This document shows positions 1 through 64,000 of a stretch of 64,000 nt of DNA, piece after piece. How positions within the stretch are numbered: the first letter of the stretch is position 1; every line of letters begins with the position of its first letter. The notes beneath the pieces are model-generated. The model saw only the letters and a program-made list of their open reading frames with translations. It had not been told where the DNA came from and did not search any database. The stretch spans positions 1-64,000 of the forward strand of contig JAUIKF010000043.1 of NCBI GenBank assembly GCA_030430575.1, read 5' to 3'. The stretch is from Bacteroidia bacterium (GTDB taxonomy: Bacteria; Bacteroidota; Bacteroidia; J057). The position numbers and the translations under genes are program-made.

Positions 1-147
1 TGAACAGAACCATCAACTTTCCCCGACAAAAGGGCTAGCTCTTTCTCTAACTCGGCAAATTCAACACTTGACATACTCGAAGCTAAGAATTTTTCCCTAT
101 TTTCAACAACCCCGCTGAATAGTTACATTGTAAAAACATATAGTGCA

Positions 148-2622
148 GTGGGTGCCATTTTACTAAAAAAAGGCGACCTAAAGGAAGCCCAAAAATTCCA
201 TAAACTCGCCCTCTCCAAAGGCATTACCCTTTTTTCACCAACAGATTTCAGAGTGGGCTACCTATACATGAACCTAGGATACAATTTCCTACGGTTAGAT
301 TCCCACCAACAAGCCCTCCCCCAATTCCACAAAGCCATTGCCGCCCTTTCCACAAGACTTCACACAAAAGAAGCCAAAGACGATATCACCAACTGCTATT
401 ATGGGATTACCCTTTGCCATTTGGGGTTGGATAACCTCGACAGTGCATTTCACTATATTGAAAAAGCAGAGAAGATCCAGCCCTATGAGGAGGCCTTTCG
501 GCCTTATATCAACATTGAAAATCGAGCGGAAGCCTTGGTTAAACAAGGGAAATACAAAGAGGCTTTGGGGTGCTTTAAGGAGGTTTTAAGGTTGCGCCTT
601 CCTCGCTTCAAATCTCGGATGGCCCATATAGAGATACTAGAGTCTCATCAGCGGATCGCAGATATGTATGTGGCATTAGGAGCTAATGATATTGCGTTAG
701 AGACCTACCAACAATCCATAGCATCTGTAAGTGAAGGGTTTGATTATGGGTATGGTCAGGTATATAACCTGCCACAGGCTGATCAAGTAAAATACCCCCT
801 CAATGTAACCCCTGTACTTGACCTGAAGGCGCAAGCTTTGGTTAATCGATATGGTGAATGTGGGGAGGCAAAGGATTTGCAACACGCACTCCAAACCTAT
901 TTTTTAGCAGATACCCTGATCACCCGTGCGCGTAATGGCCTGGTAAACGCTAATTCAAAACTGTTTTTTAATAAAAAAGTGAGAGTAGTATATGAACATG
1001 CGATAAGACTTTGCTTACTACTCCATAAGCAGACAAACGAAGAACAGTTTCTTGAATATGCCTTTATGTTTTCAGAAAGGAGCAAAGCGGCCTTGTTACA
1101 ATTTGGTCTTCAGGAAGCAGGTGCAAAACTTTCAGGAGGGGTCCCCGATAGCTTATTGGAACAGGAAAATCAGCTAAGGGTTAACATCTCTTTTTATCAA
1201 GATCGGCTTTTTAGGGGTAAAAATCCTAACAGTAAGGTAGACAGTACGACACTTGTAATGTGGGAGAATACCCTGTTTGATCAGGAACAAAAATACAAGG
1301 CATTAATTGAAAAATTGGAAATCAATTACCCCGCCTATTACCAGTTGAAGTACAACGCTCAAACCCTTTCTGCTCAAGAGGCCATTAGAAATATCCCCAA
1401 TCAAAAAACAGGGATTGTTTCCTATTTTCAGGGCGATAGTGTGATGTATGTATTTTGTCTGAGTAAAAAGGGAATTCAAGTGCATCCTGTTGTAGAGAAT
1501 CGGGCAATCAATCAAAATGCAGAAACACTTGTTCAACAACTCCATACCCCTTCTCATAATCTAGCGGGATTAATCGCCTTTTCTACAGCATCTCACGCTT
1601 TGTATCAACAACTGTTAAGTCCCGTTATTACTGAACAGTCTTCTGAGCCTGGAAGCCTTCTTTATACCAACCTTATTATTATCCCTGACGGCAAATTGGG
1701 ATTTGTTCCTTTTGAAACACTTTTGACCCAACCATTTGATGACTCGTTACTGTCTGATGGTTCAGGTGCTACACGGGCATATCGCGACCTTAAATATCTA
1801 GGTCACGATACCCAAGTGCAATATGCTTATTCGGCGACCCTTCTTTTTCAACCAGTAGCTTTCAAGGCAAAACCTGAACAAAAGTTGGTAGCTTTTGCCC
1901 CTGCTTATGAGGGACAATTAACATTGACCTCGAATCAGCCCCAAGTAAAATCGATTGCAGCTAAGGTGGGTGGAAATGTGATTCTTGGCAAGAATGCTAC
2001 AGAAGCTGTTTTTAAACGAATAGCTCCTAAAGCTGACATTCTTCACCTAGCTATGCATGGCATGGCCAATGCCCATTCTCCCATGTTCTCACATTTACTA
2101 TTCTCCCCCAATTCAGAAGCACCTCGGGATACCTTGCAACTTACCCAAGAAGATAGCTTGAATAGATTAGATGATGGTAAACTTCATGCCTATGAGCTAT
2201 ATAATATGAGGTTAAATGCAGATTTAGCCGTTCTCGCTGCTTGTGAATCTGGTTATGGGAAATTGGAAAAAAGTGAAGGAATCATGAGCCTGGCGCGTGC
2301 TTTCAAGTATGCAGGCTGCTCAAATGTAATTATGAGCTTATGGAAAGCAGAGGCTCATGCTACAAACGAATTGATGGGTAATTTTTACGACCAAATTGCC
2401 AAAGCTACATCTACCCCCAAGGCACTTCAAAAAGCTCGAAAGCAATATTTAGAACAAGCTCTTCCAGATCAAGTTCACCCACATTTCTGGGGTAATTTTG
2501 TCTTGTGGGGAGATGGAAATGAGCTTAAACCACCAAACTATTGGGTTTATGGTTGGATCAGTCTGATGGTAGCTGTTGTGATGCTAGGGATTTTCTGGAA
2601 GAAAAGCTATCAAGCTAGGTAG
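148..2622 (+). CDS. TPR/CHAT-domain caspase-like protease with C-terminal membrane anchor
   Basis: Large protein made of N-terminal tetratricopeptide repeats (about residues 1-330) followed by a CHAT (caspase HetF-associated with TPRs) peptidase-like domain (about 400-795). The expected catalytic dyad is visible: His637 in LHLAMHG and Cys699 in LAACESG, with the typical SLWKA strand after it. A hydrophobic segment near residues 800-818 followed by KKSYQAR suggests a C-terminal tail anchor. The start is uncertain: GTG 148 is the only usable start in frame, yet the frame upstream (bases 4-147) also reads like TPR sequence (…NSYIVKTYSAVG) and is closed only by a TGA at bases 1-3. The gene is therefore either truncated at the 5' end or carries a stop or frameshift at the window edge. 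CHAT proteins are proposed to act in proteolytic signalling or cell death; the substrate is unknown. Confidence 0.85.
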   Translation: MGAILLKKGDLKEAQKFHKLALSKGITLFSPTDFRVGYLYMNLGYNFLRLDSHQQALPQFHKAIAALSTRLHTKEAKDDITNCYYGITLCHLGLDNLDSAFHYIEKAEKIQPYEEAFRPYINIENRAEALVKQGKYKEALGCFKEVLRLRLPRFKSRMAHIEILESHQRIADMYVALGANDIALETYQQSIASVSEGFDYGYGQVYNLPQADQVKYPLNVTPVLDLKAQALVNRYGECGEAKDLQHALQTYFLADTLITRARNGLVNANSKLFFNKKVRVVYEHAIRLCLLLHKQTNEEQFLEYAFMFSERSKAALLQFGLQEAGAKLSGGVPDSLLEQENQLRVNISFYQDRLFRGKNPNSKVDSTTLVMWENTLFDQEQKYKALIEKLEINYPAYYQLKYNAQTLSAQEAIRNIPNQKTGIVSYFQGDSVMYVFCLSKKGIQVHPVVENRAINQNAETLVQQLHTPSHNLAGLIAFSTASHALYQQLLSPVITEQSSEPGSLLYTNLIIIPDGKLGFVPFETLLTQPFDDSLLSDGSGATRAYRDLKYLGHDTQVQYAYSATLLFQPVAFKAKPEQKLVAFAPAYEGQLTLTSNQPQVKSIAAKVGGNVILGKNATEAVFKRIAPKADILHLAMHGMANAHSPMFSHLLFSPNSEAPRDTLQLTQEDSLNRLDDGKLHAYELYNMRLNADLAVLAACESGYGKLEKSEGIMSLARAFKYAGCSNVIMSLWKAEAHATNELMGNFYDQIAKATSTPKALQKARKQYLEQALPDQVHPHFWGNFVLWGDGNELKPPNYWVYGWISLMVAVVMLGIFWKKSYQAR

Positions 2623-2722
2623 AAAAGTCCCCCCACGGTTCCAAAACCTACAGGAACTCATTAGCCAAAATCATTTATTAAATTGCCCTCAGACAATCGA
2701 ACCCTCGGACGTTCGAACTTTC

Positions 2723-5700
2723 TCAGTACCCCAACACAGGACTCAACCAGCGCTCCATCTCCTCCAGGCTAATGCCTTTGCGCTCGGCGAGGTCTCCGAC
2801 CTGCTCTTTGGTGATTTTACCCAATCCAAAATACCGTGATTTAGGATGTGAGAAATAAAGCCCACTGACCGAAGCCGCTGGATACATCGCAAGACTCTCC
2901 GTGAGGGAGATACCCGTATGTCCTTCCACATCGAGGAGTTGAAAAAGCGTGATCTTTTCCGTGTGGTCTGGGTTCGCGGGATAGCCAGGTGCGGGGCGGA
3001 TACCGTCGTATTTCTCACGGATGAGTTCTTCTGTAGAAAGATCTTCGGCAGGGCTATAGCCCCAAAATTCGGTGCGGACACGCTTGTGCATCAGCTCGGC
3101 AAATGCCTCTGCCAGGCGGTCGGCGAGGGCCTTGACCATGATGGCATTATAGTCGTCATGAGCATCCACAAACCGCTGGACATGGGGTTCGATCCCAGTA
3201 CCAGCAGTCACGGCAAAGCCGCCGATGTAGTCGGGAATCCCTGACACTTTAGGCGCAACAAAGTCTGAAAGGCAGACATTGGGAATGCCACTCTTCTTGA
3301 TGCCTTGCTGGCGTGGATTGTAAAAGCGGGCGATGATTTCCTTACGCGTGTCATCGGCATATACTTCAATGTCGTCGTGGTCGACGGTATTAGCAGGGAA
3401 TAAGCCGACGGCGGCGCTGGCAGTAAGCCATTTTTCCTTAATGATTTCATGCAGCATGTCTTGCGCATCTGAAAATAGCTTGCGCGCCTCTTCGCCTTTT
3501 TCAGGATGATCCAGAATCTGAGGATAGCGACCACTCAGTTGCCAGGTCTGGAAGAATGGCGTCCAGTCGATATAGCGGCTGATTTCGCCTAGGTCATAAT
3601 TATCAAAATATTGAACACCGAGTTTGTTCGGCGTTTGTGCGACGCCTTCGTTCCAGTCGATTTCAACTTTATTGGCGCGGGCATCAGCAAGTGGGGTGTA
3701 GTTCTTGGCGGCCTGGCGCGCCTTATGGCCTACGCGCATCTCAGCATAAGCTGTTTTTTGTTCTTGTACCAAAGTGTCTTTCACCCCTTCTTCCTCACTC
3801 AGCAATTTATTGGCTACTGGGACAGCTTTGGAGGCATCCAGGACATGGACTACAGGCCCGCTGTATTCGGGATCTATCTTCACAGCAGTGTGGATGCGTG
3901 AGGTCGTAGCACCGCCTATCAAAAGGGGAATGTCCATCCCACGCAGTTCCATCTCTTTGGCGATAAAGACCATTTCATCTAGTGATGGCGTAATCAAGCC
4001 GCTCAAGCCGATCAAGTCTACCTTTTCCTCCACAGCCTTTTCAAGAATCTTATTCATGGGCACCATGACCCCCATGTCGATAACTTCATAGTTATTACAG
4101 CCCAATACAACGCCTACGATGTTTTTGCCAATATCATGGACATCTCCTTTGACAGTCGCCATCAGGACTTTCCCCGCCGTCTGGGCATCATCTCCTGCCT
4201 TTTCTGCTTCCATGAATGGCAACAAATGCGCAACCGCTCGTTTCATCACGCGGGCACTTTTGACGACCTGTGGCAAGAACATTTTGCCCGAACCAAACAA
4301 ATCCCCTACAATACTCATCCCATCCATCAAAGGCCCTTCGATGACATGCAGCGGGCGTGGGAAATTCAAGCGCGCTTCTTCGGTGTCTTCGACGATATAG
4401 TCCACGATACCATTGACGAGGGCATGGGCGAGTCGTTTCTCGACGGGCTCTTTTCGCCAGGCTTCGTCTTTGACGATCTTTTTACCATTTTGCTTCACCG
4501 TCGCTGCAAAGCTCACCAACTCTTCTGTTGCGTCATTGTGACGGTTGAGAACGACGTCTTCGACTTTGCCGAGCATATCTTGCGGAATCTGGTCATAGAC
4601 CTGGACCAAGCCCGCATTTACGATGCCCATGTCCATGCCTGCGTTGATGGCATGGTAGAGGAAAACGGAGTGCATGGCTTCTCTCAACGCATTATTTCCC
4701 CTAAACGAAAAGGAAACATTACTTACCCCGCCACTGACCATGGCATGGGGAAGGTTCTCCTTGATCCACTTGGTCGCACGGATAAAGTCTACTGCATAAT
4801 TGTTGTGCTCTTCGATACCGGTAGCGATAGCGAAGATATTGGGATCAAAAATAATATCGTGTGGAGGAAATCCGACTTCGTCTACCAAAATGCGGTACGC
4901 GCGCTCGCATATCTCGATGCGACGCTCGTAGCTGTCGGCCTGGCCGTCTTCATCGAAGGCCATCACAACGGCGGCCGCGCCGTATTTCTTCACCTTTTTG
5001 GCTTGTTCGACAAAAGCCTCCTTGCCTTCTTTGAGCGAAATGGAGTTTACCACCCCTTTGCCCTGAATGCACTTTAAACCTGCTTCTATCACCTCCCATT
5101 TGGATGAGTCCACCATGATCGGCACCCGCGAAATATCGGGCTCTGCAGCGATGAGGTTCAGGAATTTCACCATCGCCTCTTTGGAGTCGAGCATGCCTTC
5201 GTCCATGTTGACATCGATGATCTGGGCACCATTTTCGACTTGTTGACGCGCCACAGAGAGGGCGTCATCGTATTTGTTTTGCTTAATGAGTTTGGCAAAA
5301 CGCATAGAACCCGTCACATTGGTCCGTTCACCTACATTGACAAAATTGGTCTCAGAAGTGATAACCAGCGGCTCCAGACCGCTGAAACGTGTTCGCTGCG
5401 GCACTTCGGGAATCACCCGTGGCTTGTGCTTCGCGGCTTCTTTCGCGAGTTCGCGAATGTGGTCGGGTGTGGTGCCACAGCAGCCCCCCACAATATTGAC
5501 GATGCCTTCGCCGAGGAATTCTCCCAACAGCCGCGCCGTCTCCTGGGCCGTTTCGTCATACTCCCCAAATTCGTTGGGGAGGCCTGCATTGGGATAGGCG
5601 CTTACGGGGATACCCGCGATGCGCGAAAGCGTCTTGATGTATGGCTTCAACTGCTTGGCGCCCAAAGCACAATTCAGGCCAATACTTAGCAATTCGACAT

Positions 5701-6409
5701 GAGACATGGAGATGAAGAATGCTTCTACGACTTGACCAGAAAGCGTCCTGCCACTCGCATCTGTGATGGTGCCTGAGACCATCACAGGGAGTTTGGTCCC
5801 TGTTTCCTCTGCATATTGCTCAATGGCATATAAAGCCGCTTTTGCATTCAGGGTATCAAAAATGGTCTCTACCAATAAAATATCCGCCCCTCCTTCTACC
5901 AGTCCGCGAACCTGATCGTAATACGCTTGCTTGAGGTCGTCAAAGGTGACATTCCTGAAGCCAGGGTCATTCACATCTGGAGAAAGGGAAGCTGCGCGGG
6001 TAGTTGGGCCTAGCGCACCTGCGACAAAACGCGGTTTGTCAGGGTTCTTGGCGGTGAACTCATCGGCGGCTTCGCGCGCGATTTTGGCAGATGCGAGGTT
6101 CAATTCGTATGAAAGGTCCTGCATCTGGTAATCCGCCTGAGAGACGGCATTGGCACTGAAAGTATTCGTTTCTATGATGTCCGAACCCGCCTCCATGTAT
6201 TCGCAGTGAATGGCCTTGATGATGTCAGGCCGTGTAAGGGAAAGGAGATCGTTATTGCCCTGAACGGGATGCGGAAAGTCCTTGAACCGCTCTCCTCGAT
6301 AGCCCGCTTCATCGAGTTTATATCGTTGAATCATGGTGCCCATGGCACCGTCCATTACAAGAATTCGCTGTTGTATCAGCTGGGTGAGCTGATCTTTGAT
6401 AGGATGCAT
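2723..6409 (-). CDS. metH: Cobalamin-dependent methionine synthase
   Basis: Catalyses methyl transfer from 5-methyltetrahydrofolate to homocysteine via methylcobalamin. All four modules are present in 1228 aa: the homocysteine domain with zinc ligands Cys247 (LNCALG) and Cys310-Cys311 (GGCCGT), the same numbering as the E. coli enzyme; the pterin-binding domain ([11 protein letters not shown]); the B12 domain with lower-ligand His758 in DVHDIG; and the C-terminal AdoMet reactivation domain with its [12 protein letters not shown] motif. The start at 6409 is an ATG with a normal N-terminus ([11 protein letters not shown]). It is a single gene, convergent with the CHAT gene. No cobalamin or SAM riboswitch was recognised upstream, but a TAnnTTTG promoter box lies 30 bases before the start. 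Confidence 0.98.
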
Positions 6410-6438
6410 ATCTTACTTTCACTAATTTTTGAGGAAAG

Positions 6439-6446
6439 CAAAGATA
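6439..6446 (-). promoter_or_regulatory. -7 box of metH promoter
   Basis: On the minus strand the sequence reads TATCTTTG followed by C, an exact match to the Bacteroidota -7 element TAnnTTTG. A transcript starting about 7 bases downstream would give metH a leader of roughly 20 bases. No clear -33 TTG was found at the ideal spacing, so the assignment rests on one element and its position. Confidence 0.5.
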
Positions 6447-6612
6447 GGGAGAATTAAGAATTAAAAATGGAGAAAGAAGCAGGAATTGAGAAATTAGGGT
6501 GAGAAGTATGCATGTTAAAGATGAAGCTTGGTAAGGCATCTGTTTTTATCCTTCATCCTTATCATACTTTAGCCCTGATAGATTAACCTGTTTACCCTTG
6601 GGACATTTTTTG

Positions 6613-6690
6613 AACCATATAAGGCATTTAAGGGCATTTAAGGTCAAAATCGCGCACCTTCTTATATGTTCTTATATGCCTTATATGGTT
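6613..6690. repeat. Imperfect 78-bp palindrome between metH and the sigma-factor operon
   Basis: The outer arms AACCATATAAGGCA (6613-6626) and TGCCTTATATGGTT (6677-6690) are perfectly complementary. The complementarity continues inwards with mismatches through repeated CATnTAAG units, giving a stem of about 30 bp. It lies in the 301-base gap between metH and the downstream end of the anti-sigma-like gene, where I see no other gene. It may be a terminator-like or dispersed palindromic element. Confidence 0.6.
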
Positions 6691-6710
6691 TAATTAACAC
6701 AGCTTTTCCC

Positions 6711-7469
6711 TCAGTCTAAAGGATAATCCCTAATTCCCTGCAACAACTTTTCCGCATCTACCTTTCTTCTAGGATCTTGGATTTTTTCTAAAAAAGGAAC
6801 AGCGGCTTGCGCATTGCCATGTCGAATATGCGCCAAAGCGGTATACCAATCTGCCGCTTCGCGGTAGAGTCCTTCAATCGTCGAGAAACTATTGATAGCA
6901 AGTTCGTAGTTGGGCGGAGTTTGATAAAGGAAGGAAAGGCCGAGGTAAAAGGCTGTCTCTGGCAGGCTATCGCCATTGGCGATCATTCTATTCAGGAGGG
7001 AAGCGGCCGTTTCATATTGTCCCTGTGCATACGCCACGCGGGCTTCGCGCCACTGCGCATCGCGCGTTTCATTACCCATGACGGGAGACGGAGCGGGATA
7101 AGGCGTAGTCAAATGCGCTTGGGCGAGTTGCTGAGGGGAAAGGTCGGTTTTGGGCCAAAGGATAAAGGTTAACGTTGCCAAGAGCAGGATCGCCGCAGCG
7201 ATGCTCATGATCCTTGTCGTGGCATTGCCAAAAGAGAGGATGCGCGCCTGCGGCTTCTCGGGAGTCAATCCTTGACTCGTCACCAGCTCCGCAAAATGCG
7301 CTTTTTGCGCTACCTGATAGCTACCGCGCAGCGCCAGGTAGAGGTCGAGTTCTTCGCGAAGGGCTTCGTCCTCCTTGAGCTGCTGCTCAAAGGCCGTTAG
7401 GGCCTCTGCAGTAAGTTCGCCATGCGCGAACTTGCGGATCAGGGTCGATTGTGTAGGTTCGTTTGCCAT
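6711..7469 (-). CDS. Membrane-anchored TPR protein, probable anti-sigma partner
   Basis: A 252-aa protein starting at ATG 7469, four bases after the stop of the sigma-factor gene; a longer frame exists but would overlap that gene by more than 100 bases. The N-terminal cytoplasmic part (about 1-80) has the acidic helical look of anti-sigma N-termini (LIRKFAHGELTAEALTAFEQ). One transmembrane segment follows at about 88-106, then a C-terminal part with TPR-like helices (REARVAYAQGQYETAASLLN, AINSFSTIEGLYREAADWYTALAHI). Topology and operon context suggest that it sequesters or senses for the sigma factor. No anti-sigma family signature such as a ZAS zinc motif is visible, so the function is inferred. 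Confidence 0.75.
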   Translation of the reverse strand: MANEPTQSTLIRKFAHGELTAEALTAFEQQLKEDEALREELDLYLALRGSYQVAQKAHFAELVTSQGLTPEKPQARILSFGNATTRIMSIAAAILLLATLTFILWPKTDLSPQQLAQAHLTTPYPAPSPVMGNETRDAQWREARVAYAQGQYETAASLLNRMIANGDSLPETAFYLGLSFLYQTPPNYELAINSFSTIEGLYREAADWYTALAHIRHGNAQAAVPFLEKIQDPRRKVDAEKLLQGIRDYPLD

Positions 7470-7473
7470 GTCA

Positions 7474-8067
7474 TTAAAAGCTTTCTGGTTGAGCGAGCAA
7501 CTGCTGAACAAGGCTTTTGAGTTCCTGTTTACATCTGGATTTTTTGTCACTGACCACCCGCGCATTCTTGAATCCAAACTTCTCCGCCAAGAATCGCGGC
7601 TTGATGCCCAGTGCGATGCTATCGGTCAGGAGGTTCCGACAAATCTCATCAAGGCGTGCCATCGCCTTTTGCAAGGCCAGCAATCGCGTCTGCTGACCAG
7701 TCTCCAAGCCGTAGCGGTCTTCCCGCGCTACGAGGGGGTCGTACTCGTCGGGAGGCGTCTGCGCCAGGTCATGCAGGTAGGCTTCGGATCGTTCCAAGGC
7801 AGTTTTTGCCTTGCGTTTCCGTTCGAGGAAAAAATTGATCGCGATGCGTTGGAGGTACGCTTTTACATTGCTATTCTCCACGCTTCCTTCAATCACCTTG
7901 TCCTGAAACCGCAGGACCGTGTCGGTATAGATCTCCTGCGCTTCGTCCTGCGGGCATCGGTATTTGTACACCAATACCCCCGTGACATGACCATAGTACG
8001 CGGTATAGAGCGAATTCAAGGCTGCTTTGTAGCCAGCTGCCAACTGACGGAATGATTGCTCAGTCAT
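7474..8067 (-). CDS. ECF-like sigma-70 family RNA polymerase sigma factor
   Basis: A 197-aa protein with a region-2-like segment (about 12-85: YKAALNSLYTAYYGHVTGVL, then NVKAYLQRIAINFFLERKRK) and a region-4-like C-terminal helix-turn-helix (about 130-190: FLAEKFGFKNARVVSDKKSR). It belongs to the divergent ECF-like sigma factors common in Bacteroidota. ATG 8067 (MTEQSF) is preferred over the GTG at 8091, because homologous N-termini begin close to the region-2 helix. It is followed after four bases by the membrane TPR gene, so the two form an operon. The pair lies 5 kb from a TPR/CHAT protease gene, a combination also seen elsewhere in the phylum. Confidence 0.82.
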   Translation of the reverse strand: MTEQSFRQLAAGYKAALNSLYTAYYGHVTGVLVYKYRCPQDEAQEIYTDTVLRFQDKVIEGSVENSNVKAYLQRIAINFFLERKRKAKTALERSEAYLHDLAQTPPDEYDPLVAREDRYGLETGQQTRLLALQKAMARLDEICRNLLTDSIALGIKPRFLAEKFGFKNARVVSDKKSRCKQELKSLVQQLLAQPESF

Positions 8068-8157
8068 GTTGCGTTCAACCTTATAATGCACATGGGAAGG
8101 AATGTAAGTGGGGGGCTTAAATATACTTTTATGAGACTTGAATAATCACTTTGTGTT

Positions 8158-8182
8158 GTTACTTTTTTTAGAAAAAAGTAAC
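8158..8182. repeat. Tight hairpin GTTAC-T6/A6-GTAAC, dispersed element
   Basis: Perfect 11-bp arms (GTTACTTTTTT and AAAAAAGTAAC) around a three-base TAG loop. A second, degraded copy with the same left arm lies at 17161-17180. Upstream of the sigma gene it could act as a terminator, but the recurrence suggests a dispersed repeat. The small open frame running through it is not supported as a gene. Confidence 0.65.
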
Positions 8183-8265
8183 CAAAATCCTTCGGCTGGG
8201 CTCAGGACAGGAATCGAAACGGGCCAACCAAGGCCAACGCTGCAATCCATCCGCGCGCGCCCGTT

Positions 8266-8601
8266 TCATCCCAGCCGCACATTTTTTTCGAATTTATCCC
8301 AAAGTTGCTGGATGGACTGTGGCTGTGTGTAACATCGGAAATCTGATTTAGGGACGTTAAATAAATTACTGCAAAACTGCAGGGTTACAGGGTCTAGATA
8401 GCGTATTTGTAAAACTTCTTTTTTAATCCATTCCAAGCCATATAATCTCACCAAAGTAAACCAGTCCCTCAGTCGCCCTCGGGTAATTACACGTTCAATG
8501 ATGAAACGAGCATGTTGATCCCTGTCAAGTGTATCTTCATTTATATCCCAGAAGAGGTTTGGAGAGAAAGACGAGCTGATGTTATTTTTAGGCTCTTTCA
8601 T
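8266..8601 (-). CDS. DUF6922-like small protein
   Basis: A 111-aa soluble protein from ATG 8601 (MKEPKN); a TTG three codons earlier is less likely. The N-terminal signature SPNLFWDINEDTLDRDQHAR followed by IIERVITRGRLRDW resembles the DUF6922 family of Bacteroidota, whose members often lie beside nucleotidyl-transferase/AbiEii-type toxin genes and may be antitoxin-like. Here no such partner is adjacent, so it is either solitary or the remnant of a module. The family call is from memory of the motif; the function is not known. Confidence 0.65.
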   Translation of the reverse strand: MKEPKNNISSSFSPNLFWDINEDTLDRDQHARFIIERVITRGRLRDWFTLVRLYGLEWIKKEVLQIRYLDPVTLQFCSNLFNVPKSDFRCYTQPQSIQQLWDKFEKNVRLG

Positions 8602-8778
8602 TTTTATCAAAAGCGGTACTGTATTATAAATTATTCCCCTTTATAGGGATATTTTATTTAGGATAAAGTTACGAAATAGTTGGGAAAATGCCGAGTTGAG
8701 GGTGATTTTGAGGGCTGACATTAGGGTGAATTTTGGGAATGATGCGTTAGGTTAATGCTTTTATTTGGGAGTCATTAT

Positions 8779-9282
8779 TCAATTAGCCAACAACTCCTCA
8801 ATTCCTTTTTTATAAATGGTCAATGCCATATCATCAGGACTTCTTCCATGCAGATTCTTATGAAAAGGATCTGCTCCATTAGTGAGTAGTAACCTCACGA
8901 GTTCAAAGTTCCTTTTTGCATTAAAAAAGGCGGTCCACAATGGAGAATTCCCATGTTCATCCTGAATATTCGGATTGGCTCCATTTTTCAGTAGCATTGT
9001 AGCTGCCTTAAGGTCCTGACTTTGACCACAAAAATGTAGGGATGTATAACCAGTTCGATCTTGAAAGTTTACCTCTGCGCCTTTTTCAATCAACCACTTG
9101 AGTATTTCTATTTCACTGAATATTACAGACCAAATCAAAGCTGTTCGCTTGTATCCGTCATAGGCGTTGACGCCATGAGTTAAGACAATTTGGCTAATAG
9201 CTTGTTTATCGCCGTCCTCAATTAAATTCGCTAATTGAGTCAGATCTTCGTGAACGGAATAAGGCCTACCTCTCTTTCCCAT
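8779..9282 (-). CDS. Ankyrin-repeat protein
   Basis: A 167-aa cytoplasmic protein with about four ankyrin repeats (residues ~45-155), seen in RTALIWSVIFSEIEILKWLI, TGYTSLHFCGQSQDLKAATM, GNSPLWTAFFNAKRNFELVR and GRSPDDMALTIYKKGIEELL. Ankyrin repeats mediate protein binding; in bacteria such small proteins often serve as immunity or regulatory partners. Its ATG overlaps the end of the upstream unknown gene by 17 bases, so the two are probably translationally coupled and act together. Confidence 0.85.
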   Translation of the reverse strand: MGKRGRPYSVHEDLTQLANLIEDGDKQAISQIVLTHGVNAYDGYKRTALIWSVIFSEIEILKWLIEKGAEVNFQDRTGYTSLHFCGQSQDLKAATMLLKNGANPNIQDEHGNSPLWTAFFNAKRNFELVRLLLTNGADPFHKNLHGRSPDDMALTIYKKGIEELLAN

Positions 9283-9790
9283 AATTCTGTATCATTTTTC
9301 GCGCCTTCCTCCACCACCAAAACATCTTCCATCGGTGCTTAATCCCTCCTAACTCCCAATTGATGTCAAATTTCTCTTCATCATCTTTTCGATAAGGGGG
9401 AATAGTAATTTTGCTATGGAACATGGGTGCCCGATGACGGACTTTCTCAGCGTAGGCACTGTCAAGAGAAGATATAGGGTAATATTGAATTTCTATGAGG
9501 GTGATCCGTTTTTTTGCGTGATAGATATACAAGTTTACATCATACAAATTATCATAAATCTCTTCTAAGGTTGGCAGTATTTGCTCAAGTGTTTGAGGCG
9601 TTTTCAAAGAGTTTTGTTGTCTCCTCCTCCGTCTTTGCTCATGAAAATTTTCCTCTGTATCCTCAATTTCCGATAGAATGTACACACAATTGCTCGAAAA
9701 TTGATTCCAACAGCAGGCTTTTGCCACTTTGAACAGATTGGCTGTAGAAACTTGTATAGACTCCTTTAATGATTCTTGCAGATTATTCAT
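9266..9790 (-). CDS. Unknown protein coupled to the ankyrin gene
   Basis: A 174-aa protein of unrecognised family. ATG 9790 (MNNLQES) is chosen; a TTG at 9808 is possible. It contains a strongly basic stretch (EQRRRRRQQN) around residue 55 and an aromatic/basic C-terminus (HRWKMFWWWRKARKM). No signal peptide or membrane helix is seen. The start codon follows the stop of a short upstream frame by one base, and the stop overlaps the ankyrin gene. That arrangement looks like a toxin/immunity or effector/adaptor pair, but this is inference only. Confidence 0.65.
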   Translation of the reverse strand: MNNLQESLKESIQVSTANLFKVAKACCWNQFSSNCVYILSEIEDTEENFHEQRRRRRQQNSLKTPQTLEQILPTLEEIYDNLYDVNLYIYHAKKRITLIEIQYYPISSLDSAYAEKVRHRAPMFHSKITIPPYRKDDEEKFDINWELGGIKHRWKMFWWWRKARKMIQNYGKER

Positions 9791-9791
9791 C

Positions 9792-9863
9792 CTAAAAATT
9801 CTTCTCAACGATCTCTTTCAATTCCTGTACGAGTTCTTGCGCAGTTTTCCCCTGATTGATCAT
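9792..9863 (-). CDS. Possible 23-aa small ORF or gene remnant
   Basis: Short frame from ATG 9863 encoding MINQGKTAQELVQELKEIV plus four residues. The same frame stays open upstream to about 9986, inside the deaminase gene, and the intergenic part reads like a natural protein C-terminus with an amphipathic helix. Its TAG is followed by one base and then the ATG of the next gene, which suggests coupling. It may be a true small protein or the tail of a degraded gene. Confidence 0.3.
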   Translation of the reverse strand: MINQGKTAQELVQELKEIVEKNF

Positions 9864-9918
9864 ACAAAAATCTGTTTGATTTGTGCTAATGATTCCCCCT
9901 TTCCTATCAATCGCTGGG

Positions 9919-10455
9919 TTATATGTTTTCGCTGTTTCCCCAATAAGCCTTATGCTTCTCCTTCTTCGACTGAAAAGGAAATGCACGAAGGATTTTAAGC
10001 CCTTCTTCCTCCAAAATCGGTCCTAAAACTTCGGTTTTCTTCTTACCAGTATTGATCAGGCTTTCACAGCTTGGCTTTTCCTTGCCTGTGCTGATGCGTT
10101 GGAGAGATGATTGTTTTACGCCAAAAACTACCCTTGAAATCTTGGCCCAATGAATAGCCCCGCTGCACATCACACAGGGTTCCACATTGCAATACAAGGT
10201 ATATTCTTCCAGACTGATCAGCCCCTTTTTCCTACAATACTCACTGATCAAAATCAACTCCGCGTGTGCTGTCGGGTCGGAATACTGGATACATTTATCA
10301 ATAGAAGTCGCTTCCACTTTTCCTTCTTTTACAAGCAAAGCTCCAAAAGGCTCAAAACCAGCCTTGGCAGATGAAAGAGCAATCTCGTATGAAGTGCGGA
10401 TGAATTCGTGATCCTGGTGATGGTTGTCAGGAGTAAGTGCCTTCTGTGGATTCAT
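9919..10455 (-). CDS. Cytidine/deoxycytidylate-type nucleoside deaminase (TadA/guanine deaminase family)
   Basis: A 178-aa zinc deaminase with the complete active site: His64 and Glu66 in TAHAE, and Cys94 and Cys97 in EPCVMC. Members deaminate guanine, cytosine or tRNA adenosine-34. The C-terminal extension (after residue 115) is closer to the guanine-deaminase/nucleoside-deaminase branch than to housekeeping TadA, but the substrate cannot be fixed from sequence alone. It lies 45 bases downstream of the VWA gene on the same strand, within a run of closely spaced genes. Confidence 0.85.
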   Translation of the reverse strand: MNPQKALTPDNHHQDHEFIRTSYEIALSSAKAGFEPFGALLVKEGKVEATSIDKCIQYSDPTAHAELILISEYCRKKGLISLEEYTLYCNVEPCVMCSGAIHWAKISRVVFGVKQSSLQRISTGKEKPSCESLINTGKKKTEVLGPILEEEGLKILRAFPFQSKKEKHKAYWGNSENI

Positions 10456-10500
10456 GAGAAAAAAATCAATAATGTATCAATTAATCAATCAATAATTTCC

Positions 10501-12132
10501 TCACAGCCCTTCCAACTCCGCCAAGGTCTGGCGTAGCACCTGAGGATTTTCCATATCATACGTCCAGTGATGATCAAAAATGGTCATCGGTACGGCATTC
10601 GCGACGACTTGGCGTGTGATATAGAGGCTGTGAAAACGGGTGTTGTGGTCACGCCGTGCCTCGGCGATTTGATCGAGAATCCAGTTCTCGACCCGTGGTA
10701 GGATAAAGTCGGAGATGACCAGGACATCGGCCTTTTTGTACGTCTGCTCTTTCAACATCTTCAGCGCTTCTTTTAAGGCGGGCTGGATGTCCGTACTGCC
10801 GTGAAAACTCAATTGGATGAATTCGATCAACGTATCCAAATCAGCGGTAGCTTTGGAGAGATTCAGAGTCTTGATCTGATCAGAAAATGCGATCAGGTAG
10901 CAGTCTCTTTCCTGTTTTTTGGCAATACTGGTAAGCACAAAAGCGATGGCCTTGGCCACGAGTTCTGGTTTGCCAAACATAGACCCACTCGTATCCATAC
11001 AGAGAATGATAGGGCCTTTCTGATCCACTTCAGGCTGCTTCACCAGTTTTTCCTGTATGACGTCCCGTGTGGTCTGCTCCATCGCCTGGTATTGGAAAGT
11101 GAGGAGCTTTTTTTCTACATATTTTTTTGAAAAAATAATCTCCGTCTCTGGTTGGCTGAGGAGGGCGATTTCATTGGGCAAAATCGCGCTGATCTGGTCA
11201 CTTTGGTGCACCCCAACGATTTCTGATTTGCCGATGGGGTTGACACGCCATTCTTGTTGGGGATTGATGGTCTCCAATTTCTCCTCCTGGTACGTCATGT
11301 CTGCGACTTCCCAGCGCCCCAGCATATCCGCCAATTCCTTCACGCGGCGATCATTTTTTAGCAATTGGATATAGGCTTCTATGTCTTCCCAAGGAATGCT
11401 TTCCCATTCCCCAAAAGGGACACTCCACAGGTTCCCAAAATATCGATAATACGGCGCCATCAAATCGCCTAATTGGTTGAGTTGCTGGTACTTCTGGCGT
11501 AGGTCCTGAAAATATTTCCCAAAGGCTTCTTCCAGGAGTGTTTTTTGGTAATTCAATTGTTTGGCTTGCAAGAGTTCCTTCCAATCATCCAGGATATTGT
11601 TATGCAAGATCGCCCGCTCTTGCTGGAGCGACTGCCCGCCCGCTTGCGCCGCTAATTCGGCGACACGCGAAGCATAAAAATGCCAATTTTTGCCAAAATC
11701 AGGGTAGCGAGCAGTCAATTCAATGACCATGACCTGCCATTGGGGGGAGGGAAATTTATTCCCATTGTCTTTCCAATGTTGGAATTCGAGGGCTTCTTTT
11801 TGGTATTTGTCTTGGGAAAAAATGGTGCGAGCCGTTTTTTTGATCCAAGTCAAGCTGTGCTTACTTACACTCAGACTGAGGTCTTCATTGTGAGCAGTGA
11901 GCATGCGAAGGGCTGTTTCACTAAAAAATTGGTGAATGAGCGGTTTCCAGTTTTTCTCCGTATCTGCAAACACAAATTTCTCCAGATCTTCTTGGGGATC
12001 ATAATTGGGGTCATAGAGAAAACGGACCATCATGCGGGCAATCAGCCGCCGGTGGTCTGCATGAAGCAACCCACCAAAGTGGATGAATCCACTGAGTTCT
12101 TCTTCAACTCTTTTCCATAGTCTTATAGCCAT
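10501..12132 (-). CDS. VWA-domain protein, ViaA-like partner of RavA/MoxR ATPase
   Basis: A 543-aa cytoplasmic protein. The C-terminal von Willebrand A domain (about 370-543) carries the MIDAS motif DTSGSM at 380-385 and the distal GSTDIQPAL threonine; the N-terminal 350 residues are helical, as in ViaA. ATG 12132 (MAIRLWKR) is chosen over an upstream TTG because it gives the usual short overlap (29 bases) with the ATPase gene. MoxR-VWA pairs act as chaperones that mature or remodel protein complexes; the client is unknown here. The genes upstream and downstream are not the usual E. coli neighbours. Confidence 0.85.
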   Translation of the reverse strand: MAIRLWKRVEEELSGFIHFGGLLHADHRRLIARMMVRFLYDPNYDPQEDLEKFVFADTEKNWKPLIHQFFSETALRMLTAHNEDLSLSVSKHSLTWIKKTARTIFSQDKYQKEALEFQHWKDNGNKFPSPQWQVMVIELTARYPDFGKNWHFYASRVAELAAQAGGQSLQQERAILHNNILDDWKELLQAKQLNYQKTLLEEAFGKYFQDLRQKYQQLNQLGDLMAPYYRYFGNLWSVPFGEWESIPWEDIEAYIQLLKNDRRVKELADMLGRWEVADMTYQEEKLETINPQQEWRVNPIGKSEIVGVHQSDQISAILPNEIALLSQPETEIIFSKKYVEKKLLTFQYQAMEQTTRDVIQEKLVKQPEVDQKGPIILCMDTSGSMFGKPELVAKAIAFVLTSIAKKQERDCYLIAFSDQIKTLNLSKATADLDTLIEFIQLSFHGSTDIQPALKEALKMLKEQTYKKADVLVISDFILPRVENWILDQIAEARRDHNTRFHSLYITRQVVANAVPMTIFDHHWTYDMENPQVLRQTLAELEGL

Positions 12133-13696
12133 GTCGGACTCTCTCGATATCGAGTTTGAGGTTGAGGACTTCTTCCCTGGCCTTTTCAAGGCTTTTTTTT
12201 ACAATCGCTACCTGACTGATAGGGACAAATAGGTGTTTGTTGATATGGGGAAAGTCAATCCGCTTGCGTTCTTCAAGGACTGTCAAGGCTTTCGAACAAT
12301 GCCCTAGCAGGGTCTCTACGATTTTATTCCAGGAGATAATTTGTGCTTGCGTGGGGGGGACAATATTGACGATTTCCTTGGTTTTTTCGGCCGTTTCGAA
12401 GCTGAAAAGTTTATTTTTATTAATCAATTCAGCATCTGACTTGAGCAAGAAGCTATAGGACTGAAAGGGCTTATAGGTCTGGTAGCTCAGCTCATAAACT
12501 GAGATGAAGACTTCTTTGTCTTTTTTGAGTTTGTCAAAATCCCCCAATTTCACATAGGCGGCATCTTCTCCCCAAAATTTATCTAGCTTATAGTATTGAG
12601 CCTCCTGTTTATCAGTATAGACAACTTTCTCACTGACAGTCTCTTGGGTGATGGAAGTCGTCCGGGTAGAAATCTCATCCTTCAATTCTTTGAGCTCTTG
12701 CCTGACCGGCTCTAGGTCTATCAAGGCCCGGTAACCTTGCGTGACAATGGCCTGTTGGACCATTTGCGCGACTTCCTCCACTTGTTCTGCGGTGTTCCAG
12801 ATACAGTTGCTGATGAGGAAGGCATCCATCAGATCGACTTCCTGACGAGAGTTGAGGAATGCCGAGGCTCTCAGCAGCCGAACAATCTTTCGCCAACGGC
12901 GATCAGAGAGATAAAGCTTATCATCTCCTGTCACCTCTGCATTGCGAGCAGAGATATTGCGACGAAGGTTATTGATCGTTCCCAGTAGGTGTGGAGGAAC
13001 AAAAATATAGTCAATGGTCTGACTCCATTTTTGGTATTCCTCGTTTGAGATTTTCAACTCATCAGCGACATAGTCGCCGTAGTTTTGGCCCCCACTCAAG
13101 GTGATCATCGCATTGAACATCTCTGTCTCTTGAATACCTCTGACAAATGTCCGCACCAGAAACCTGTCCCAGAGGGCTTCGAGTCCTTCCCCCTTAAGGG
13201 GTAATTCGTTGGAGGCTGAGATCAGGCCTCGGATATCTACCTTGATTTCTTGGGCACCGTTGCGGTAAACTTTCTCATTCAGGACAGTGAGAAGTGAGTT
13301 CTGTATAGGCGGACTGGCTTTCCATATCTCATCGAGAAAGACAATATTGGCACCTGGGAGATAGTACTCGGTCATGCGCTCATATTTGTCCTCATTTTTT
13401 AACTTACTGATAGAGACTGGGCCAAATACCTCATCGGGCGTGCTGAACTTGCCCATGAGGTACTCAAAGGATCGCCCTTCTTTGAAAGCGTATTTTAAGC
13501 GACGTGCCACCATACTCTTGGCGACGCCTGGAGGCCCCAGCAAGAAAATACTCTCCCCAGCGACAGCAGATAGCAAGGCCAAAGCTACCAATTCCTCTTT
13601 TTCAAAGAGGTCTTGGTTGAGCTGTTCCAACAGTCTGCGGATGCGTGTTTGAACAGCGGTGGCTGGCGCTTTGGAGCGTGTTTCTGGATTACTCAT
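12104..13696 (-). CDS. MoxR-family AAA+ ATPase, RavA-like
   Basis: A 530-aa AAA+ protein with Walker A GPPGVAKS (54-61), Walker B IVFLDEIW (118-125) and sensor-1 region ASNELPL. The long C-terminal part (about 300-530) resembles the LARA/triple-helical extension of RavA-type MoxR proteins. It acts with the VWA protein encoded next, whose start overlaps its 3' end. Its own ATG overlaps the stop of the upstream beta-helix gene by eight bases, so the three genes are co-transcribed and probably translationally coupled. Confidence 0.9.
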   Translation of the reverse strand: MSNPETRSKAPATAVQTRIRRLLEQLNQDLFEKEELVALALLSAVAGESIFLLGPPGVAKSMVARRLKYAFKEGRSFEYLMGKFSTPDEVFGPVSISKLKNEDKYERMTEYYLPGANIVFLDEIWKASPPIQNSLLTVLNEKVYRNGAQEIKVDIRGLISASNELPLKGEGLEALWDRFLVRTFVRGIQETEMFNAMITLSGGQNYGDYVADELKISNEEYQKWSQTIDYIFVPPHLLGTINNLRRNISARNAEVTGDDKLYLSDRRWRKIVRLLRASAFLNSRQEVDLMDAFLISNCIWNTAEQVEEVAQMVQQAIVTQGYRALIDLEPVRQELKELKDEISTRTTSITQETVSEKVVYTDKQEAQYYKLDKFWGEDAAYVKLGDFDKLKKDKEVFISVYELSYQTYKPFQSYSFLLKSDAELINKNKLFSFETAEKTKEIVNIVPPTQAQIISWNKIVETLLGHCSKALTVLEERKRIDFPHINKHLFVPISQVAIVKKSLEKAREEVLNLKLDIERVRHGYKTMEKS

Positions 13697-14900
13697 TGCT
13701 ACTCAGAGAAGGGGCACTCAAGCTATTATGCTCACAGTCAAAAGGAGCCAAATCACGACTGATGTTTTTGAAGTTTCCTTCGGCATCTATATTGGCAAAT
13801 GTCTGACCTGTATTGTTGCGGATGCAAATGCCATGATCGCCGCTGGGGTTCCCATTTTCGGCTTGTAGTTCTTCATCCAAGATGCCATCATACAAGATAT
13901 TGGGCACATTACGCTTAAATTTTAACCACAACAAAAAGCCAATTTTGCTTTTCCAAGTGGGAGAAACCTTCTTCCGTTCCAGTGTATTGTCATGGATGTG
14001 GATGGCAGTAGGATAAGGGTAATAGGACTCATCATTGATTTTCTCTTCCGTCATATAATAACTCAAAATTGAGACGCTCGCCGTCCGGTTGTTAATGACC
14101 TGGTTGTCAAATACCTCTACATGGCTAGTAGCGAGAATCATGATACCTGTGCCTGGGGGAATTTTTGCGACGGTATTTCCTTTTTGGGCAAAATTCTTGT
14201 AGTTATTTTCTTTGACGACGTTGTTGAAGACACGGACATTTCCGCCTTTTTTCTTAGGGAGGTCAGGCAGGTCAAATACGAGAATGCCGCCCGTATTCCC
14301 CGTGGCTTCACATTCGTAGACATCTGCCATGGTCGAATTCTCTATCTCGATGCCAGCGACATTGTGGTAGGCGCGACTTCGCCGCACGATGATATTTTCA
14401 GACTGGCCCACGTAGATACCCGCATCCGAAGCGCCGATGGCTTCACAGTCTTCTATGAGCACATTGGAACAGCTGACGGGATAAAGGCCATAAGCACCGT
14501 TGTCTTTATGGGGTTTTTTGCGGGTCCACTCGGTGCGGACATCTCTGAATGTGATGCCATCGACCTTCATCGCCTTGATGCCATCTCCTTTGGCGTCTTG
14601 GACGGTGATTCCCTCTATGGTGATGTGGCTGGAATTCGTGATAAGCAACCCTTCAGCGCCTTCTAGTTGTCCTTTGAAGGAAAGGAATGTCTTATCCTTG
14701 CCTGCTCCCTTGATGGTAATGTCCTTTTTTTCATCTAAAGAAAGGGATCTATCAAAGAGAAAGTGGCCTTCGGGTATTTGAATCACATCTCCCGCTGATG
14801 CGGTGATAAATTGTGTTTGCAAGGTTTTTTGTAAGTCTTGCCCTTTTAACCCAAAACTTATCCATAAAAAAATAGCTAGGAGAAAAAATCGAGAAAGCAT
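13689..14900 (-). CDS. Exported parallel beta-helix (NosD/pectate-lyase-like) protein
   Basis: A 403-aa protein from ATG 14900 with a Sec signal peptide (MLSRFFLLAIFLWISFGLKG, cleavage near GQ). The remainder is a right-handed parallel beta-helix with regularly spaced repeats (ITIEGITVQD, VLIEDCEAIG, IIVRRSRAYH, ADVYECEATG, VRVFNNVVKE, VEVFDNQVIN). Such folds occur in polysaccharide lyases, epimerases and periplasmic scaffolds; no catalytic signature was recognised. It is the first gene of the RavA/ViaA-like operon, so its maturation or use may depend on that chaperone pair. Confidence 0.85.
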   Translation of the reverse strand: MLSRFFLLAIFLWISFGLKGQDLQKTLQTQFITASAGDVIQIPEGHFLFDRSLSLDEKKDITIKGAGKDKTFLSFKGQLEGAEGLLITNSSHITIEGITVQDAKGDGIKAMKVDGITFRDVRTEWTRKKPHKDNGAYGLYPVSCSNVLIEDCEAIGASDAGIYVGQSENIIVRRSRAYHNVAGIEIENSTMADVYECEATGNTGGILVFDLPDLPKKKGGNVRVFNNVVKENNYKNFAQKGNTVAKIPPGTGIMILATSHVEVFDNQVINNRTASVSILSYYMTEEKINDESYYPYPTAIHIHDNTLERKKVSPTWKSKIGFLLWLKFKRNVPNILYDGILDEELQAENGNPSGDHGICIRNNTGQTFANIDAEGNFKNISRDLAPFDCEHNSLSAPSLSSNE

Positions 14901-15002
14901 GTTGTTCAAAATTATTTCCTTTAAGAATCCGTGCGTTCAATATAAGAAAGAAATATTGGTCAATAGTTATTAGTCCGTGGAAATTAGCATATTTGGTGAT
15001 TA

Positions 15003-17102
15003 TTGAATTTGAAAGTGCATTCCTCACAACCTCACCATACCGAAGCCAAGGGGCCTTACTCCTCAGCACCTACTCGACGTAGAGGAGGCTGGTGGGGGTC
15101 AATATTGGCATTGACCTTGATCATTGCAGGTGCAGGCGTGCTGGTCAATTTCGTTTTCCCAGAACCACATCCTGAGACTCCCGCGGAGAAAATCACTTAC
15201 GGCAAAACGCATAAAATGCCCAGTCTGGTGGCATCGGCATTTCAAGAGCTGCTTCGGGAGGACTCCCTTAATCCAGACTACCATTTTGGCTACCTCACCT
15301 ATAGCTTATCCAAGCAAAACACCGAAGGCAATACAGGCCTCTTGGGTAAATATCGGCGAATGGAACGCTCTCGCATCCGTGAAGAGGCAGACATAGGATA
15401 CTTTGGTGAGGGGCTGTATTATGTAAATCAAAATAATCCCCTGATGGCTGTCTATAACTTCAATAAGGTCAAAAATGACCAAATGAAGTACATCAATTAT
15501 GCCTTGGGACAAGCTTATTTGGAGGTAAATAATTATAAAAAGGCAAAGCCTTTTTTGGAGGCGGAATTGGCCCTCGAAGCGGGCTTTCATGAGGGAGCCG
15601 TCAAGGCACTCATCAAGCTCTATCAAAAAACAGGCGATCGGCAAGCTTTACAGGATTTGGTACAAATGCCGGGAGCAATTGACTATTTCCCCACAGAGGT
15701 AGCCCGTGAATTGGCTTTCAGGACATGGGATTTTTCGGGTTATGCCGGGGCCTTGATTCATATGATGCAGCGGCGGTTCACCTTACGAGACATGATGGCT
15801 TCAGCTTTGGTCATGCTCATCTGGCTGATCTACCTGCTTAAACTCGATATCTTCCATCGCGAAAGCCTTCTTTATATCGTGCTGACGCTCTTGGTCAGCA
15901 TGTTCTTGAGCTTCGCTACCTTTTGGTTAGCAGATGCTTTGCATCATGGGCTGGGATTCAAAATGAACGGTAAACTCCTTAATGACTTTATGGCAGCAGT
16001 CATTGGGATTGGGATGATAGAGGAAATTGTCAAAATCACCCCTTTAATCCTGATCCTGTCTTTTACCAAATTGATAGATGAACCCTTTGACTATATCCTC
16101 TATGCCTCAGTGTCTGCGCTGGGATTTGCCTTTATAGAAAATGGGCTTTACTACGACGAAAGTAAGCTCTACATTATACATTCTCGGGCCATGACCTCAG
16201 TGGTAGGACATATGTTCTTATCTTCTCTCATTGCCTACGGCTTGATCTTAAGTCGCTATCGCTATAAGAAATTCCCCGCCGTATTGGCTTTTATGCTGTT
16301 TTACGCTTTGGCATCTACTATTCATGGCGCGTATGATTTTTTCATTTTTGAGAAAATGATCGGGCCATGGGTCATCATGTTTATGGTCAGTATTTACCTC
16401 TGGGTCAATTTCATCAACAATGCCCTCAACAACTCTCCTTTTTTCACTTATCGGCGCAAGCTCCACACAGATAGGTTGATGTTTTATCTGGTTACAGGTT
16501 TGACAGGGGTATTGGCCTTTGAGTATATGTCGGTAGGTTGGAGCTATGGAGCAGAAGTGGCCAATCTGAGCTTGATAGAAGCCAGTTTAAGTGGAAGTTT
16601 CCTGATTTTGATGCTAGCCGTGAGTCTCAGCCGCCTCAAATTGGTGAATAAGCAATGGCGCCTATTTGGCTTTCACTTAGGGGCCATTAGCAGTGGCATC
16701 CGTGGGACAGGAGGCTATCAACTAGACCCTCAAAAGTATTTAGATGAAACGGTACATATCCAAGGCTATAAGTATAATCCGCTACTAGTCAAAGCATTAC
16801 CTGCTCCCGTGAAAGGAGCCATCCTGAAGTCTGTCAAGCTACAAATCCAATCTTCAGAGAAGACCGAAGACCCTTATTGGTTTTTGCTTCAATTAGACCA
16901 CCCTATCCCTTGGGCGGGCATGGAAGCAGCCCACGTGCTGATCAAGTTCAAGGAACCTGATCCCGACCTGGACAGCGCGACAGAGCATTTTGTCTTCCTG
17001 CTGGCAATTCCCAAGCTGAGCATGCTAGATCAACAAGTAAAGCGGCGAAGCGCTTTTCGCTTTATGGGTTGGGCGATTGTGAAGGGGAATACCTCTGCAT
17101 GA
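15003..17102 (+). CDS. PrsW-family intramembrane protease with N-terminal TPR domain
   Basis: A 699-aa polytopic membrane protein. One N-terminal membrane segment (about 29-50) is followed by a TPR-like domain (about 65-230). The multi-pass PrsW domain (about 255-540) carries the motifs of glutamic-type intramembrane proteases: Glu340-Glu341-x2-Lys344, FIEN with Glu379, VVGH with His403, and HGAYD with His441 and Asp445. The C-terminal soluble domain is unrecognised. The start is a TTG; no ATG occurs near the N-terminus. In Bacillus, PrsW cleaves an anti-sigma factor. Here the gene is divergent from the beta-helix/RavA/ViaA run, with about 100 bases between the starts, which suggests shared regulation. 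Confidence 0.85.
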   Translation: MNLKVHSSQPHHTEAKGPYSSAPTRRRGGWWGSILALTLIIAGAGVLVNFVFPEPHPETPAEKITYGKTHKMPSLVASAFQELLREDSLNPDYHFGYLTYSLSKQNTEGNTGLLGKYRRMERSRIREEADIGYFGEGLYYVNQNNPLMAVYNFNKVKNDQMKYINYALGQAYLEVNNYKKAKPFLEAELALEAGFHEGAVKALIKLYQKTGDRQALQDLVQMPGAIDYFPTEVARELAFRTWDFSGYAGALIHMMQRRFTLRDMMASALVMLIWLIYLLKLDIFHRESLLYIVLTLLVSMFLSFATFWLADALHHGLGFKMNGKLLNDFMAAVIGIGMIEEIVKITPLILILSFTKLIDEPFDYILYASVSALGFAFIENGLYYDESKLYIIHSRAMTSVVGHMFLSSLIAYGLILSRYRYKKFPAVLAFMLFYALASTIHGAYDFFIFEKMIGPWVIMFMVSIYLWVNFINNALNNSPFFTYRRKLHTDRLMFYLVTGLTGVLAFEYMSVGWSYGAEVANLSLIEASLSGSFLILMLAVSLSRLKLVNKQWRLFGFHLGAISSGIRGTGGYQLDPQKYLDETVHIQGYKYNPLLVKALPAPVKGAILKSVKLQIQSSEKTEDPYWFLLQLDHPIPWAGMEAAHVLIKFKEPDPDLDSATEHFVFLLAIPKLSMLDQQVKRRSAFRFMGWAIVKGNTSA

Positions 17103-17160
17103 TATGCTAATCAGCTAATAAATGAATTCTTCATGAAAGGCTGTGTCTCTTTTTCGTCTT

Positions 17161-17180
17161 GTTACTTTTTTTAGAAAAAA
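17161..17180 (+). repeat. Degraded copy of the GTTAC-T/A hairpin element
   Basis: Repeats the left arm and loop of the element at 8158-8182 but the right arm continues as ACAC instead of GTAAC. It lies in the short convergent gap after the PrsW gene. Confidence 0.5.
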
Positions 17181-17185
17181 ACACA

Positions 17186-17926
17186 CTACATTTTCAAATT
17201 AAAATTCTTCACCAAGTGATAAAAAGCCGGCAGCGCATCTTGGTACTTATTCTCATCGATAGCCTCTAGGCGAATGCTCACAATATAATTGGCATCGTAG
17301 TCATAAAAGGCCTGAGCCACATATTTTGACGTAAAGCTCCCGCCTCGTACTCCGAAGATTTCCATCACCTCCATCGGCATCCCACTATAAGCAGTAGGCA
17401 CAGCATGGCGTTCCTTCAAAACTTGCGAAGCAGTAGCATCCGCCATGAAATAACTTTGGATAGAATAGAAGGCAGAATCAATACTAGGGTAACCCCGATT
17501 TGATTTGGCCATATAGTCTACGCGAATATTGGGTTCGCCCATATTCAGTTCTCGACCTTCTAGGATGTAATGCAAAAACATCCCCATCTGCTCATTGGAG
17601 CCGTTTTCGTTGATCCAAGGGATGTTGTCGTCTGTGATCGGTACCAATGGATATTGGTGGGTGAGGAAAAAGCGGATGTCATAGGCGTGAAACTCGGTCG
17701 TAGAGTCGTTATGCGCTTTGAGGCCAGGGAAGCGATTGGGGTTATCCGCTATGCCCGTGATGATGGGCGGCTTTTCCGCCTCGGTCGTCAGTTGGATGGA
17801 ATCGGCTGTTGGTGTTTGAACGTCAGTGGTGGCATCGGCTTGGGCGGGGTCCTTGGCATCTTCTTGACATGCAAAGGCAAAGACAGAAATGGCCATCAGG
17901 AGGAGAAAGAATGTGCGTAGGTTCAT
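17186..17926 (-). CDS. Unknown exported lipoprotein
   Basis: A 246-aa protein with a lipoprotein signal peptide (MNLRTFFLLLMAISVFAFAC; lipobox FAFAC, Cys20), followed by a low-complexity linker rich in Thr, Ala and Asp. The mature domain (about 55-246) has no family I recognise. It ends in a compact alpha/beta-looking stretch (YVAQAFYDYDANYIVSIRLE). It is probably anchored in the outer membrane facing the periplasm. The gene is monocistronic and convergent with the PrsW gene. Confidence 0.7.
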   Translation of the reverse strand: MNLRTFFLLLMAISVFAFACQEDAKDPAQADATTDVQTPTADSIQLTTEAEKPPIITGIADNPNRFPGLKAHNDSTTEFHAYDIRFFLTHQYPLVPITDDNIPWINENGSNEQMGMFLHYILEGRELNMGEPNIRVDYMAKSNRGYPSIDSAFYSIQSYFMADATASQVLKERHAVPTAYSGMPMEVMEIFGVRGGSFTSKYVAQAFYDYDANYIVSIRLEAIDENKYQDALPAFYHLVKNFNLKM

Positions 17927-18004
17927 GAATCAGTGATTTTTGCGAAAATTACAGAAATCTTTGAGAAGCTGACTCTCTCTTCCGCCAACGGTCGTAAATC
18001 GCCC

Positions 18005-18859
18005 TCAAAAACGCTTGAGAATCCGCTCAACGGATGCCACATACCCTTGCCCAAACAGGTTTACATGGACCAACAGGGGGTATAAATTGTAAATATCGAG
18101 GCGCTCACGCCAACCCGACGATACCGGATATGCTTCTTGGTAGGCTGAATAAAAGGCATCAGGATGCCCATCAAACAAGCCCATAAATGCCAATTCAGCC
18201 TCGCGATGCCCGTAATAAACGGCGGGGTCTATTAAGACAGGAAGCCCCTCTATGCTGGCCAGTAAATTCCCGCCCCAAAGATCGCCATGAAGCAGGGCTG
18301 GAGGCTCATCAGGGAAGAAGCCTTCCAAGGCATCAAATAAGCGGTCAAAACGCTTCCTAAGCTCTCCCGTGACATAGCGACGAGCTTGTGGCATATTCAA
18401 TTGCGGGAGCAATCGCTCCTCGATGAAGAAATTACCCCAGCGGTCGTGACGGGTATTGCTTTGAGGCAACGCTCCAATGTAGTTGTTGTGGTCTAGCCCA
18501 AACGTAGGTTGGGTATGGCGATGAAGGGCGGCTAGGCCGCGGCCTAGTGCCTCCCAGAATGGAATATTTCTATTCCCTGGATCGATAAACTCCATTAACA
18601 AACCCGCATAAGGCGGCACATCTACCACCGCCAGCACTTCTGGAACCTGAAGGGCTTTTGTTTTGCCAAGAAGCTCCAATCCTTTTGCTTCTACTTCAAA
18701 ATTGTCCAGGTGATTCTGTTGATTCCATTTGAAGAAGTAGCTCCCTTTATGCGTATCTATCCGCTGGGCGTGATGGATACACCCGCCTCCTAGAGCCTGG
18801 GTACTCAACACAGGACCTATGGAGTGGCTAAGGCGTTCTTTGAGGGGAGTTGGAAGCAA
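18005..18859 (-). CDS. Fructosamine/ketosamine-3-kinase family protein
   Basis: A 284-aa aminoglycoside-phosphotransferase-fold kinase of the fructosamine-3-kinase family, which phosphorylates sugar adducts on glycated proteins so that they decay spontaneously. Visible signatures are the catalytic loop HGDLWGGN with Asp193, the metal-binding LIDPAVYYGHREAE with Asp211, and the family-typical LGGGCIHHA near the N-terminus. It starts at a TTG three bases after the stop of the phosphatase gene, so the two are one operon. In bacteria related enzymes act mainly on ribulosamines and erythrulosamines. Confidence 0.9.
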   Translation of the reverse strand: MLPTPLKERLSHSIGPVLSTQALGGGCIHHAQRIDTHKGSYFFKWNQQNHLDNFEVEAKGLELLGKTKALQVPEVLAVVDVPPYAGLLMEFIDPGNRNIPFWEALGRGLAALHRHTQPTFGLDHNNYIGALPQSNTRHDRWGNFFIEERLLPQLNMPQARRYVTGELRKRFDRLFDALEGFFPDEPPALLHGDLWGGNLLASIEGLPVLIDPAVYYGHREAELAFMGLFDGHPDAFYSAYQEAYPVSSGWRERLDIYNLYPLLVHVNLFGQGYVASVERILKRF

Positions 18860-18862
18860 AAA

Positions 18863-19336
18863 TTACAGGTTATGTGTATGGGTAATGTGTTGCAAAAGAC
18901 TTTGGGTAGAACGTTGCAGGATTTGATAAGCTTGTTCAAATCCTTGATTCTCAAGATAATAAGGGTCGGGGATATCTTCCCCTTTTCCCAAGTCGTCAAA
19001 ATCGCGAATGAGCATCACTTGGCCCTTGGAGCCTGGAGGTTTCGCAGCCATCAGATTGCGGCGATTGCTGCTATCCATCGCAAGGATGTAGTCAAATTCA
19101 TGAAAATCGTCGTCTCTTAGCTGACGAGCGATCGATGGGAGGTGAATACCGTGTGCATCAGCCGTTTGCTGCATTCGTCTGTCAGGGCGCTCGCCCACAT
19201 GCCAAGGGCCCGTGCCACAAGAATCTACATCGATCTTATCGGCGAGTCCTTGGGCATTGAGGTGATGGATAAACAGCCCTTCAGCCATAGGAGATCGGCA
19301 AATATTGCCCAGACATACAAAAAGTACTTTGATCAT
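18863..19336 (-). CDS. Low-molecular-weight protein-tyrosine-phosphatase family protein
   Basis: A 157-aa enzyme with the P-loop CLGNICRS (Cys8, Arg14) at the N-terminus and the general-acid Asp124 in DPYY. Family members dephosphorylate tyrosine phosphate; LMW-PTP-A also removes the 5-phosphate of protein-bound ribulosamines and erythrulosamines. Immediate coupling to a ketosamine kinase gene favours that second role here: the phosphatase creates the substrate of the kinase. Divergent from the M1 peptidase gene with a 39-base spacer. Confidence 0.93.
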   Translation of the reverse strand: MIKVLFVCLGNICRSPMAEGLFIHHLNAQGLADKIDVDSCGTGPWHVGERPDRRMQQTADAHGIHLPSIARQLRDDDFHEFDYILAMDSSNRRNLMAAKPPGSKGQVMLIRDFDDLGKGEDIPDPYYLENQGFEQAYQILQRSTQSLLQHITHTHNL

Positions 19337-19375
19337 ATCACAGAATTAATTTGATTCAGCAAAATAGAAAAAATC

Positions 19376-21004
19376 ATGCGATTCAACATTTCCCTTTTAT
19401 TCCGCCTACCGATACTTTTTACCCTTTTTTCGCTCTTATCCTCAAATCTGAATGCACAAGAGCCTAGCATCGACATTCAGCATTATCGCTTTGCCCTAGC
19501 ATTGAGTGATGCTTCGGATGAGATTATTGGGAAAAGCGATATAGATATTTTGTTTACAAAAACTACCCAATCGTTTTCCCTAGACCTAGTGAGCGAGCAA
19601 GAGGGAAAAGGGATGAAAGTGACGTCCGTGAAAATGGATGAATCTGAAGTAACATTTAGTCAAAAAGGAGAAAAACTGTCTATCCAATTAGGTAAATCCG
19701 TCTTGGCAAGCAGTACACATTCCTTCAAAATCACCTACCGAGGCATCCCCGCCGATGGGTTGATTATTTCTAAAAATAAACACGGCGACCGCACATTCTT
19801 CGGTGACAACTGGCCCAACCGCGCCCACCATTGGCTACCCATGGTAGACCATCCCGCCGACAAGGCGACGTGCGAATTTATCGTCACAGCCCCAGAACAC
19901 TACGAAGTCATCGCCACAGGCTTGAAAGTTGAAGAAAGCCATCTGGCAGATGGCCTCAAACGAACACACTGGCGCAGCTCAGTCATTCTACCGACCAAGG
20001 TCATGGTCATCGGCGCAGCGCGATTTGCGATCCAGCATGTCGGGACGTATGAAGGGATTCCCGTCACTTCCTGGGTCTATCCGCAGGATAGAGAAGCTGG
20101 CTTCCATGACTATGCCCTGGCCCTCCCAGTCCTTGAATACATGACCACTCATATCGGTCCCTATCCCTACGTCAAACTCGCCAACGTCCAGTCCAAGACC
20201 CGCTACGGCGGCATGGAAAACGCCAGCAACATCTTCTATGCGGAGAATTCCGTCACAGGCGACCGTAGCTCCGAGCGCTTGATCGCCCACGAAGTCGCCC
20301 ACCAATGGTTTGGCAATTCAGCCTCCGAAGAAGAATGGTTTCATATCTGGCTGAGCGAAGGTTTTGCCACCTATTTTACCCATCTCTACATCGAACACAC
20401 CTACGGCAGAGAAGAAATGCTCAAAGGCTTGCTGCGCGACCGAAACACCGTGCTTTCTTTTCACGAGCGCGTCCCCAATGCGCCCATTGTAGATACCACG
20501 ATCACGGACCTCAACTACCTCCTCAGTCCCAATTCTTATCAAAAAGGAAGCTGGGTGCTGCATATGCTGCGGGGAGTTGTAGGGGATGATGCTTTCTGGA
20601 AAGGGATACAGACATATTATGATCGATATAAGCTGAGTAATGCGCTTACAGAAGACTTACAGGCTGTAATGGAGGAGGTTTCGGGGATGAAACTTGACTG
20701 GTTTTTCCAAGAATGGATTTACCAACCTGGTCAGCCTGAATATGCGGGAACCTGGACTTATGACAAAAAAGAAAAGGCCTTAGTTGTAGAAATAGAGCAA
20801 GTCCAGGCAGAAAACTTGTTTTTCCATATGCCGTTGGAGATTGGGGTTTTGGGTAAAAAAGGGGAAGAACCGATGGTCACCTCCATGCTTATCAATGACC
20901 GAAAAGTATCCTTTAGAATACCCCTTGATGAGAAGCCCACCAAGGTGGTCATCGACCCAAATATTTGGGTATTATCGAAGGGGAAAGAGATGGTGGAGGA
21001 ATAG
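19376..21004 (+). CDS. M1-family zinc metallopeptidase, exported
   Basis: A 542-aa protein with a Sec signal peptide (cleavage near NLNAQ). The peptidase core is complete: GGMEN exopeptidase motif at 278-282, and HEVAH at 305-309 with the third zinc ligand Glu328 in WLSEGF, spaced as in the family. It lacks the large C-terminal helical domain of aminopeptidase N and ends with a short beta-sandwich-like domain, as in shorter bacterial M1 enzymes. It is probably periplasmic or surface-associated and trims peptides for nutrition. Confidence 0.93.
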   Translation: MRFNISLLFRLPILFTLFSLLSSNLNAQEPSIDIQHYRFALALSDASDEIIGKSDIDILFTKTTQSFSLDLVSEQEGKGMKVTSVKMDESEVTFSQKGEKLSIQLGKSVLASSTHSFKITYRGIPADGLIISKNKHGDRTFFGDNWPNRAHHWLPMVDHPADKATCEFIVTAPEHYEVIATGLKVEESHLADGLKRTHWRSSVILPTKVMVIGAARFAIQHVGTYEGIPVTSWVYPQDREAGFHDYALALPVLEYMTTHIGPYPYVKLANVQSKTRYGGMENASNIFYAENSVTGDRSSERLIAHEVAHQWFGNSASEEEWFHIWLSEGFATYFTHLYIEHTYGREEMLKGLLRDRNTVLSFHERVPNAPIVDTTITDLNYLLSPNSYQKGSWVLHMLRGVVGDDAFWKGIQTYYDRYKLSNALTEDLQAVMEEVSGMKLDWFFQEWIYQPGQPEYAGTWTYDKKEKALVVEIEQVQAENLFFHMPLEIGVLGKKGEEPMVTSMLINDRKVSFRIPLDEKPTKVVIDPNIWVLSKGKEMVEE

Positions 21005-21052
21005 GAGAAGTTCAAATTTAAACTCAAGTGCGAGCTCAAGTTTTTGGAGGAA

Positions 21053-22294
21053 TTATTTGTCTAAAAACAAATCCTCAAAATACCTCAAATCAGGCACATA
21101 CTTCCGCTCACGCATTAATTCATGGGCATAGACTGCTTGCCCCAGTTTTTGCATGAAAGGGAATCCGATGGTTTCATACCCATAGATGTCATCATTGAAA
21201 ATGCCATTTTCATTCACATAGATCGTGGCTGAAAGCAAGAACTCGATATTGTGTTCAAAATCGACGATATAGGCATTGTCAGTGAGGAAGCCGTAAGCCG
21301 CGCCGATCTTGTTGAAAATGCGGATGTGGTCTGGAATAGGGGCTTTATCAGTACCAAACATCAGAAATTTCCCATACGCATCGTACAGTGAACTGTCATA
21401 TGATGGATGTTGGCTTTCTCGCGGCAGCATGCTCATTTCACGATACAGAAGCTGATAATCAGCTTCTGTGAGGCGTAACCCCAGAGAACTCGGGACAAAT
21501 TGAGGGAAGAGCAAGTTTCGGAGAAATAACTGCTGCTCTGCAAGTGGAAAGGCATTTTTATAGGTGAAATCCTTGGGGCCTTCCACTAATTTACCTTGAA
21601 TCATTTCCCCCTTCCCCAAAAGGATCGGGCTGCTTGGGGAATAGGTGGCGGGGTTAAAATTGGTGAGCTGGTCGTAGATCCAGCGCCCATTTGCCCCAAA
21701 CTTGATGGGATTGCAGCTGGCATTTTCTTCCCTTGTCATCGCAACTGCGAGACGGTGCACGATGCGCGTATCGCGATAGCCTAGCTCGCGTAGGCGATCA
21801 TTGATGAGTCCTTGGCCTAGGAACTCGTACAACCGATTGAAGGCATCATTGTCACTCACCACAAATAGTTTGTGGATATAATGACCAATAGATGGCAAGC
21901 CATTTTGGGCAGTAGAATCTTTTGAAACACGCGTCTGACCTGAAAAAGCAGAGTCGGTGATCATCGGCGTATGGATGTCTAATCTGGGAATCCCAAGCTG
22001 TCGCAGCTTCTCTAAGGCAAGGGCTGCGACTGGCAGCTTGACGGTACTGGCAGGATAAAAGTAGGTGCTATCGGATCCGTATTGGAAGGTCGTGAAGTGG
22101 GGCTGATTGGCCGAGTCTCGATCTATCTGGGTGTAGATGATGTGAATATGATGATCCGCTTTGAGGCTGAGCAAGCTATCTAACTTAGCATCAGCTCGAA
22201 GCATTTTTTCAAATGCAGGCACCTCAGAAGCTGACTGACAACTTTCCATCAGGAAAAGAATAATGAGGACAGATAAGGGGATAATGCCTCGCAT
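21053..22294 (-). CDS. Class A beta-lactamase-like serine hydrolase, lipoprotein
   Basis: A 413-aa protein starting at ATG 22294, which gives a clean lipoprotein signal (ILFLMESCQS); an upstream TTG is rejected. Serine beta-lactamase/transpeptidase-fold motifs are present: STVK with Ser83-Lys86, SDN at 147-149, and KIG at 329-331 in place of KTG. At more than 400 aa it is larger than true class A enzymes, and no Glu166-type omega-loop was identified, so a peptidoglycan-related esterase or peptidase role is as likely as resistance. Convergent with the M1 gene. Confidence 0.82.
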   Translation of the reverse strand: MRGIIPLSVLIILFLMESCQSASEVPAFEKMLRADAKLDSLLSLKADHHIHIIYTQIDRDSANQPHFTTFQYGSDSTYFYPASTVKLPVAALALEKLRQLGIPRLDIHTPMITDSAFSGQTRVSKDSTAQNGLPSIGHYIHKLFVVSDNDAFNRLYEFLGQGLINDRLRELGYRDTRIVHRLAVAMTREENASCNPIKFGANGRWIYDQLTNFNPATYSPSSPILLGKGEMIQGKLVEGPKDFTYKNAFPLAEQQLFLRNLLFPQFVPSSLGLRLTEADYQLLYREMSMLPRESQHPSYDSSLYDAYGKFLMFGTDKAPIPDHIRIFNKIGAAYGFLTDNAYIVDFEHNIEFLLSATIYVNENGIFNDDIYGYETIGFPFMQKLGQAVYAHELMRERKYVPDLRYFEDLFLDK

Positions 22295-22346
22295 GTCTGA
22301 TAAGTTACATTTTTTACCCAAATTCTCATCAATTCCATCAATTTAA

Positions 22347-22369
22347 TCATCAATCCTTGTTCGATATTC
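22347..22369 (-). repeat. 23-bp repeat, inverted copy of 27617-27639
   Basis: This stretch is the exact reverse complement of 27617-27639, with core CGAACAAGGATTGATGA. It lies upstream of the beta-lactamase-like gene in a non-coding gap. A diverged third relative with GAACAAGG and an AATTATGAATTA segment is at about 32852-32915. Confidence 0.7.
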
Positions 22370-22416
22370 GTCAATCTCAACAGGCCATAAATAGGGCAAC
22401 TATTGTTCTCGCTTTC

Positions 22417-23775
22417 CTAGAAAGTAAGCGTAAACACCGTCCCTTCTCCAGGGTGTGTCTGGACGGAAATACTGCCCTTGTGCATGCGCATGATCTGACG
22501 AGAAAGGCTAAGGCCGATACCTGAGCCTTTTTGTTTGGTAGTAAAAAAGGGGATAAAAATCTGGTTGATAAATTCTTGGTCTATCCCTGGACCATTATCG
22601 GCGATTTGGATAAATGCCTTCGTTTCCTTTGAATACCCTGCATAAATGCTCACCCTGGGGGATTTCTCCCCTTCCAATGCCTCAACGGCATTTTTGATCA
22701 TATTGATGAGCACCTGTTCGATGAGCTCCGCGTCCCCTTTGATCTCCATTTTGGGATCCTCCATATTGAGTTCAAACGCGATTTGCCGTTTTTCCATTTC
22801 AGGCTGCATCAGCGTGCGGATATTGTCCAGCATGGTGCGAACTTTGACCGGGGCAAATTTCGGTTTGGGAATGCGCGTGAGGCTACGATAGGCATTGACA
22901 AAATGAAGCATGCCTTTGGTCCTTGATAGGATGGTTCTTAAGCCATTTCGCACATCTTCCGCTTCCTCCTCCTCTATGGCGGCGAGCGGTGTGTCACTTC
23001 CTTCTTCCCAGCCTTCCCCCAGCATATCATTTATTGCCTTTGTCAGAGAAATGATTGGCGTCACTGAATTCATGATCTCATGCGTCAATACGCGAATGAG
23101 TTTTTGCCAAGTCTCAATTTCTTGCGCTTCGAGCTCCCCCCCAATGTTCTGTAACGATACCAAAATATAGGTCTGATTCTGGAGCTTAAATTCAGTGCTC
23201 TGGATAGCTAATTGGAGTAATTCGTTCTGGATCAGGGTTTTTACCAATTTTCGCTCCCCATGACGCAGGTTCCGAATGGCTGCTAGCAGCGGAGCATTGG
23301 TGCGATGAAGAGCTTGGATATTGTTGAGATAGGGTTTGTGTAATAGCTCTTTGGCGGCATGATTCAGGAGCAATACTTCTCCTTCGGGGCTATAACACAG
23401 CAGGGCTACGCCCACATGCTCGATCACTGTTTGCAGATACTGGTAGTGGGACTCTTTCTCAGCACGTAGATTTTGGAATTCCTTGATGATGTCGTTAAAC
23501 GCATCGCGAAGGCCTGCATAAGATTTTCCACGCTTGGCAGCGGTGAAAGTATTGGTGAAATCCTTGTGCTTGATGGAAAGCAAAAAGGTCTGTAAGTCGC
23601 GGTTAGTCTTCTCCACATAGCGAATCAATTCTACCGCAGACAATACGACTCCCAAACCTGCAAAGATGGTAGTCATAAACCAATCTTCCTGCTCCAGCGC
23701 ATAGATGAAGATATACAAAGCTCCTGCCAGGACCAAGGCGCGCAACAAGACATTAAATCGGAAGCGCTTTAGCAT
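22417..23775 (-). CDS. Sensor histidine kinase of an NtrB-like two-component system
   Basis: A 452-aa kinase. Two transmembrane helices lie at about 8-50 with almost no periplasmic loop, then a linker, a PAS-like domain (about 105-210), a HisKA domain with phospho-acceptor His232 in THEIMNSVTP, and a HATPase domain with N box (INMIKNAVEAL), G1 (DNGPGI) and G2 (GSGIGLSLS). The short loop implies sensing within the membrane or cytoplasm. Its ATG overlaps the stop of the response-regulator gene (TAATG), so translation is coupled. Confidence 0.93.
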   Translation of the reverse strand: MLKRFRFNVLLRALVLAGALYIFIYALEQEDWFMTTIFAGLGVVLSAVELIRYVEKTNRDLQTFLLSIKHKDFTNTFTAAKRGKSYAGLRDAFNDIIKEFQNLRAEKESHYQYLQTVIEHVGVALLCYSPEGEVLLLNHAAKELLHKPYLNNIQALHRTNAPLLAAIRNLRHGERKLVKTLIQNELLQLAIQSTEFKLQNQTYILVSLQNIGGELEAQEIETWQKLIRVLTHEIMNSVTPIISLTKAINDMLGEGWEEGSDTPLAAIEEEEAEDVRNGLRTILSRTKGMLHFVNAYRSLTRIPKPKFAPVKVRTMLDNIRTLMQPEMEKRQIAFELNMEDPKMEIKGDAELIEQVLINMIKNAVEALEGEKSPRVSIYAGYSKETKAFIQIADNGPGIDQEFINQIFIPFFTTKQKGSGIGLSLSRQIMRMHKGSISVQTHPGEGTVFTLTF

Positions 23776-25148
23776 TAAAGTTCGTATTTATTCATTTTTC
23801 GATAAAGCGTGGTACGTCCCAAGCCCAGTTCCTTGGCAGCCTTGCTGAGGTTGCCATTATGCTTCTGGATCGCATTTTTAATGGCTATTTTTTCTACTTC
23901 CTCCAAATTATAGTCTTGAGGGAGCATGGTTTGGGGGGCAGTACTTTCGGGCAAAAGGTTTATGGAAAGGTCATTGGCTTTTACCTTTCCACCTTCTGCC
24001 ATGATCACGGCTCGCTCTAGTGTATGCTGAAGCTCACGGATATTGCCTGGCCAGTTGTATTGCTGAAGTTTCTCTATAGCTTCTGGACTGAGGACCATGC
24101 CCTGCCGCTGGTATTTTTCGCAATACAAATCAAAATAATGCTTTGTCAATAGCGGAATGTCTGAGATTCTGTCCTTGAGGGGAGGTAAAACAATCTCTAC
24201 GGTATTGATTCGGTAGATCAGATCTTGGCGGAATTGATTTTCGCGCACCATCTCATGCAATGGCATATTGGTAGCGCATATTAGACGAATGTCGATTTCG
24301 AGGGGACGGTTGGCGCCGACACGTGTGACACGACGGCTCTGCAGCGCTGAAAGCAGTTTTGCTTGCATGGGTAGGGACAGATTCCCTATTTCATCCAGAA
24401 AAAGCGTACCGCCATTCGCTGCTTCAAAGCGCCCTGCGCGATCTTCGCGCGCATCAGTGAAGGCGCCCTTCACATGCCCAAATAGTTCGGATTCGAACAG
24501 GGATTCAGGCACAGCACCGAGGTCTACATGGACAAATGCCTTGTTGACGCGCTTGGAGCGTTGGTGCAAGGCGCGTGCTACCAGCTCTTTTCCTGTCCCA
24601 TTATCTCCCAATATCAATACATTGGCGTCTGTCGCAGCTACTTTTTCGATGTCTGCAAAGACCCGCTTCATTGAAGCTGAATGGCCTATAATTCCCTGAA
24701 AACCAGGCGATTTAGTGGCTGGATTTTTTCCGTCGCTCGCTTGGTCTGTATCTGAAATAGGCGCAGCCTTGAGGGCATTCATCACGGCAGATTCTAGCCG
24801 ATCATTCTCCCAAGGCTTCACGACAAAATCTGTGGCGCCTTCTTTCATGGCTTTGACCGCGAGATCTACCTCGCCATAAGCCGTCATGAGAACCACACGT
24901 GTTTGGGGCGCACTTTTGCGAATTTTCTTTAGCCAACGTAATCCTTCTTTTCCACTGGTAAATCCTGCGGTAAAGTTCATATCTAGCAATATGACATCAA
25001 AAGAGCCTTTTTCGAGCAGGTTTGCGATCTGGTGAGGATCGTTGGCAGTGGATACCTGGGCAAAATGACGCTTAAGGACAATTCGCGTGGTGAGCAAAAT
25101 ATCGTCGTCGTCGTCAACGATGAGGATGGTACCTTGTTTTTGGGTCAT
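23775..25148 (-). CDS. Sigma-54-dependent response regulator (NtrC family)
   Basis: A 457-aa activator with a receiver domain (phospho-acceptor Asp56 in LLDMNF), a sigma-54 interaction AAA+ domain (Walker A GDNGTGKE, GAFTDA loop for sigma-54 contact, Walker B FLDEIGN) and a C-terminal Fis-type helix-turn-helix (LSKAAKELGLGRTTLYRKM). ATG 25148 (MTQKQGTILIVDDDDD) is preferred; frames up to 25211 would add 21 residues with no domain. It is upstream of and coupled to its kinase, and divergent from the adaptor/ABC genes, which carry a matching sigma-54 promoter. Confidence 0.95.
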   Translation of the reverse strand: MTQKQGTILIVDDDDDILLTTRIVLKRHFAQVSTANDPHQIANLLEKGSFDVILLDMNFTAGFTSGKEGLRWLKKIRKSAPQTRVVLMTAYGEVDLAVKAMKEGATDFVVKPWENDRLESAVMNALKAAPISDTDQASDGKNPATKSPGFQGIIGHSASMKRVFADIEKVAATDANVLILGDNGTGKELVARALHQRSKRVNKAFVHVDLGAVPESLFESELFGHVKGAFTDAREDRAGRFEAANGGTLFLDEIGNLSLPMQAKLLSALQSRRVTRVGANRPLEIDIRLICATNMPLHEMVRENQFRQDLIYRINTVEIVLPPLKDRISDIPLLTKHYFDLYCEKYQRQGMVLSPEAIEKLQQYNWPGNIRELQHTLERAVIMAEGGKVKANDLSINLLPESTAPQTMLPQDYNLEEVEKIAIKNAIQKHNGNLSKAAKELGLGRTTLYRKMNKYEL

Positions 25149-25171
25149 GGAAAAAGGGTTGAAAATGGAAT

Positions 25172-25186
25172 GTTTCATTTTGAAAC
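25172..25186. promoter_or_regulatory. Palindrome GTTTCA-TTT-TGAAAC, candidate activator site
   Basis: Perfect 6-bp arms around three bases. It lies just upstream of the response-regulator start and about 100 bases upstream of the sigma-54 promoter that faces the other way. That is the usual place for an enhancer bound by the Fis-type domain of an NtrC-like activator, and it would also allow autoregulation. Binding is inferred from position and symmetry only. Confidence 0.45.
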
Positions 25187-25285
25187 GCTTCCTTGTATCA
25201 CTGTGGAACACTCCTAAAAAGTGACCTCAATGAATCAATTTAACACAATGGCGTAACTGGCTGATTATTAATTACTTATGCCTGA

Positions 25286-25300
25286 TGGCACGCTTATTGA
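25286..25300 (+). promoter_or_regulatory. Sigma-54 promoter upstream of the HlyD/ABC genes
   Basis: Reads TGGCAC-GCTTA-TTGA. The -24 box is perfect and the -12 box differs from TTGC only in the last base, with exact GG-N10-G spacing. It points to the adaptor gene and predicts a start near 25312 with a leader of about 135 bases. The divergent sigma-54 activator gene next to it supports the assignment. Confidence 0.7.
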
Positions 25301-25447
25301 CTTTCTAATCTCGTCTCTTTTTCGGCTGATAAAGATATGAAAGCTTTGGGTTGGAATTTGGCTGTTTTTCTCCCATATTGTGACGATCAATTTGAGAGAA
25401 AATTACAGCCAGAAAGCGTATTTTTACACAAATAACTAAAAATAAAG

Positions 25448-26701
25448 TTGGATAAAGTAATCCGTAAAAAGAAATGGACCCCGAAAAAGCTGGTGATGTA
25501 CATCGGCGTACCGCTGGTCCTTATAGTATTGTTCGGGATGATGTACAAAACAGCTGGTACTTCCCGACTCAAAGTCCCCAAGGAACGGCTGACCATTTCT
25601 GACGTTTCTTATGGCCCTTTTCAGGAGTTTATTGCCATTAATGGCAATGTCTTGCCGCTGAGTATCGTGCAGGTAACGGCGATTGAAGGGGGACAAGTAC
25701 GAGAGATATACCTCGAAGGGGGCGAGCTGGTGAAAAAGGGAGATCTTGTCCTCAAACTCACCAACCCAGGCTTGGAATTGAACTATATGAACCTTCAAAC
25801 CAATCTCTTGGAGCAGGCTGACCAGCTACGCAACACGAAGATAAACCTGGAGACGAGCGGGCTGTTGCTTAAAGATCAACTGGTTCAACTTGAATACCAG
25901 CTGCGGGACCTCAAGCAACAGTACGATCGGAATAAGAAACTGTATCAAGACAGTGTTATCTCTGAACAAGAGTTCCTGACTTTACAGAATAATTACGATC
26001 AGTTCCAAAAGCGGAAAGATTTGATGATTGTTAGGATCATTAAAGATTCGATTCTTCGCACGCAGCAGTTGGATCAAGTAGATAATTCTTTGGGGCTAGT
26101 TTCACGAAACCTCAACGCGATCCAGCAAAGCCTTGCCAACCTCACGGTCAAAGCACCCGCCAACGGACAGCTTTCCTCTGTCAGGGTGGAGATAGGCGAG
26201 ACTGTCAACCAAGGCCAGCGCATCGCAGATGTGGATGAGCTAAAGGGCTATAAAGTGCGTGCACGGATTGATGAGCATTATCACTCTCGTGTAGAGCCGG
26301 GCCTGAAAGGAGAGTTTACTTATTCGGGCCAAAAGTACAATTTGGTCGTGCGGAAAAAATATCCTGAGATCACCAATGGCGTGTTTGAGGTGGATATGGA
26401 ATTTGATGGGACGGAGCCAGAAGGCATTAAACAAGGCCTTAACCTCCAAATACGCCTTGCATTGAGTGAAGAAACCCAAGCATTTTTACTGCCACGAGGA
26501 GGCTTCTATCAGTCTACGGGTGGCAACTGGGTGTACATTGTGAATCAAGGGGGAAACACCGCCTATAAGAAAGACATCCGCATCGGCCGCCAAAGCGACC
26601 GCTTCTATGAAGTCATGTCTGGTCTGAAAGAAGGAGATAAAGTGATTACCTCCAATTATGATGTATTTAATGATGTCGACGAATTGGTATTGACCGATTG
26701 A
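25448..26701 (+). CDS. HlyD/RND-type membrane-fusion (adaptor) protein
   Basis: A 417-aa periplasmic adaptor with one N-terminal membrane anchor (about 17-37), a first biotinyl-lipoyl half (VREIYLEGGELVKKGDLVLK), a long coiled-coil hairpin (about 110-225), a second lipoyl half (VKAPANGQLSSVRVEIGETV) and beta-barrel/membrane-proximal domains to the C-terminus. It starts at TTG 25448. Such adaptors link an inner-membrane ABC permease to an outer-membrane channel. It is followed by an ABC ATPase gene and preceded by a sigma-54 promoter. Confidence 0.9.
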   Translation: MDKVIRKKKWTPKKLVMYIGVPLVLIVLFGMMYKTAGTSRLKVPKERLTISDVSYGPFQEFIAINGNVLPLSIVQVTAIEGGQVREIYLEGGELVKKGDLVLKLTNPGLELNYMNLQTNLLEQADQLRNTKINLETSGLLLKDQLVQLEYQLRDLKQQYDRNKKLYQDSVISEQEFLTLQNNYDQFQKRKDLMIVRIIKDSILRTQQLDQVDNSLGLVSRNLNAIQQSLANLTVKAPANGQLSSVRVEIGETVNQGQRIADVDELKGYKVRARIDEHYHSRVEPGLKGEFTYSGQKYNLVVRKKYPEITNGVFEVDMEFDGTEPEGIKQGLNLQIRLALSEETQAFLLPRGGFYQSTGGNWVYIVNQGGNTAYKKDIRIGRQSDRFYEVMSGLKEGDKVITSNYDVFNDVDELVLTD

Positions 26702-26820
26702 CGGAACCTTTTTGTCGATTATTATCCTATAAACGCCTGATTACGCGCAACCTTTGCCCTACGATCACCATCTTTTCTTGTATCAATAGTTAAATTGCAC
26801 CAAACATCTAACCTCCCAAT

Positions 26821-27522
26821 ATGAGTATCATCAACATTGTCAACCTCACCAAGTACTACCGTACAGAAGAAATAGAAACGACTGCGCTCAATGAAATCAG
26901 CCTAGAAGTGAAAGAAGGGGAATTCCTGTCTATCATGGGCCCTTCAGGATGTGGCAAGTCTACCTTACTGAATATTCTTGGGTTGATTGACAACCCTTCT
27001 GGAGGAGAGTATCACTTTGTAGGACACGAAGTTTCTAAGTACAGCGAGCGCCAGCGTGCTTCGCTTCGCAAAGAGAACATAGGCTTCGTCTTTCAGAGCT
27101 TTAACCTGATCGATGAACTCACAGTGTTTGAAAATGTAGAGCTTCCGCTCATCTATACCAAGATGAAATCGGCTGATCGCAAAAAGCGTGTGGAAGAAGT
27201 CCTCGAAAGCATGAACATGATGCACCGCCGCAACCACTTCCCCCAGCAGCTTTCAGGTGGTCAGCAGCAGCGTGTCGCCGTTTCTCGCGCCATCGTCAAC
27301 AACCCCAAAATCATCCTAGCGGATGAGCCTACAGGAAACCTTGACTCTGCCAACGGTAACGATGTGATGAAGATGCTCACCAAACTCAATGAAGAAGGAA
27401 CCACCGTCATCATGGTGACTCACTCCTCTGCAAATGCCGAGTTTGGACACAGGATCGTGCGCCTCCTTGACGGCAAGATCGTCTCCGAGAACCGCACCAA
27501 TATGCCGATAGACGTTTCTTAA
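26821..27522 (+). CDS. ABC transporter ATP-binding protein (MacB/LolD type)
   Basis: A 233-aa ATPase with Walker A GPSGCGKST (40-48), Q-loop (GFVFQSFNL), signature LSGGQQQR, Walker B IILADEPTGNLD and the switch His in VTHS. It belongs to the LolD/MacB/FtsE class that pairs with FtsX-fold permeases. It lies 119 bases after the adaptor gene, in the same orientation. No permease gene follows: a terminator comes directly after it. The nearest candidate permease is the orphan MacB-like gene at 39965-42433. Confidence 0.95.
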   Translation: MSIINIVNLTKYYRTEEIETTALNEISLEVKEGEFLSIMGPSGCGKSTLLNILGLIDNPSGGEYHFVGHEVSKYSERQRASLRKENIGFVFQSFNLIDELTVFENVELPLIYTKMKSADRKKRVEEVLESMNMMHRRNHFPQQLSGGQQQRVAVSRAIVNNPKIILADEPTGNLDSANGNDVMKMLTKLNEEGTTVIMVTHSSANAEFGHRIVRLLDGKIVSENRTNMPIDVS

Positions 27523-27553
27523 GAATTTATCATGTAAATATCAGCTTTGGGTA

Positions 27554-27581
27554 GGCTGTCCCTTGAGGGCGGCCTTTTTTT
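27554..27581 (+). terminator. Intrinsic terminator of the adaptor/ABC operon
   Basis: GGCTGTCCC-TTGA-GGGCGGCC forms a stem with one bulge and is followed by seven T residues. It lies about 30 bases after the ATPase stop codon. Confidence 0.75.
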
Positions 27582-27616
27582 GGTATTTTACTGAGTTGTA
27601 TATTGAATAAATTTAT

Positions 27617-27680
27617 GAATATCGAACAAGGATTGATGAATTAAGAAGTGACGATTTTTTTACCTCAAAAATCCTTGTTC
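27617..27680. repeat. Repeat with flanking inverted arms GAACAAGGATT/AATCCTTGTTC
   Basis: Bases 27617-27639 match 22347-22369 exactly on the opposite strand. Within this copy, perfect 11-bp inverted arms (27624-27634 and 27670-27680) enclose an AT-rich spacer with a T run. It is non-coding and may be a dispersed palindromic element. Confidence 0.65.
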
Positions 27681-27702
27681 TCCAATTGATATTCTGAAAT
27701 CA

Positions 27703-28206
27703 ATGTTAAATATGCCCACCATCCAAGAACTCCTCAACACCCTTCCCCAAGTTGGTAAGGTAGAATGGATCGGCTTACGGCCTGCCAGCAGGGTCGATAT
27801 CCAGGTCGTCCCAGAAGTCATGGCATCTACAGAAGAAGGATTAGTAGGGGACCGATTTAAGGGAAAAACGAGTAAAAAGCGGCAGGTGACACTCATTCAG
27901 GGTGAACACTTGGACGCTATCGGTTCCCTTTTGGGTAAAGGATCTATTGACCCTTCCTTGCCTCGTAGAAACATAGTTGTACGAGGCATCAATCTCTTGG
28001 CGCTGAAAGACAAGCAATTTCAAATAGGCGAAGCCATTTTGGAGATGACAGGGCTCTGTCATCCGTGCTCTCGCATGGAAGAATACCTCGGTCCAGGCGG
28101 CTATAATGCCATGCGAGGCCATGGGGGGATTACCGCGAAGGTGATACAAGATGGGAAGATTAGGGTAGGAGATGAGGTAAAAATGATGGCTGAGAATCAA
28201 AGATAA
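27703..28206 (+). CDS. MOSC-domain protein
   Basis: A 167-aa protein comprising a single MOSC (molybdenum-cofactor sulfurase C-terminal) domain: an N-terminal strand with VEWIGLRP, then GLVGDRFKGK, RRNIVVRGINL and the family-typical cysteine motif GLCHPCSRME near residue 120. MOSC proteins such as YiiM and YcbX transfer sulfur or bind the molybdenum cofactor in N-hydroxylated-base detoxification. It stands alone; which reaction it performs cannot be inferred here. The start ATG at 27703 could also be the ATG three codons later. Confidence 0.9.
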   Translation: MLNMPTIQELLNTLPQVGKVEWIGLRPASRVDIQVVPEVMASTEEGLVGDRFKGKTSKKRQVTLIQGEHLDAIGSLLGKGSIDPSLPRRNIVVRGINLLALKDKQFQIGEAILEMTGLCHPCSRMEEYLGPGGYNAMRGHGGITAKVIQDGKIRVGDEVKMMAENQR

Positions 28207-28254
28207 ACCAAGGAATTTGCCAGAGAACTAAATAATTCTTCGATATATATCAGA

Positions 28255-28470
28255 CTAGTGCCTTCGGCACTAAGTTCCTCGTAGTTTTTGACATAGGACG
28301 GATTACCCTGCAAATCCCATCCGCAGGCCCGAAATCCGTCCCAGCGCATATATATGATGCGTATATTTGCTTGCTACCTAGCAAGCTGGCGCGGATTTCG
28401 GCTTTGTGTGATGGCTGAGGGGTAATCCGCGCCCCGTATACCTTTAAGGATTTAGTGTCGAAGGCACTAG
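28255..28470. repeat. 216-bp foldback element with nested inverted arms
   Basis: The outer arms at 28255-28273 and 28452-28470 are 19 bp with one mismatch (CTAGTGCCTTCGGCACTAA on the left). Inside, CGGATTACCC (28299-28308) pairs with GGGTAATCCG (28420-28429), and CGAAATCCG (28330-28338) pairs with CGGATTTCG (28392-28400). A tight palindrome GCTTGCTA-CC-TAGCAAGC occupies 28369-28386. All arms are in mirror order, so the whole segment can fold into one long structure. It has no open frame and fills the gap between two convergent genes. Confidence 0.8.
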
Positions 28471-28479
28471 TTCACAACG

Positions 28480-31400
28480 TCACTCTGATTCCCCACTCGA
28501 TTTAATCTCCTCACGAAACTCCTTCCGAATCGCTTCTTTCAAAGAATCATCATCCGTCAATGAGATAGCTCGCTGGGCACCGTATGCGGCATCTTCTCCC
28601 TGATTCCAGGCTTTAGAGAACCGGGCATAATACAGCCAGAAGGATGGGTTTTCTGTGTTTTCCTCAACAGCTTGGAAAATGAGTTCATTGCCCTTGTCGA
28701 AATCTTTCTGCTGATCATACAGGCTAGCGAGGCGACCAATCAGCTTTTTGTTTAGCCGATCTGTTTCTGTAAGCCCTTCTAACAACGCTATCGCAGCAGT
28801 GGTATCTTGAGTCAAGAGCAACCAGTCACTTTTGACGATAGCTGTTTCCAACAGGACTTCGTCTTCTGAGGTGAGTCCATCAAGCCATTTCCCAGCCTCG
28901 CCAGCATCTCCTTGACGTATATAGGCTGCTGCTAATTCAGTGCGTAAATGCTTGTCCGATGGATCGATTTCCAGGCCATATTTCAGATTCTCAATCGCCA
29001 GCGCATCCCCGTACCTGTTGTAGATTCGCCCCATTTCGAGATAGGGAGCTGTATCACTCGAGTCAAGCGCGATTACCCGTCGAAACAATTCTAGCGCTGG
29101 CCCAAAGCCTTTCAGGCTATCAGCATATCGACCTGCTCGGATAAGGTCCTCACGTGTAGGATCATGTGCATCTACAGAAGCCATTGCGGTATTCATTTCT
29201 CCATAGAGATAGGGAAATAAAAGCAAATCTAGCTCTTTAGAAGCTTCTGCTCTTAATTCAACATGGTTGGCAACGACGGCATTGAGGTGGGCAAAAGCGG
29301 TATCTTTCCTGCCTAGGTCTAGCTCCATTTGGGCTGCAGCGAGGTCGCCACGTGATTCTTCTTTGGTCCCAGCTCGCTCAAAATACATGCGCGCCATCTC
29401 TGGCAATCCGCGTTGGAAATAGGCGATTCCCATCAGATAATATGCTCGACCCACGGCATCTGGATAGAGCTGATTGACATATTCAATGCGACTGTTTGCA
29501 TACTTGGTGGAGTCTTGCAAAAAGAGCCGATATGCATCCAACATCATCGCATCTGCCGAAAGGTCATCCGAAGCCAATTGAGTCAGTTCCTGTTGGGCAT
29601 CTTGAAGCCCTTTTTCTTTTAGGGTAAGCAACAGTTGATTGAACCGCAGCAAATAGTCATCGGGTTGCTTCAAGCCTTTCTGAGGAAAGGAAAACTCAGT
29701 CCCCTTAAGTAATTGAAACATATAGGCATTAGCGAGGGCGGCGGTACTTACAGGCTGTGCCTCAATAGCTGCCTGTAGAAATTTTTTTGCCTCTTCTTCT
29801 TTCTCATTTTCCAGATAAACCAACCCCAAATTGCTATAAGCTGCAGAGAGGTCAATGTCCGTCAGCAGCGCATTTTTGAAATATACAATCGCGGAATCAG
29901 GCAATACTTGCTGAACATATAAGACAGCCAGGTTATTGGCGACATGGGGATGGGCATGTTGGGACAAATGGTCACGCAAGACATCTGTCGCGGTTCCCAC
30001 GCGATTGTAGACGCGCAAGAGGTTGGCAGCGTTGATCGCAGCATAAGGAAAATCTAAGACCTTTTGGTAGTACTCAAGGGCCTCATTGGGATCATTGGCA
30101 GTGGAAATGGCAAAACCAGCTTGGTTGTAATGTCCCTTGACACTGTTTTTGATAGCCCTAGTCGCGAGGCGATAGTTGGCGAGGGCGAGTTGTTGGTCAT
30201 TTTGTAAATATGCCTGATCTCCCCATTGTGTATAAATGCTATGATGAAAGCGATTGAGCACCACCCAGGTATTTTTCGCTTCATTCATGGTCCATCCCAT
30301 CAAGCCGATCAGCCATACCATAAAAAAGGGAAGTAGGGGAGATTGCGTCATGAGGTAGTACAGGTTGATTTTGTCCTTGATGAATGGGGTGTAATTCAGG
30401 AAAATATAAATGGCATGTCCCAGCCCTACGGCCAGAAAAAATATAGCCGCGTATTCCTCCAGCCACTTGATATGCTCAAAATCTCCTTGCGAAAATAGCA
30501 GGGCCATGTGACTCATGCTGATGATGCCCACGCTGAGAATCACCATGCTGAACACCCAATGGGTACTCATCAGGTCTTTCACGAAGTGAAATTGGTTTTG
30601 AGACAGGAAAACGGTCATCAGGGCGACCATTGCCACGATATGGAGGGGACTTAAGGCGCCTAGTCCTTTGGGGAGCCAAGTGAGTTCGATGTAGACATTT
30701 GCCATGATCAAGGCAGCAAACAACCATAAAACCACAGCCGCTACGACGACCCATATACTCATGCGGGCTTTGGGGTCGCGGCGGTTGGTCGCCCCCACCA
30801 TGATGAGGTTGGTTGGGTCTTTTCCCAGAAAAAACAGAAAAAGGCAACTAATGACAACAAGCAGCGGAAAGCTATCGCCTGCCATTTGGTGAAGGATTTC
30901 CCATCCGCCATTATTCCAGGCAATTCCCATATAAATCCCCACAATGAGAAAAATACTTAAAAACCGCCAACCAAAGGACCATCGGAGGACATTGAGCTTG
31001 AAGAGTCCTGTAAGCGCGAAGATGGGAGCAATGAGCAATAGTTCAACCCCATAGCGCATGACCAATGACCCGGCTGTGACAGAAGGAATGAGTGCTGCGG
31101 TGATGCCTGAAAAATGGAAAAACAGCGCAAACCCAAAATAAAATAGGTAGCCCCATTTGGTACGAATCATGCTCACAGCGGCCATAAAGAGCGACCACCC
31201 TAGCAATTGGAAGAGCATGAATAGATAGGTAGGGATGTGGTGGGGCAAAATAGGTCCCGCACTGAAGCTGACATATTGCTGGTACGCATTGAAGTCCAGC
31301 GGGAAGCTCCGATAGTCACGAGCCACTTCCCCAATATTCACTTCTTGCAGACTCGTATCCGAGATTTCCTGTACCTCCATCGACCAGTAGGTCGGATTGT

Positions 31401-31533
31401 GTAGAGCAAATAGCATAAATGCTACCGCACCCACCAAGGCCACCATTCCCACCCAAAACCAGCGTTTGGTATCGTGAGAGAATTGGTGATAAAAGAAATT
31501 GAGCGGAAGAAAGGGCAATCTATTCAGATCCAT
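28480..31533 (-). CDS. Large polytopic membrane protein with C-terminal TPR domain
   Basis: A 1017-aa protein with roughly twelve hydrophobic segments in the first ~430 residues, followed by a soluble region of tetratricopeptide repeats (about 445-1000: NQAGFAISTANDPNEALEYY, AAYSNLGLVYLENEKEEEAK, YYLMGIAYFQRGLPEMARMY, PYLEMGRIYNRYGDALAIEN). The layout resembles bacterial O-mannosyltransferase-like or envelope-assembly proteins with TPR tails, but I see no glycosyltransferase motif (for instance no early DD or DE pair), so no function is assigned. It is preceded by a divergent region shared with the SPFH gene. Confidence 0.8.
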   Translation of the reverse strand: MDLNRLPFLPLNFFYHQFSHDTKRWFWVGMVALVGAVAFMLFALHNPTYWSMEVQEISDTSLQEVNIGEVARDYRSFPLDFNAYQQYVSFSAGPILPHHIPTYLFMLFQLLGWSLFMAAVSMIRTKWGYLFYFGFALFFHFSGITAALIPSVTAGSLVMRYGVELLLIAPIFALTGLFKLNVLRWSFGWRFLSIFLIVGIYMGIAWNNGGWEILHQMAGDSFPLLVVISCLFLFFLGKDPTNLIMVGATNRRDPKARMSIWVVVAAVVLWLFAALIMANVYIELTWLPKGLGALSPLHIVAMVALMTVFLSQNQFHFVKDLMSTHWVFSMVILSVGIISMSHMALLFSQGDFEHIKWLEEYAAIFFLAVGLGHAIYIFLNYTPFIKDKINLYYLMTQSPLLPFFMVWLIGLMGWTMNEAKNTWVVLNRFHHSIYTQWGDQAYLQNDQQLALANYRLATRAIKNSVKGHYNQAGFAISTANDPNEALEYYQKVLDFPYAAINAANLLRVYNRVGTATDVLRDHLSQHAHPHVANNLAVLYVQQVLPDSAIVYFKNALLTDIDLSAAYSNLGLVYLENEKEEEAKKFLQAAIEAQPVSTAALANAYMFQLLKGTEFSFPQKGLKQPDDYLLRFNQLLLTLKEKGLQDAQQELTQLASDDLSADAMMLDAYRLFLQDSTKYANSRIEYVNQLYPDAVGRAYYLMGIAYFQRGLPEMARMYFERAGTKEESRGDLAAAQMELDLGRKDTAFAHLNAVVANHVELRAEASKELDLLLFPYLYGEMNTAMASVDAHDPTREDLIRAGRYADSLKGFGPALELFRRVIALDSSDTAPYLEMGRIYNRYGDALAIENLKYGLEIDPSDKHLRTELAAAYIRQGDAGEAGKWLDGLTSEDEVLLETAIVKSDWLLLTQDTTAAIALLEGLTETDRLNKKLIGRLASLYDQQKDFDKGNELIFQAVEENTENPSFWLYYARFSKAWNQGEDAAYGAQRAISLTDDDSLKEAIRKEFREEIKSSGESE

Positions 31534-31601
31534 GTAGCGCGCTAGATAGGTGTATTGTGTTGTGGGTAGGGAGATATATTGGTCCTAACCTAAACCGTCA
31601 T

Positions 31602-31639
31602 TTTGTAATTTTGTGACGCTTTGGGAACAAAATTACAAA
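31602..31639. repeat. Perfect 13-bp inverted repeat in a divergent gap
   Basis: TTTGTAATTTTGT (31602-31614) and ACAAAATTACAAA (31627-31639) are fully complementary with a 12-base spacer. It lies in the 361-base gap (31534-31894) between the TPR membrane gene and the SPFH gene, which otherwise shows no gene. It could be an operator for either gene or a transcribed hairpin of a dispersed family. Confidence 0.55.
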
Positions 31640-31894
31640 GATATAATGCATTTACTGGAAAAAGATACAAGAACAAGTAGATCGCAGAAAAAATAATCGA
31701 GTTCGTCGACAGATAATTCTCATAACGTATCGCTTGCTCGCTGAAGTGCAACGATTGCTCATTTCCTATCGTAACATATACCAAGCACCATTTCAACATG
31801 AATCATACTGATAATTACCTCCCTTAGTTGGACATTGTCCGCCTAGGAATGTATTTTACAACTCGAATTTCACCACTTTATAATCATAAACCTC

Positions 31895-32824
31895 ATGGGA
31901 GAAGAATCAATTTTTATGACAGCAGGCTTAGCCCTTCTCATATTTGCCATTGCTATGGGCGGCTGGTACATTGTCAAACAACAAACAGCAGTTGTAATCC
32001 AACGGCTGGGTAAGTTTCAGAGTGTATCGCTGGCTGGGTTTCATTTCAAAATTCCAGTTTTAGATAAGGTAGCGGGGCGAATAAGCCTAAAAATCCAGCA
32101 ATTGGACGTAAATGTAGAGACCAAAACATTGGATAATGTATTTGTCCACCTCAAAGTCTCCGTACAGTTCCATGTCCTCAAAGCCAAAGTCTTTGATGCG
32201 TTTTATCGCCTTGACAATCCACATGCGCAGATCACTTCTTATGTCTTCGATACCGTCCGTGCAGAAGTGCCAAAAATGAAGCTGGACGAAGTATTTGAAC
32301 GCAAAGATGACATCGCTATCGCGATTAAGCATGAATTAGAAGAAGCCATGAACAACTATGGCTATGGCATTGTCAAGGCCCTCGTGACAGACATCGACCC
32401 TGACTCACAGGTGAAGATCGCCATGAACCGCATCAACGCTGCTGAGCGCGAAAAACTCGCTGCGCGCTATGAGGCAGAAGCCGAAAAGATCAAGATCGTG
32501 GCCAAAGCAGAAGCGGAAGCTGAGAATAAGAAACTACAAGGTAAAGGTATCGCAGACCAGCGTCGTGAGATCGCCTTGGGCCTTGAAGAGTCGGTAGATA
32601 CCCTTCGCAAGGTCGGCATCGACCCCCAGGAAGCCTCTGCCCTGCTCGTCATCGTACAGCACTACGATACCCTCCTTGCCATGGGCGAAAGCGCCAACAG
32701 TAACCTCGTCTTGCTGCCTAGCTCTCCCTCCACCGCGAGTAACCTCATGACTGAACTAGTCACTGCCTTCTCCGCCGCCAGCAAACTGGACCAGGCAGGC
32801 AGCAAGCCTAAGCTCATCAATTAA
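31895..32824 (+). CDS. SPFH/band-7 (stomatin-prohibitin) membrane protein
   Basis: A 309-aa protein with one N-terminal membrane helix (about 8-27), the SPFH domain (VVIQRLGKFQSVSLAGFHFK through about residue 190) and an Ala/Glu-rich coiled coil (ARYEAEAEKIKIVAKAEAEA). The C-terminus resembles plant hypersensitive-induced-reaction proteins and bacterial paraslipins. Such proteins form ring- or cage-like scaffolds in the membrane and modulate proteases or lipid domains. No NfeD-type protease is adjacent. The next gene is unrelated and lies beyond a terminator. Confidence 0.93.
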   Translation: MGEESIFMTAGLALLIFAIAMGGWYIVKQQTAVVIQRLGKFQSVSLAGFHFKIPVLDKVAGRISLKIQQLDVNVETKTLDNVFVHLKVSVQFHVLKAKVFDAFYRLDNPHAQITSYVFDTVRAEVPKMKLDEVFERKDDIAIAIKHELEEAMNNYGYGIVKALVTDIDPDSQVKIAMNRINAAEREKLAARYEAEAEKIKIVAKAEAEAENKKLQGKGIADQRREIALGLEESVDTLRKVGIDPQEASALLVIVQHYDTLLAMGESANSNLVLLPSSPSTASNLMTELVTAFSAASKLDQAGSKPKLIN

Positions 32825-32978
32825 GAAGAGGAAGATTGAAGCAAAAATAACGAACAAGGCTTGTCCTGAGCAAAGTCGAAGGAAATTATGAATTAAAAAG
32901 GAACGATTTCTTATGATGGCCTTCATCCTTTCTTGTTAATTATTTTTCCTTTCCAATAGTTGTTGTTACCCCTATATC

Positions 32979-33015
32979 GCCCTTGTCTTTGTAGAAAGGC
33001 AAGGGCTTATTTTTT
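32979..33015 (+). terminator. Intrinsic terminator after the SPFH gene
   Basis: GCCCTTGTCTTT-GTAG-AAAGGCAAGGGC gives a 12-bp stem (one G-U pair) followed by TTATTTTTT. The region between it and the SPFH stop holds a diverged copy of the GAACAAGG repeat with an inserted CTTGTCCTGAGCAAAGTCG-type segment. Confidence 0.8.
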
Positions 33016-33029
33016 GAAGCAAAAAATAG

Positions 33030-33623
33030 ATGAATCCCCAAGAACTAATCGGCCAACAAATCACTGATATCCTCGTCTCATCAAAGATGAAGTTTGGCTG
33101 GCTAGATGAAGCGGAAGTATTTATTCGCTTAGCGTCAGGAAAAATCATCGGTATCCCCTATGACCTGGATGCAGATGAAGTCGAAATGACGATTAAGAAG
33201 GAGGTCGAGAGCCTTTTTAAAGACTTGTCGGATGAACCCATTTATCATGTCAATCCAGAAGGGAAAACCATAGCAGAAGTGGTAGCAGCTAGGGAGCAAA
33301 GGGCATCCACTTTTTGGGGAAGGGTCAAGGCTACGCTTGGTCTGGGGGAAGGGATTCCCAGAGAATACAAGCCCTATAAGGTTGAGTATCAGGAGAATAA
33401 ATGCAAATACTTAAAGGGGCAGCGAATCACAGACCTTTTACAGTTTGATCCTGATGAACCAAAGGTGGTAGTAGAATTAGAAAATGGCTATCTTTTCACG
33501 GAAGTCACCATGGCACCTCACGGTACGGGAGGAGCTGGGCTTCATCTTTTTTCAAACATAGAAGAATTAGAATCCCGTTATGGGGCTGATTATAAGCGCC
33601 TAAGCAATTACCTTAAAAAATGA
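33030..33623 (+). CDS. Unknown cytoplasmic protein with internally duplicated domain
   Basis: A 197-aa protein, no signal peptide. Two halves look alike: GQQITDILVS…EVFIRLASGKIIGI (about 8-45) and GQRITDLLQF…KVVVELENGYLFTE (about 135-165). Each pairs an ITD(I/L)L strand with a later beta-hairpin. This is the pattern of small beta-rich domains seen in some immunity-like or housekeeping unknowns. The family is not recognised. Its stop overlaps the start of the next gene (ATGA), so the two are translationally coupled. Confidence 0.75.
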   Translation: MNPQELIGQQITDILVSSKMKFGWLDEAEVFIRLASGKIIGIPYDLDADEVEMTIKKEVESLFKDLSDEPIYHVNPEGKTIAEVVAAREQRASTFWGRVKATLGLGEGIPREYKPYKVEYQENKCKYLKGQRITDLLQFDPDEPKVVVELENGYLFTEVTMAPHGTGGAGLHLFSNIEELESRYGADYKRLSNYLKK

Positions 33624-34123
33624 AAAAATTACTTTTACCCCTATTCATAAGCACTTTATTGATTTCCTGTCAATCCACCAAAAGTGATTATTTAATCAAA
33701 ATTGAAGATGATACACATCTTGGCTTTGTAAATACTGCTGGCGATACCATCGTAGCAATGGGCAAATACCCCTATTCTTTCTCGGACACCATTCGAGATT
33801 TCGGCGTAGTGGCCACAGAAAGTGGCCAACTGAGGGGAATAGACGGGAAAGGAAATGAGCTTTTTGAAGTGTTTATGTATGATAATGGGCCAGACTACCT
33901 TGCCGATGGGCTATTTCGGGTTATTAAAAATGGAAAAATGGGGTATGCCAACACAAATGGAAAGATCATCATAGAACCTCGATTTGCCTGCGCGTATCCG
34001 TTTAAGGAAGGATTCGCCAAAGTCTCAGATAACTGCACCATCGAAAAAGACGGAGAGTATTCTAGATGGATAAGTGAAGATTGGTACTGGATCAATAAGC
34101 AAGGAGAAAGGGTTGAAAAATGA
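33620..34123 (+). CDS. WG-repeat lipoprotein
   Basis: A 167-aa lipoprotein (signal MKKLLLPLFISTLLISCQS, lipidated Cys17). The mature part has WG-type beta repeats, visible in LGFVNTAGDTIV, LRGIDGKGNELFEV, MGYANTNGKIIIEPRF and WYWINKQGERVEK. It is probably anchored in the envelope. The ATGA overlap with the upstream gene indicates an operon. The WG repeat is a structural unit without a known catalytic role, so the function is unknown. Confidence 0.75.
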   Translation: MKKLLLPLFISTLLISCQSTKSDYLIKIEDDTHLGFVNTAGDTIVAMGKYPYSFSDTIRDFGVVATESGQLRGIDGKGNELFEVFMYDNGPDYLADGLFRVIKNGKMGYANTNGKIIIEPRFACAYPFKEGFAKVSDNCTIEKDGEYSRWISEDWYWINKQGERVEK

Positions 34124-34269
34124 TGGAGGCATGTGTAGGATATACCTTCACTATGGCCCTTGGGGGAATGGGTGATATTTCCGTAACTTAGCCCCACAAA
34201 ATCCGCTTCAGAATTATTAATCAGTAATCAATCAATTAATAATTCCATCATCCCCTTAGTGCATCGCCT

Positions 34270-35271
34270 ATGCGTTACCCTTTACTCTTACTCCTTTTTT
34301 CATTCCCCCTTCTCCTCACTGCTCAGCTTTTCCCTGAGCTAGGAGGTCAACGTGCGGGTATCTCCGCCCTTACCTTCCTCAAAGTGGACGTCAGCCCTCG
34401 TTCTGCGGGCGTAGGAGGTGCGAATGTCTGCCTCACAGGCGACGCCTTTTCCACCTTCACCAATCCTGCAACCCTTGCTGAGACAGAAGGATTCTCCGTA
34501 GGTGCCTCCAACACTTTCTGGGCGGCGGGTATTCCATACAGCTTTCTGAGCGTCAATAAACCGACGCAAGCGGGGCATTTTGGGCTGTCTATCCAGTCCC
34601 TGAGTTCGGGCGCACTTCCCGTTCGGACCGAGTTCAACCCTGGCGGCACAGGCGAATATTTTTACGCTGGTTACTTCACCGCAGGCCTTACCTATTCCAA
34701 GCGTTTGACGGATATGTTTACCTATGGATTTACGGGTAAATATGTGCGGGAGCAATTGGCTGATTTTACGGCCCAGACAGTCGTTGTTGATTTGGGCTTT
34801 TTATATCGGACGGACTTTAACGAATTGAGCTTTTCAGTCTTGCTCCAGAATTTTGGGCTGAATTCGGGCCTGAAAGGGATGTTTGACATTGACAAAGCCT
34901 TCGAACATCGGCCTCGAACCATCGAAAGCTATCCCGCCCCTACGATCTTCAAGATCGGCGTTTCTATGGTGCCTTGGCGCGATGAGGAAAATAATCAGTC
35001 TTTGACCACTTTGCTCCAACTGAATCACCCTAATGACAATGCCGAGAACATTCGCATAGGTTTGGAATACAGTTACCATGATGTATTGTTTTTGAGGGGG
35101 GGGTATAAATTTAATGTAAAGGATCAAAACTATCCTACAGCTGGCATAGGCCTACGCTCTCGGGTCGGCAGACATCCCCTGATGCTTGACTATGCCCTAG
35201 ACCCCAGTAATTTTTTGGGCTTGATTCACCGCGTAGGCGTCTCTTTTCAGGTGAATAAAATGGACCGTTAA
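34270..35271 (+). CDS. porQ: PorV/PorQ-family outer-membrane protein, T9SS PorQ-like
   Basis: A 333-aa protein with a signal peptide (cleavage after LLTA). The mature N-terminus carries the family hallmark FLKVDVSPRSAGVGGANVC followed by TNPATLA, and the rest forms a FadL-like beta-barrel ending in aromatic strands. PorQ takes part in type IX secretion, for example in transfer of the conjugated lipid to cargo. Several T9SS-tailed cargo proteins in this window fit. Symbol by family resemblance; PorV paralogues are possible. Confidence 0.8.
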   Translation: MRYPLLLLLFSFPLLLTAQLFPELGGQRAGISALTFLKVDVSPRSAGVGGANVCLTGDAFSTFTNPATLAETEGFSVGASNTFWAAGIPYSFLSVNKPTQAGHFGLSIQSLSSGALPVRTEFNPGGTGEYFYAGYFTAGLTYSKRLTDMFTYGFTGKYVREQLADFTAQTVVVDLGFLYRTDFNELSFSVLLQNFGLNSGLKGMFDIDKAFEHRPRTIESYPAPTIFKIGVSMVPWRDEENNQSLTTLLQLNHPNDNAENIRIGLEYSYHDVLFLRGGYKFNVKDQNYPTAGIGLRSRVGRHPLMLDYALDPSNFLGLIHRVGVSFQVNKMDR

Positions 35272-35283
35272 TTGAAGAAAGCG

Positions 35284-35376
35284 CAAATTCAAATTCAAAC
35301 TCAAGTTCAATAATATAGTAATCTTGAGATAGGCCCTTAATTTGAACTTGCACTTGAGTTTGTACTTGAATTTTTT
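35284..35376. terminator. Inverted CAAACTCAAG repeat, terminator of porQ
   Basis: Left arm 35284-35310 and right arm 35341-35376 pair imperfectly around shared CAAACTCAAG/CTTGAGTTTG cores, and the right arm ends in a run of T. It fits a terminator for porQ. Related CTCAAG-rich sequence lies at 21008-21045 between two convergent genes. Confidence 0.55.
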
Positions 35377-35382
35377 CCTTTA

Positions 35383-35991
35383 ATGTCTCGACTATTAGAA
35401 ATATTTCGCCCCAACAAAAAGGCTGTCTGGAAACAGCTATGCAAAGACCTTGATGCTGATTTCATTCCTGGAAAGGGATTTCGGGGAAAGGATGCGATCC
35501 AGGCTTATTACAAAAACTGGGTGATCATCATCGACACCTATAAGCGCGGCAAGCGCCCCACCGTGACGCGCATCAAGGCGCCTTATGTCAATCGCGACAG
35601 TTTTCACTTCCGTATCTTCCGCCGAGGCGCAGTCAGTACCATTCGTAAGAAAATGGGCCTTCAGGATGTCATTATTGGGCATGAGGACTTTGACCGCAAA
35701 TTCATCATTCAAGGCAATGACGAGCGCAAACTCAAGATGATGTTTGACAATGAACTCATTCGCCACCTGATCGACTATCAGCGCCAAATCGACCTGGAAG
35801 TCCACCTAGATGAGGACTGGGTGACCGATGAATTTGGGGAAGGGGTAAGTGAATTGTACTTTGAAGTACAAGGGATCATTGATCACCTGGATACATTGCA
35901 CTCGCTATATGACCTATTTGCGGAAGTGCTGAACCACCTGTGCCACATAGGCTCGGCTTATGAGGATGATCCGTATTTGGTAGCGGGGTAG
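35383..35991 (+). CDS. Unknown cytoplasmic protein
   Basis: A 202-aa protein with no signal peptide or membrane helix. The segment FHFRIFRRGAVSTIRKKMGL followed by FDRKFIIQGNDERKLKMMFD resembles DUF3137-like proteins, which have an F.I.G.D pattern at this spot, but similarity is weak by eye and I do not assign a family. The C-terminal half is helical and acidic. It is a single gene, convergent with the DUF3857 gene. Confidence 0.7.
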   Translation: MSRLLEIFRPNKKAVWKQLCKDLDADFIPGKGFRGKDAIQAYYKNWVIIIDTYKRGKRPTVTRIKAPYVNRDSFHFRIFRRGAVSTIRKKMGLQDVIIGHEDFDRKFIIQGNDERKLKMMFDNELIRHLIDYQRQIDLEVHLDEDWVTDEFGEGVSELYFEVQGIIDHLDTLHSLYDLFAEVLNHLCHIGSAYEDDPYLVAG

Positions 35992-36004
35992 GAGAAATGA
36001 ATAC

Positions 36005-36073
36005 ATGATAAAATGAGTAGATGATTAAATGATGTCCTTATTTTCTCACTTAATCATTTACTCATTTTATCAT
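36005..36073. terminator. 24-bp inverted repeat between convergent genes
   Basis: Left arm 36005-36028 and right arm 36050-36073 are complementary over 24 bp with one mismatch and are built of ATGA-type units (ATGATAAAATGAGTA). It lies exactly between two converging stop codons, so it probably terminates both. The same kind of element is at 43444-43497. Confidence 0.65.
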
Positions 36074-36083
36074 TAGATGATTC

Positions 36084-39000
36084 CTACAGCGCAGAAAAAG
36101 CCATATTCGTGGCGTCGGCCTTGATGACTTTATTCAAGAAATCTTTGAATTCTAGGTAGTCTTCCGGCGCTATCTTATCATTGAGTACCTGCATGTTGCG
36201 CACAGCTCGGACGATATTGCCATCCAATTCAAATGTCAGGTTGTAGGTAGCATATTTGTTGCTATATGACAGAGACTTGGGAAGCTCGGATAGTTTCATG
36301 CCTTCGGGTACCTCGATTTCGAGGGTTTCATTATAAGTATCCCCATAAAAATACTTCCACAACTCAATGGGGAATTTTCGCTCATCTCTAGAGATAAAGT
36401 CAGGACTGTCAAAATTGTCTGCCCATGGCAATTTGAAAATAGATAAGCCACTGATTTCTGTGAAAATACTAGAGACTTTATAACTGTAGCGATATACAAC
36501 TTCGTCCGCATTGTCGTCAAGACCCGAAAGGAAATTGACGGAAAGCAATTTGGTATTTGGATAATCTCCGTTTACGGCTTCCTGCATAGATTTAAACTGC
36601 GTCTCTTCTCCCTCATCTTCATAGGAGTCGCGCATGCTGCCTGCCAATATGCCAGACTTGATACAGTTTTTTTCTACCGTCATGTCTCCATTTTCGAAGG
36701 TCACGGTCGCACTGCGAATAATGTTGTTGGATACCCGAGTAGGCGGATTGATGAGGGAGGCATCAACCGTTTCTTCAATATTTTTGGGAATGACCAAAGA
36801 GAACGTGTTTTTGAGGCTGCTATAGCCTGAAGAGAAGGGGAGGTTCTCACTGGTTAATTCCACATAATAATCTTCGTTGTTAAGATTTACCGTCGCAATG
36901 CAGTGGTTGAAATCAATGCTAGGCAATGCCATTTCTTCCAGACCGTTATCACGGGTATTGATCAGGACCAAATTCGCATCAATGCCTTTGGCCTTGCACA
37001 TAGAGACAAATAAGGTCGATACATCCTTACAGTCTCCCTGCTTTTTGGCGAGGACTTTTGACGCTTTTTGGGGAATCAATCCACTTTGCAGAAAGGGCAC
37101 CGAGCTATAGTGGATGTTATTGACGATATAGTTGTAAATCTCTTTGACAATCGCCTGATCACTTAAGTTCTCTTTCCCTTCAAACAATTCTTTGACTGTT
37201 TCCTGTACCTCGAAGTTGTCTTTAGACTTTGCCTGGGCAAGGCCTGCATACCATTCTGCGATATAGTCCCAGTTTTCTATAGAAGAGATGTGCAAGATAG
37301 GCCCTACATCCGCTAGACTAGACATATAAGGCTCATGTTTCAGGCTTTCATTGTTAAGAGATTCCCAAACATACATCTTATTCCCTCCCTTTTCAGTGAT
37401 CTTAGGTTCCACTTCACTGTTGAGGGTTTTATAGGAAAACTTCTGAGAGGCTGGCGTCAAGAGACTGAAACGAGATTGCTGTACAGGGACGAAGTAGGCA
37501 AAATAATGCTTGTCCCAGAAGTGCTTTGAGAGCTTGCCAGAATAGTAATTCTGGACTTTGTAAGTGAGGTGGATCCCATCTCCTGGTTCCAGGTTGGAAA
37601 AGACGATATGACCGCCTTGGTTTTGAGCTTCTAGCTTGCTGCCGTTTTTCTTCAATACTTCGGCTTTCTCAATCTGCCCATTTTGGTTGTTATAGACAGA
37701 AACGCGGTATTCTTTCCACGTATCCACTCCGCTAGAGTTGAAGACTTTTACCACCAACATGTGCTTCTCCTCGGATCCTCCTCCTTCATAGACGACTTTT
37801 TGCACCTCATCCAATAGCACCACGCTATTGTCTTCTGGAAATGCGTCTTCATCGGGCGCATCCTTATAGAGCTTATAGACATCTGGCTCCTCAAAATTGG
37901 AAAAGATTTCCTTTTCGTCTTTCAAATTGCGACGCAGTTCGCGGGCTTCATAGTCGTATGGGTTAAATTTAATTGCTTTGTCATAGGACTTAAGTGCTTT
38001 GCTGGTCTCATCCATTTCTGCATAAGTCCTACCTAGGGTCTTGTGATAAGAACCCTTATATGGGGCAATTTTGATACACTCCTGTACATACTCTTCTGCC
38101 TTTTTGTAATTGCCAAGCCTGAAGTGAATGCCCGACAATTCGCTTAGGTAGCCTGTCGCCAATGGCTTATTGGCAGCGAGCTTTTCATATTCTTTTAGGC
38201 CATTTTTTACATCTCCCGCTTTAAAGTATCGGTTGATGGTCAGGAGCATGGCATTGGTGTTATAGTTTTTCTTGAGATACTTTGCAATAACCCTATTGGC
38301 TCCAGATACATTTTTTTTCAATTCCTTTTCCACAGAGTATTTCATCAACACCATGTCATAGTTTGAGGGAAACTTCACATAGGCTTCATTGATCAGCTTG
38401 ATCATCTCTTCTACTTCCTGCTTTTTACTCGCAATCTGAATCCTCTTCTCATACACATTCTCCGACGTCCCTTCTCGCTGTTCGATTTCTTTCAAAATCC
38501 GCTCAGCTTCCTCATAATCTTCGATTTCAATCGCCTCATCGTAGAGCAACTCTTGGGCAAGTGGAGATTTGCTGTCATTGGCCTTGAGTTCCTCGAGGTA
38601 GGTGGAGAGGGCAGTCTGGTTACCGTCCCGTGAGTACATCTGTATCAGGTGATAATTGACAAAACTACAATCTGGAAAGCGCTCTTTGGCTTGTTTAAGG
38701 ACCTTTTTTACTGGGTAGATTTTGTCATTGCGGAGAAATCCTTGTGTCAGAATTAGGTAATTGACCAAGTGATCGGGGTTCTCTTCGATTTTTTTTAGGA
38801 AAAATTCTTCAGAAGCATCTGGAATCACCTGGCTCTCATAGCTATAGGATTTAGGATAATTGGGGACGGCTTTTTCGAAGGTGAGTCCTTGTATAATATT
38901 GCCTTTGTCGTCTGTAATTCGAAGTAAGAAATTACAATTGTCAATTTCACTTTCCCCTAATTGGATCAAAATCCGGTTATACCCTGCCATGAGTTTGGCC

Positions 39001-39824
39001 GTGAAGATGTAGGTATCCAGATCATTGTCTCGCTCTTCTGCTTCAGTGAATAGCAAATGATCATTTACCCAAACTTTGGCAGATCCTGAAGTGCCTAGAC
39101 GAAACTGAACCTCCTGCTCTTTAGGGCTTTTGCAGAAATTTTGCGCAAAAATAATAGAGTTGCCTGTATAGAAATGGTATTCAAGGTCCACCCAGTTGTC
39201 AGTTCTTGGGGTTTTGAGGTCAAACCATTTGACTTCCACGCCTCGCTTATTGGTGAAGGTGTATTCAGGCTCAGGGTGCTTGATGGGGGCATAATTCGCA
39301 TCAAATCCACTTTCGGAAATATTCTCAAACTCTCCTACGATACGCCAGTTGGCGATAGCGCCTGTTTTAGCATAGTATTTCTTGGCTTCATCATAGTCAT
39401 TGATGGCGACATAATGCGCACCTATGGCTTGATTGGCCATAGCCCTCAATTTGCCATCTTCCATCTCTGCCACAGAGTGGAGGAAGTCCATTTCTGCATC
39501 ACTTTTTTTCCCTCTTCCAATACTCCACATCGTGTGCATATAGGGTTCTGGGTTGGGGTGTGTCTGGCAAAAATCTCTGTAGTACCGGAAGGCAGCGCTT
39601 TCGTCTGACTCCGCCGCGCCTACCCACATAAGCCCAAGTTGGGCATCTGTTTTTGAGTCGCCCGAAAGGGCGGATTTGAAGGCTGCTTTCGCCTGTCCAA
39701 GGCGGTTGTTGGCAAAATGTTCCCAACCTTTCTCAATATTGCTTTGTGCAATAGACCATGAGAAATGAAAGGTAAAGAAGGCGAAAATGACAGTGGTTAG
39801 GATAAGGGAATGGGGTCTTTTCAT
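36084..39824 (-). CDS. Exported TPR + DUF3857 + transglutaminase-like protein
   Basis: A 1246-aa protein with a signal peptide (cleavage near SIAQ). Order: TPR-like helices (about 27-160), a PA14/beta-sandwich-like segment (about 165-300), more TPRs (about 340-615), a DUF3857 beta domain (about 640-850), a transglutaminase-like domain (about 870-1000), and a C-terminal DUF-type beta region. The papain-like triad appears as Cys932 in GDCKD, His974 in FNHC and Glu989 in VELTSE, where an Asp is more usual. Common in Bacteroidota, of unknown substrate, probably periplasmic. Confidence 0.88.
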   Translation of the reverse strand: MKRPHSLILTTVIFAFFTFHFSWSIAQSNIEKGWEHFANNRLGQAKAAFKSALSGDSKTDAQLGLMWVGAAESDESAAFRYYRDFCQTHPNPEPYMHTMWSIGRGKKSDAEMDFLHSVAEMEDGKLRAMANQAIGAHYVAINDYDEAKKYYAKTGAIANWRIVGEFENISESGFDANYAPIKHPEPEYTFTNKRGVEVKWFDLKTPRTDNWVDLEYHFYTGNSIIFAQNFCKSPKEQEVQFRLGTSGSAKVWVNDHLLFTEAEERDNDLDTYIFTAKLMAGYNRILIQLGESEIDNCNFLLRITDDKGNIIQGLTFEKAVPNYPKSYSYESQVIPDASEEFFLKKIEENPDHLVNYLILTQGFLRNDKIYPVKKVLKQAKERFPDCSFVNYHLIQMYSRDGNQTALSTYLEELKANDSKSPLAQELLYDEAIEIEDYEEAERILKEIEQREGTSENVYEKRIQIASKKQEVEEMIKLINEAYVKFPSNYDMVLMKYSVEKELKKNVSGANRVIAKYLKKNYNTNAMLLTINRYFKAGDVKNGLKEYEKLAANKPLATGYLSELSGIHFRLGNYKKAEEYVQECIKIAPYKGSYHKTLGRTYAEMDETSKALKSYDKAIKFNPYDYEARELRRNLKDEKEIFSNFEEPDVYKLYKDAPDEDAFPEDNSVVLLDEVQKVVYEGGGSEEKHMLVVKVFNSSGVDTWKEYRVSVYNNQNGQIEKAEVLKKNGSKLEAQNQGGHIVFSNLEPGDGIHLTYKVQNYYSGKLSKHFWDKHYFAYFVPVQQSRFSLLTPASQKFSYKTLNSEVEPKITEKGGNKMYVWESLNNESLKHEPYMSSLADVGPILHISSIENWDYIAEWYAGLAQAKSKDNFEVQETVKELFEGKENLSDQAIVKEIYNYIVNNIHYSSVPFLQSGLIPQKASKVLAKKQGDCKDVSTLFVSMCKAKGIDANLVLINTRDNGLEEMALPSIDFNHCIATVNLNNEDYYVELTSENLPFSSGYSSLKNTFSLVIPKNIEETVDASLINPPTRVSNNIIRSATVTFENGDMTVEKNCIKSGILAGSMRDSYEDEGEETQFKSMQEAVNGDYPNTKLLSVNFLSGLDDNADEVVYRYSYKVSSIFTEISGLSIFKLPWADNFDSPDFISRDERKFPIELWKYFYGDTYNETLEIEVPEGMKLSELPKSLSYSNKYATYNLTFELDGNIVRAVRNMQVLNDKIAPEDYLEFKDFLNKVIKADATNMAFSAL

Positions 39825-39911
39825 AAAAATAAGTGGGGTTAAGTATATTATTGAACTTGGGTGGTAGCTTGACTTATCAAGCTATAAAAAGAATTCTACT
39901 CCCCCAAATAC

Positions 39912-39945
39912 GAAAACCCCCACAATGCGGATACACTGTGGGGGT
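39912..39945 (-). terminator. Intrinsic terminator of the ABC permease gene
   Basis: Read on the minus strand, ACCCCCACAGTG and CATTGTGGGGGT form a stem (one G-A mismatch) followed by TTTTCG. It begins 20 bases after the permease stop codon. Confidence 0.7.
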
Positions 39946-39964
39946 CTTTGGAACAAATCAGCAC

Positions 39965-42433
39965 TTATTCAGCGCGCAAGGCCGTCACTGGATTGGACGT
40001 GGCAGCCTTATAAGCTTGTAGACTGATAGTCACCAATGCAATAACGACGACAACGATTCCTGCAAGTAAGAACATCATCCATGGGATTTCTATCCGATAG
40101 GCGAATATGTCAAGCCATTTACGCATGATAACCCATACGATGGGCCAGGCGATGATATTAGCCAATAAGATCAGTACCATAAAGTCTTTTGAAAGTAAAA
40201 CCAGGATGTCTCTAACCGAGGCACCTAATACCTTGCGAATGCCTATTTCTTTGGTTCTGCGCTGGGCTGTAAAAGCAGATAACCCAAAAAGCCCCAGGCA
40301 GCCTACCATAATGGCTAGGATCGCAAAGACCGCAAATAATCGCCCAAAGCGTTGCTCGTTTTTATATTGCTTATTAAAGTAATCGTCGAGAAAAAAGTAC
40401 TCAAAAGGATTGCCTGGGAATGCAGCTTCCCAGGTTTTCTCCAGGTGAGAAATGACCCCGGGAATATCTGCTGTATTCACCTTCATCAAGTAATATTCTG
40501 CCCCGTGGAGGGTAGGATAGAAAAGCGTAGGATTCATCTCTAGTTTGAGGGATTCTTGGTGGTAGTCATTGACTACTCCTACTACTATAGCATTCCACCG
40601 GAATCGGGGAATCGATAACGACTGATTGAGTGCATCTTCAGGGTTCTCAAAGCCCAATGCTTTGGCACCGGAGACGGTGAGCATACATGCGGTGTCAATG
40701 TCTGTTGTAAAGTCTTTGGAAAAATTTCTGCCCGCAATGACCTTCATTTCCATTGCCTCCAGAAAGTCATAGTCAATGCCCGAAAAGGTGAAGGTGACGC
40801 CTGTGTTCTCTGGTTCGGAGTACTTGTGTACATCCGTTTTGAAACGCATTTTTTTACCTAATAACGTACTGGAACGCGTGACTTTATTGATGGCAGCATG
40901 CTGGTCCGCCTGTTCGGTGAAACTATCGATTTGCTGACCTCTCAACTGTCGATCGCGGGCGCTGATGCCGGGGCGTTCTACCACTAAGGTCTGCTTGGGG
41001 TTAAATCCTAAATCTTGGTTGAGCATAAAGTCCATTTGCTGGTAGACGATGAAGGTGCCAATGATCAAAAATACAGAAGCGCCAAACTGGAATACAACCA
41101 GCATTTTTCGCAAAAAAGCGCCTTTGCCAGCATTACCATACTTGCTGTTGAGGACCTCAACAGGTCGAAATGAAGAAAGGACAAATGAGGGATATAAGCC
41201 CGATAACAATGAGCCCGCCATCAGGAGACCGATGATGACAGGGACAAACCACACGGTTTGCCATATCCCAAATGCGGGAATCGCTTGCCCTGTGAGTTGG
41301 TTGAAAAAAGGTAACGCCACCTCCACCAATATCATCGCTAAGACAAGCGATACGATGTTGACAATCGTAGATTCAAGGAGAAATTGGCGGACAAGCTGCG
41401 AACGATAGGCCCCGAGGACTTTGCGAACGCCCACTTCATTGGCGCGCTCGAGGGAGCGGGCCGTGGCGAGGTTGATATAATTGATATAAGCAATAAGGAG
41501 AATAAACAAAGCGATCAGCAGCATGAATGAGACAAATTGGCCATTGCCGTTGGCTTCAGGCTCATCCGTTAGGTCAGAGTATAAGTGAATATCCGTGACC
41601 GGCTGTAAAAGGAGCTCGTCTTTGCGATTACGCTCTGATAACTCAGGATTGTTTTTCTCAATAATTGGGGGAAACTTGGCTTCTAGGGCAGCGATGTCAG
41701 TGCCAGGCCTCACCTTGATATAGGTGTACATATCCTTTCTCCCCCAACTGGCATGATATCGCCCTGGTGCCCATTCGCCACGCGCATAGAGGGTATTATA
41801 GGAGATAAGGATGTCAAATTTTAGGTGTGTATTGAGTGGAACATCTTTAAAAACACCTGTCACTTTGCACAGCTCATCATTGTAATCGTCATCCTTCATG
41901 TGGAGCATTTTGCCCAAAGCCTCTTCCTCTCCAAAGTATTTTTTCGCAAAACTCTCCGATATCACCATGCTATACGGAGCTTCCAGAGCAGTCTCAGGAT
42001 TGCCCGCTACCCATGGATAGGAAAACATGGTCAAGAAAGTAGAATCAGCATATAGCAGCCGCCGGTGTTTAAACTGGATGGGCCCATTGGGGGCATCGTC
42101 CCAGGTGACAACCATATTGTTTTTAGCTCCCAGATTATAGAGCCGGGCATATTCGAGGACTTCAGGAAGTTCTGCTTTGAGTGCGGGCCCCACGCCGGGA
42201 TAGTTCTCCGAACTCGCAAACAGGAGCTCTCCGTCTTGGTATTGATTGAGTTGTACGCGGTAGAGCTGCTCACTATCTGTATGAAACTGGTCGTAACTCC
42301 ATTCAATATTCACATAGAGCAGAATCAACAAAAAAGCGGCTAATCCCACTGCAAGGCCCAGAATATTGAGCAATGAAAAAAAGGAATTTTTCCATAGGTT
42401 GCGTAGAGCAGTCTTGAGATGATTTCGAAGCAT
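39965..42433 (-). CDS. MacB/FtsX-type ABC transporter permease
   Basis: An 822-aa permease with the layout typical of Bacteroidota: a first FtsX unit (transmembrane segment about 17-40, periplasmic MacB-PCD domain to about 280, three helices about 290-445 with NEVGVRKVLGAYRSQL), then a second FtsX unit (helix at about 445-465, periplasmic domain, three C-terminal helices with EIGIRKVLGASVRDIL). The EIGIRKVLGA coupling motif contacts the ATPase. No ATPase or adaptor gene is adjacent. The operon at 25.4-27.5 kb has both but lacks a permease, so they might work together. Confidence 0.92.
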   Translation of the reverse strand: MLRNHLKTALRNLWKNSFFSLLNILGLAVGLAAFLLILLYVNIEWSYDQFHTDSEQLYRVQLNQYQDGELLFASSENYPGVGPALKAELPEVLEYARLYNLGAKNNMVVTWDDAPNGPIQFKHRRLLYADSTFLTMFSYPWVAGNPETALEAPYSMVISESFAKKYFGEEEALGKMLHMKDDDYNDELCKVTGVFKDVPLNTHLKFDILISYNTLYARGEWAPGRYHASWGRKDMYTYIKVRPGTDIAALEAKFPPIIEKNNPELSERNRKDELLLQPVTDIHLYSDLTDEPEANGNGQFVSFMLLIALFILLIAYINYINLATARSLERANEVGVRKVLGAYRSQLVRQFLLESTIVNIVSLVLAMILVEVALPFFNQLTGQAIPAFGIWQTVWFVPVIIGLLMAGSLLSGLYPSFVLSSFRPVEVLNSKYGNAGKGAFLRKMLVVFQFGASVFLIIGTFIVYQQMDFMLNQDLGFNPKQTLVVERPGISARDRQLRGQQIDSFTEQADQHAAINKVTRSSTLLGKKMRFKTDVHKYSEPENTGVTFTFSGIDYDFLEAMEMKVIAGRNFSKDFTTDIDTACMLTVSGAKALGFENPEDALNQSLSIPRFRWNAIVVGVVNDYHQESLKLEMNPTLFYPTLHGAEYYLMKVNTADIPGVISHLEKTWEAAFPGNPFEYFFLDDYFNKQYKNEQRFGRLFAVFAILAIMVGCLGLFGLSAFTAQRRTKEIGIRKVLGASVRDILVLLSKDFMVLILLANIIAWPIVWVIMRKWLDIFAYRIEIPWMMFLLAGIVVVVIALVTISLQAYKAATSNPVTALRAE

Positions 42434-42604
42434 AAAATAGTGTGTGAAAGGGTTTGAAGAGATGGCTTATTGCTTTGATAAAGATGCGATTTTGCCCTTG
42501 AGGTTGCTTAGGGGAAAATTGCTAATCCTTGCTTAGGTATGGTATTTGTGTGATCAGCGCCGAAAACCCTTTAGTATACAGCCAAACATAATTCCCTTGT
42601 ACCC

Positions 42605-43429
42605 ATGCGAAATGTAATTTCCTTATCGTGTTTCCTCCTCCTATTGCTTCCCTCCATACATGCCCAAAGAGGCTACTCTTTCACTGTAGGTTCTGGATTT
42701 AGCTATTATTATGGCGATTTGAGTGCAGGATTCAGCAACCTCTTTGTGCGCCCGGTCGGCCATGCTTCAGTAGGCTATTACTTTAACAATGCCATCAGTC
42801 TTCGTTTTGGCCTCTCCTATACACAGCTAGGCTCTGCCGACTCATTGGTCTATCAAAACCGTGGGCGCAGACTCCGCAACCTCCATTTCCGATCGCCGAT
42901 CACAGAAGTCAGTGGTATTCTTTATTGGGAACTAATCCCAGACCGTAAGTTCAATGTATCCTGGCAAAACAAGCCCCATTTCACCCCCTATGTATTTGGC
43001 GGCGTGGCCATTTTTGGCTTTCAGCCCAAAGCGAAACACCAAGGAGAATGGGTGAAGCTCCAGCCACTAGGTACGGAAGGCCAATATATTGCAGGGAGTG
43101 GCAAACAACCCTATCCTTTGCTTGGCTTAGCCTTTCCGTTTGGATTTGGGGTGAGTCACCGATTTGGAAGGTATCTGGGAAATAATGTTGCGCTCAGTCT
43201 GGAAATTAGTTATCGAAAAACCCTCACAGATTATATCGATGATGTGAGTTCTGACTACCCTGACCTTACGGCCCTCGTAGAGGCCAGTGGGCCATTAGCA
43301 GCTACGCTTTCTGACCGCTCAGGCGGCGGCGCACTTGGCAGCCCAAGGGGAAACCCTGGTGTGAAAGATGCTTATCTTTTTGGCTTGGTATCACTTACCT
43401 TTTATTTAGATCGATTGGGGTATCGATAG
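42605..43429 (+). CDS. DUF6089-type outer-membrane beta-barrel protein
   Basis: A 274-aa protein with a signal peptide (cleavage near SIHAQ). Features of the DUF6089 family are visible: YYYGDLSAGF at the mature start, TPYVFGGVAIFGFQPKA, the W-x-LQPLGTEGQ segment, IPFGFG-like FPFGFGVSHRFG, and RKTLTDYIDDVSSDYPD. The protein should form an outer-membrane barrel; its role is unknown. It is divergent from the permease gene and convergent with ispF. Confidence 0.85.
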   Translation: MRNVISLSCFLLLLLPSIHAQRGYSFTVGSGFSYYYGDLSAGFSNLFVRPVGHASVGYYFNNAISLRFGLSYTQLGSADSLVYQNRGRRLRNLHFRSPITEVSGILYWELIPDRKFNVSWQNKPHFTPYVFGGVAIFGFQPKAKHQGEWVKLQPLGTEGQYIAGSGKQPYPLLGLAFPFGFGVSHRFGRYLGNNVALSLEISYRKTLTDYIDDVSSDYPDLTALVEASGPLAATLSDRSGGGALGSPRGNPGVKDAYLFGLVSLTFYLDRLGYR

Positions 43430-43443
43430 GGAACAGAATGAAT

Positions 43444-43497
43444 AAATGAGTAACTGATAAGATGAGTAAATAGACCCATTTTATCATTTACTCATTT
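43444..43497. terminator. 21-bp inverted repeat between convergent genes
   Basis: The arms at 43444-43464 and 43477-43497 pair over 21 bp with two mismatches and are built of AAATGAGTAA/CTGATAA units like the element at 36005-36073. The right arm overlaps the last codons of ispF. Likely a bidirectional terminator. Confidence 0.6.
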
Positions 43498-43992
43498 CCT
43501 CATGTAATCATTTCTTCTAAAGACCAACGCCACTGCGTGAGCAATCATGCTTTCTTCTCGACCGACGGCGTCTGTGCGTTCATGGGTGGTCGCCTTTATC
43601 GAAACATTATCGATGTCCGTATCTAGCGCTTCAGCGATCGTAGCCTGCATCGCGGGAATATGCGGATTGAGTTTGGGGCGTTCAGCGATGACCGTACAGT
43701 CGATATTTCCCAAAACATAGCCTTTCTTTATGACCAGTTGGTAGGTGGCTTTTAATAGCTTGAGACTATCAGCTCCCTTATATTCAGGATCTGTATCAGG
43801 AAAATGGAAACCAATGTCGCGAAGATTTGCGGCTCCTAATAGGGCATCGCAGATGGCATGGAGCAAAACATCGGCATCTGAATGACCCAGCAGTCCTGTG
43901 ATATGTGGAATTTCTATGCCACCGATGATCAGTTTTCGCCCTTCTACTAGCCGATGGGTATCATATCCATAGCCAATCCGAATCTTATTCAT
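43492..43992 (-). CDS. ispF: 2-C-methyl-D-erythritol 2,4-cyclodiphosphate synthase
   Basis: A 166-aa enzyme of the MEP isoprenoid pathway that cyclises CDP-methylerythritol 2-phosphate. The zinc ligands are Asp11 and His13 in GYDTH and His45 in DVLLH, three residues shifted from E. coli; GHSDAD, GFHFPDTD, and DNVSIKATTHE are all present. Length matches the family. The 3' end codes through an inverted repeat shared with other intergenic regions, so the last few residues may be a recent extension. Confidence 0.97.
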   Translation of the reverse strand: MNKIRIGYGYDTHRLVEGRKLIIGGIEIPHITGLLGHSDADVLLHAICDALLGAANLRDIGFHFPDTDPEYKGADSLKLLKATYQLVIKKGYVLGNIDCTVIAERPKLNPHIPAMQATIAEALDTDIDNVSIKATTHERTDAVGREESMIAHAVALVFRRNDYMRK

Positions 43993-44082
43993 AGGGTTTT
44001 GGCGGGAGTAATAAAATTAAATATTCTTCAAATCGTATTAGTATAGCAATAATAAACAATTTAACCCTATAACCAAATCCAT

Positions 44083-44604
44083 ATGAAGTACGCAAAAGTC
44101 TTGCTCTTATCCGTCATGTTTCTGCCACTTCTCACCAATGCGCAGGACCTTGAGTTGACTCCCAAAAGCATTAAAAACAGCTATTTTCTTTCTCAAACCA
44201 AGGCACAATTGACTGAGAAGCTCAATCAGTTGAATCAACATAATGCCTTTATGGTGAAAGAAAATGAAGATTATAAGAAGAAAAATGAACGCCTCAAAAA
44301 GGAAAATGAGGAACTCAAAAAAGCGATTGAGCAACTGGCATATGAGAATTCAGACTTGATCACTTCCAACAAAGACATCCAGGCTAAAAACGCTTATCTA
44401 GAAGAATTTGATAAAATCGCGGTAGGGCAAAACAACAAAATCATAGCCGCTAATACCAAAAAGATCCAGTTAAACGAGCAAAAGATTCAGCAAAACATAG
44501 AGTATATTCGAGCAAATGAAGAAATGATTCAGACGAATTTGGCGCTATTGGAACAAAACAAAGAAATGGCTAATGTCATAGAGACCGTGATAGAACAGAA
44601 ATAG
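44083..44604 (+). CDS. Exported coiled-coil protein
   Basis: A 173-aa protein with a signal peptide (cleavage near LTNAQ) followed almost entirely by a heptad-rich coiled coil (KKKNERLKKENEELKKAIEQ) and then an Asn/Gln-rich helix (KIQLNEQKIQQNIEYIRANE). Probably periplasmic and oligomeric. No family recognised. A gene of similar design lies at 50661-51689. It is followed by a strong terminator, so it is monocistronic. Confidence 0.75.
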   Translation: MKYAKVLLLSVMFLPLLTNAQDLELTPKSIKNSYFLSQTKAQLTEKLNQLNQHNAFMVKENEDYKKKNERLKKENEELKKAIEQLAYENSDLITSNKDIQAKNAYLEEFDKIAVGQNNKIIAANTKKIQLNEQKIQQNIEYIRANEEMIQTNLALLEQNKEMANVIETVIEQK

Positions 44605-44626
44605 GGTATTAACCCTTTCGAGATAG

Positions 44627-44668
44627 AAAGCCCTGCTTTGCACATTGATGTAAAGCAGGGCTTTTTTT
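44627..44668 (+). terminator. Strong intrinsic terminator
   Basis: AAAGCCCTGCTTT and AAAGCAGGGCTTT form a perfect 13-bp stem with a 12-base loop, followed by a T run, 23 bases after the coiled-coil gene. Confidence 0.9.
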
Positions 44669-44733
44669 AGCTTTTTTATTACACTTTTTACCGCTATATT
44701 TAGCACACAAACACAGACTCCATTTTCTTGCCA

Positions 44734-45960
44734 ATGCACAAAGTCTTGCTCCTTCCCTTCCTAGCTGTCAGTTGTTTTTTTTCTTCTTTAGCCCAAACTT
44801 CTTCTCCTACACTTACCACCCAATACTATTGGGATGTGAATAATGCATCCTGGGAAAAGGACGTCCGTCACTTGACGGAGCCTAGTACAGATCCACTTAC
44901 TACTGTCGAAATGACGGAAAAATGGGATGCGGATGCTGCTAAGTGGAAGCCATACTTGCGTCATGTCAAGGTGTTTGATGGAAGCGGGAACTTGCTTCAG
45001 TCAGATCTCTATCGATGGGATGGGAGTCAGTACTATGCTTATTTCCAGCAAAAGATGACTTACAATGATGAGGGGTTTCTTGAAAGACAGATAGATAGCC
45101 GACGGGATCGGTCAATAGGACAGTTGCAACCTTTCAGTCAATTAATTGTAAAGGGTAATTTCTATGACCGAATTAAGATTTTTCAACACTATGTTCCAGA
45201 ATTGCAAAAATGGGGAAAGTCAAAAGTCTTCCAAGAAAGATATGATCAAGAAGGCCGAAAGATAAACTCGCTAAAATGGCACCCTGGTTCTCGTGAAACC
45301 TATTCGTATTCATCTGACGGCGATTTAGAAACGGTTACGCGTGAAATAAGGAAAGGAACCAATGAATGGGAATTTGCAGGTAGAAACTATTTTCATAAAG
45401 GGGAAAACAATAAAATTTCCTTAAAAACCTCTACTCGCCCAATAATATCGGGAAAACAAGTCGGACAGGCCATCTCAACTACTGAGCGGTTTTTCTATAA
45501 TGAAAATGATCTTCTGACCCAGCAAATTGAACAAACCCGGAATCCAGAAGAACGGACTATTGATAGTCGAATAGTCAAGTACATATATGATCAGCGAGAT
45601 CGCAAGACACAAGAAATCACCATGATTTCTAAAAATGGATTGGACCGGCCAACTATACGCATAGTCTATAGCTATGACCTGCATAGGCACGCTGCTGATA
45701 TGGCAACAGAATGGTCTGTATCCATTTCCCCGAATCCCCTTACGGAAACGGCCCGTATTCAACTCCTCGATGCACCCACAGAAGCTTTTACCTTTACCTT
45801 GTATGATATGTCAGGAAGAATGCTTCGTCAGCAATCTATCGGTACAGGCGAGGAGGCAGTTATTCAGCGTGAAGGACTTGCCTCAGGGGTATATACTTAT
45901 CTTATCCAGCAAGCGGACAACACCCAGGTGCAGAAAGTAGGGAAGCTGATGATAAAATAA
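44734..45960 (+). CDS. T9SS-secreted protein with YD-like repeats
   Basis: A 408-aa protein starting at ATG 44734 (MHKVLLLPF); a TTG two codons earlier is less likely. A signal peptide (cleavage near SSLAQ) is followed by a beta-rich middle of YD/RHS-like units (YRWDGSQYYAYFQ, YDQEGRKINSLKW, YIYDQRDRKTQEI) and a C-terminal T9SS type A sorting domain (ISPNPLTETARIQL … LYDMSGRMLRQQ … GLASGVYTYLI … VGKLMIK). It should be exported to the cell surface through the type IX system. Confidence 0.82.
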   Translation: MHKVLLLPFLAVSCFFSSLAQTSSPTLTTQYYWDVNNASWEKDVRHLTEPSTDPLTTVEMTEKWDADAAKWKPYLRHVKVFDGSGNLLQSDLYRWDGSQYYAYFQQKMTYNDEGFLERQIDSRRDRSIGQLQPFSQLIVKGNFYDRIKIFQHYVPELQKWGKSKVFQERYDQEGRKINSLKWHPGSRETYSYSSDGDLETVTREIRKGTNEWEFAGRNYFHKGENNKISLKTSTRPIISGKQVGQAISTTERFFYNENDLLTQQIEQTRNPEERTIDSRIVKYIYDQRDRKTQEITMISKNGLDRPTIRIVYSYDLHRHAADMATEWSVSISPNPLTETARIQLLDAPTEAFTFTLYDMSGRMLRQQSIGTGEEAVIQREGLASGVYTYLIQQADNTQVQKVGKLMIK

Positions 45961-45990
45961 GGGGAAGTCAGAAAAAATTTGTAATTTGGT

Positions 45991-46027
45991 AATGAGGCTG
46001 TCCGATTAAGGTCAGCCTCATTTTTTT
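45991..46027 (+). terminator. Intrinsic terminator
   Basis: AATGAGGCTG and CAGCCTCATT form a perfect 10-bp stem with a 12-base loop and run into seven T residues, 30 bases after the T9SS cargo gene. Confidence 0.88.
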
Positions 46028-46040
46028 GAGCCTCTCATAA

Positions 46041-46694
46041 ATGATGAAAGTCAAGCTAAAAGTTTGTTGCATTTCTTCTGTTTCAGAAGCAAAAATGGCA
46101 ATCGACGCAGGCGCAAATGTGCTTGGGCTTGTGGGGCCTATGCCCAGTGGCCCTGGAGTTGTCTCCGACGATGTAATCCAGACTGTATGTAGGATGGTAC
46201 CCCCAGGTGTGGAAAGCTTTCTGCTGACCTCTAGTACAGTCCCTGAGGAAATCATTGACCAGCAGCGACGCTTAAGGCCGTCCTGCCTGCAACTGGTAGA
46301 TGCCCAGGCACCTACTACCTACCGTATATTGAGGGAAGCCCTTCCAGGCATTCGCCTGATCCAAGTAATTCATGTAATAGATGAATCCTCGGTGACGGAA
46401 GCGTTAGGTGTTGCGTCACAAGTAGACGCACTCCTATTGGATTCTGGAAATCCCAATTTAGCGATCAAGGAATTGGGGGGGACAGGTCGTACCCATGATT
46501 GGGAACTTAGTAGAAAAATCTGCAGACGGATCCATAAGCCAGTATTTCTAGCAGGAGGTTTGAATGGCGATAATGTGAGGGATGCAGTGCGAATTGTTCA
46601 GCCCTATGGAGTGGATATATGCAGTGGCCTGCGAACGGCTGGTGCCCTAGACTCCGATAAACTTGAAACCTTTGCGAATAAACTCGTAAAATGA
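46041..46694 (+). CDS. TrpF-like (phosphoribosylanthranilate isomerase family) protein
   Basis: A 217-aa TIM-barrel protein of the TrpF family. The catalytic cysteine position is kept (Cys9 in KVCCIS, normally KICGI), the general-acid Asp134 is in LLLDSGN, and the phosphate-binding GGTGRTHDW and AGGLNGDNV loops are intact. The first loop is altered: CC instead of CG, and the usual proofing segment after it is replaced. No other tryptophan gene is nearby. It may be a second TrpF-like enzyme with another isomerase substrate; a standard biosynthetic role is possible but not supported by context. Confidence 0.8.
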   Translation: MMKVKLKVCCISSVSEAKMAIDAGANVLGLVGPMPSGPGVVSDDVIQTVCRMVPPGVESFLLTSSTVPEEIIDQQRRLRPSCLQLVDAQAPTTYRILREALPGIRLIQVIHVIDESSVTEALGVASQVDALLLDSGNPNLAIKELGGTGRTHDWELSRKICRRIHKPVFLAGGLNGDNVRDAVRIVQPYGVDICSGLRTAGALDSDKLETFANKLVK

Positions 46695-46727
46695 GCGTTT
46701 GCATCGGGCATATTATTTGCAAAAACT

Positions 46728-47390
46728 ATGTATAACATTAATATGATGATTGGTCGCACATTTTTGTGTACAATGGTAATACTCCTAGGTGTTCTTTCTG
46801 TACATGCACAGGAGTTTACTGATAAAATGTACTTGGTCCTGCTTGATATTAAAGGGCCAGAAGATATAGCGAAGTGCTATACAAAGGATTATGACCGCCA
46901 GCATGTGCAGATCACTTATGAATATGAGGATAAAATGAATTACCTCGTCGATTTTATTGACGAAGAAGAGAAGTTATATGGCCCGGATTGCTTTATCCCT
47001 GAGCTTAAGCTAGTTTTTGAACACTATACCTATGTAGTCAGTCTTTATTGCAGTTCTGCGATTAAATATAAGAACTCTTCTCCCTTTACACCTTCTTCCT
47101 CGCGGATGAAGAATGACTTGATCTTCACTGCAAGTGTGGCGGACTACCTTAACGAACTGAAAGTCCAGTATTTCGGCTATATCTCGCTCGACCCTCAATT
47201 GATTGCCAAATTGAGCAAAGAAGAGTCTTTGGATGATATGTTTGATCTAAATGATGACTTTCTCTTGGAAGACGATGATGAAGATGACGATTTAGAGCCA
47301 GAGGATAAGGCCCTATTTGATGGAGATGATAGACCCGCAATCATCCCCTTAGATGATGACGAAGATGATGATGACGGGCGTCGTAATTAG
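46728..47390 (+). CDS. Exported protein with acidic tail
   Basis: A 220-aa protein with a signal peptide (MMIGRTFLCTMVILLGVLS, cleavage near VHAQ); the start may be 46728 or one of the ATGs at 46743 or 46746. The mature domain (about 30-175) is unrecognised. The C-terminus is extremely acidic, with three Asp-rich runs (LEDDDEDDDLEPEDK, LDDDEDDDDG), which could bind calcium or mimic a polyanion. Its stop overlaps the stop of the convergent SAM hydrolase gene by three to four bases. Confidence 0.7.
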   Translation: MYNINMMIGRTFLCTMVILLGVLSVHAQEFTDKMYLVLLDIKGPEDIAKCYTKDYDRQHVQITYEYEDKMNYLVDFIDEEEKLYGPDCFIPELKLVFEHYTYVVSLYCSSAIKYKNSSPFTPSSSRMKNDLIFTASVADYLNELKVQYFGYISLDPQLIAKLSKEESLDDMFDLNDDFLLEDDDEDDDLEPEDKALFDGDDRPAIIPLDDDEDDDDGRRN

Positions 47391-48169
47391 ACTTTAAACT
47401 CAATAGTGATCATGTCGTGAACACTGAGTCCTAGAAGCTCAGCAGCGGAGGCCTCTCGCATCGCAATTTCCATGTGTCCATTTTCTCCAAAAATAGCCAA
47501 GGCATCTGCTTTTCCTACATCAGAATAGGTTGTTACAATTCTGCGGAGCCGGACACTTCGTACAAATATTTCGAAGCCACGCTCTTCTCGTAACGTCATG
47601 AAATTCTGCCGCTGAATATTCGTGACTGCATTGCCAAATTTATCAATGTGGATGATTTTCCCCCTGAGGCAATTATTGGTGTATGTCGGTTCGCCCCACC
47701 TTAAATCTTTGATGGGGAGGGGTTTCCCAATTTCGTCAAGCCTGCCTCCACTGGCCAAGAAAGCAGCCGTAGGGGCAAAAATGCGTGCAGCGCGAAAAGA
47801 TTTAGGATATTGTGATTTGAACAATCCTTCGTGAAGAATTTCCGTACACTCATTCACTTCCCCATCACAAATCAGGCTCATCACCCCATTATTGGGACCG
47901 ACAAAGTATTGATCCTGAAATTTCATCACGACACTCGTTGAAGGTTCCCCTGCTTCAGGATCTACGGCTATCAAGTGGATGGTACCTGGAGGAAAGGCTG
48001 CACAAGTGCTTCTGGCTACATAAGCAGCCTCCATGGTATTGAAGTTGGAAATATTGTGGGTAACGTCAATGATATAGGCCTGTGGATAAAGCGAAAGAAT
48101 GACGCCCTTCAGTACTGCCGCATAATGGCTACTGTCTCCTAAATCTGACGTAAGGGTAATGATGGGCAT
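47387..48169 (-). CDS. SAM hydroxide adenosyltransferase/SAM hydrolase family (DUF62)
   Basis: A 260-aa protein of the family of fluorinase/chlorinase and SAM hydroxide adenosyltransferases. The N-terminal signature is ITLTSDLGDSSHYAAVLKG, followed by IIDVTHNI, the AYVARS strand with its conserved Arg, HLIAVDPEAG, and FVGPNNGVMS. The second domain ends with the FGNAVTNIQ motif. Housekeeping members hydrolyse SAM to adenosine and methionine; halogenation would need features I do not see. A TAnnTTTG box sits about 50 bases upstream. Confidence 0.92.
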   Translation of the reverse strand: MPIITLTSDLGDSSHYAAVLKGVILSLYPQAYIIDVTHNISNFNTMEAAYVARSTCAAFPPGTIHLIAVDPEAGEPSTSVVMKFQDQYFVGPNNGVMSLICDGEVNECTEILHEGLFKSQYPKSFRAARIFAPTAAFLASGGRLDEIGKPLPIKDLRWGEPTYTNNCLRGKIIHIDKFGNAVTNIQRQNFMTLREERGFEIFVRSVRLRRIVTTYSDVGKADALAIFGENGHMEIAMREASAAELLGLSVHDMITIEFKV

Positions 48170-48218
48170 ATAGGTGTTTGGCTGAACAGAAATGCTGGCT
48201 TTCGATTGCTAGGTTTTG

Positions 48219-48226
48219 CAAATATA
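48219..48226 (-). promoter_or_regulatory. -7 box upstream of the SAM hydrolase gene
   Basis: On the minus strand the sequence reads TATATTTG followed by C, an exact TAnnTTTG match. It predicts a leader of about 43 bases. No -33 element was found at the ideal spacing. Confidence 0.4.
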
Positions 48227-48320
48227 TCCTAAAGCAACAAAAAATATGCAGGATGCTTTATCACAAATCAAAATTATGTATTTTTAGTCAAATTATATTT
48301 TCAAGAAAAACACAAATATA

Positions 48321-49286
48321 TTGGTAGAACACACTTTTTTATTAGAAGACATTAGCCCGCTTGAAGTTTTTGGGGTAAATAATCTAAGACTTCAACAAAT
48401 TGAAACGGAATTCCCCGAAGTGAAATTTGTAGCGAGAGGCGACGAGCTCAAAGTTAAGGGAAATGAGGAAAAGGTAACGAAATTAAAAGCCATCCTAGAT
48501 GCCCTTTTTACTGAAATTCGTAGAAGGGGAAATATTTCAGAAGTACGATTTACAGAAATTATAGGCCCTGACATTAGAAATGGAAATGGTTCCTTGCCTG
48601 CTAATATTGATGAGGCCCTTGTCCATGGCAGTGGAGGAATTATTGTTAAGCCCAAAAATGAAGGGCAACGCCAGATTGTTGCAGCTGGCCAAAAGAACGA
48701 TGTGATCTTTGCGACAGGCCCTGCTGGTACGGGGAAGACTTATATCGCTGTAGCATTAGCAGTAAAGGCACTCAAGGAAAAACAGGTAAAGAAAATCGTT
48801 CTGTGTCGTCCAGCTGTAGATGCTGGTGAAAGCCTTGGATTCTTGCCCGGCGACATGAAAGATAAAGTAGATCCCTATTTGAGACCGCTATATGATGCTT
48901 TGGGAGATATGATTCACTCCGAAAAATTAAAGCATTACCTTACCCAAAATACGATTGAGATTGTGCCTTTGGCATATATGCGAGGACGGACCTTGAATAA
49001 GGCATTTATTATCCTGGATGAAGCACAAAATGCTACTGAAATGCAGCTAAAGATGTTTCTTACGCGTTTGGGTGAGCATTCACATATGATCATCACAGGA
49101 GATGATTCTCAAATAGACCTCCCTCACCGTCAGAAATCTGGCCTGTTGCAGTGTATGCGCATTATGCAAGGGATTAAGGGAATGGCGTTTGTGCGCTTGA
49201 AGGCGACGGATGTAGTGCGTCACCGACTGGTGCGTGACATCTTGGCTGCTTATGAGCGTGAAGATACCAGGAAGAAAGGAGGCTAA
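48321..49286 (+). CDS. PhoH-family ATPase
   Basis: A 321-aa protein with an N-terminal KH-like segment (about 15-70) and the PhoH P-loop domain: Walker A GPAGTGKT (133-140), RPAVDAGESLGFLPGD, Walker B FIILDEAQNAT and the GDDSQIDLP motif. It starts at TTG 48321 (MVEHTFLL), because no ATG fits the conserved N-terminus. PhoH/YbeZ proteins act in RNA metabolism with YbeY; YbeY is not adjacent here. The gene ends in a bidirectional terminator. Confidence 0.95.
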   Translation: MVEHTFLLEDISPLEVFGVNNLRLQQIETEFPEVKFVARGDELKVKGNEEKVTKLKAILDALFTEIRRRGNISEVRFTEIIGPDIRNGNGSLPANIDEALVHGSGGIIVKPKNEGQRQIVAAGQKNDVIFATGPAGTGKTYIAVALAVKALKEKQVKKIVLCRPAVDAGESLGFLPGDMKDKVDPYLRPLYDALGDMIHSEKLKHYLTQNTIEIVPLAYMRGRTLNKAFIILDEAQNATEMQLKMFLTRLGEHSHMIITGDDSQIDLPHRQKSGLLQCMRIMQGIKGMAFVRLKATDVVRHRLVRDILAAYEREDTRKKGG

Positions 49287-49319
49287 GTATTTGCCGGATG
49301 ACTTTCCTGTCTTTCTACC

Positions 49320-49355
49320 AAAAAGGCCATTAAGCAATTGCTTAATGGCCTTTTT
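49320..49355. terminator. Bidirectional terminator between phoH-like and TlpA-like genes
   Basis: AAAAAGGCCATTAAGC and GCTTAATGGCCTTTTT form a perfect 16-bp stem with an AATT loop, with A and T runs on both flanks, so it can terminate both converging genes. Confidence 0.92.
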
Positions 49356-49372
49356 TATGCATGAAATGAAGA

Positions 49373-50506
49373 TTATCCCGCACTCAACACCTCTTCGAGC
49401 TTGTTGCGTAATTCATCTCCCCGCAGGTCTTTTGCAATAATGATCCCCTCAGGATCTAGCAAAATGGTATGAGGAATAGACCTCACGCCATAGAGCTTGC
49501 CCGCAGCACTTTGCCAGCCTTTTAGATCTGAGACATGTGGCCAAGTGAGGTTGTCATCCGCGATGGCTTCTACCCATTTGTCATGTTTCGAATCGAATGA
49601 TACCCCTAAAATTTCAAATCCTTTTTCATGCAATTCATTATATAAGGCGACAACATTAGGATTTTCCCTTCTACAAGGTCCACACCATGAAGCCCAGAAA
49701 TCAATGAGTACATATTTCCCTTTCAAAGAAGATAGAGCAATCGCGTTTCCGTCAGGGTCTTCCAGGCTAAAATCGGTTGCTGGCTGTCCGATCGCAACAC
49801 GTTCTAGGGTTGCCAATCGCTCTTTGAGGCTTTTTACATAAGGGGTCGCATCTAAATCAGCTGAAAGATCATCTATAAGACTTCCTAATGCTTCAGTATC
49901 CGAGTCAAAAGATAAATGGCGATACGCCAGGTAGGCAGCTACAACAGATTCATTATTTGTGTGAATGTAGTCCTTGATAAAGGCTGTCTCTACCTCACGG
50001 ATAGAGTCAAATTTAGCAACAATGGCCTCAACCTGAGGCTTATCTCCAGCTTCATTAGCCGCTTGATAGGCTTTCATGAGTGGGGTACGTATATCGTCAA
50101 ACCCCGCCAATTCTTTCTCAAATGCTAAGTATTGGTCTTGAGAAGCTGATCCTGTGATGACAGCGTCATCGAGGCTATCAATATGGCTATACACCTGAAC
50201 TTCCGAAGCATCCAGGAAAAATGCGACCAATTTCTCCTTATCTTGGAATCGAAGGTAGTAGCGTTGAGGGGTCTCTAAAGTCCCTGTAAAGCTGTATTTG
50301 CCTTCTTGAACAAGAGAAGAATCGATCGTTTCATAACCATTGTCGGAATATAATTGAAGATAAACGGGGCCTTCGTAGGCTCCTTGGCTTTCCCCAGTTA
50401 TGGTAAATACGCTAGTAGTTGCTTCTTCAGAAGAACTGGCATCTTTTGCTGAATTACATGCATAGAGGCAAAAAAGCGCTAGTAAAAACCAATTTATTTT
50501 TTTCAT
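49373..50506 (-). CDS. TlpA-like thioredoxin-fold lipoprotein with DUF4369 domain
   Basis: A 377-aa protein from ATG 50506 (MKKINWFLLALFCLYACNS, lipidated Cys17); longer frames lack a signal. The N-terminal half (about 35-130) is a DUF4369 beta domain (GAYEGPVYLQLYSDNGYETI), followed by a helical linker. The thioredoxin/AhpC-TSA domain (about 245-377) has the redox pair Cys275-x2-Cys278 in WCGPC. It acts in periplasmic or outer-membrane disulfide reduction, for instance during envelope protein maturation. Confidence 0.93.
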   Translation of the reverse strand: MKKINWFLLALFCLYACNSAKDASSSEEATTSVFTITGESQGAYEGPVYLQLYSDNGYETIDSSLVQEGKYSFTGTLETPQRYYLRFQDKEKLVAFFLDASEVQVYSHIDSLDDAVITGSASQDQYLAFEKELAGFDDIRTPLMKAYQAANEAGDKPQVEAIVAKFDSIREVETAFIKDYIHTNNESVVAAYLAYRHLSFDSDTEALGSLIDDLSADLDATPYVKSLKERLATLERVAIGQPATDFSLEDPDGNAIALSSLKGKYVLIDFWASWCGPCRRENPNVVALYNELHEKGFEILGVSFDSKHDKWVEAIADDNLTWPHVSDLKGWQSAAGKLYGVRSIPHTILLDPEGIIIAKDLRGDELRNKLEEVLSAG

Positions 50507-50534
50507 TTTGGAGAATATTAAATCTTTAAAAGTG

Positions 50535-50568
50535 TTGTTTATTAATAGCCAATATGGCGTTATTTTTG
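50535..50568 (+). promoter_or_regulatory. Promoter of the coiled-coil gene at 50661
   Basis: TTG (50535-50537), 23 bases, then TATTTTTG (50561-50568) followed by C: both elements of the Bacteroidota TTG-N17-23-TAnnTTTG consensus. It predicts transcription from about 50575 and a leader of about 85 bases. Confidence 0.6.
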
Positions 50569-50660
50569 CAAAGTAAAAAACGTCTTCCACTTCTTCCTAT
50601 CCGATCTTGCTGTCAATTCCATTCCACGTAGATTTCAGAACATTAACCTTTAGCTGAGCT

Positions 50661-51689
50661 ATGAAAAAGCTTTCTTTCATCTTTATTGCCATTCTGTTAA
50701 CCTTTGTTTCTCCCATTTCGAGCTTTGCCCAACAAGCTACCTCCAATCAGTTGGCAGCTTACGAGTCTGAAATAGCGAACCTCAAAGAGCAAATCACCCA
50801 AATAATTCATAACTCTCAACAGTCGCTTGAAGATGCGGATACGAAACTTGAACTTGCTTTAAGAAGAATATCCGTACTGGAGGTAGAAAACGAGCAACTC
50901 ACTGAGCAAACCACCCAAGGCGATCACTCAAAGTACGACCAACGAAGCAAACTGGCCAGAAAACTCAGTGAATATGAACGAAAAAATGAAATCCTGGCAG
51001 AAGAAAATCGCGCCCTGAAAAAACAAGTGACGATCTTGATCCAGAGTCAACAAGGTGAATCAAACTCACCTAACAACTCTGATGTGTCAGGAGTTAAATC
51101 AGAACGAGTTCAACTGAAGCATCTACGCGAGCGAGAGCAATTGTTGGAAGCAAATAATGCCCAGGCTTATAAGCAGATTGTAGACCTTAAGGCCAATTTA
51201 AGGGGAATACGGGCAGACCTGGCAGAAGCCCAAAAAGAGAATCAGCTCCTCAAGACTGAAATGAATGAACAGCAAAGCCAATGTGAAGGAAGACTCGCTC
51301 TTCTTTCCAAGGAGATAAAAAAATATCAACTTTCTGAGGGAACTCAGACGATGACCCATATAAAATCGAAACAAATTATAGATTCCTTGAAATATGAGTT
51401 GACGAGTATGAGTCGGATGATTGTTGTGCTTAATCAAACGGATAAAGTGAGCCAAAGTAGACTTGATCGGTTAGAGGAAAGTGAATCGGATATTCGTGAG
51501 ACAGCGTTCAAATTGGAGATTCGGGAGCAGCTATTGGCAACCCGAGAAAGAGAATTTGGGCAACGGATGAAAGAACTTGTTTTGAAAGAGGAAAAATATC
51601 ACAACCTAGCAGATAAGGAGCGGGAGCTGAAATTATTAGAACAGCGTCTCCGCCAGTATGCAGGTAAAGACTTGAGAACCAGTAGGTAA
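50661..51689 (+). CDS. Exported coiled-coil protein
   Basis: A 342-aa protein with a signal peptide (MKKLSFIFIAILLTFVSPIS, cleavage near SFAQ). Everything after it is predicted coiled coil with heptads rich in Glu, Leu and Lys (EYERKNEILAEENRALKKQV), a short break (NSPNNSDVSGV) near residue 135, then further coils. No domain recognised; it is like a longer version of the product of 44083-44604. Probably a periplasmic spacer or scaffold. Ends in a strong terminator. Confidence 0.75.
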   Translation: MKKLSFIFIAILLTFVSPISSFAQQATSNQLAAYESEIANLKEQITQIIHNSQQSLEDADTKLELALRRISVLEVENEQLTEQTTQGDHSKYDQRSKLARKLSEYERKNEILAEENRALKKQVTILIQSQQGESNSPNNSDVSGVKSERVQLKHLREREQLLEANNAQAYKQIVDLKANLRGIRADLAEAQKENQLLKTEMNEQQSQCEGRLALLSKEIKKYQLSEGTQTMTHIKSKQIIDSLKYELTSMSRMIVVLNQTDKVSQSRLDRLEESESDIRETAFKLEIREQLLATREREFGQRMKELVLKEEKYHNLADKERELKLLEQRLRQYAGKDLRTSR

Positions 51690-51711
51690 AGGTATAGGAT
51701 AGATGAAATAG

Positions 51712-51746
51712 AAAGCGGGTTTCCATTGCGATGGAAACCCGCTTTT
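51712..51746 (+). terminator. Strong intrinsic terminator
   Basis: AAAGCGGGTTTCCAT and ATGGAAACCCGCTTT pair perfectly (15 bp) with a four-base TGCG loop, followed by a short T run, just after the coiled-coil gene. Confidence 0.9.
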
Positions 51747-51775
51747 GTATTAAGGCCTTTAATAGGTGAAAATTA

Positions 51776-51805
51776 CCGGCTGCCCTTGGGAGAGAAAGCA
51801 GCCGG
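51776..51805 (-). terminator. Hairpin downstream of the PqqD-like gene
   Basis: CCGGCTGC and GCAGCCGG (8 bp) with a 14-base loop. On the minus strand it is followed by TAATTTT, so it is probably a weak terminator of the PqqD-like gene. Confidence 0.55.
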
Positions 51806-51823
51806 ATGCTTATTCATCAATCC

Positions 51824-52252
51824 TTAACCACGACCATCTGATTTCCCCCGCTTAGATCGGCGAAGCCTTGAAGGCGTTAGCCGAAGGTAAGCAGGCAGTT
51901 GGGCAGGCTTATTGAGCAAAGTCATAGTCTTATGCTCACGGACATGCACATTGATTGTATCCAAAACAAACTTATCAAGCTGGTCTGGAACGGGTTCGGT
52001 ATAGGTATACTGGTCTGCCAAGTTGTGGACAAATTCTTTGACAGTCTTTTGTCCATTAGCTGCGCGGAAGACCTTCATGCCCCATTCATCCAAGACTAAT
52101 GGAGGAAGTGGGTGGGGGCGAACGGCTACTTTCTGCTCACCCTTGGTGCGTACCTTTACCAACCGACAAAAATACTGATCTTTGATCGGGCTCTTTTCAA
52201 GAGATGGGAATGGAGGTGTCTTAAACCTCTTTTTTGAGAAAAAGGGTGCCAT
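51824..52252 (-). CDS. PqqD-like (RRE-fold) protein
   Basis: A 142-aa protein with a PqqD-like winged-helix core (about 50-120): LVLDEWGMKVFRAANGQKTV-KEFVHNLADQYT and the closing helix QLDKFVLDTI. PqqD/RRE domains bind the leader of ribosomal peptides during modification. Many Bacteroidota have stand-alone PqqD-like proteins without a known peptide. The basic N- and C-terminal extensions (FFSKKRFK, RLRRSKRGK) are unusual and suggest nucleic-acid or membrane contact. It is preceded by a ~480-base leader with small frames. Confidence 0.65.
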   Translation of the reverse strand: MAPFFSKKRFKTPPFPSLEKSPIKDQYFCRLVKVRTKGEQKVAVRPHPLPPLVLDEWGMKVFRAANGQKTVKEFVHNLADQYTYTEPVPDQLDKFVLDTINVHVREHKTMTLLNKPAQLPAYLRLTPSRLRRSKRGKSDGRG

Positions 52253-52735
52253 GATGTAAATCTTTTATCATTTACAGAAATTAGATTGAACTAGTCATAA
52301 TGACTTAGCCTGAACTACTGCGACATCAAGTGCATCATCCATAGATGCAATGTGGTACAGGAACTCGCGAAACCGACTTAATCGAAATATGGTACTCCAC
52401 TAGTTTTACCTTAAAAAAGGCTAAACCAAATGTGTCTTTTGAAGACACCAGAACCATTTGTGTAGGGGGACTTTCAACAGAAAGATGTGAGTATATACGC
52501 TTACTTTTTCAAAAAGTTCTATTCAATTATTGAATATTTTATTCGTGCTGTGAATCTGTGTGATTCCCCTGAGTCGCAGCCTGAACAAACACTTCTGGAG
52601 AAGTGTCTGATCCAGACTGCATATGCTCAAAAGGAGTTGATATGGGCTTGAAATATTAGGGTTTGCGTTCATTGTGGTTGGGCGTTTTAGGGCTGTTGAC
52701 TTGTATGATTAGGGTCTTGTTATTTGATCACAATA
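52253..52735 (-). other. Long transcribed leader or small-gene region upstream of the PqqD-like gene
   Basis: The 689-base gap 52253-52941 holds no gene longer than 60 codons that I trust. On the minus strand, below the promoter at 52736-52763, it carries two short frames (49 codons, 52523-52672; 40 codons, 52335-52457), and hairpins such as ACACTTCT-GG-AGAAGTGT (52589-52606) and GTGTCTT/AAGACAC (about 52433-52448). It may be a structured leader, a small RNA or small peptides. The part from 52764 to 52941 is very AT-rich and shows nothing else. Confidence 0.35.
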
Positions 52736-52763
52736 CAAATATAGCAAAATGACCCAAAAACAA
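52736..52763 (-). promoter_or_regulatory. Promoter 480 bases upstream of the PqqD-like gene
   Basis: On the minus strand TTG (52763-52761), 17 bases, then TATATTTG (52743-52736): an exact match to TTG-N17-TAnnTTTG. It predicts a start near 52729. Confidence 0.55.
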
Positions 52764-52941
52764 CAAATAAATAGCATAAATTTTATAAAATTATAAAATA
52801 AAACACTTTTTAGTTGAATTTGTAATTAAATGTAATGAGTTCGAATTCAATCATATTAGGGAACTCCTTATCCATAAAAATGAGGAGGAAGGAGGAAAGA
52901 ATTTCTTGAATATGGTTAGGAAAAGGCATTCGAAAATCTCC

Positions 52942-54414
52942 CTAAACCAGTTTCACTACTCCAGACCGGCGTGAGTCAGCTGCACCTTCCAAGCTTCCGT
53001 CTGGATGAATCGAGACGGTATGGGTTCCCCCAAAAAACATATTTAACTCCTCCCAAAAAGTGACAGTACTTCCATCCATTGAGAAAGCCTCTCCATCAGC
53101 AAGTAATCCGGGTTCGATGCTCAGATGATTTCCTTCCCAATGAATCCGGGGGTAATTGACCGCTTCTTGAAGGGGCATTCCGTACTTGACCGTATTTACG
53201 AGCAATTGTAAAATCGCCGTGCGAATGCGGCTAGAACCTCCTGTGCCAGTCACCATGTGGGGTTTCCCATCTCGCAGGATAATACTAGGAGACATCATAG
53301 AGCTCACGCGTTGTCCTTCTGGCCATTGGTAGAGACCTCCAGGAAAAAGGTCCAATTCCCCCAACATATTATTCGTCTGGATGCCTGAGCCTGGGATAAG
53401 TTCTCCAGAAGCACCTCCCAAGGTAGTCGTAAGGCTGGCGGCATTGCCTTCGGTATCTAACACACTAATATGAGTTGTATTTCCTAGGGGATCCAAGCGT
53501 TGAGGAAGGGTGTCTTTACGATAAATCTCCATTTGTTGGATCACCTCTGACAGGCGATGAATATAGGCTGTTCCTTTAGGGGGGGTGACATCAGCCAATC
53601 TTTTTTCAGCCTCTCCCAATCCGTGGCAGATAAGAGATCCCCCAGCACTCGGAGGGGGATTGGTAAGCAATTGATAGCCTAGAAAATCGTAATTCAAGGG
53701 CGCTCGTTCAATGACACGATAACTATGAAGATCTTCAAGGCTGACACTACCGCCGTGGAGGCGATTGTCTTCCGCAAAAGCTTGCCCCATTTCTCCTTGA
53801 TAAAAGAGTGCTTCTCCTTCTTTGACCAATGCCGCCAAGCTATCTGCATAATCAGGCATATACATACGTTCCCCTACCTGAAAAGAGCGACCCTCTTTTC
53901 CATAGATAGCTGCGCATTCGGGTTTTTCGAGGAGAATGGATTCCAGTATTTTTAAGGAATAGGCTTGATAAGGGGTTATGACAACTCCCTCTCTTGCCAA
54001 GGCGATAGCAGGTTGGATAATGACTTCTAATGGGAGGCTGCCGAGGCGTTTGTGTATGTGAAAAAGGCCTGCAGGGCATCCTGGGACAGCTACAGAGCCT
54101 TTGCCGATATACTGAAGCTGCTTGACAGTACCAAAGTCAATAAAGGAAGTGCGAAAGTCTACTTCCTGAAGTGTTTTCCGCTTTTGGGGGGTTTGAACAA
54201 AAAAATCGAAGAGGGTTTGTTCTCCGTTAGCAGTGAACGCCGTCATGAACCCACCCCCCCCCATCGAGGTGAGCGAAGCTTCACTGACAAATGAAACCAA
54301 CATCGCTGCCAGTGCAGCATCAAATGCGTTGCCACCTTCTTGCAGAATCTCTGCTCCTGCCTGTGCAGTGGTCTCGTGTCCAGCGGCGATGATGCCGCGT
54401 GTAGTTGAAGCCAT
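52942..54414 (-). CDS. ggt: Gamma-glutamyltransferase
   Basis: A 490-aa Ntn-hydrolase that cleaves and transfers gamma-glutamyl groups of glutathione and similar peptides. The autocatalytic nucleophile is Thr313 in TTHIS, corresponding to E. coli Thr391; the oxyanion region appears as ASGELIPGSGIQTNN, and the C-terminal GTGGSSRIRTAILQ is intact. The large-subunit start (GIIAAGHETTAQAGAEIL) is directly at the N-terminus, with no signal peptide, so this shorter form is probably cytoplasmic. It may therefore belong to the cephalosporin-acylase-like/YwrD branch. Confidence 0.92.
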   Translation of the reverse strand: MASTTRGIIAAGHETTAQAGAEILQEGGNAFDAALAAMLVSFVSEASLTSMGGGGFMTAFTANGEQTLFDFFVQTPQKRKTLQEVDFRTSFIDFGTVKQLQYIGKGSVAVPGCPAGLFHIHKRLGSLPLEVIIQPAIALAREGVVITPYQAYSLKILESILLEKPECAAIYGKEGRSFQVGERMYMPDYADSLAALVKEGEALFYQGEMGQAFAEDNRLHGGSVSLEDLHSYRVIERAPLNYDFLGYQLLTNPPPSAGGSLICHGLGEAEKRLADVTPPKGTAYIHRLSEVIQQMEIYRKDTLPQRLDPLGNTTHISVLDTEGNAASLTTTLGGASGELIPGSGIQTNNMLGELDLFPGGLYQWPEGQRVSSMMSPSIILRDGKPHMVTGTGGSSRIRTAILQLLVNTVKYGMPLQEAVNYPRIHWEGNHLSIEPGLLADGEAFSMDGSTVTFWEELNMFFGGTHTVSIHPDGSLEGAADSRRSGVVKLV

Positions 54415-54536
54415 GAACCAATAGAATTAAAGAATTGTGAATTAGTCAATGTAATTGCTGATAATTCCTCAGCAATATAGACATATTCAATCAGTCATAG
54501 ACCAATATTCCCGTAATTATCTATTGATTTGCCATG

Positions 54537-55151
54537 CTAGAATGCAAGACCTAGTTGTAGAGAGATTCTCCGATAGCTAACGTCTTCTTCAATTTTGACA
54601 TCATTTCTATTGAAGTAAGATTCGTATATTTCTTGAATTCGATAGCCGCCTGTCAATGTCCATGCGATTCCATAACTCGTATGGATTTTGATGCCTATCC
54701 CTGCGTCGCCCATTAGTCCTCCTTCCAAGGTAGGCGACTGGCGCCAGTCTGTATCTTCAGGAGTAGGGTAAAGGGGAAAATTGTACCCGCCTTGCACGTA
54801 GTAATGAGGCGTCACCCGGCGCTTGAGGAGGTCCCCCCTAAGGTCTACAAATATAGGGAGGAGCGGCCCTCGCGTATAGATGGCAAATCCTATTCCCGCC
54901 CCTACGCTCAGTGAACGGTGAAACTGGTAGCCGTTAATGGTTTGAAAGCTGGCGTTTACGAGGGTGCCATTTATCCAATTTCCTGGATTTCCTCCAATGA
55001 CGAGTCCCATCTGGGTGTAATTTACATAGCCTTTTCCATGATAATCTACAGAAGAGGTGTTTGCGGAAGACTGTGCGGATAAGCTATTGCTACAAGAAGG
55101 TACAATTATTCCAAGCAGCAAAAGGAGTATAATAGGTAATGCCTTTTTCAT
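54537..55151 (-). CDS. Unknown exported beta-rich protein
   Basis: A 204-aa protein with an N-terminal hydrophobic signal (MKKALPIILLLLLGIIVPSC); Cys20 suits lipidation (IVPSC), although a Sec cleavage after SLSAQ is also possible. The mature part has alternating amphipathic strands (FHRSLSVGAGIGFAIY, PHYYVQGGYNFPLY, TSYGIAWTLTGGYRIQ) ending in LQLGLAF, typical of small outer-membrane barrels. No family recognised. It lies 47 bases downstream of the SUMF1-like gene on the same strand. Confidence 0.7.
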   Translation of the reverse strand: MKKALPIILLLLLGIIVPSCSNSLSAQSSANTSSVDYHGKGYVNYTQMGLVIGGNPGNWINGTLVNASFQTINGYQFHRSLSVGAGIGFAIYTRGPLLPIFVDLRGDLLKRRVTPHYYVQGGYNFPLYPTPEDTDWRQSPTLEGGLMGDAGIGIKIHTSYGIAWTLTGGYRIQEIYESYFNRNDVKIEEDVSYRRISLQLGLAF

Positions 55152-55198
55152 AAGATAAGATTTTCTGAAAAGACGAATAGCGACTCATAACTGCTGCA

Positions 55199-56629
55199 TT
55201 AATCCCCCTCTGCTGTCCGCACACATCGAAACCCATAGGCAATGGATCGTGGCCCCCCTGCCCATGCACCATAGGGCCTATAAGCAATCGGGCTATGCGG
55301 ATTGAACTCGCTTGCGGGTTTGTGGTGCTCGTAGTATCCGCCTCCACGATACCCATATCCACCTATTTCTTCATCCCCCTTGGGCCAATCTTCATTTGTC
55401 GCAAAGCCATGGCCACTGAGCGTACCGTCTCCATGAGAACCTTGAAACTCCCTTCCAATAGGGTGGCCGATGCTGACAACGCGTTCCCATAGGCTCCCTG
55501 CCAAATCCATTACCCAATAATAAGAGGCCCCAAATTTCTCCCGCGTCTCATCTGCCAGGTGAGCCTCTTCTGAAGCGCTTGCCAGCGTCAGATTATCGTC
55601 TAATCCTACCCGTCTTTCGACATTGTTTCGGTTAGAGGTTCCCCAGGGGTATTCATGCGCTAGGGGCTCACTTGGTCCGCGACAAGCCTTGGTAAATTCA
55701 AATTCTGTCATCGGCCGCAAACCTGCCCAATCAGCAAATGCACAGCCGTCCTCCCAGCTCACAAAGTTGAGGGGGCGTAAAGGGGCAGTCGCGACATAGG
55801 TATTGCCCATGAGTTTGATGGAACCGCGTGATTCTGCATAACCTCTCCCTGCAAAATTACTTCTGAAATAAGTGGCCGTTGCATATAGGGTGTTGAGGAA
55901 GTCGGTATATTGACCTTGCGTGATTTCGTATTTCATCACGTAAAAGGCCTGATAGCCTTTTGGGAAAGCTGCTGGAATAGGGCCTTTTTGGTCCCCTCTA
56001 TATTGATTTTGACTAGGGTAATAAAGGTTTCCTTTTGCCTTACCGACGATGAGCTCATCTTCTGAAGATATGCGAAATGGAGCTGCCATATCACCTTTAT
56101 TATTCGCCTGATACATGCCTGCAAAATGTAAGGCGGTCGTATCCTTATCCCCGACACTGAATGCGCCTTCAGGCACATAGACCATCTCCAATCCATAAGC
56201 TTTTGCTGAAAAACGGTTTACATTTACCTGTCCGCGAATAGTCGCATCTAGTTGTAACCGTATGGTCCAGCTTACAGGGCCTCTATAGGGTGAGGTGGTA
56301 TAGATAAAACACCCCGTTCCATCCTTGGAAACTTCAATTCTGGGAGGCGGTGCATCCGTTTTATTATTTCTTACTAATGTATGACCATCTGCAAGTAAGG
56401 CTAAGTGGTAGCTGCCTCCAGAAGGAGCTACCAGTTTTCCAAAAACCCAGGCCGCATCGTGATTTTTCGCATTATTCCATGCATTTTCCCAGGAAACTGT
56501 CAGCTGAAGCGAGAGCGCTTTTTCTGGGAAAGTGTGCTGGGTAAGTTCTACTTCTGAAATTCGCAAGTCTGTAGCGACGAGCATAAAAGGGAGTAGCAAA
56601 GCAAGGGTGATCAGGGAAATATGTTTCAT
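55199..56629 (-). CDS. SUMF1/FGE-sulfatase-domain exported protein
   Basis: A 476-aa protein from ATG 56629 (MKHISLITLALLLPF signal peptide). The N-terminal beta domain (about 20-140: ISEVELTQHTFP, SVSWENAWNN-type strands) is typical of Bacteroidota proteins of this kind. It is followed by a SUMF1 (formylglycine-generating-enzyme) fold (about 165-476: MKYEITQGQYTDFLNTLYAT, RPLNFVSWEDGCAFADWAGL, MTEFEFTKACRGP, GFRCVRT). The active-site cysteine pair of true FGE is not seen in the RGGGYYEHHKPASEF region, so it is likely a non-catalytic, GldJ/GldK-like or binding relative. Confidence 0.83.
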   Translation of the reverse strand: MKHISLITLALLLPFMLVATDLRISEVELTQHTFPEKALSLQLTVSWENAWNNAKNHDAAWVFGKLVAPSGGSYHLALLADGHTLVRNNKTDAPPPRIEVSKDGTGCFIYTTSPYRGPVSWTIRLQLDATIRGQVNVNRFSAKAYGLEMVYVPEGAFSVGDKDTTALHFAGMYQANNKGDMAAPFRISSEDELIVGKAKGNLYYPSQNQYRGDQKGPIPAAFPKGYQAFYVMKYEITQGQYTDFLNTLYATATYFRSNFAGRGYAESRGSIKLMGNTYVATAPLRPLNFVSWEDGCAFADWAGLRPMTEFEFTKACRGPSEPLAHEYPWGTSNRNNVERRVGLDDNLTLASASEEAHLADETREKFGASYYWVMDLAGSLWERVVSIGHPIGREFQGSHGDGTLSGHGFATNEDWPKGDEEIGGYGYRGGGYYEHHKPASEFNPHSPIAYRPYGAWAGGPRSIAYGFRCVRTAEGD

Positions 56630-56664
56630 TAGATTGATGGTAAGATGGAGCAATAAGATATAAC

Positions 56665-56693
56665 AAAAACGGGCCATGATCAATCATGGCCCG
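56665..56693 (-). terminator. Intrinsic terminator of typA
   Basis: CGGGCCATGAT and ATCATGGCCCG form a perfect 11-bp stem with a two-base loop and, on the minus strand, run into five T residues. It lies 38 bases after the typA stop. Confidence 0.88.
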
Positions 56694-56730
56694 CCTCCTA
56701 AAGTGTTAAATATTTCTTAAAGTTTTCATC

Positions 56731-58551
56731 TTAGTTCTTTCCTGAACGCTTACGATCGCTTTCCAACAGAAGGATTTTTCGCATACGAATGTTCTGGGGG
56801 GTTACTTCCAAGTATTCGTCGTCACGAATGTATTCCATCGCTTCTTCAAGGGAGAACTTGACAGCAGGCGCGATGCGCATTTTGTCATCAGACCCCGCTG
56901 CGCGCATATTGGTGAGTTTCTTAAGGCGGATGATATTCACGGGGATATCATTGCTTCTTGTATGCTCGCCTACTACTTGGCCCATATAGACCTTTTCTCC
57001 AGGCTCTACAAAGAATTTCCCACGGTCCTGCAATTTATCAATCGCGTAAGGAATGGCTGTGCCTGTCTCATGGGCGATGATGGCGCCTTGATTTCGGCTA
57101 GGCATCTCGCCTTTGTGAGGTTCGTATCCTTGGAATCGGTGAGTGATGATGGCCTCGCCTCCACTAATGTTAAGAGAAGCGGTCCGAAGGCCGATCAGGC
57201 CACGAGATGGAATCGAAAATTCTAGGTGAATCAAATCGCCTTTGGGCTCCATAATCTTCAGCTCACCCTTGCGCTGGCTCACCAGCTCAATGAGCTTGCC
57301 AGATACTTCCTCTGGACAGTCAATCGATAGCAACTCAATCGGCTCATTTTTTTTGCCATCAATCTCCTTATAGATCACTCGAGGCTGTCCTAGTTGTACT
57401 TCATACCCTTCGCGACGCATGGTTTCAATGAGGACTGACAAGTGTAGGATGCCACGACCATAGACCATGAATGAATCCGCAGAATCTGTTTCCTCCACGC
57501 GCAAAGCGAGATTTTTCTCTGTCTCCTTCATCAAACGATCTCTGAGGTGACGAGAGGTGACATAGTCTCCTTCTTGTCCGAAGAATGGCGAATTGTTCAC
57601 GGTAAAGAGCATGCTCATCGTCGGCTCGTCGATGGCGATGGGCGGAAGGCCCTCTGGGACTTCGATGTCAGCCACGGTATCACCGATTTCAAATCCGTCG
57701 AGGCCTGTCATAGCAATCAAATCACCGCAAGGTGCATTTGCAACCTTGGTCTTGCCAAGGCCTTCGAAAGTGAAGAGTTCTTTGATCTTTGATTTCTTAG
57801 GGCTGCCATCGCGCTTGACTAGAGAGACAGGCATGCCTTCTTGCAATTCGCCGCGGGCGATACGTCCAATGGCAATACGCCCGACGAAGGGGCTATAGTC
57901 GAGATTAGTAATCTGGAGTTGAGGGGTGCCTGTGACGATTTTTGGGGCAGGGATATGTTCCAAAATGGCATCCAGAAGGGGGGTGACATCTGTTGTAGGG
58001 TTTTCCCATTCTTCACTCATCCAGCCATGCTTGGCTGAGCCATATAGCGTCGGAAAATCCAATTGCTCCTCCGTGGCGTCCAAGGCGCACATCAGGTCAA
58101 AGACTGCGTCCTGTACTTCGTCAGGACGACAGTTGGGTTTATCCACCTTGTTGATCACAACGATGGGCTTAAGACCAAGGCTGATAGCCTTGTCAAGGAC
58201 GTAGCGTGTCTGAGGCATCGGCCCTTCAAACGCATCCACCAATAGCAAAACGCCATCGGCCATATTAAGGACCCGCTCTACCTCACCGCCAAAGTCGGCG
58301 TGACCAGGGGTATCAATGATATTGATTTTTACATCTTGATAGCGAACAGAGACATTTTTTGACAAAATAGTGATCCCCCGCTCGCGCTCCAGGTCATTAT
58401 TATCCAAAATTAACTCCTTCTTCTCCTGATGCTCCTTAAACAGGCTGCATTGGTACAAAATCTTATCTACCAAAGTCGTCTTCCCATGGTCGACGTGAGC
58501 AATGATGGCAATGTTCCTGAGTGATAACATATCTAATATTTCTTGTCTCAT
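56731..58551 (-). CDS. typA: Translational GTPase TypA/BipA
   Basis: A 606-aa ribosome-associated GTPase. G1 is AHVDHGKT, then the switch RERGITI, G3 DTPGHADFGGE and G4 NKVD, followed by EF-Tu domain 2, domains III and V and the TypA-specific C-terminal domain (MRAAGSDDKMRIAPAVKFSL). The start at 58551 is preferred over the ATG at 58530 because GAGG stands eight bases before it. A TAnnTTTG box is 29 bases further up. It acts in ribosome assembly and stress adaptation. Confidence 0.97.
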   Translation of the reverse strand: MRQEILDMLSLRNIAIIAHVDHGKTTLVDKILYQCSLFKEHQEKKELILDNNDLERERGITILSKNVSVRYQDVKINIIDTPGHADFGGEVERVLNMADGVLLLVDAFEGPMPQTRYVLDKAISLGLKPIVVINKVDKPNCRPDEVQDAVFDLMCALDATEEQLDFPTLYGSAKHGWMSEEWENPTTDVTPLLDAILEHIPAPKIVTGTPQLQITNLDYSPFVGRIAIGRIARGELQEGMPVSLVKRDGSPKKSKIKELFTFEGLGKTKVANAPCGDLIAMTGLDGFEIGDTVADIEVPEGLPPIAIDEPTMSMLFTVNNSPFFGQEGDYVTSRHLRDRLMKETEKNLALRVEETDSADSFMVYGRGILHLSVLIETMRREGYEVQLGQPRVIYKEIDGKKNEPIELLSIDCPEEVSGKLIELVSQRKGELKIMEPKGDLIHLEFSIPSRGLIGLRTASLNISGGEAIITHRFQGYEPHKGEMPSRNQGAIIAHETGTAIPYAIDKLQDRGKFFVEPGEKVYMGQVVGEHTRSNDIPVNIIRLKKLTNMRAAGSDDKMRIAPAVKFSLEEAMEYIRDDEYLEVTPQNIRMRKILLLESDRKRSGKN

Positions 58552-58579
58552 ATTCTGTGCCTCGTTTATAAAAGGCGCG

Positions 58580-58587
58580 CAAAGGTA
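58580..58587 (-). promoter_or_regulatory. -7 box of typA promoter
   Basis: On the minus strand TACCTTTG followed by C, an exact TAnnTTTG match, giving a leader of about 25 bases before the typA start. Confidence 0.55.
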
Positions 58588-58749
58588 CGAAATGTCTTGT
58601 TAATACCCTTGTTTTGATGGAAATAAATCTGGAGGCGTATGAAAGGGAAATATTTTGATTCATTTTCAAAAAAAAACACTTGTGGATAACTTGGCATATT
58701 TATATATTGAGTATGGAAATTATTTCCTGGTCTCATAATACCCTACCCT

Positions 58750-59700
58750 ATGCGCCTATATCTACTTCCTCTTCTGGTATTTTTTCTTAGCATTCCTTCT
58801 CTTTTTGCGCAGGCTCCTTATAACCCCTTTGCCGTGGACAATACGCATTGGGGGATGATTTATAAGCCTCCACTCACCATTCCTCCCTATGAAGATATCT
58901 TTGAGTTCCATACACGTGGAGATACGGTTATAGGTGCATACACCTACCAAAAGGTCTATTATCAGGATATGCGTTCGAAGAATTTAGACTATGATCCTCC
59001 CTGGGTTCCGGTGGATATTCCTCACCTCATGGCCTTGATTAGAGATGATACTATAGCGAGAAAAGTCTATGCAATTCAGCTTGATTCAGCGCGGTGGGCG
59101 TGTGAGTGCCCGCAGGGAAAGGAGTTTTTGCTCTACGACTTCTCTCTGGAAGTGGGGGATAGTGTAAACCTGTGTATAGAGGGGGGAGCAGATACTGTAA
59201 GCGGGGTTTTTTACGCACCTCTTTATCGAGAGCCAGGAGCAAATATTGATAGCGTGAAATATATTCAATTTTCTTATGATTTGGCCTGGGATATCGGGAC
59301 AATATCTGAAGTTTGGGGTTCTGAGCGAGGGCCATTTATTCAGAAACTGACCTCTGTATCGTCTCCACATAGGGGGTATTATTTTTGTCGGACCTCAGGA
59401 GCACCCTTTTGCAATATTCCTGGATTGGCTATTGAAAAATATCTATCATCTCATGTATGGGAAATGGGACCTAATCCCAGCCGAGATCATATCTGGGTGA
59501 GGTGGAAAGGAGTGGGTTTGGATTTGCCTAATCAGGTAGTTCTATATGACCTTCAAAGAAGACCTGTTTTCAACACTTTTTGGACGGGAGCCGAGCCATT
59601 GGAGGTAGATATGAGGCCTTTCACAGAAGGAGTATACATGATCGCTGTGTACAGTGATGATGCGTTTTGGGGGTACCAAAAAGTAGTGGTGGTGCGGTAG
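58750..59700 (+). CDS. T9SS-secreted protein
   Basis: A 316-aa protein with a signal peptide (cleavage near SLFAQ), an unrecognised beta-rich body (about 22-230) with two cysteines near WACECPQGK and a further CNI pair, and a C-terminal T9SS type A sorting domain (MGPNPSRDHIWVRWKG … LYDLQRRPVF … FTEGVYMIAVYSD … KVVVVR). The signal peptide and sorting tail together predict surface exposure or release. It is the first of the cargo genes at the right end of the window, divergent from typA. Confidence 0.8.
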   Translation: MRLYLLPLLVFFLSIPSLFAQAPYNPFAVDNTHWGMIYKPPLTIPPYEDIFEFHTRGDTVIGAYTYQKVYYQDMRSKNLDYDPPWVPVDIPHLMALIRDDTIARKVYAIQLDSARWACECPQGKEFLLYDFSLEVGDSVNLCIEGGADTVSGVFYAPLYREPGANIDSVKYIQFSYDLAWDIGTISEVWGSERGPFIQKLTSVSSPHRGYYFCRTSGAPFCNIPGLAIEKYLSSHVWEMGPNPSRDHIWVRWKGVGLDLPNQVVLYDLQRRPVFNTFWTGAEPLEVDMRPFTEGVYMIAVYSDDAFWGYQKVVVVR

Positions 59701-59909
59701 GTGGAAGTTCGAGCGTTAGATAGTTCAGGGTTTGAGCGTTAAAGAAATAATTTAAGGAAGGGTATTTAGCTAATTACAATGTATAGGCAAGCCTTGCCGG
59801 GCTTTGCCAATGAGGAAGTTCTATCCAATATAACGGATGATCTCCTATCCTATAGCAGCCATAGAAACATCATATATTTTTCCCAATTTTCACTTCTAAG
59901 CCTTTTTGT

Positions 59910-60368
59910 ATGAAAAAGTATGCCTTATTATGCCTCTTGTCTGGAAGCTTATTAGCTATTTCTCAGATGCCTAACTATGACATTTATGACCTCAGAGCCT
60001 TTGCCAGAGACTCTTTGACAGATTCGGTATTCAACAAGACTGTAGACCGCTATTCCAAATTATGGGAAGTACGCTTAAGTCCTCATGGTGATTTTAGCCG
60101 TGCAGCGGATGCGATGTATGAGTATGTGGATGGCTTTAACGAAAATATGACAGCGCGTTATGCTTCTTCTGCTAATTGGCGGGATATAGGGCCGACGGGC
60201 ACTAACTCAACTACCTTTGCCAGTGGCGTGGCATCGAATTGCTGGGCAACCCCACCTTTCCTCAAACGCCTGGTGCCAATGGCTTGCTCGCCCAAGGCAA
60301 GGCTGAGATCATCAATGGTGCCTGGATCGAGCACGCTCGCAACGCCATCTATACCTGGGACGGCGTAG
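59910..60368 (+). pseudogene. 5' fragment of a T9SS cargo gene, broken at about 60220-60230
   Basis: The frame starts with a signal peptide (MKKYALLCLLSGSLLAIS) and reads as a normal mature N-terminus up to about residue 105 (ANWRDIGPTGTNSTTFASG), a motif that in other Bacteroidota proteins opens a beta-propeller/VPS10-like repeat region. After it, the frame turns into improbable protein (CWATPPFLKRLVPMACSPKA) until a stop at 60368. At this spot a different frame becomes coding. The real fragment is therefore about 59910-60225; the rest of the original gene is missing. Confidence 0.75.
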
Positions 60369-62272
60369 ATCACTCCACCACCGCAGGCGGACTGATCATC
60401 GCAAAAAATGCTACCTTTAAGAACAACCGCCGATCCATCGAATTTATGGCCTATCAATCCATCAACGGAGACCCCAACCTCAGCGAGTTTGAAAACTGCA
60501 CCTTTGTCGTGGATGATGACTATCAGGGGAGTGATCCGTTCCTTGCCCACATGACCCTTTGGGGCATTGATGGCTTGGAGATTGAGGGATGCCGTTTTGA
60601 GAATACGATGACGGACGGGACGCTTTTTACCAATTATAATGACCGAGGGACAGGCATTTATGCCATTGATGCAGACTTTGAGGTATTTCCCCTCAGTCCC
60701 ACGCAAAAATGTGTATTCCAAGGCTTAGGATCAGGGATTTATGCAGGGCAAATCGGTTCGCTATCGACGTTTTCAGTGAATGAGAGTGATTTTCTCTACA
60801 ATATTGTAGGGGTCAATGTGCAGGGGATCAAGAATTTTGAAGCGATCGATAATACCATCGAAATAGGTACCAACCCGGCACTTCCACCTATTCCGACAGA
60901 TCCCAATATCCATAAAGGCATATATATCACCCAAAGTTTTGGGTTTGATGTGGAAGAAAACACGATTTGGGGTTCTGAAAACTTTGAGATTAACCCTTCT
61001 ATCAAAGTAGGAATTGAAGCAGATAACTTAGGTCCTACTCATAATGAAATCCATTATAATAACTTGGCTTCACTAGACTTTGGCAACCTCGCAAAAGGTG
61101 AAAATAGGCACGCTACAAATGGGTTAGGACTAGTATATACCTGCAACCAGAATATCGATAATCAATATGATTTTCTGGTAGAGTTTTCACCAAATTCAGA
61201 TCATGGAATAGCATCTGTGCAACAAGTAGATGCTTCTAATGGTGCTAGAAATACCTTTTCTTTTACTGGTGGCACTGGTACAGGGGATTTTATTAATCAG
61301 ATGGATGATGATATTGATTATTACTTTCAGAATCTATATCAGACTACCGAAAAACCAGTTTCTATCTTAAATACAACTTTGATTAGTGTTTCTGGTGCAT
61401 CTACCTACTCCTGTGGAGGTACAGGCACTTCTAGATTAGCAGGAATCAATAAAGAAGATATTCCGGCCCTTATTACTTCCTATCAACACCAACTAGATTC
61501 TTTATTCCAGATTTCTAATCAACATCTTACAATAGAATCTCGTGCTTATACAGCAATCCAAAACGAGATTAGCGATGTAGTCTATCAATTAGTTAAATTA
61601 GAATATCAAAGAGGCACGCGAGTTAATTATGGTCAAATCAGGAAATGGTTAACCCTCCTCAATAATCTATCAGGTGCTTACGCTATGGTAGAGACCTATT
61701 TGGAAGAAGGCAAATGGGCAGAAGGCATGAAGTTTCTAGCCGAAATCCCTCGAAATTATTCCTTATCCCCCACTCAAAAAGAGGACTATCAGGCTTACGT
61801 CAAAGTCAAACAATTGCTGTTTTCACTTCATCAAGAAGACAAAGCTATCTATCACCTATCCCCTACCCAACACCAAGAGTTGGTACACCTAGCCGAAGCA
61901 GACAGTAATCTAGCTGCCATCCAAGCCCGTAATATTTTGGGTCTTATTGCCTATACAGGAATGCAAGTATATGATGGTCAAGAAGGCGTTCCTGTTTCAG
62001 GAATTAATATTAGTGATATGCCACGTCTAAAGCTCTATCCTAATCCTGCCATGAACAAGGTAAATATTCGTTATCATTTGCCACAGGGAATAGAAACAGG
62101 GCTGGTGCAAATAGTTGACATTCAGGGGAATGTGCTATATCAAGAAACTGTGATATCTGAGAACAAGCCTCTTTTGGTCCAGACAGATCACCTAGCGGCA
62201 GGGATGTACCTGTGCCGCCTGATCGTAGACGGGAAATCTAGCCTGAGTAAAAAGCTAGCAATCATCAAATAA
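60239..62272 (+). CDS. T9SS beta-helix surface protein, 5'-truncated
   Basis: This frame (677 aa from TTG 60239) encodes a parallel beta-helix (IIAKNATFKNNRRSIEFMAY, FENCTFVVDDDY, LEIEGCRFENTM, about 25-280), a helical middle (about 400-590) and a T9SS type A tail (KLYPNPAMNKVNIRYHLPQG … QIVDIQGNVLYQ … AAGMYLCRLI … KLAIIK). The protein motif WRGIELLGN already begins at 60224, upstream of any start, so the original gene was longer. The missing 5' part (signal peptide included) was replaced by a fragment in another frame, so the product is probably not exported as it stands. Confidence 0.8.
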   Translation: MLGNPTFPQTPGANGLLAQGKAEIINGAWIEHARNAIYTWDGVDHSTTAGGLIIAKNATFKNNRRSIEFMAYQSINGDPNLSEFENCTFVVDDDYQGSDPFLAHMTLWGIDGLEIEGCRFENTMTDGTLFTNYNDRGTGIYAIDADFEVFPLSPTQKCVFQGLGSGIYAGQIGSLSTFSVNESDFLYNIVGVNVQGIKNFEAIDNTIEIGTNPALPPIPTDPNIHKGIYITQSFGFDVEENTIWGSENFEINPSIKVGIEADNLGPTHNEIHYNNLASLDFGNLAKGENRHATNGLGLVYTCNQNIDNQYDFLVEFSPNSDHGIASVQQVDASNGARNTFSFTGGTGTGDFINQMDDDIDYYFQNLYQTTEKPVSILNTTLISVSGASTYSCGGTGTSRLAGINKEDIPALITSYQHQLDSLFQISNQHLTIESRAYTAIQNEISDVVYQLVKLEYQRGTRVNYGQIRKWLTLLNNLSGAYAMVETYLEEGKWAEGMKFLAEIPRNYSLSPTQKEDYQAYVKVKQLLFSLHQEDKAIYHLSPTQHQELVHLAEADSNLAAIQARNILGLIAYTGMQVYDGQEGVPVSGINISDMPRLKLYPNPAMNKVNIRYHLPQGIETGLVQIVDIQGNVLYQETVISENKPLLVQTDHLAAGMYLCRLIVDGKSSLSKKLAIIK

Positions 62273-62280
62273 TTCACATT

Positions 62281-62304
62281 GGGGGATGTCTTTAGGCATC
62301 CCCC
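62281..62304 (+). terminator. Hairpin terminator after the beta-helix cargo gene
   Basis: GGGGGATG and CATCCCCC form a perfect 8-bp stem with an eight-base loop, followed by the T-rich TTATACTTTT. It covers an upstream ATG (62286) of the next frame, which argues for the later start at 62319. Confidence 0.7.
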
Positions 62305-62318
62305 TTATACTTTTACCT

Positions 62319-63905
62319 ATGTTACAAAAAATACTATTGGGAAGTATTCTTCTTTTTTTAGGCTTAAAATGCCTTCCTCAAACTACCTTTAATCAGTTTC
62401 ATAGATTTGGATTCAAAGAGGTCGAACTACAAGGGGTGATTTCCACAGATTCTGCAATTTATGGTTTGGGACGAGTAGAAGATTTTGCTGGAGTTTCAAA
62501 TTATGGGATCATTTTCATCAAATACGATCTCCAAGGAAACCCACAAAAATGGCATATTATAAAGGATTCCTTAAAGTGGTATGAGGTTCCAACTGGTGAA
62601 CTCCTCCAAACATATGATAAAAATTTTGTAGCAACGGGTAGAGTCGATTATTATAGGAATCCAACCGCTTTAGTTAAAGGTTTTTTTATCAAATATTCGC
62701 CTGATGCTGATGTCCTTTCATATCAAGAATATGAGCCCGATCCCCCCCCCCCAATCTACAATTGGGATATTATGCATTTAGAGGCTATCGCCCAAACACC
62801 TGATAGTGGATTTGTTGTAGTTGGCTCTAGTACAGATAACCCTCAACCTGACATATTGGCCCTGAAATTAGATAAAGAAGGCCATGAAATCTGGCGTAAA
62901 CACTATGGAAGCCCCTTAGTTGAAGAAGGTAAGACCTGCTGGGTGGATCAAAAGGGAGATATTTACATAGGGGGAAAGGAACACAATTTCCCTTTGCCTG
63001 ATCCAGAAAATGTAGGTAGAAATTACCTGATCAAAACGGACGCCCAAGGAGATGTAATCTGGGAATATCGTTCCCCTATTACAGAACTCTATACAGGGAT
63101 ACATGACCTGCTTCAACTTTCAAATGGCGACTGGGCTTTTTTGACCTATGAAGGGGAAGAATATCCACACCCTGGGGATAGTACGCAAATCAATATTGGT
63201 GAATATCGGATGATCGAGTACTTAGATAGCAATTTTAATCGCTTGTGGCAAACCCGCTTGGATGCTATGAGGGATATAGAGAAAATATATGAAATCGAAG
63301 AAACATCTGATGGAGGAATTGTTGCTATAGGTAAACATAGAGATTATGATTCTGTATGGGGGACAAAAATAAATAAGGGTTGGGTTACAAAAGTGTCAGC
63401 CCATGGTGATATTCTTTGGAATCGATATTATAAGCACATCATTGATAGTACAATTGCAGGAAGCTTTTTAGATATCACTGTAGCCCAAGATGAAGGATTA
63501 TATTTAGTAGGAACTATTGACTCCTTCAGAGGAATTCCAATTCAAAATCCTCCCAGTTTTGAAGGCGCCTGGCTCCTCAAGACCGACCAGCACGGCTGCC
63601 TGGTCCCTGGTTGCCACCTCAGCGACGCCATCGATCCCGACAAGGAAAACCTCGGCCGTGTAAAGACCTTCCCAAATCCGGCCTCAGATCACCTCTATGT
63701 GGACTACCAAGCAGATCGGCCACGAGCGGTGCAGGTACGCCTGCTAGACCTCGAAGGGCGGCTGGTGCACCAGACACAGGGGAAAGACCAGTCGATCACG
63801 TATATCTTCCCTCTGGCAGACTTGCCCGCAGGGATTTACCTATTGCAAGTGGAGGTGGAAGGGCGTGTGGTGTATGGGGAGAAGGTGGTAAAACTCCAAG
63901 AGTAG
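62319..63905 (+). CDS. T9SS-secreted repeat protein
   Basis: A 528-aa protein from ATG 62319 (MLQKILLGSILLFLGLKC signal peptide). The body has repeated blade-like units typical of Bacteroidota PQQ-like/SBBP-type propellers (GIIFIKYDLQGN, ILALKLDKEGHEIWRKHYGS, YLIKTDAQGDVIWEYRS, WVTKVSAHGDILWNRYY, AWLLKTDQHGCLVPGC). It ends with a T9SS type A domain (KTFPNPASDHLYVDYQ … RLLDLEGRLVHQ … LPAGIYLLQV … KVVKLQE). The 3' end from about 63560 is distinctly more GC-rich than the rest. Confidence 0.83.
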   Translation: MLQKILLGSILLFLGLKCLPQTTFNQFHRFGFKEVELQGVISTDSAIYGLGRVEDFAGVSNYGIIFIKYDLQGNPQKWHIIKDSLKWYEVPTGELLQTYDKNFVATGRVDYYRNPTALVKGFFIKYSPDADVLSYQEYEPDPPPPIYNWDIMHLEAIAQTPDSGFVVVGSSTDNPQPDILALKLDKEGHEIWRKHYGSPLVEEGKTCWVDQKGDIYIGGKEHNFPLPDPENVGRNYLIKTDAQGDVIWEYRSPITELYTGIHDLLQLSNGDWAFLTYEGEEYPHPGDSTQINIGEYRMIEYLDSNFNRLWQTRLDAMRDIEKIYEIEETSDGGIVAIGKHRDYDSVWGTKINKGWVTKVSAHGDILWNRYYKHIIDSTIAGSFLDITVAQDEGLYLVGTIDSFRGIPIQNPPSFEGAWLLKTDQHGCLVPGCHLSDAIDPDKENLGRVKTFPNPASDHLYVDYQADRPRAVQVRLLDLEGRLVHQTQGKDQSITYIFPLADLPAGIYLLQVEVEGRVVYGEKVVKLQE

Positions 63906-64000
63906 TCTGAAAGTCTGAGTGTCCGAACGTCTGATCGTTTTGTTGAAAGCGCAAAAGTGCAAACGAAGCGGAAGTCACCCCTCCCCAACACTTAACCCCT

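Follow-up and report, generated by a model that had tools for sequence, protein, structure and literature searches.

A T9SS cargo locus with its start and its sorting domain in different frames: most likely a single gene of an ordinary kind that broke recently, not a junction of two unrelated genes

The window, that is, the whole stretch of 64,000 nucleotides analysed here, carries a T9SS cargo locus in which two open frames of the forward strand overlap by 160 nt (Table 1). Frame 0 (59910-60365), which begins MKKYALLCLLSGSLLAIS, encodes a start that resembles a signal peptide by eye (MKKYALLCLLSGSLLAISQ) and leads to ANWRDIGPTGTNSTTFASGV, and past this motif 45 codons remain before the stop at 60366-60368. 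Between the stops at 60203-60205 and 62270-62272, the -1 frame stays open for 688 codons (60206-62269), and within it WRGIELLGN at 60224 is followed by a beta-helix and a T9SS tail. The earlier note on this DNA had described both frames in this way and had placed their junction in GCCAGTGGCGTGG, which is located at 60219-60231; this description was borne out. The frame of the 5' part (N half) is open up to the joint and that of the 3' part (C half) has no internal stop over its 688 codons, and no extra stops or frameshifts that would indicate further decay were found in either remaining frame. The frame break in the region of 60224 was confirmed to be real, and it is not a product of chance, since homologues exist for either half separately and a single intact protein matches the two in different frames.

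Residues 604-680 of the C half matched Por_Secre_tail (PF18962, E = 9.6e-11), and the tail also matched TIGR04183 (E = 7.8e-10), each above the cut-off of the respective family. An AlphaFold2 model of residues 1-400, made with 25 aligned sequences, was nearly all beta with a mean pLDDT of 83.7, and its best PDB matches were phage tailspikes and polysaccharide-active enzymes, with lyases and epimerases among the nearest structures. The top match was the Sf6 tailspike (E = 4.4e-4, TM 0.42 by query length), and E ≤ 0.001 was reached by just 2 of 402 matches. We take the matched tailspikes and polysaccharide-active enzymes to be parallel beta-helix proteins, and the model together with these nearest structures supports the beta-helix assignment. 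The locus shares with T9SS type A sorting-domain cargos (TIGR04183 / PF18962) the sorting domain and, as judged by eye, the signal-peptide-like start. However, the start at 59910 and the sorting domain are in different frames, and thus the product cannot be a complete T9SS cargo.

Table 1 Features at the broken cargo locus and immediately downstream of it
Feature	Position	Strand	Basis
5' remnant in frame 0: start codon, signal-peptide-like segment (by eye), N-domain up to FASGV	59910..60230	+	Match to L087 aa 62-130
Putative deletion junction with possible short direct repeat TGGCGT at both breakpoints	60224..60229	+	Invariant W to the right, SG(V/I) to the left
Out-of-frame tail of the first frame, to the stop at 60366-60368	60231..60368	+	Frame reading
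Beta-helix region from W-R-GI, -1 frame	60224..61423	+	Homologues, alignment, AlphaFold2 model, structure matches
Region between the beta-helix and the T9SS tail (approximate boundaries)	61424..62032	+	Partly conserved in relatives: second matches of the C half to L034, L035, L036, L037, L039, L040
T9SS C-terminal sorting domain (Por_Secre_tail) and stop	62033..62272	+	Residues 604-680 of the C half
Terminator-like stem-loop just after the stop	62281..62304	+	Consensus match only; 1 found vs 2.1 in shuffles
Neighbouring T9SS cargo gene with sorting domain	62316..63905	+	Homologous to the gene after the helix cargo in several relatives

The locus had been read in the earlier note as two unrelated cargo types joined out of frame. 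In a comparison with five target stretches, however, which gave the strongest single result of the analysis, single proteins matched both halves in two frames. Aa 62-130 of L087, an open frame of 1,754 aa, matched 60033-60233 in frame 0 (E = 7e-7), and aa 954-1386 of the same protein matched 60224-61486 in the other frame (E = 3e-33). L061 also gave one match to each half (aa 87-146, E = 0.009; aa 912-1276, E = 4e-45). Intact homologues that span both halves in a single frame were thus found, and for this reason the fusion of two unrelated genes was not our first choice.

Helix matches were present in 7 of the 13 genomes of the bacterial family, the genome of the window itself (G000) being counted, and in 8 of the 22 genomes of the order (12 matches in total), and a scan of the named genomes gave 47 helix loci. 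The ORF was free of truncation by a contig start in 43 of the 47 loci, and all 43 have 214-989 residues in frame before W-x-GI. This motif therefore lies inside the protein and is not its opening, and the view of the earlier note, in which WRGI...GN opens the beta-helix of a different cargo type, is not supported. Similarity of the upstream stretch to the propellers of G007, G012 or G002 (E ≤ 1e-3) was detected in 11 of 46 cases, with L057 and L062 matching the propeller end only; in-frame propeller similarity precedes the helix at 9 of the 47 loci and in G002, besides two loci having just the propeller end. Open frames that lead from the propeller to the W-x-GI helix were found in G007, G012, G002, L061, L066, L070, L071, L072 and L087, and also in L078, whose 3' end is cut; the uncut frames of this type measure 1,540-1,811 aa from stop to stop. 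The Pfam family Sortilin-Vps10 was assigned to L034, L035 and L036, that of L034 being slightly below the cut-off. The intact form in the relatives consists of a signal peptide, the N-domain, a Sortilin/BNR-type propeller, the beta-helix, a further conserved region and the T9SS sorting domain, all in one frame.

As in the cargos of Bacteroidota that combine a Sortilin/BNR propeller with a beta-helix (L056, L059, L036, L061, L066, L070, L072 and L087), the locus has the N-domain, which is not exclusive to such cargos, the W-x-GI beta-helix, the C-terminal region and the sorting domain, and as in L072 it also has the downstream neighbour. In contrast to these cargos, it lacks the 751-826 codons from the propeller up to W-x-GI, and its frame is broken. 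The distance between the propeller-start motif and the W was 751, 769, 770, 770, 783, 797, 799 and 826 codons in eight relatives, while it was 0 in the window, where no propeller and no sequence at all stands between SGV and W-R-GI. About 2.25-2.5 kb is therefore absent in the window. The earlier note had named orthologues with the same architecture in one frame as evidence against its reading, and this was borne out in part: relatives do carry both motifs in one frame, but with this long segment between them.

We consider it probable that a single T9SS cargo gene, encoding a very large secreted surface protein, underwent an internal out-of-frame deletion here and is now a recent pseudogene. 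A deletion had been among the options in the earlier note and stands as the best reading. The stretch from the start of the propeller (SGV) to the W-R-GI of the beta-helix would have been lost, likely by replication slippage or another RecA-independent joining at the short direct repeat TGGCGT. The intact protein would presumably leave the cell via the T9SS and either stay on the surface or be released from it. With the segment gone, translation from the real start would yield 152 aa, and no signal peptide would precede the beta-helix and the sorting tail any longer, so that export would be lost. The lack of a product in which a signal peptide leads the beta-helix and the tail points to a pseudogene, and both remaining frames being clean, with no further stops in the C frame, suggests that the break is recent. 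A deletion is based on the observed frame break, the architecture of the relatives, the single proteins matching both halves, the absence of an orphan propeller from the genome search described below and the unique junction.

The W to the right of the joint was invariant in 25 of 25 aligned rows. To the left of it, eight relatives have SGV or SGI (L056, L059 and L072; 3 of 8), SAGI (L036) or, in the other four, GTGM, GGVG, EGIG and CMGL, and the motif SG(V/I) is thus only moderately conserved. The letters of the window for SGV (AGTGGCGTG) and WRG (TGGCGTGG) overlap; if both matches were inherited, at least TGGCGT would have been present once at both breakpoints, and from SG(V/I) on the left and the invariant W on the right it can be proposed as a short direct repeat at the joint, in which case the event would be typical of deletions between short repeats. 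Repeats of at least 14 nt in 59700-62400 amounted to two direct and two inverted pairs, each of 14 nt and imperfect, and no pair flanks the joint. Since no intact allele of the same species was seen, we infer the lost sequence and the exact breakpoints from homologues whose identity to the window is about 30-40%. Illegitimate recombination is considered likely to have produced most of the small variable segments found among aligned E. coli genomes (PMC2884548). The locus resembles deletion pseudogenes formed by such RecA-independent recombination in its clean internal loss, the possible short repeat and the lack of a long repeat in the locus, although its repeat and breakpoints are derived from distant homologues and not from an intact sister strain.

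A search of the genome for the missing halves and for homology at the junction, which the earlier note had proposed, yielded no orphan propeller fragment with the L034 propeller as a query (E ≤ 0.01). The 27 matches to this query were 27-41% identical and all lay inside open frames of 572-1,674 aa; thus this search gave no sign of the lost piece elsewhere in the genome, and relocation of the propeller within the genome was rejected, the matches being just distant paralogues. The N half has no second copy on the 127 contigs, where the other two matches had E-values of 0.6 and 1.4. Antigen shuffling, which the earlier note had suggested, is disfavoured by the lack of a second N half and of an orphan propeller, and the only other helix match in the genome (contig G000:C43) is 31% identical and itself front-less, so neither silent donors nor an intact copy for expression turned up.

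The N half could also have come from another gene of the same broad family. According to this explanation, which we regard as unlikely, two cargo genes recombined, so that the 5' end of one propeller cargo now precedes the beta-helix half of another and the remainder is gone. N-domains and propellers are indeed common to several cargo genes of the genome, and at some helix loci the beta-helix module is preceded by N-terminal domains of other kinds, which, from reading the sequences rather than from a family search, we take to be subtilase-like or metalloprotease-like. The best evidence for such a fusion is a step in third-position GC at the junction: the N half has a value of 0.43, which rises to 0.65 over the 300 nt past the joint, drops to 0.22 midway through the C half and ends at 0.46, against a mean of 0.50 with a standard deviation of 0.09 in 127 chunks from the 24 other ORFs of the window. 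The swing within the C half exceeds the step at the joint, and the step together with the fall inside the C half leads us to suppose that the C half may be a mosaic. On the other hand, there are intact proteins that each match the two halves in the correct order, the genome search recovered neither a second N half nor an orphan propeller fragment, and the downstream neighbour is one found after other helix cargo genes. When the N half was compared with 61 proteins (46 of the helix set and 15 ORFs of G000, certain genes being included twice), the top matches were L087 (E = 1.6e-8), L066 (4e-4), L061 (8e-4) and L072 (0.009), all of which have propeller and helix, while the best propeller cargo of G000 gave E = 0.5. 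The clear lead of these four points the N half towards the helix family. Among 16 matched N-termini, L087 came first and ranks 1-7 were helix-linked, with six paralogues of G000 at ranks 8-11, 13 and 14; however, ranks 6-9 were practically tied (z = 4.98 and 4.76 for helix-linked N-termini, 4.73 and 4.69 for paralogues), and 3 of the 10 helix-linked N-termini (L078, L036 and L071) were at ranks 12, 15 and 16, beneath at least four of these paralogues. With a profile that included the propeller start, three distinct paralogues of G000 scored near or above the N half of the window, and the N-domain is thus a front end common to propeller cargos generally.

It seems improbable to us that the organism has the missing segment and that the joining of reads removed it. 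The genome is a draft of 127 contigs, and four related genes from other drafts show an in-frame stop or a small change of frame close to their front, as would suit an artefact; yet the 221-base junction stretch matched the genome, beyond itself, over only 14-46 bases with E-values of 0.07 or worse, and different losses of the same region are seen in separate genomes. The junction DNA being unique in the genome, misassembly driven by a repeat was rejected, and the assembly collapse suggested in the earlier note finds no repeat common to both sides of the joint; 6-8 shared bases would not suffice for the collapse of an assembly graph. It is scarcely credible, in turn, that the locus is still functional, whether through a frameshifted single product or as two separate proteins. 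Both frames are open over their overlap and free of further lesions, and the pieces of the related locus in G004 are offset by the same -1, which speaks for a programmed -1 frameshift; nevertheless, this candidate was rejected, as no slippery heptamer of the form X XXY YYZ exists in any frame at 60200-60365. Furthermore, no signal peptide was seen by eye at the first possible start of the C frame (TTG at 60239), and the junctions in G004 and G001 differ, that of G001 with a different frame offset as well.

The deletion of an internal segment from a single gene therefore remains our preferred reading. Most likely, the two motifs do not come from unrelated genes but mark either end of one giant secreted protein, and annotation of the locus as one broken gene is accordingly preferable to two genes or a chimera. 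In the titles and abstract openings covered, no literature on this propeller and beta-helix gene family was found, which we do not equate with its absence from print.

The 12 helix matches in the order were classified, G021:C145 being left out of the breakdown. The intact propeller type is represented by G007:C444, G012:C643 and G002:C1; G012:C464, open as far as seen, and G004:C93 have another N-domain, and G007:C1055 is cut by a contig end. All or most of the propeller is lost out of frame in 3 of the 12, namely the window (G000:C67), G001:C2 and G004:C39, and the front is absent up to about helix position 80 in 2 of the 12 (G005:C117 and G000:C43). At G004:C39 (L037:1478-4900), the N-domain (matching L087 aa 33-115, E = 0.003) is joined to a late part of the propeller in another frame, the second piece corresponding to L034 aa 746-1720, with the same -1 offset as in the window. 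The locus at G001:C2 (L038:220-1500) was 63% identical to L072 over aa 882-1126 and 46% over aa 1607-1780; it has kept a signal-peptide-like start (by eye), resumes at aa 882 in another frame and shows a later in-frame loss in the second half of the gene, from about aa 1126 to the region after 1607 (L072 numbering). G001, although of the same genus, lacks the deletion of the window. The endpoints differ, and thus the losses in the window, G001 and G004 are separate events.

Breakage in this family is more than expected, though the sample is small, the assemblies are drafts and small lesions are also present at other helix loci. The separate breaks in related genomes suggest that a very long gene is easily lost, and the broken relatives form a small natural series in which selection and neutral decay could be compared as causes of the shedding of such surface proteins. 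The tally of 3 of 12 propeller-less and 2 of 12 front-less matches among the 22 genomes of the order could also be read as repeated removal of the propeller in the bacterial family, the start and the beta-helix with its tail being left open, either because loss or switching off of an exposed propeller is selected, e.g. by phage or predator pressure, or because the DNA favours it. We regard this as very improbable.

Small lesions between the signal peptide and the main domain, none of them a large deletion, were observed at four other loci: an in-frame TAG in L068, an in-frame TGA in L085, and frame changes, seen by eye, in L081 and L101. The signal peptides of the 47 loci were scored by a crude hydropathy rule that served for picking suspects only. 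The second beta-helix cargo of the genome (G000:C43, L042:2766-4715), 31% identical to the window helix, is missing all of the part ahead of helix position ~79, and the gene after it is related to the one at 62316-63902 of the window.

This downstream gene, minus its sorting tail, had matches in 14 of 36 stretches downstream of helix genes (up to 4 kb each, E 1e-4), where the 14 count one locus twice (G004_C39 = L057) and the 36 hold G007:C1055 twice. In 8 of the 14 (seven distinct loci), the match begins less than 90 nt from the end of the helix gene, and a relative stands directly after the helix gene in G004 (L057), G005, L072 and G000:C43. A T9SS cargo gene of ~530 aa right after the helix cargo in several genomes possibly makes a conserved two-gene unit. 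For the upstream gene (58750-59697), a search of eight family genomes at E ≤ 1e-5 found a relative in just one, G001, where it lies on a different contig.

The genome has at least 150 T9SS sorting-domain matches (150 scored of 536 candidates), and the tail of the window gene is outside those 150. Thirteen short cargo loci were inspected by eye, 12 with an open frame under 300 aa among the matches listed and C126, a biased sample that does not give a rate. Ten looked small and intact with a signal-peptide-like start, C75 lies near a contig end, the cargo gene on C90 (L127) looks frameshifted, and C47 (L119) carries an orphan sorting tail of 98 aa.
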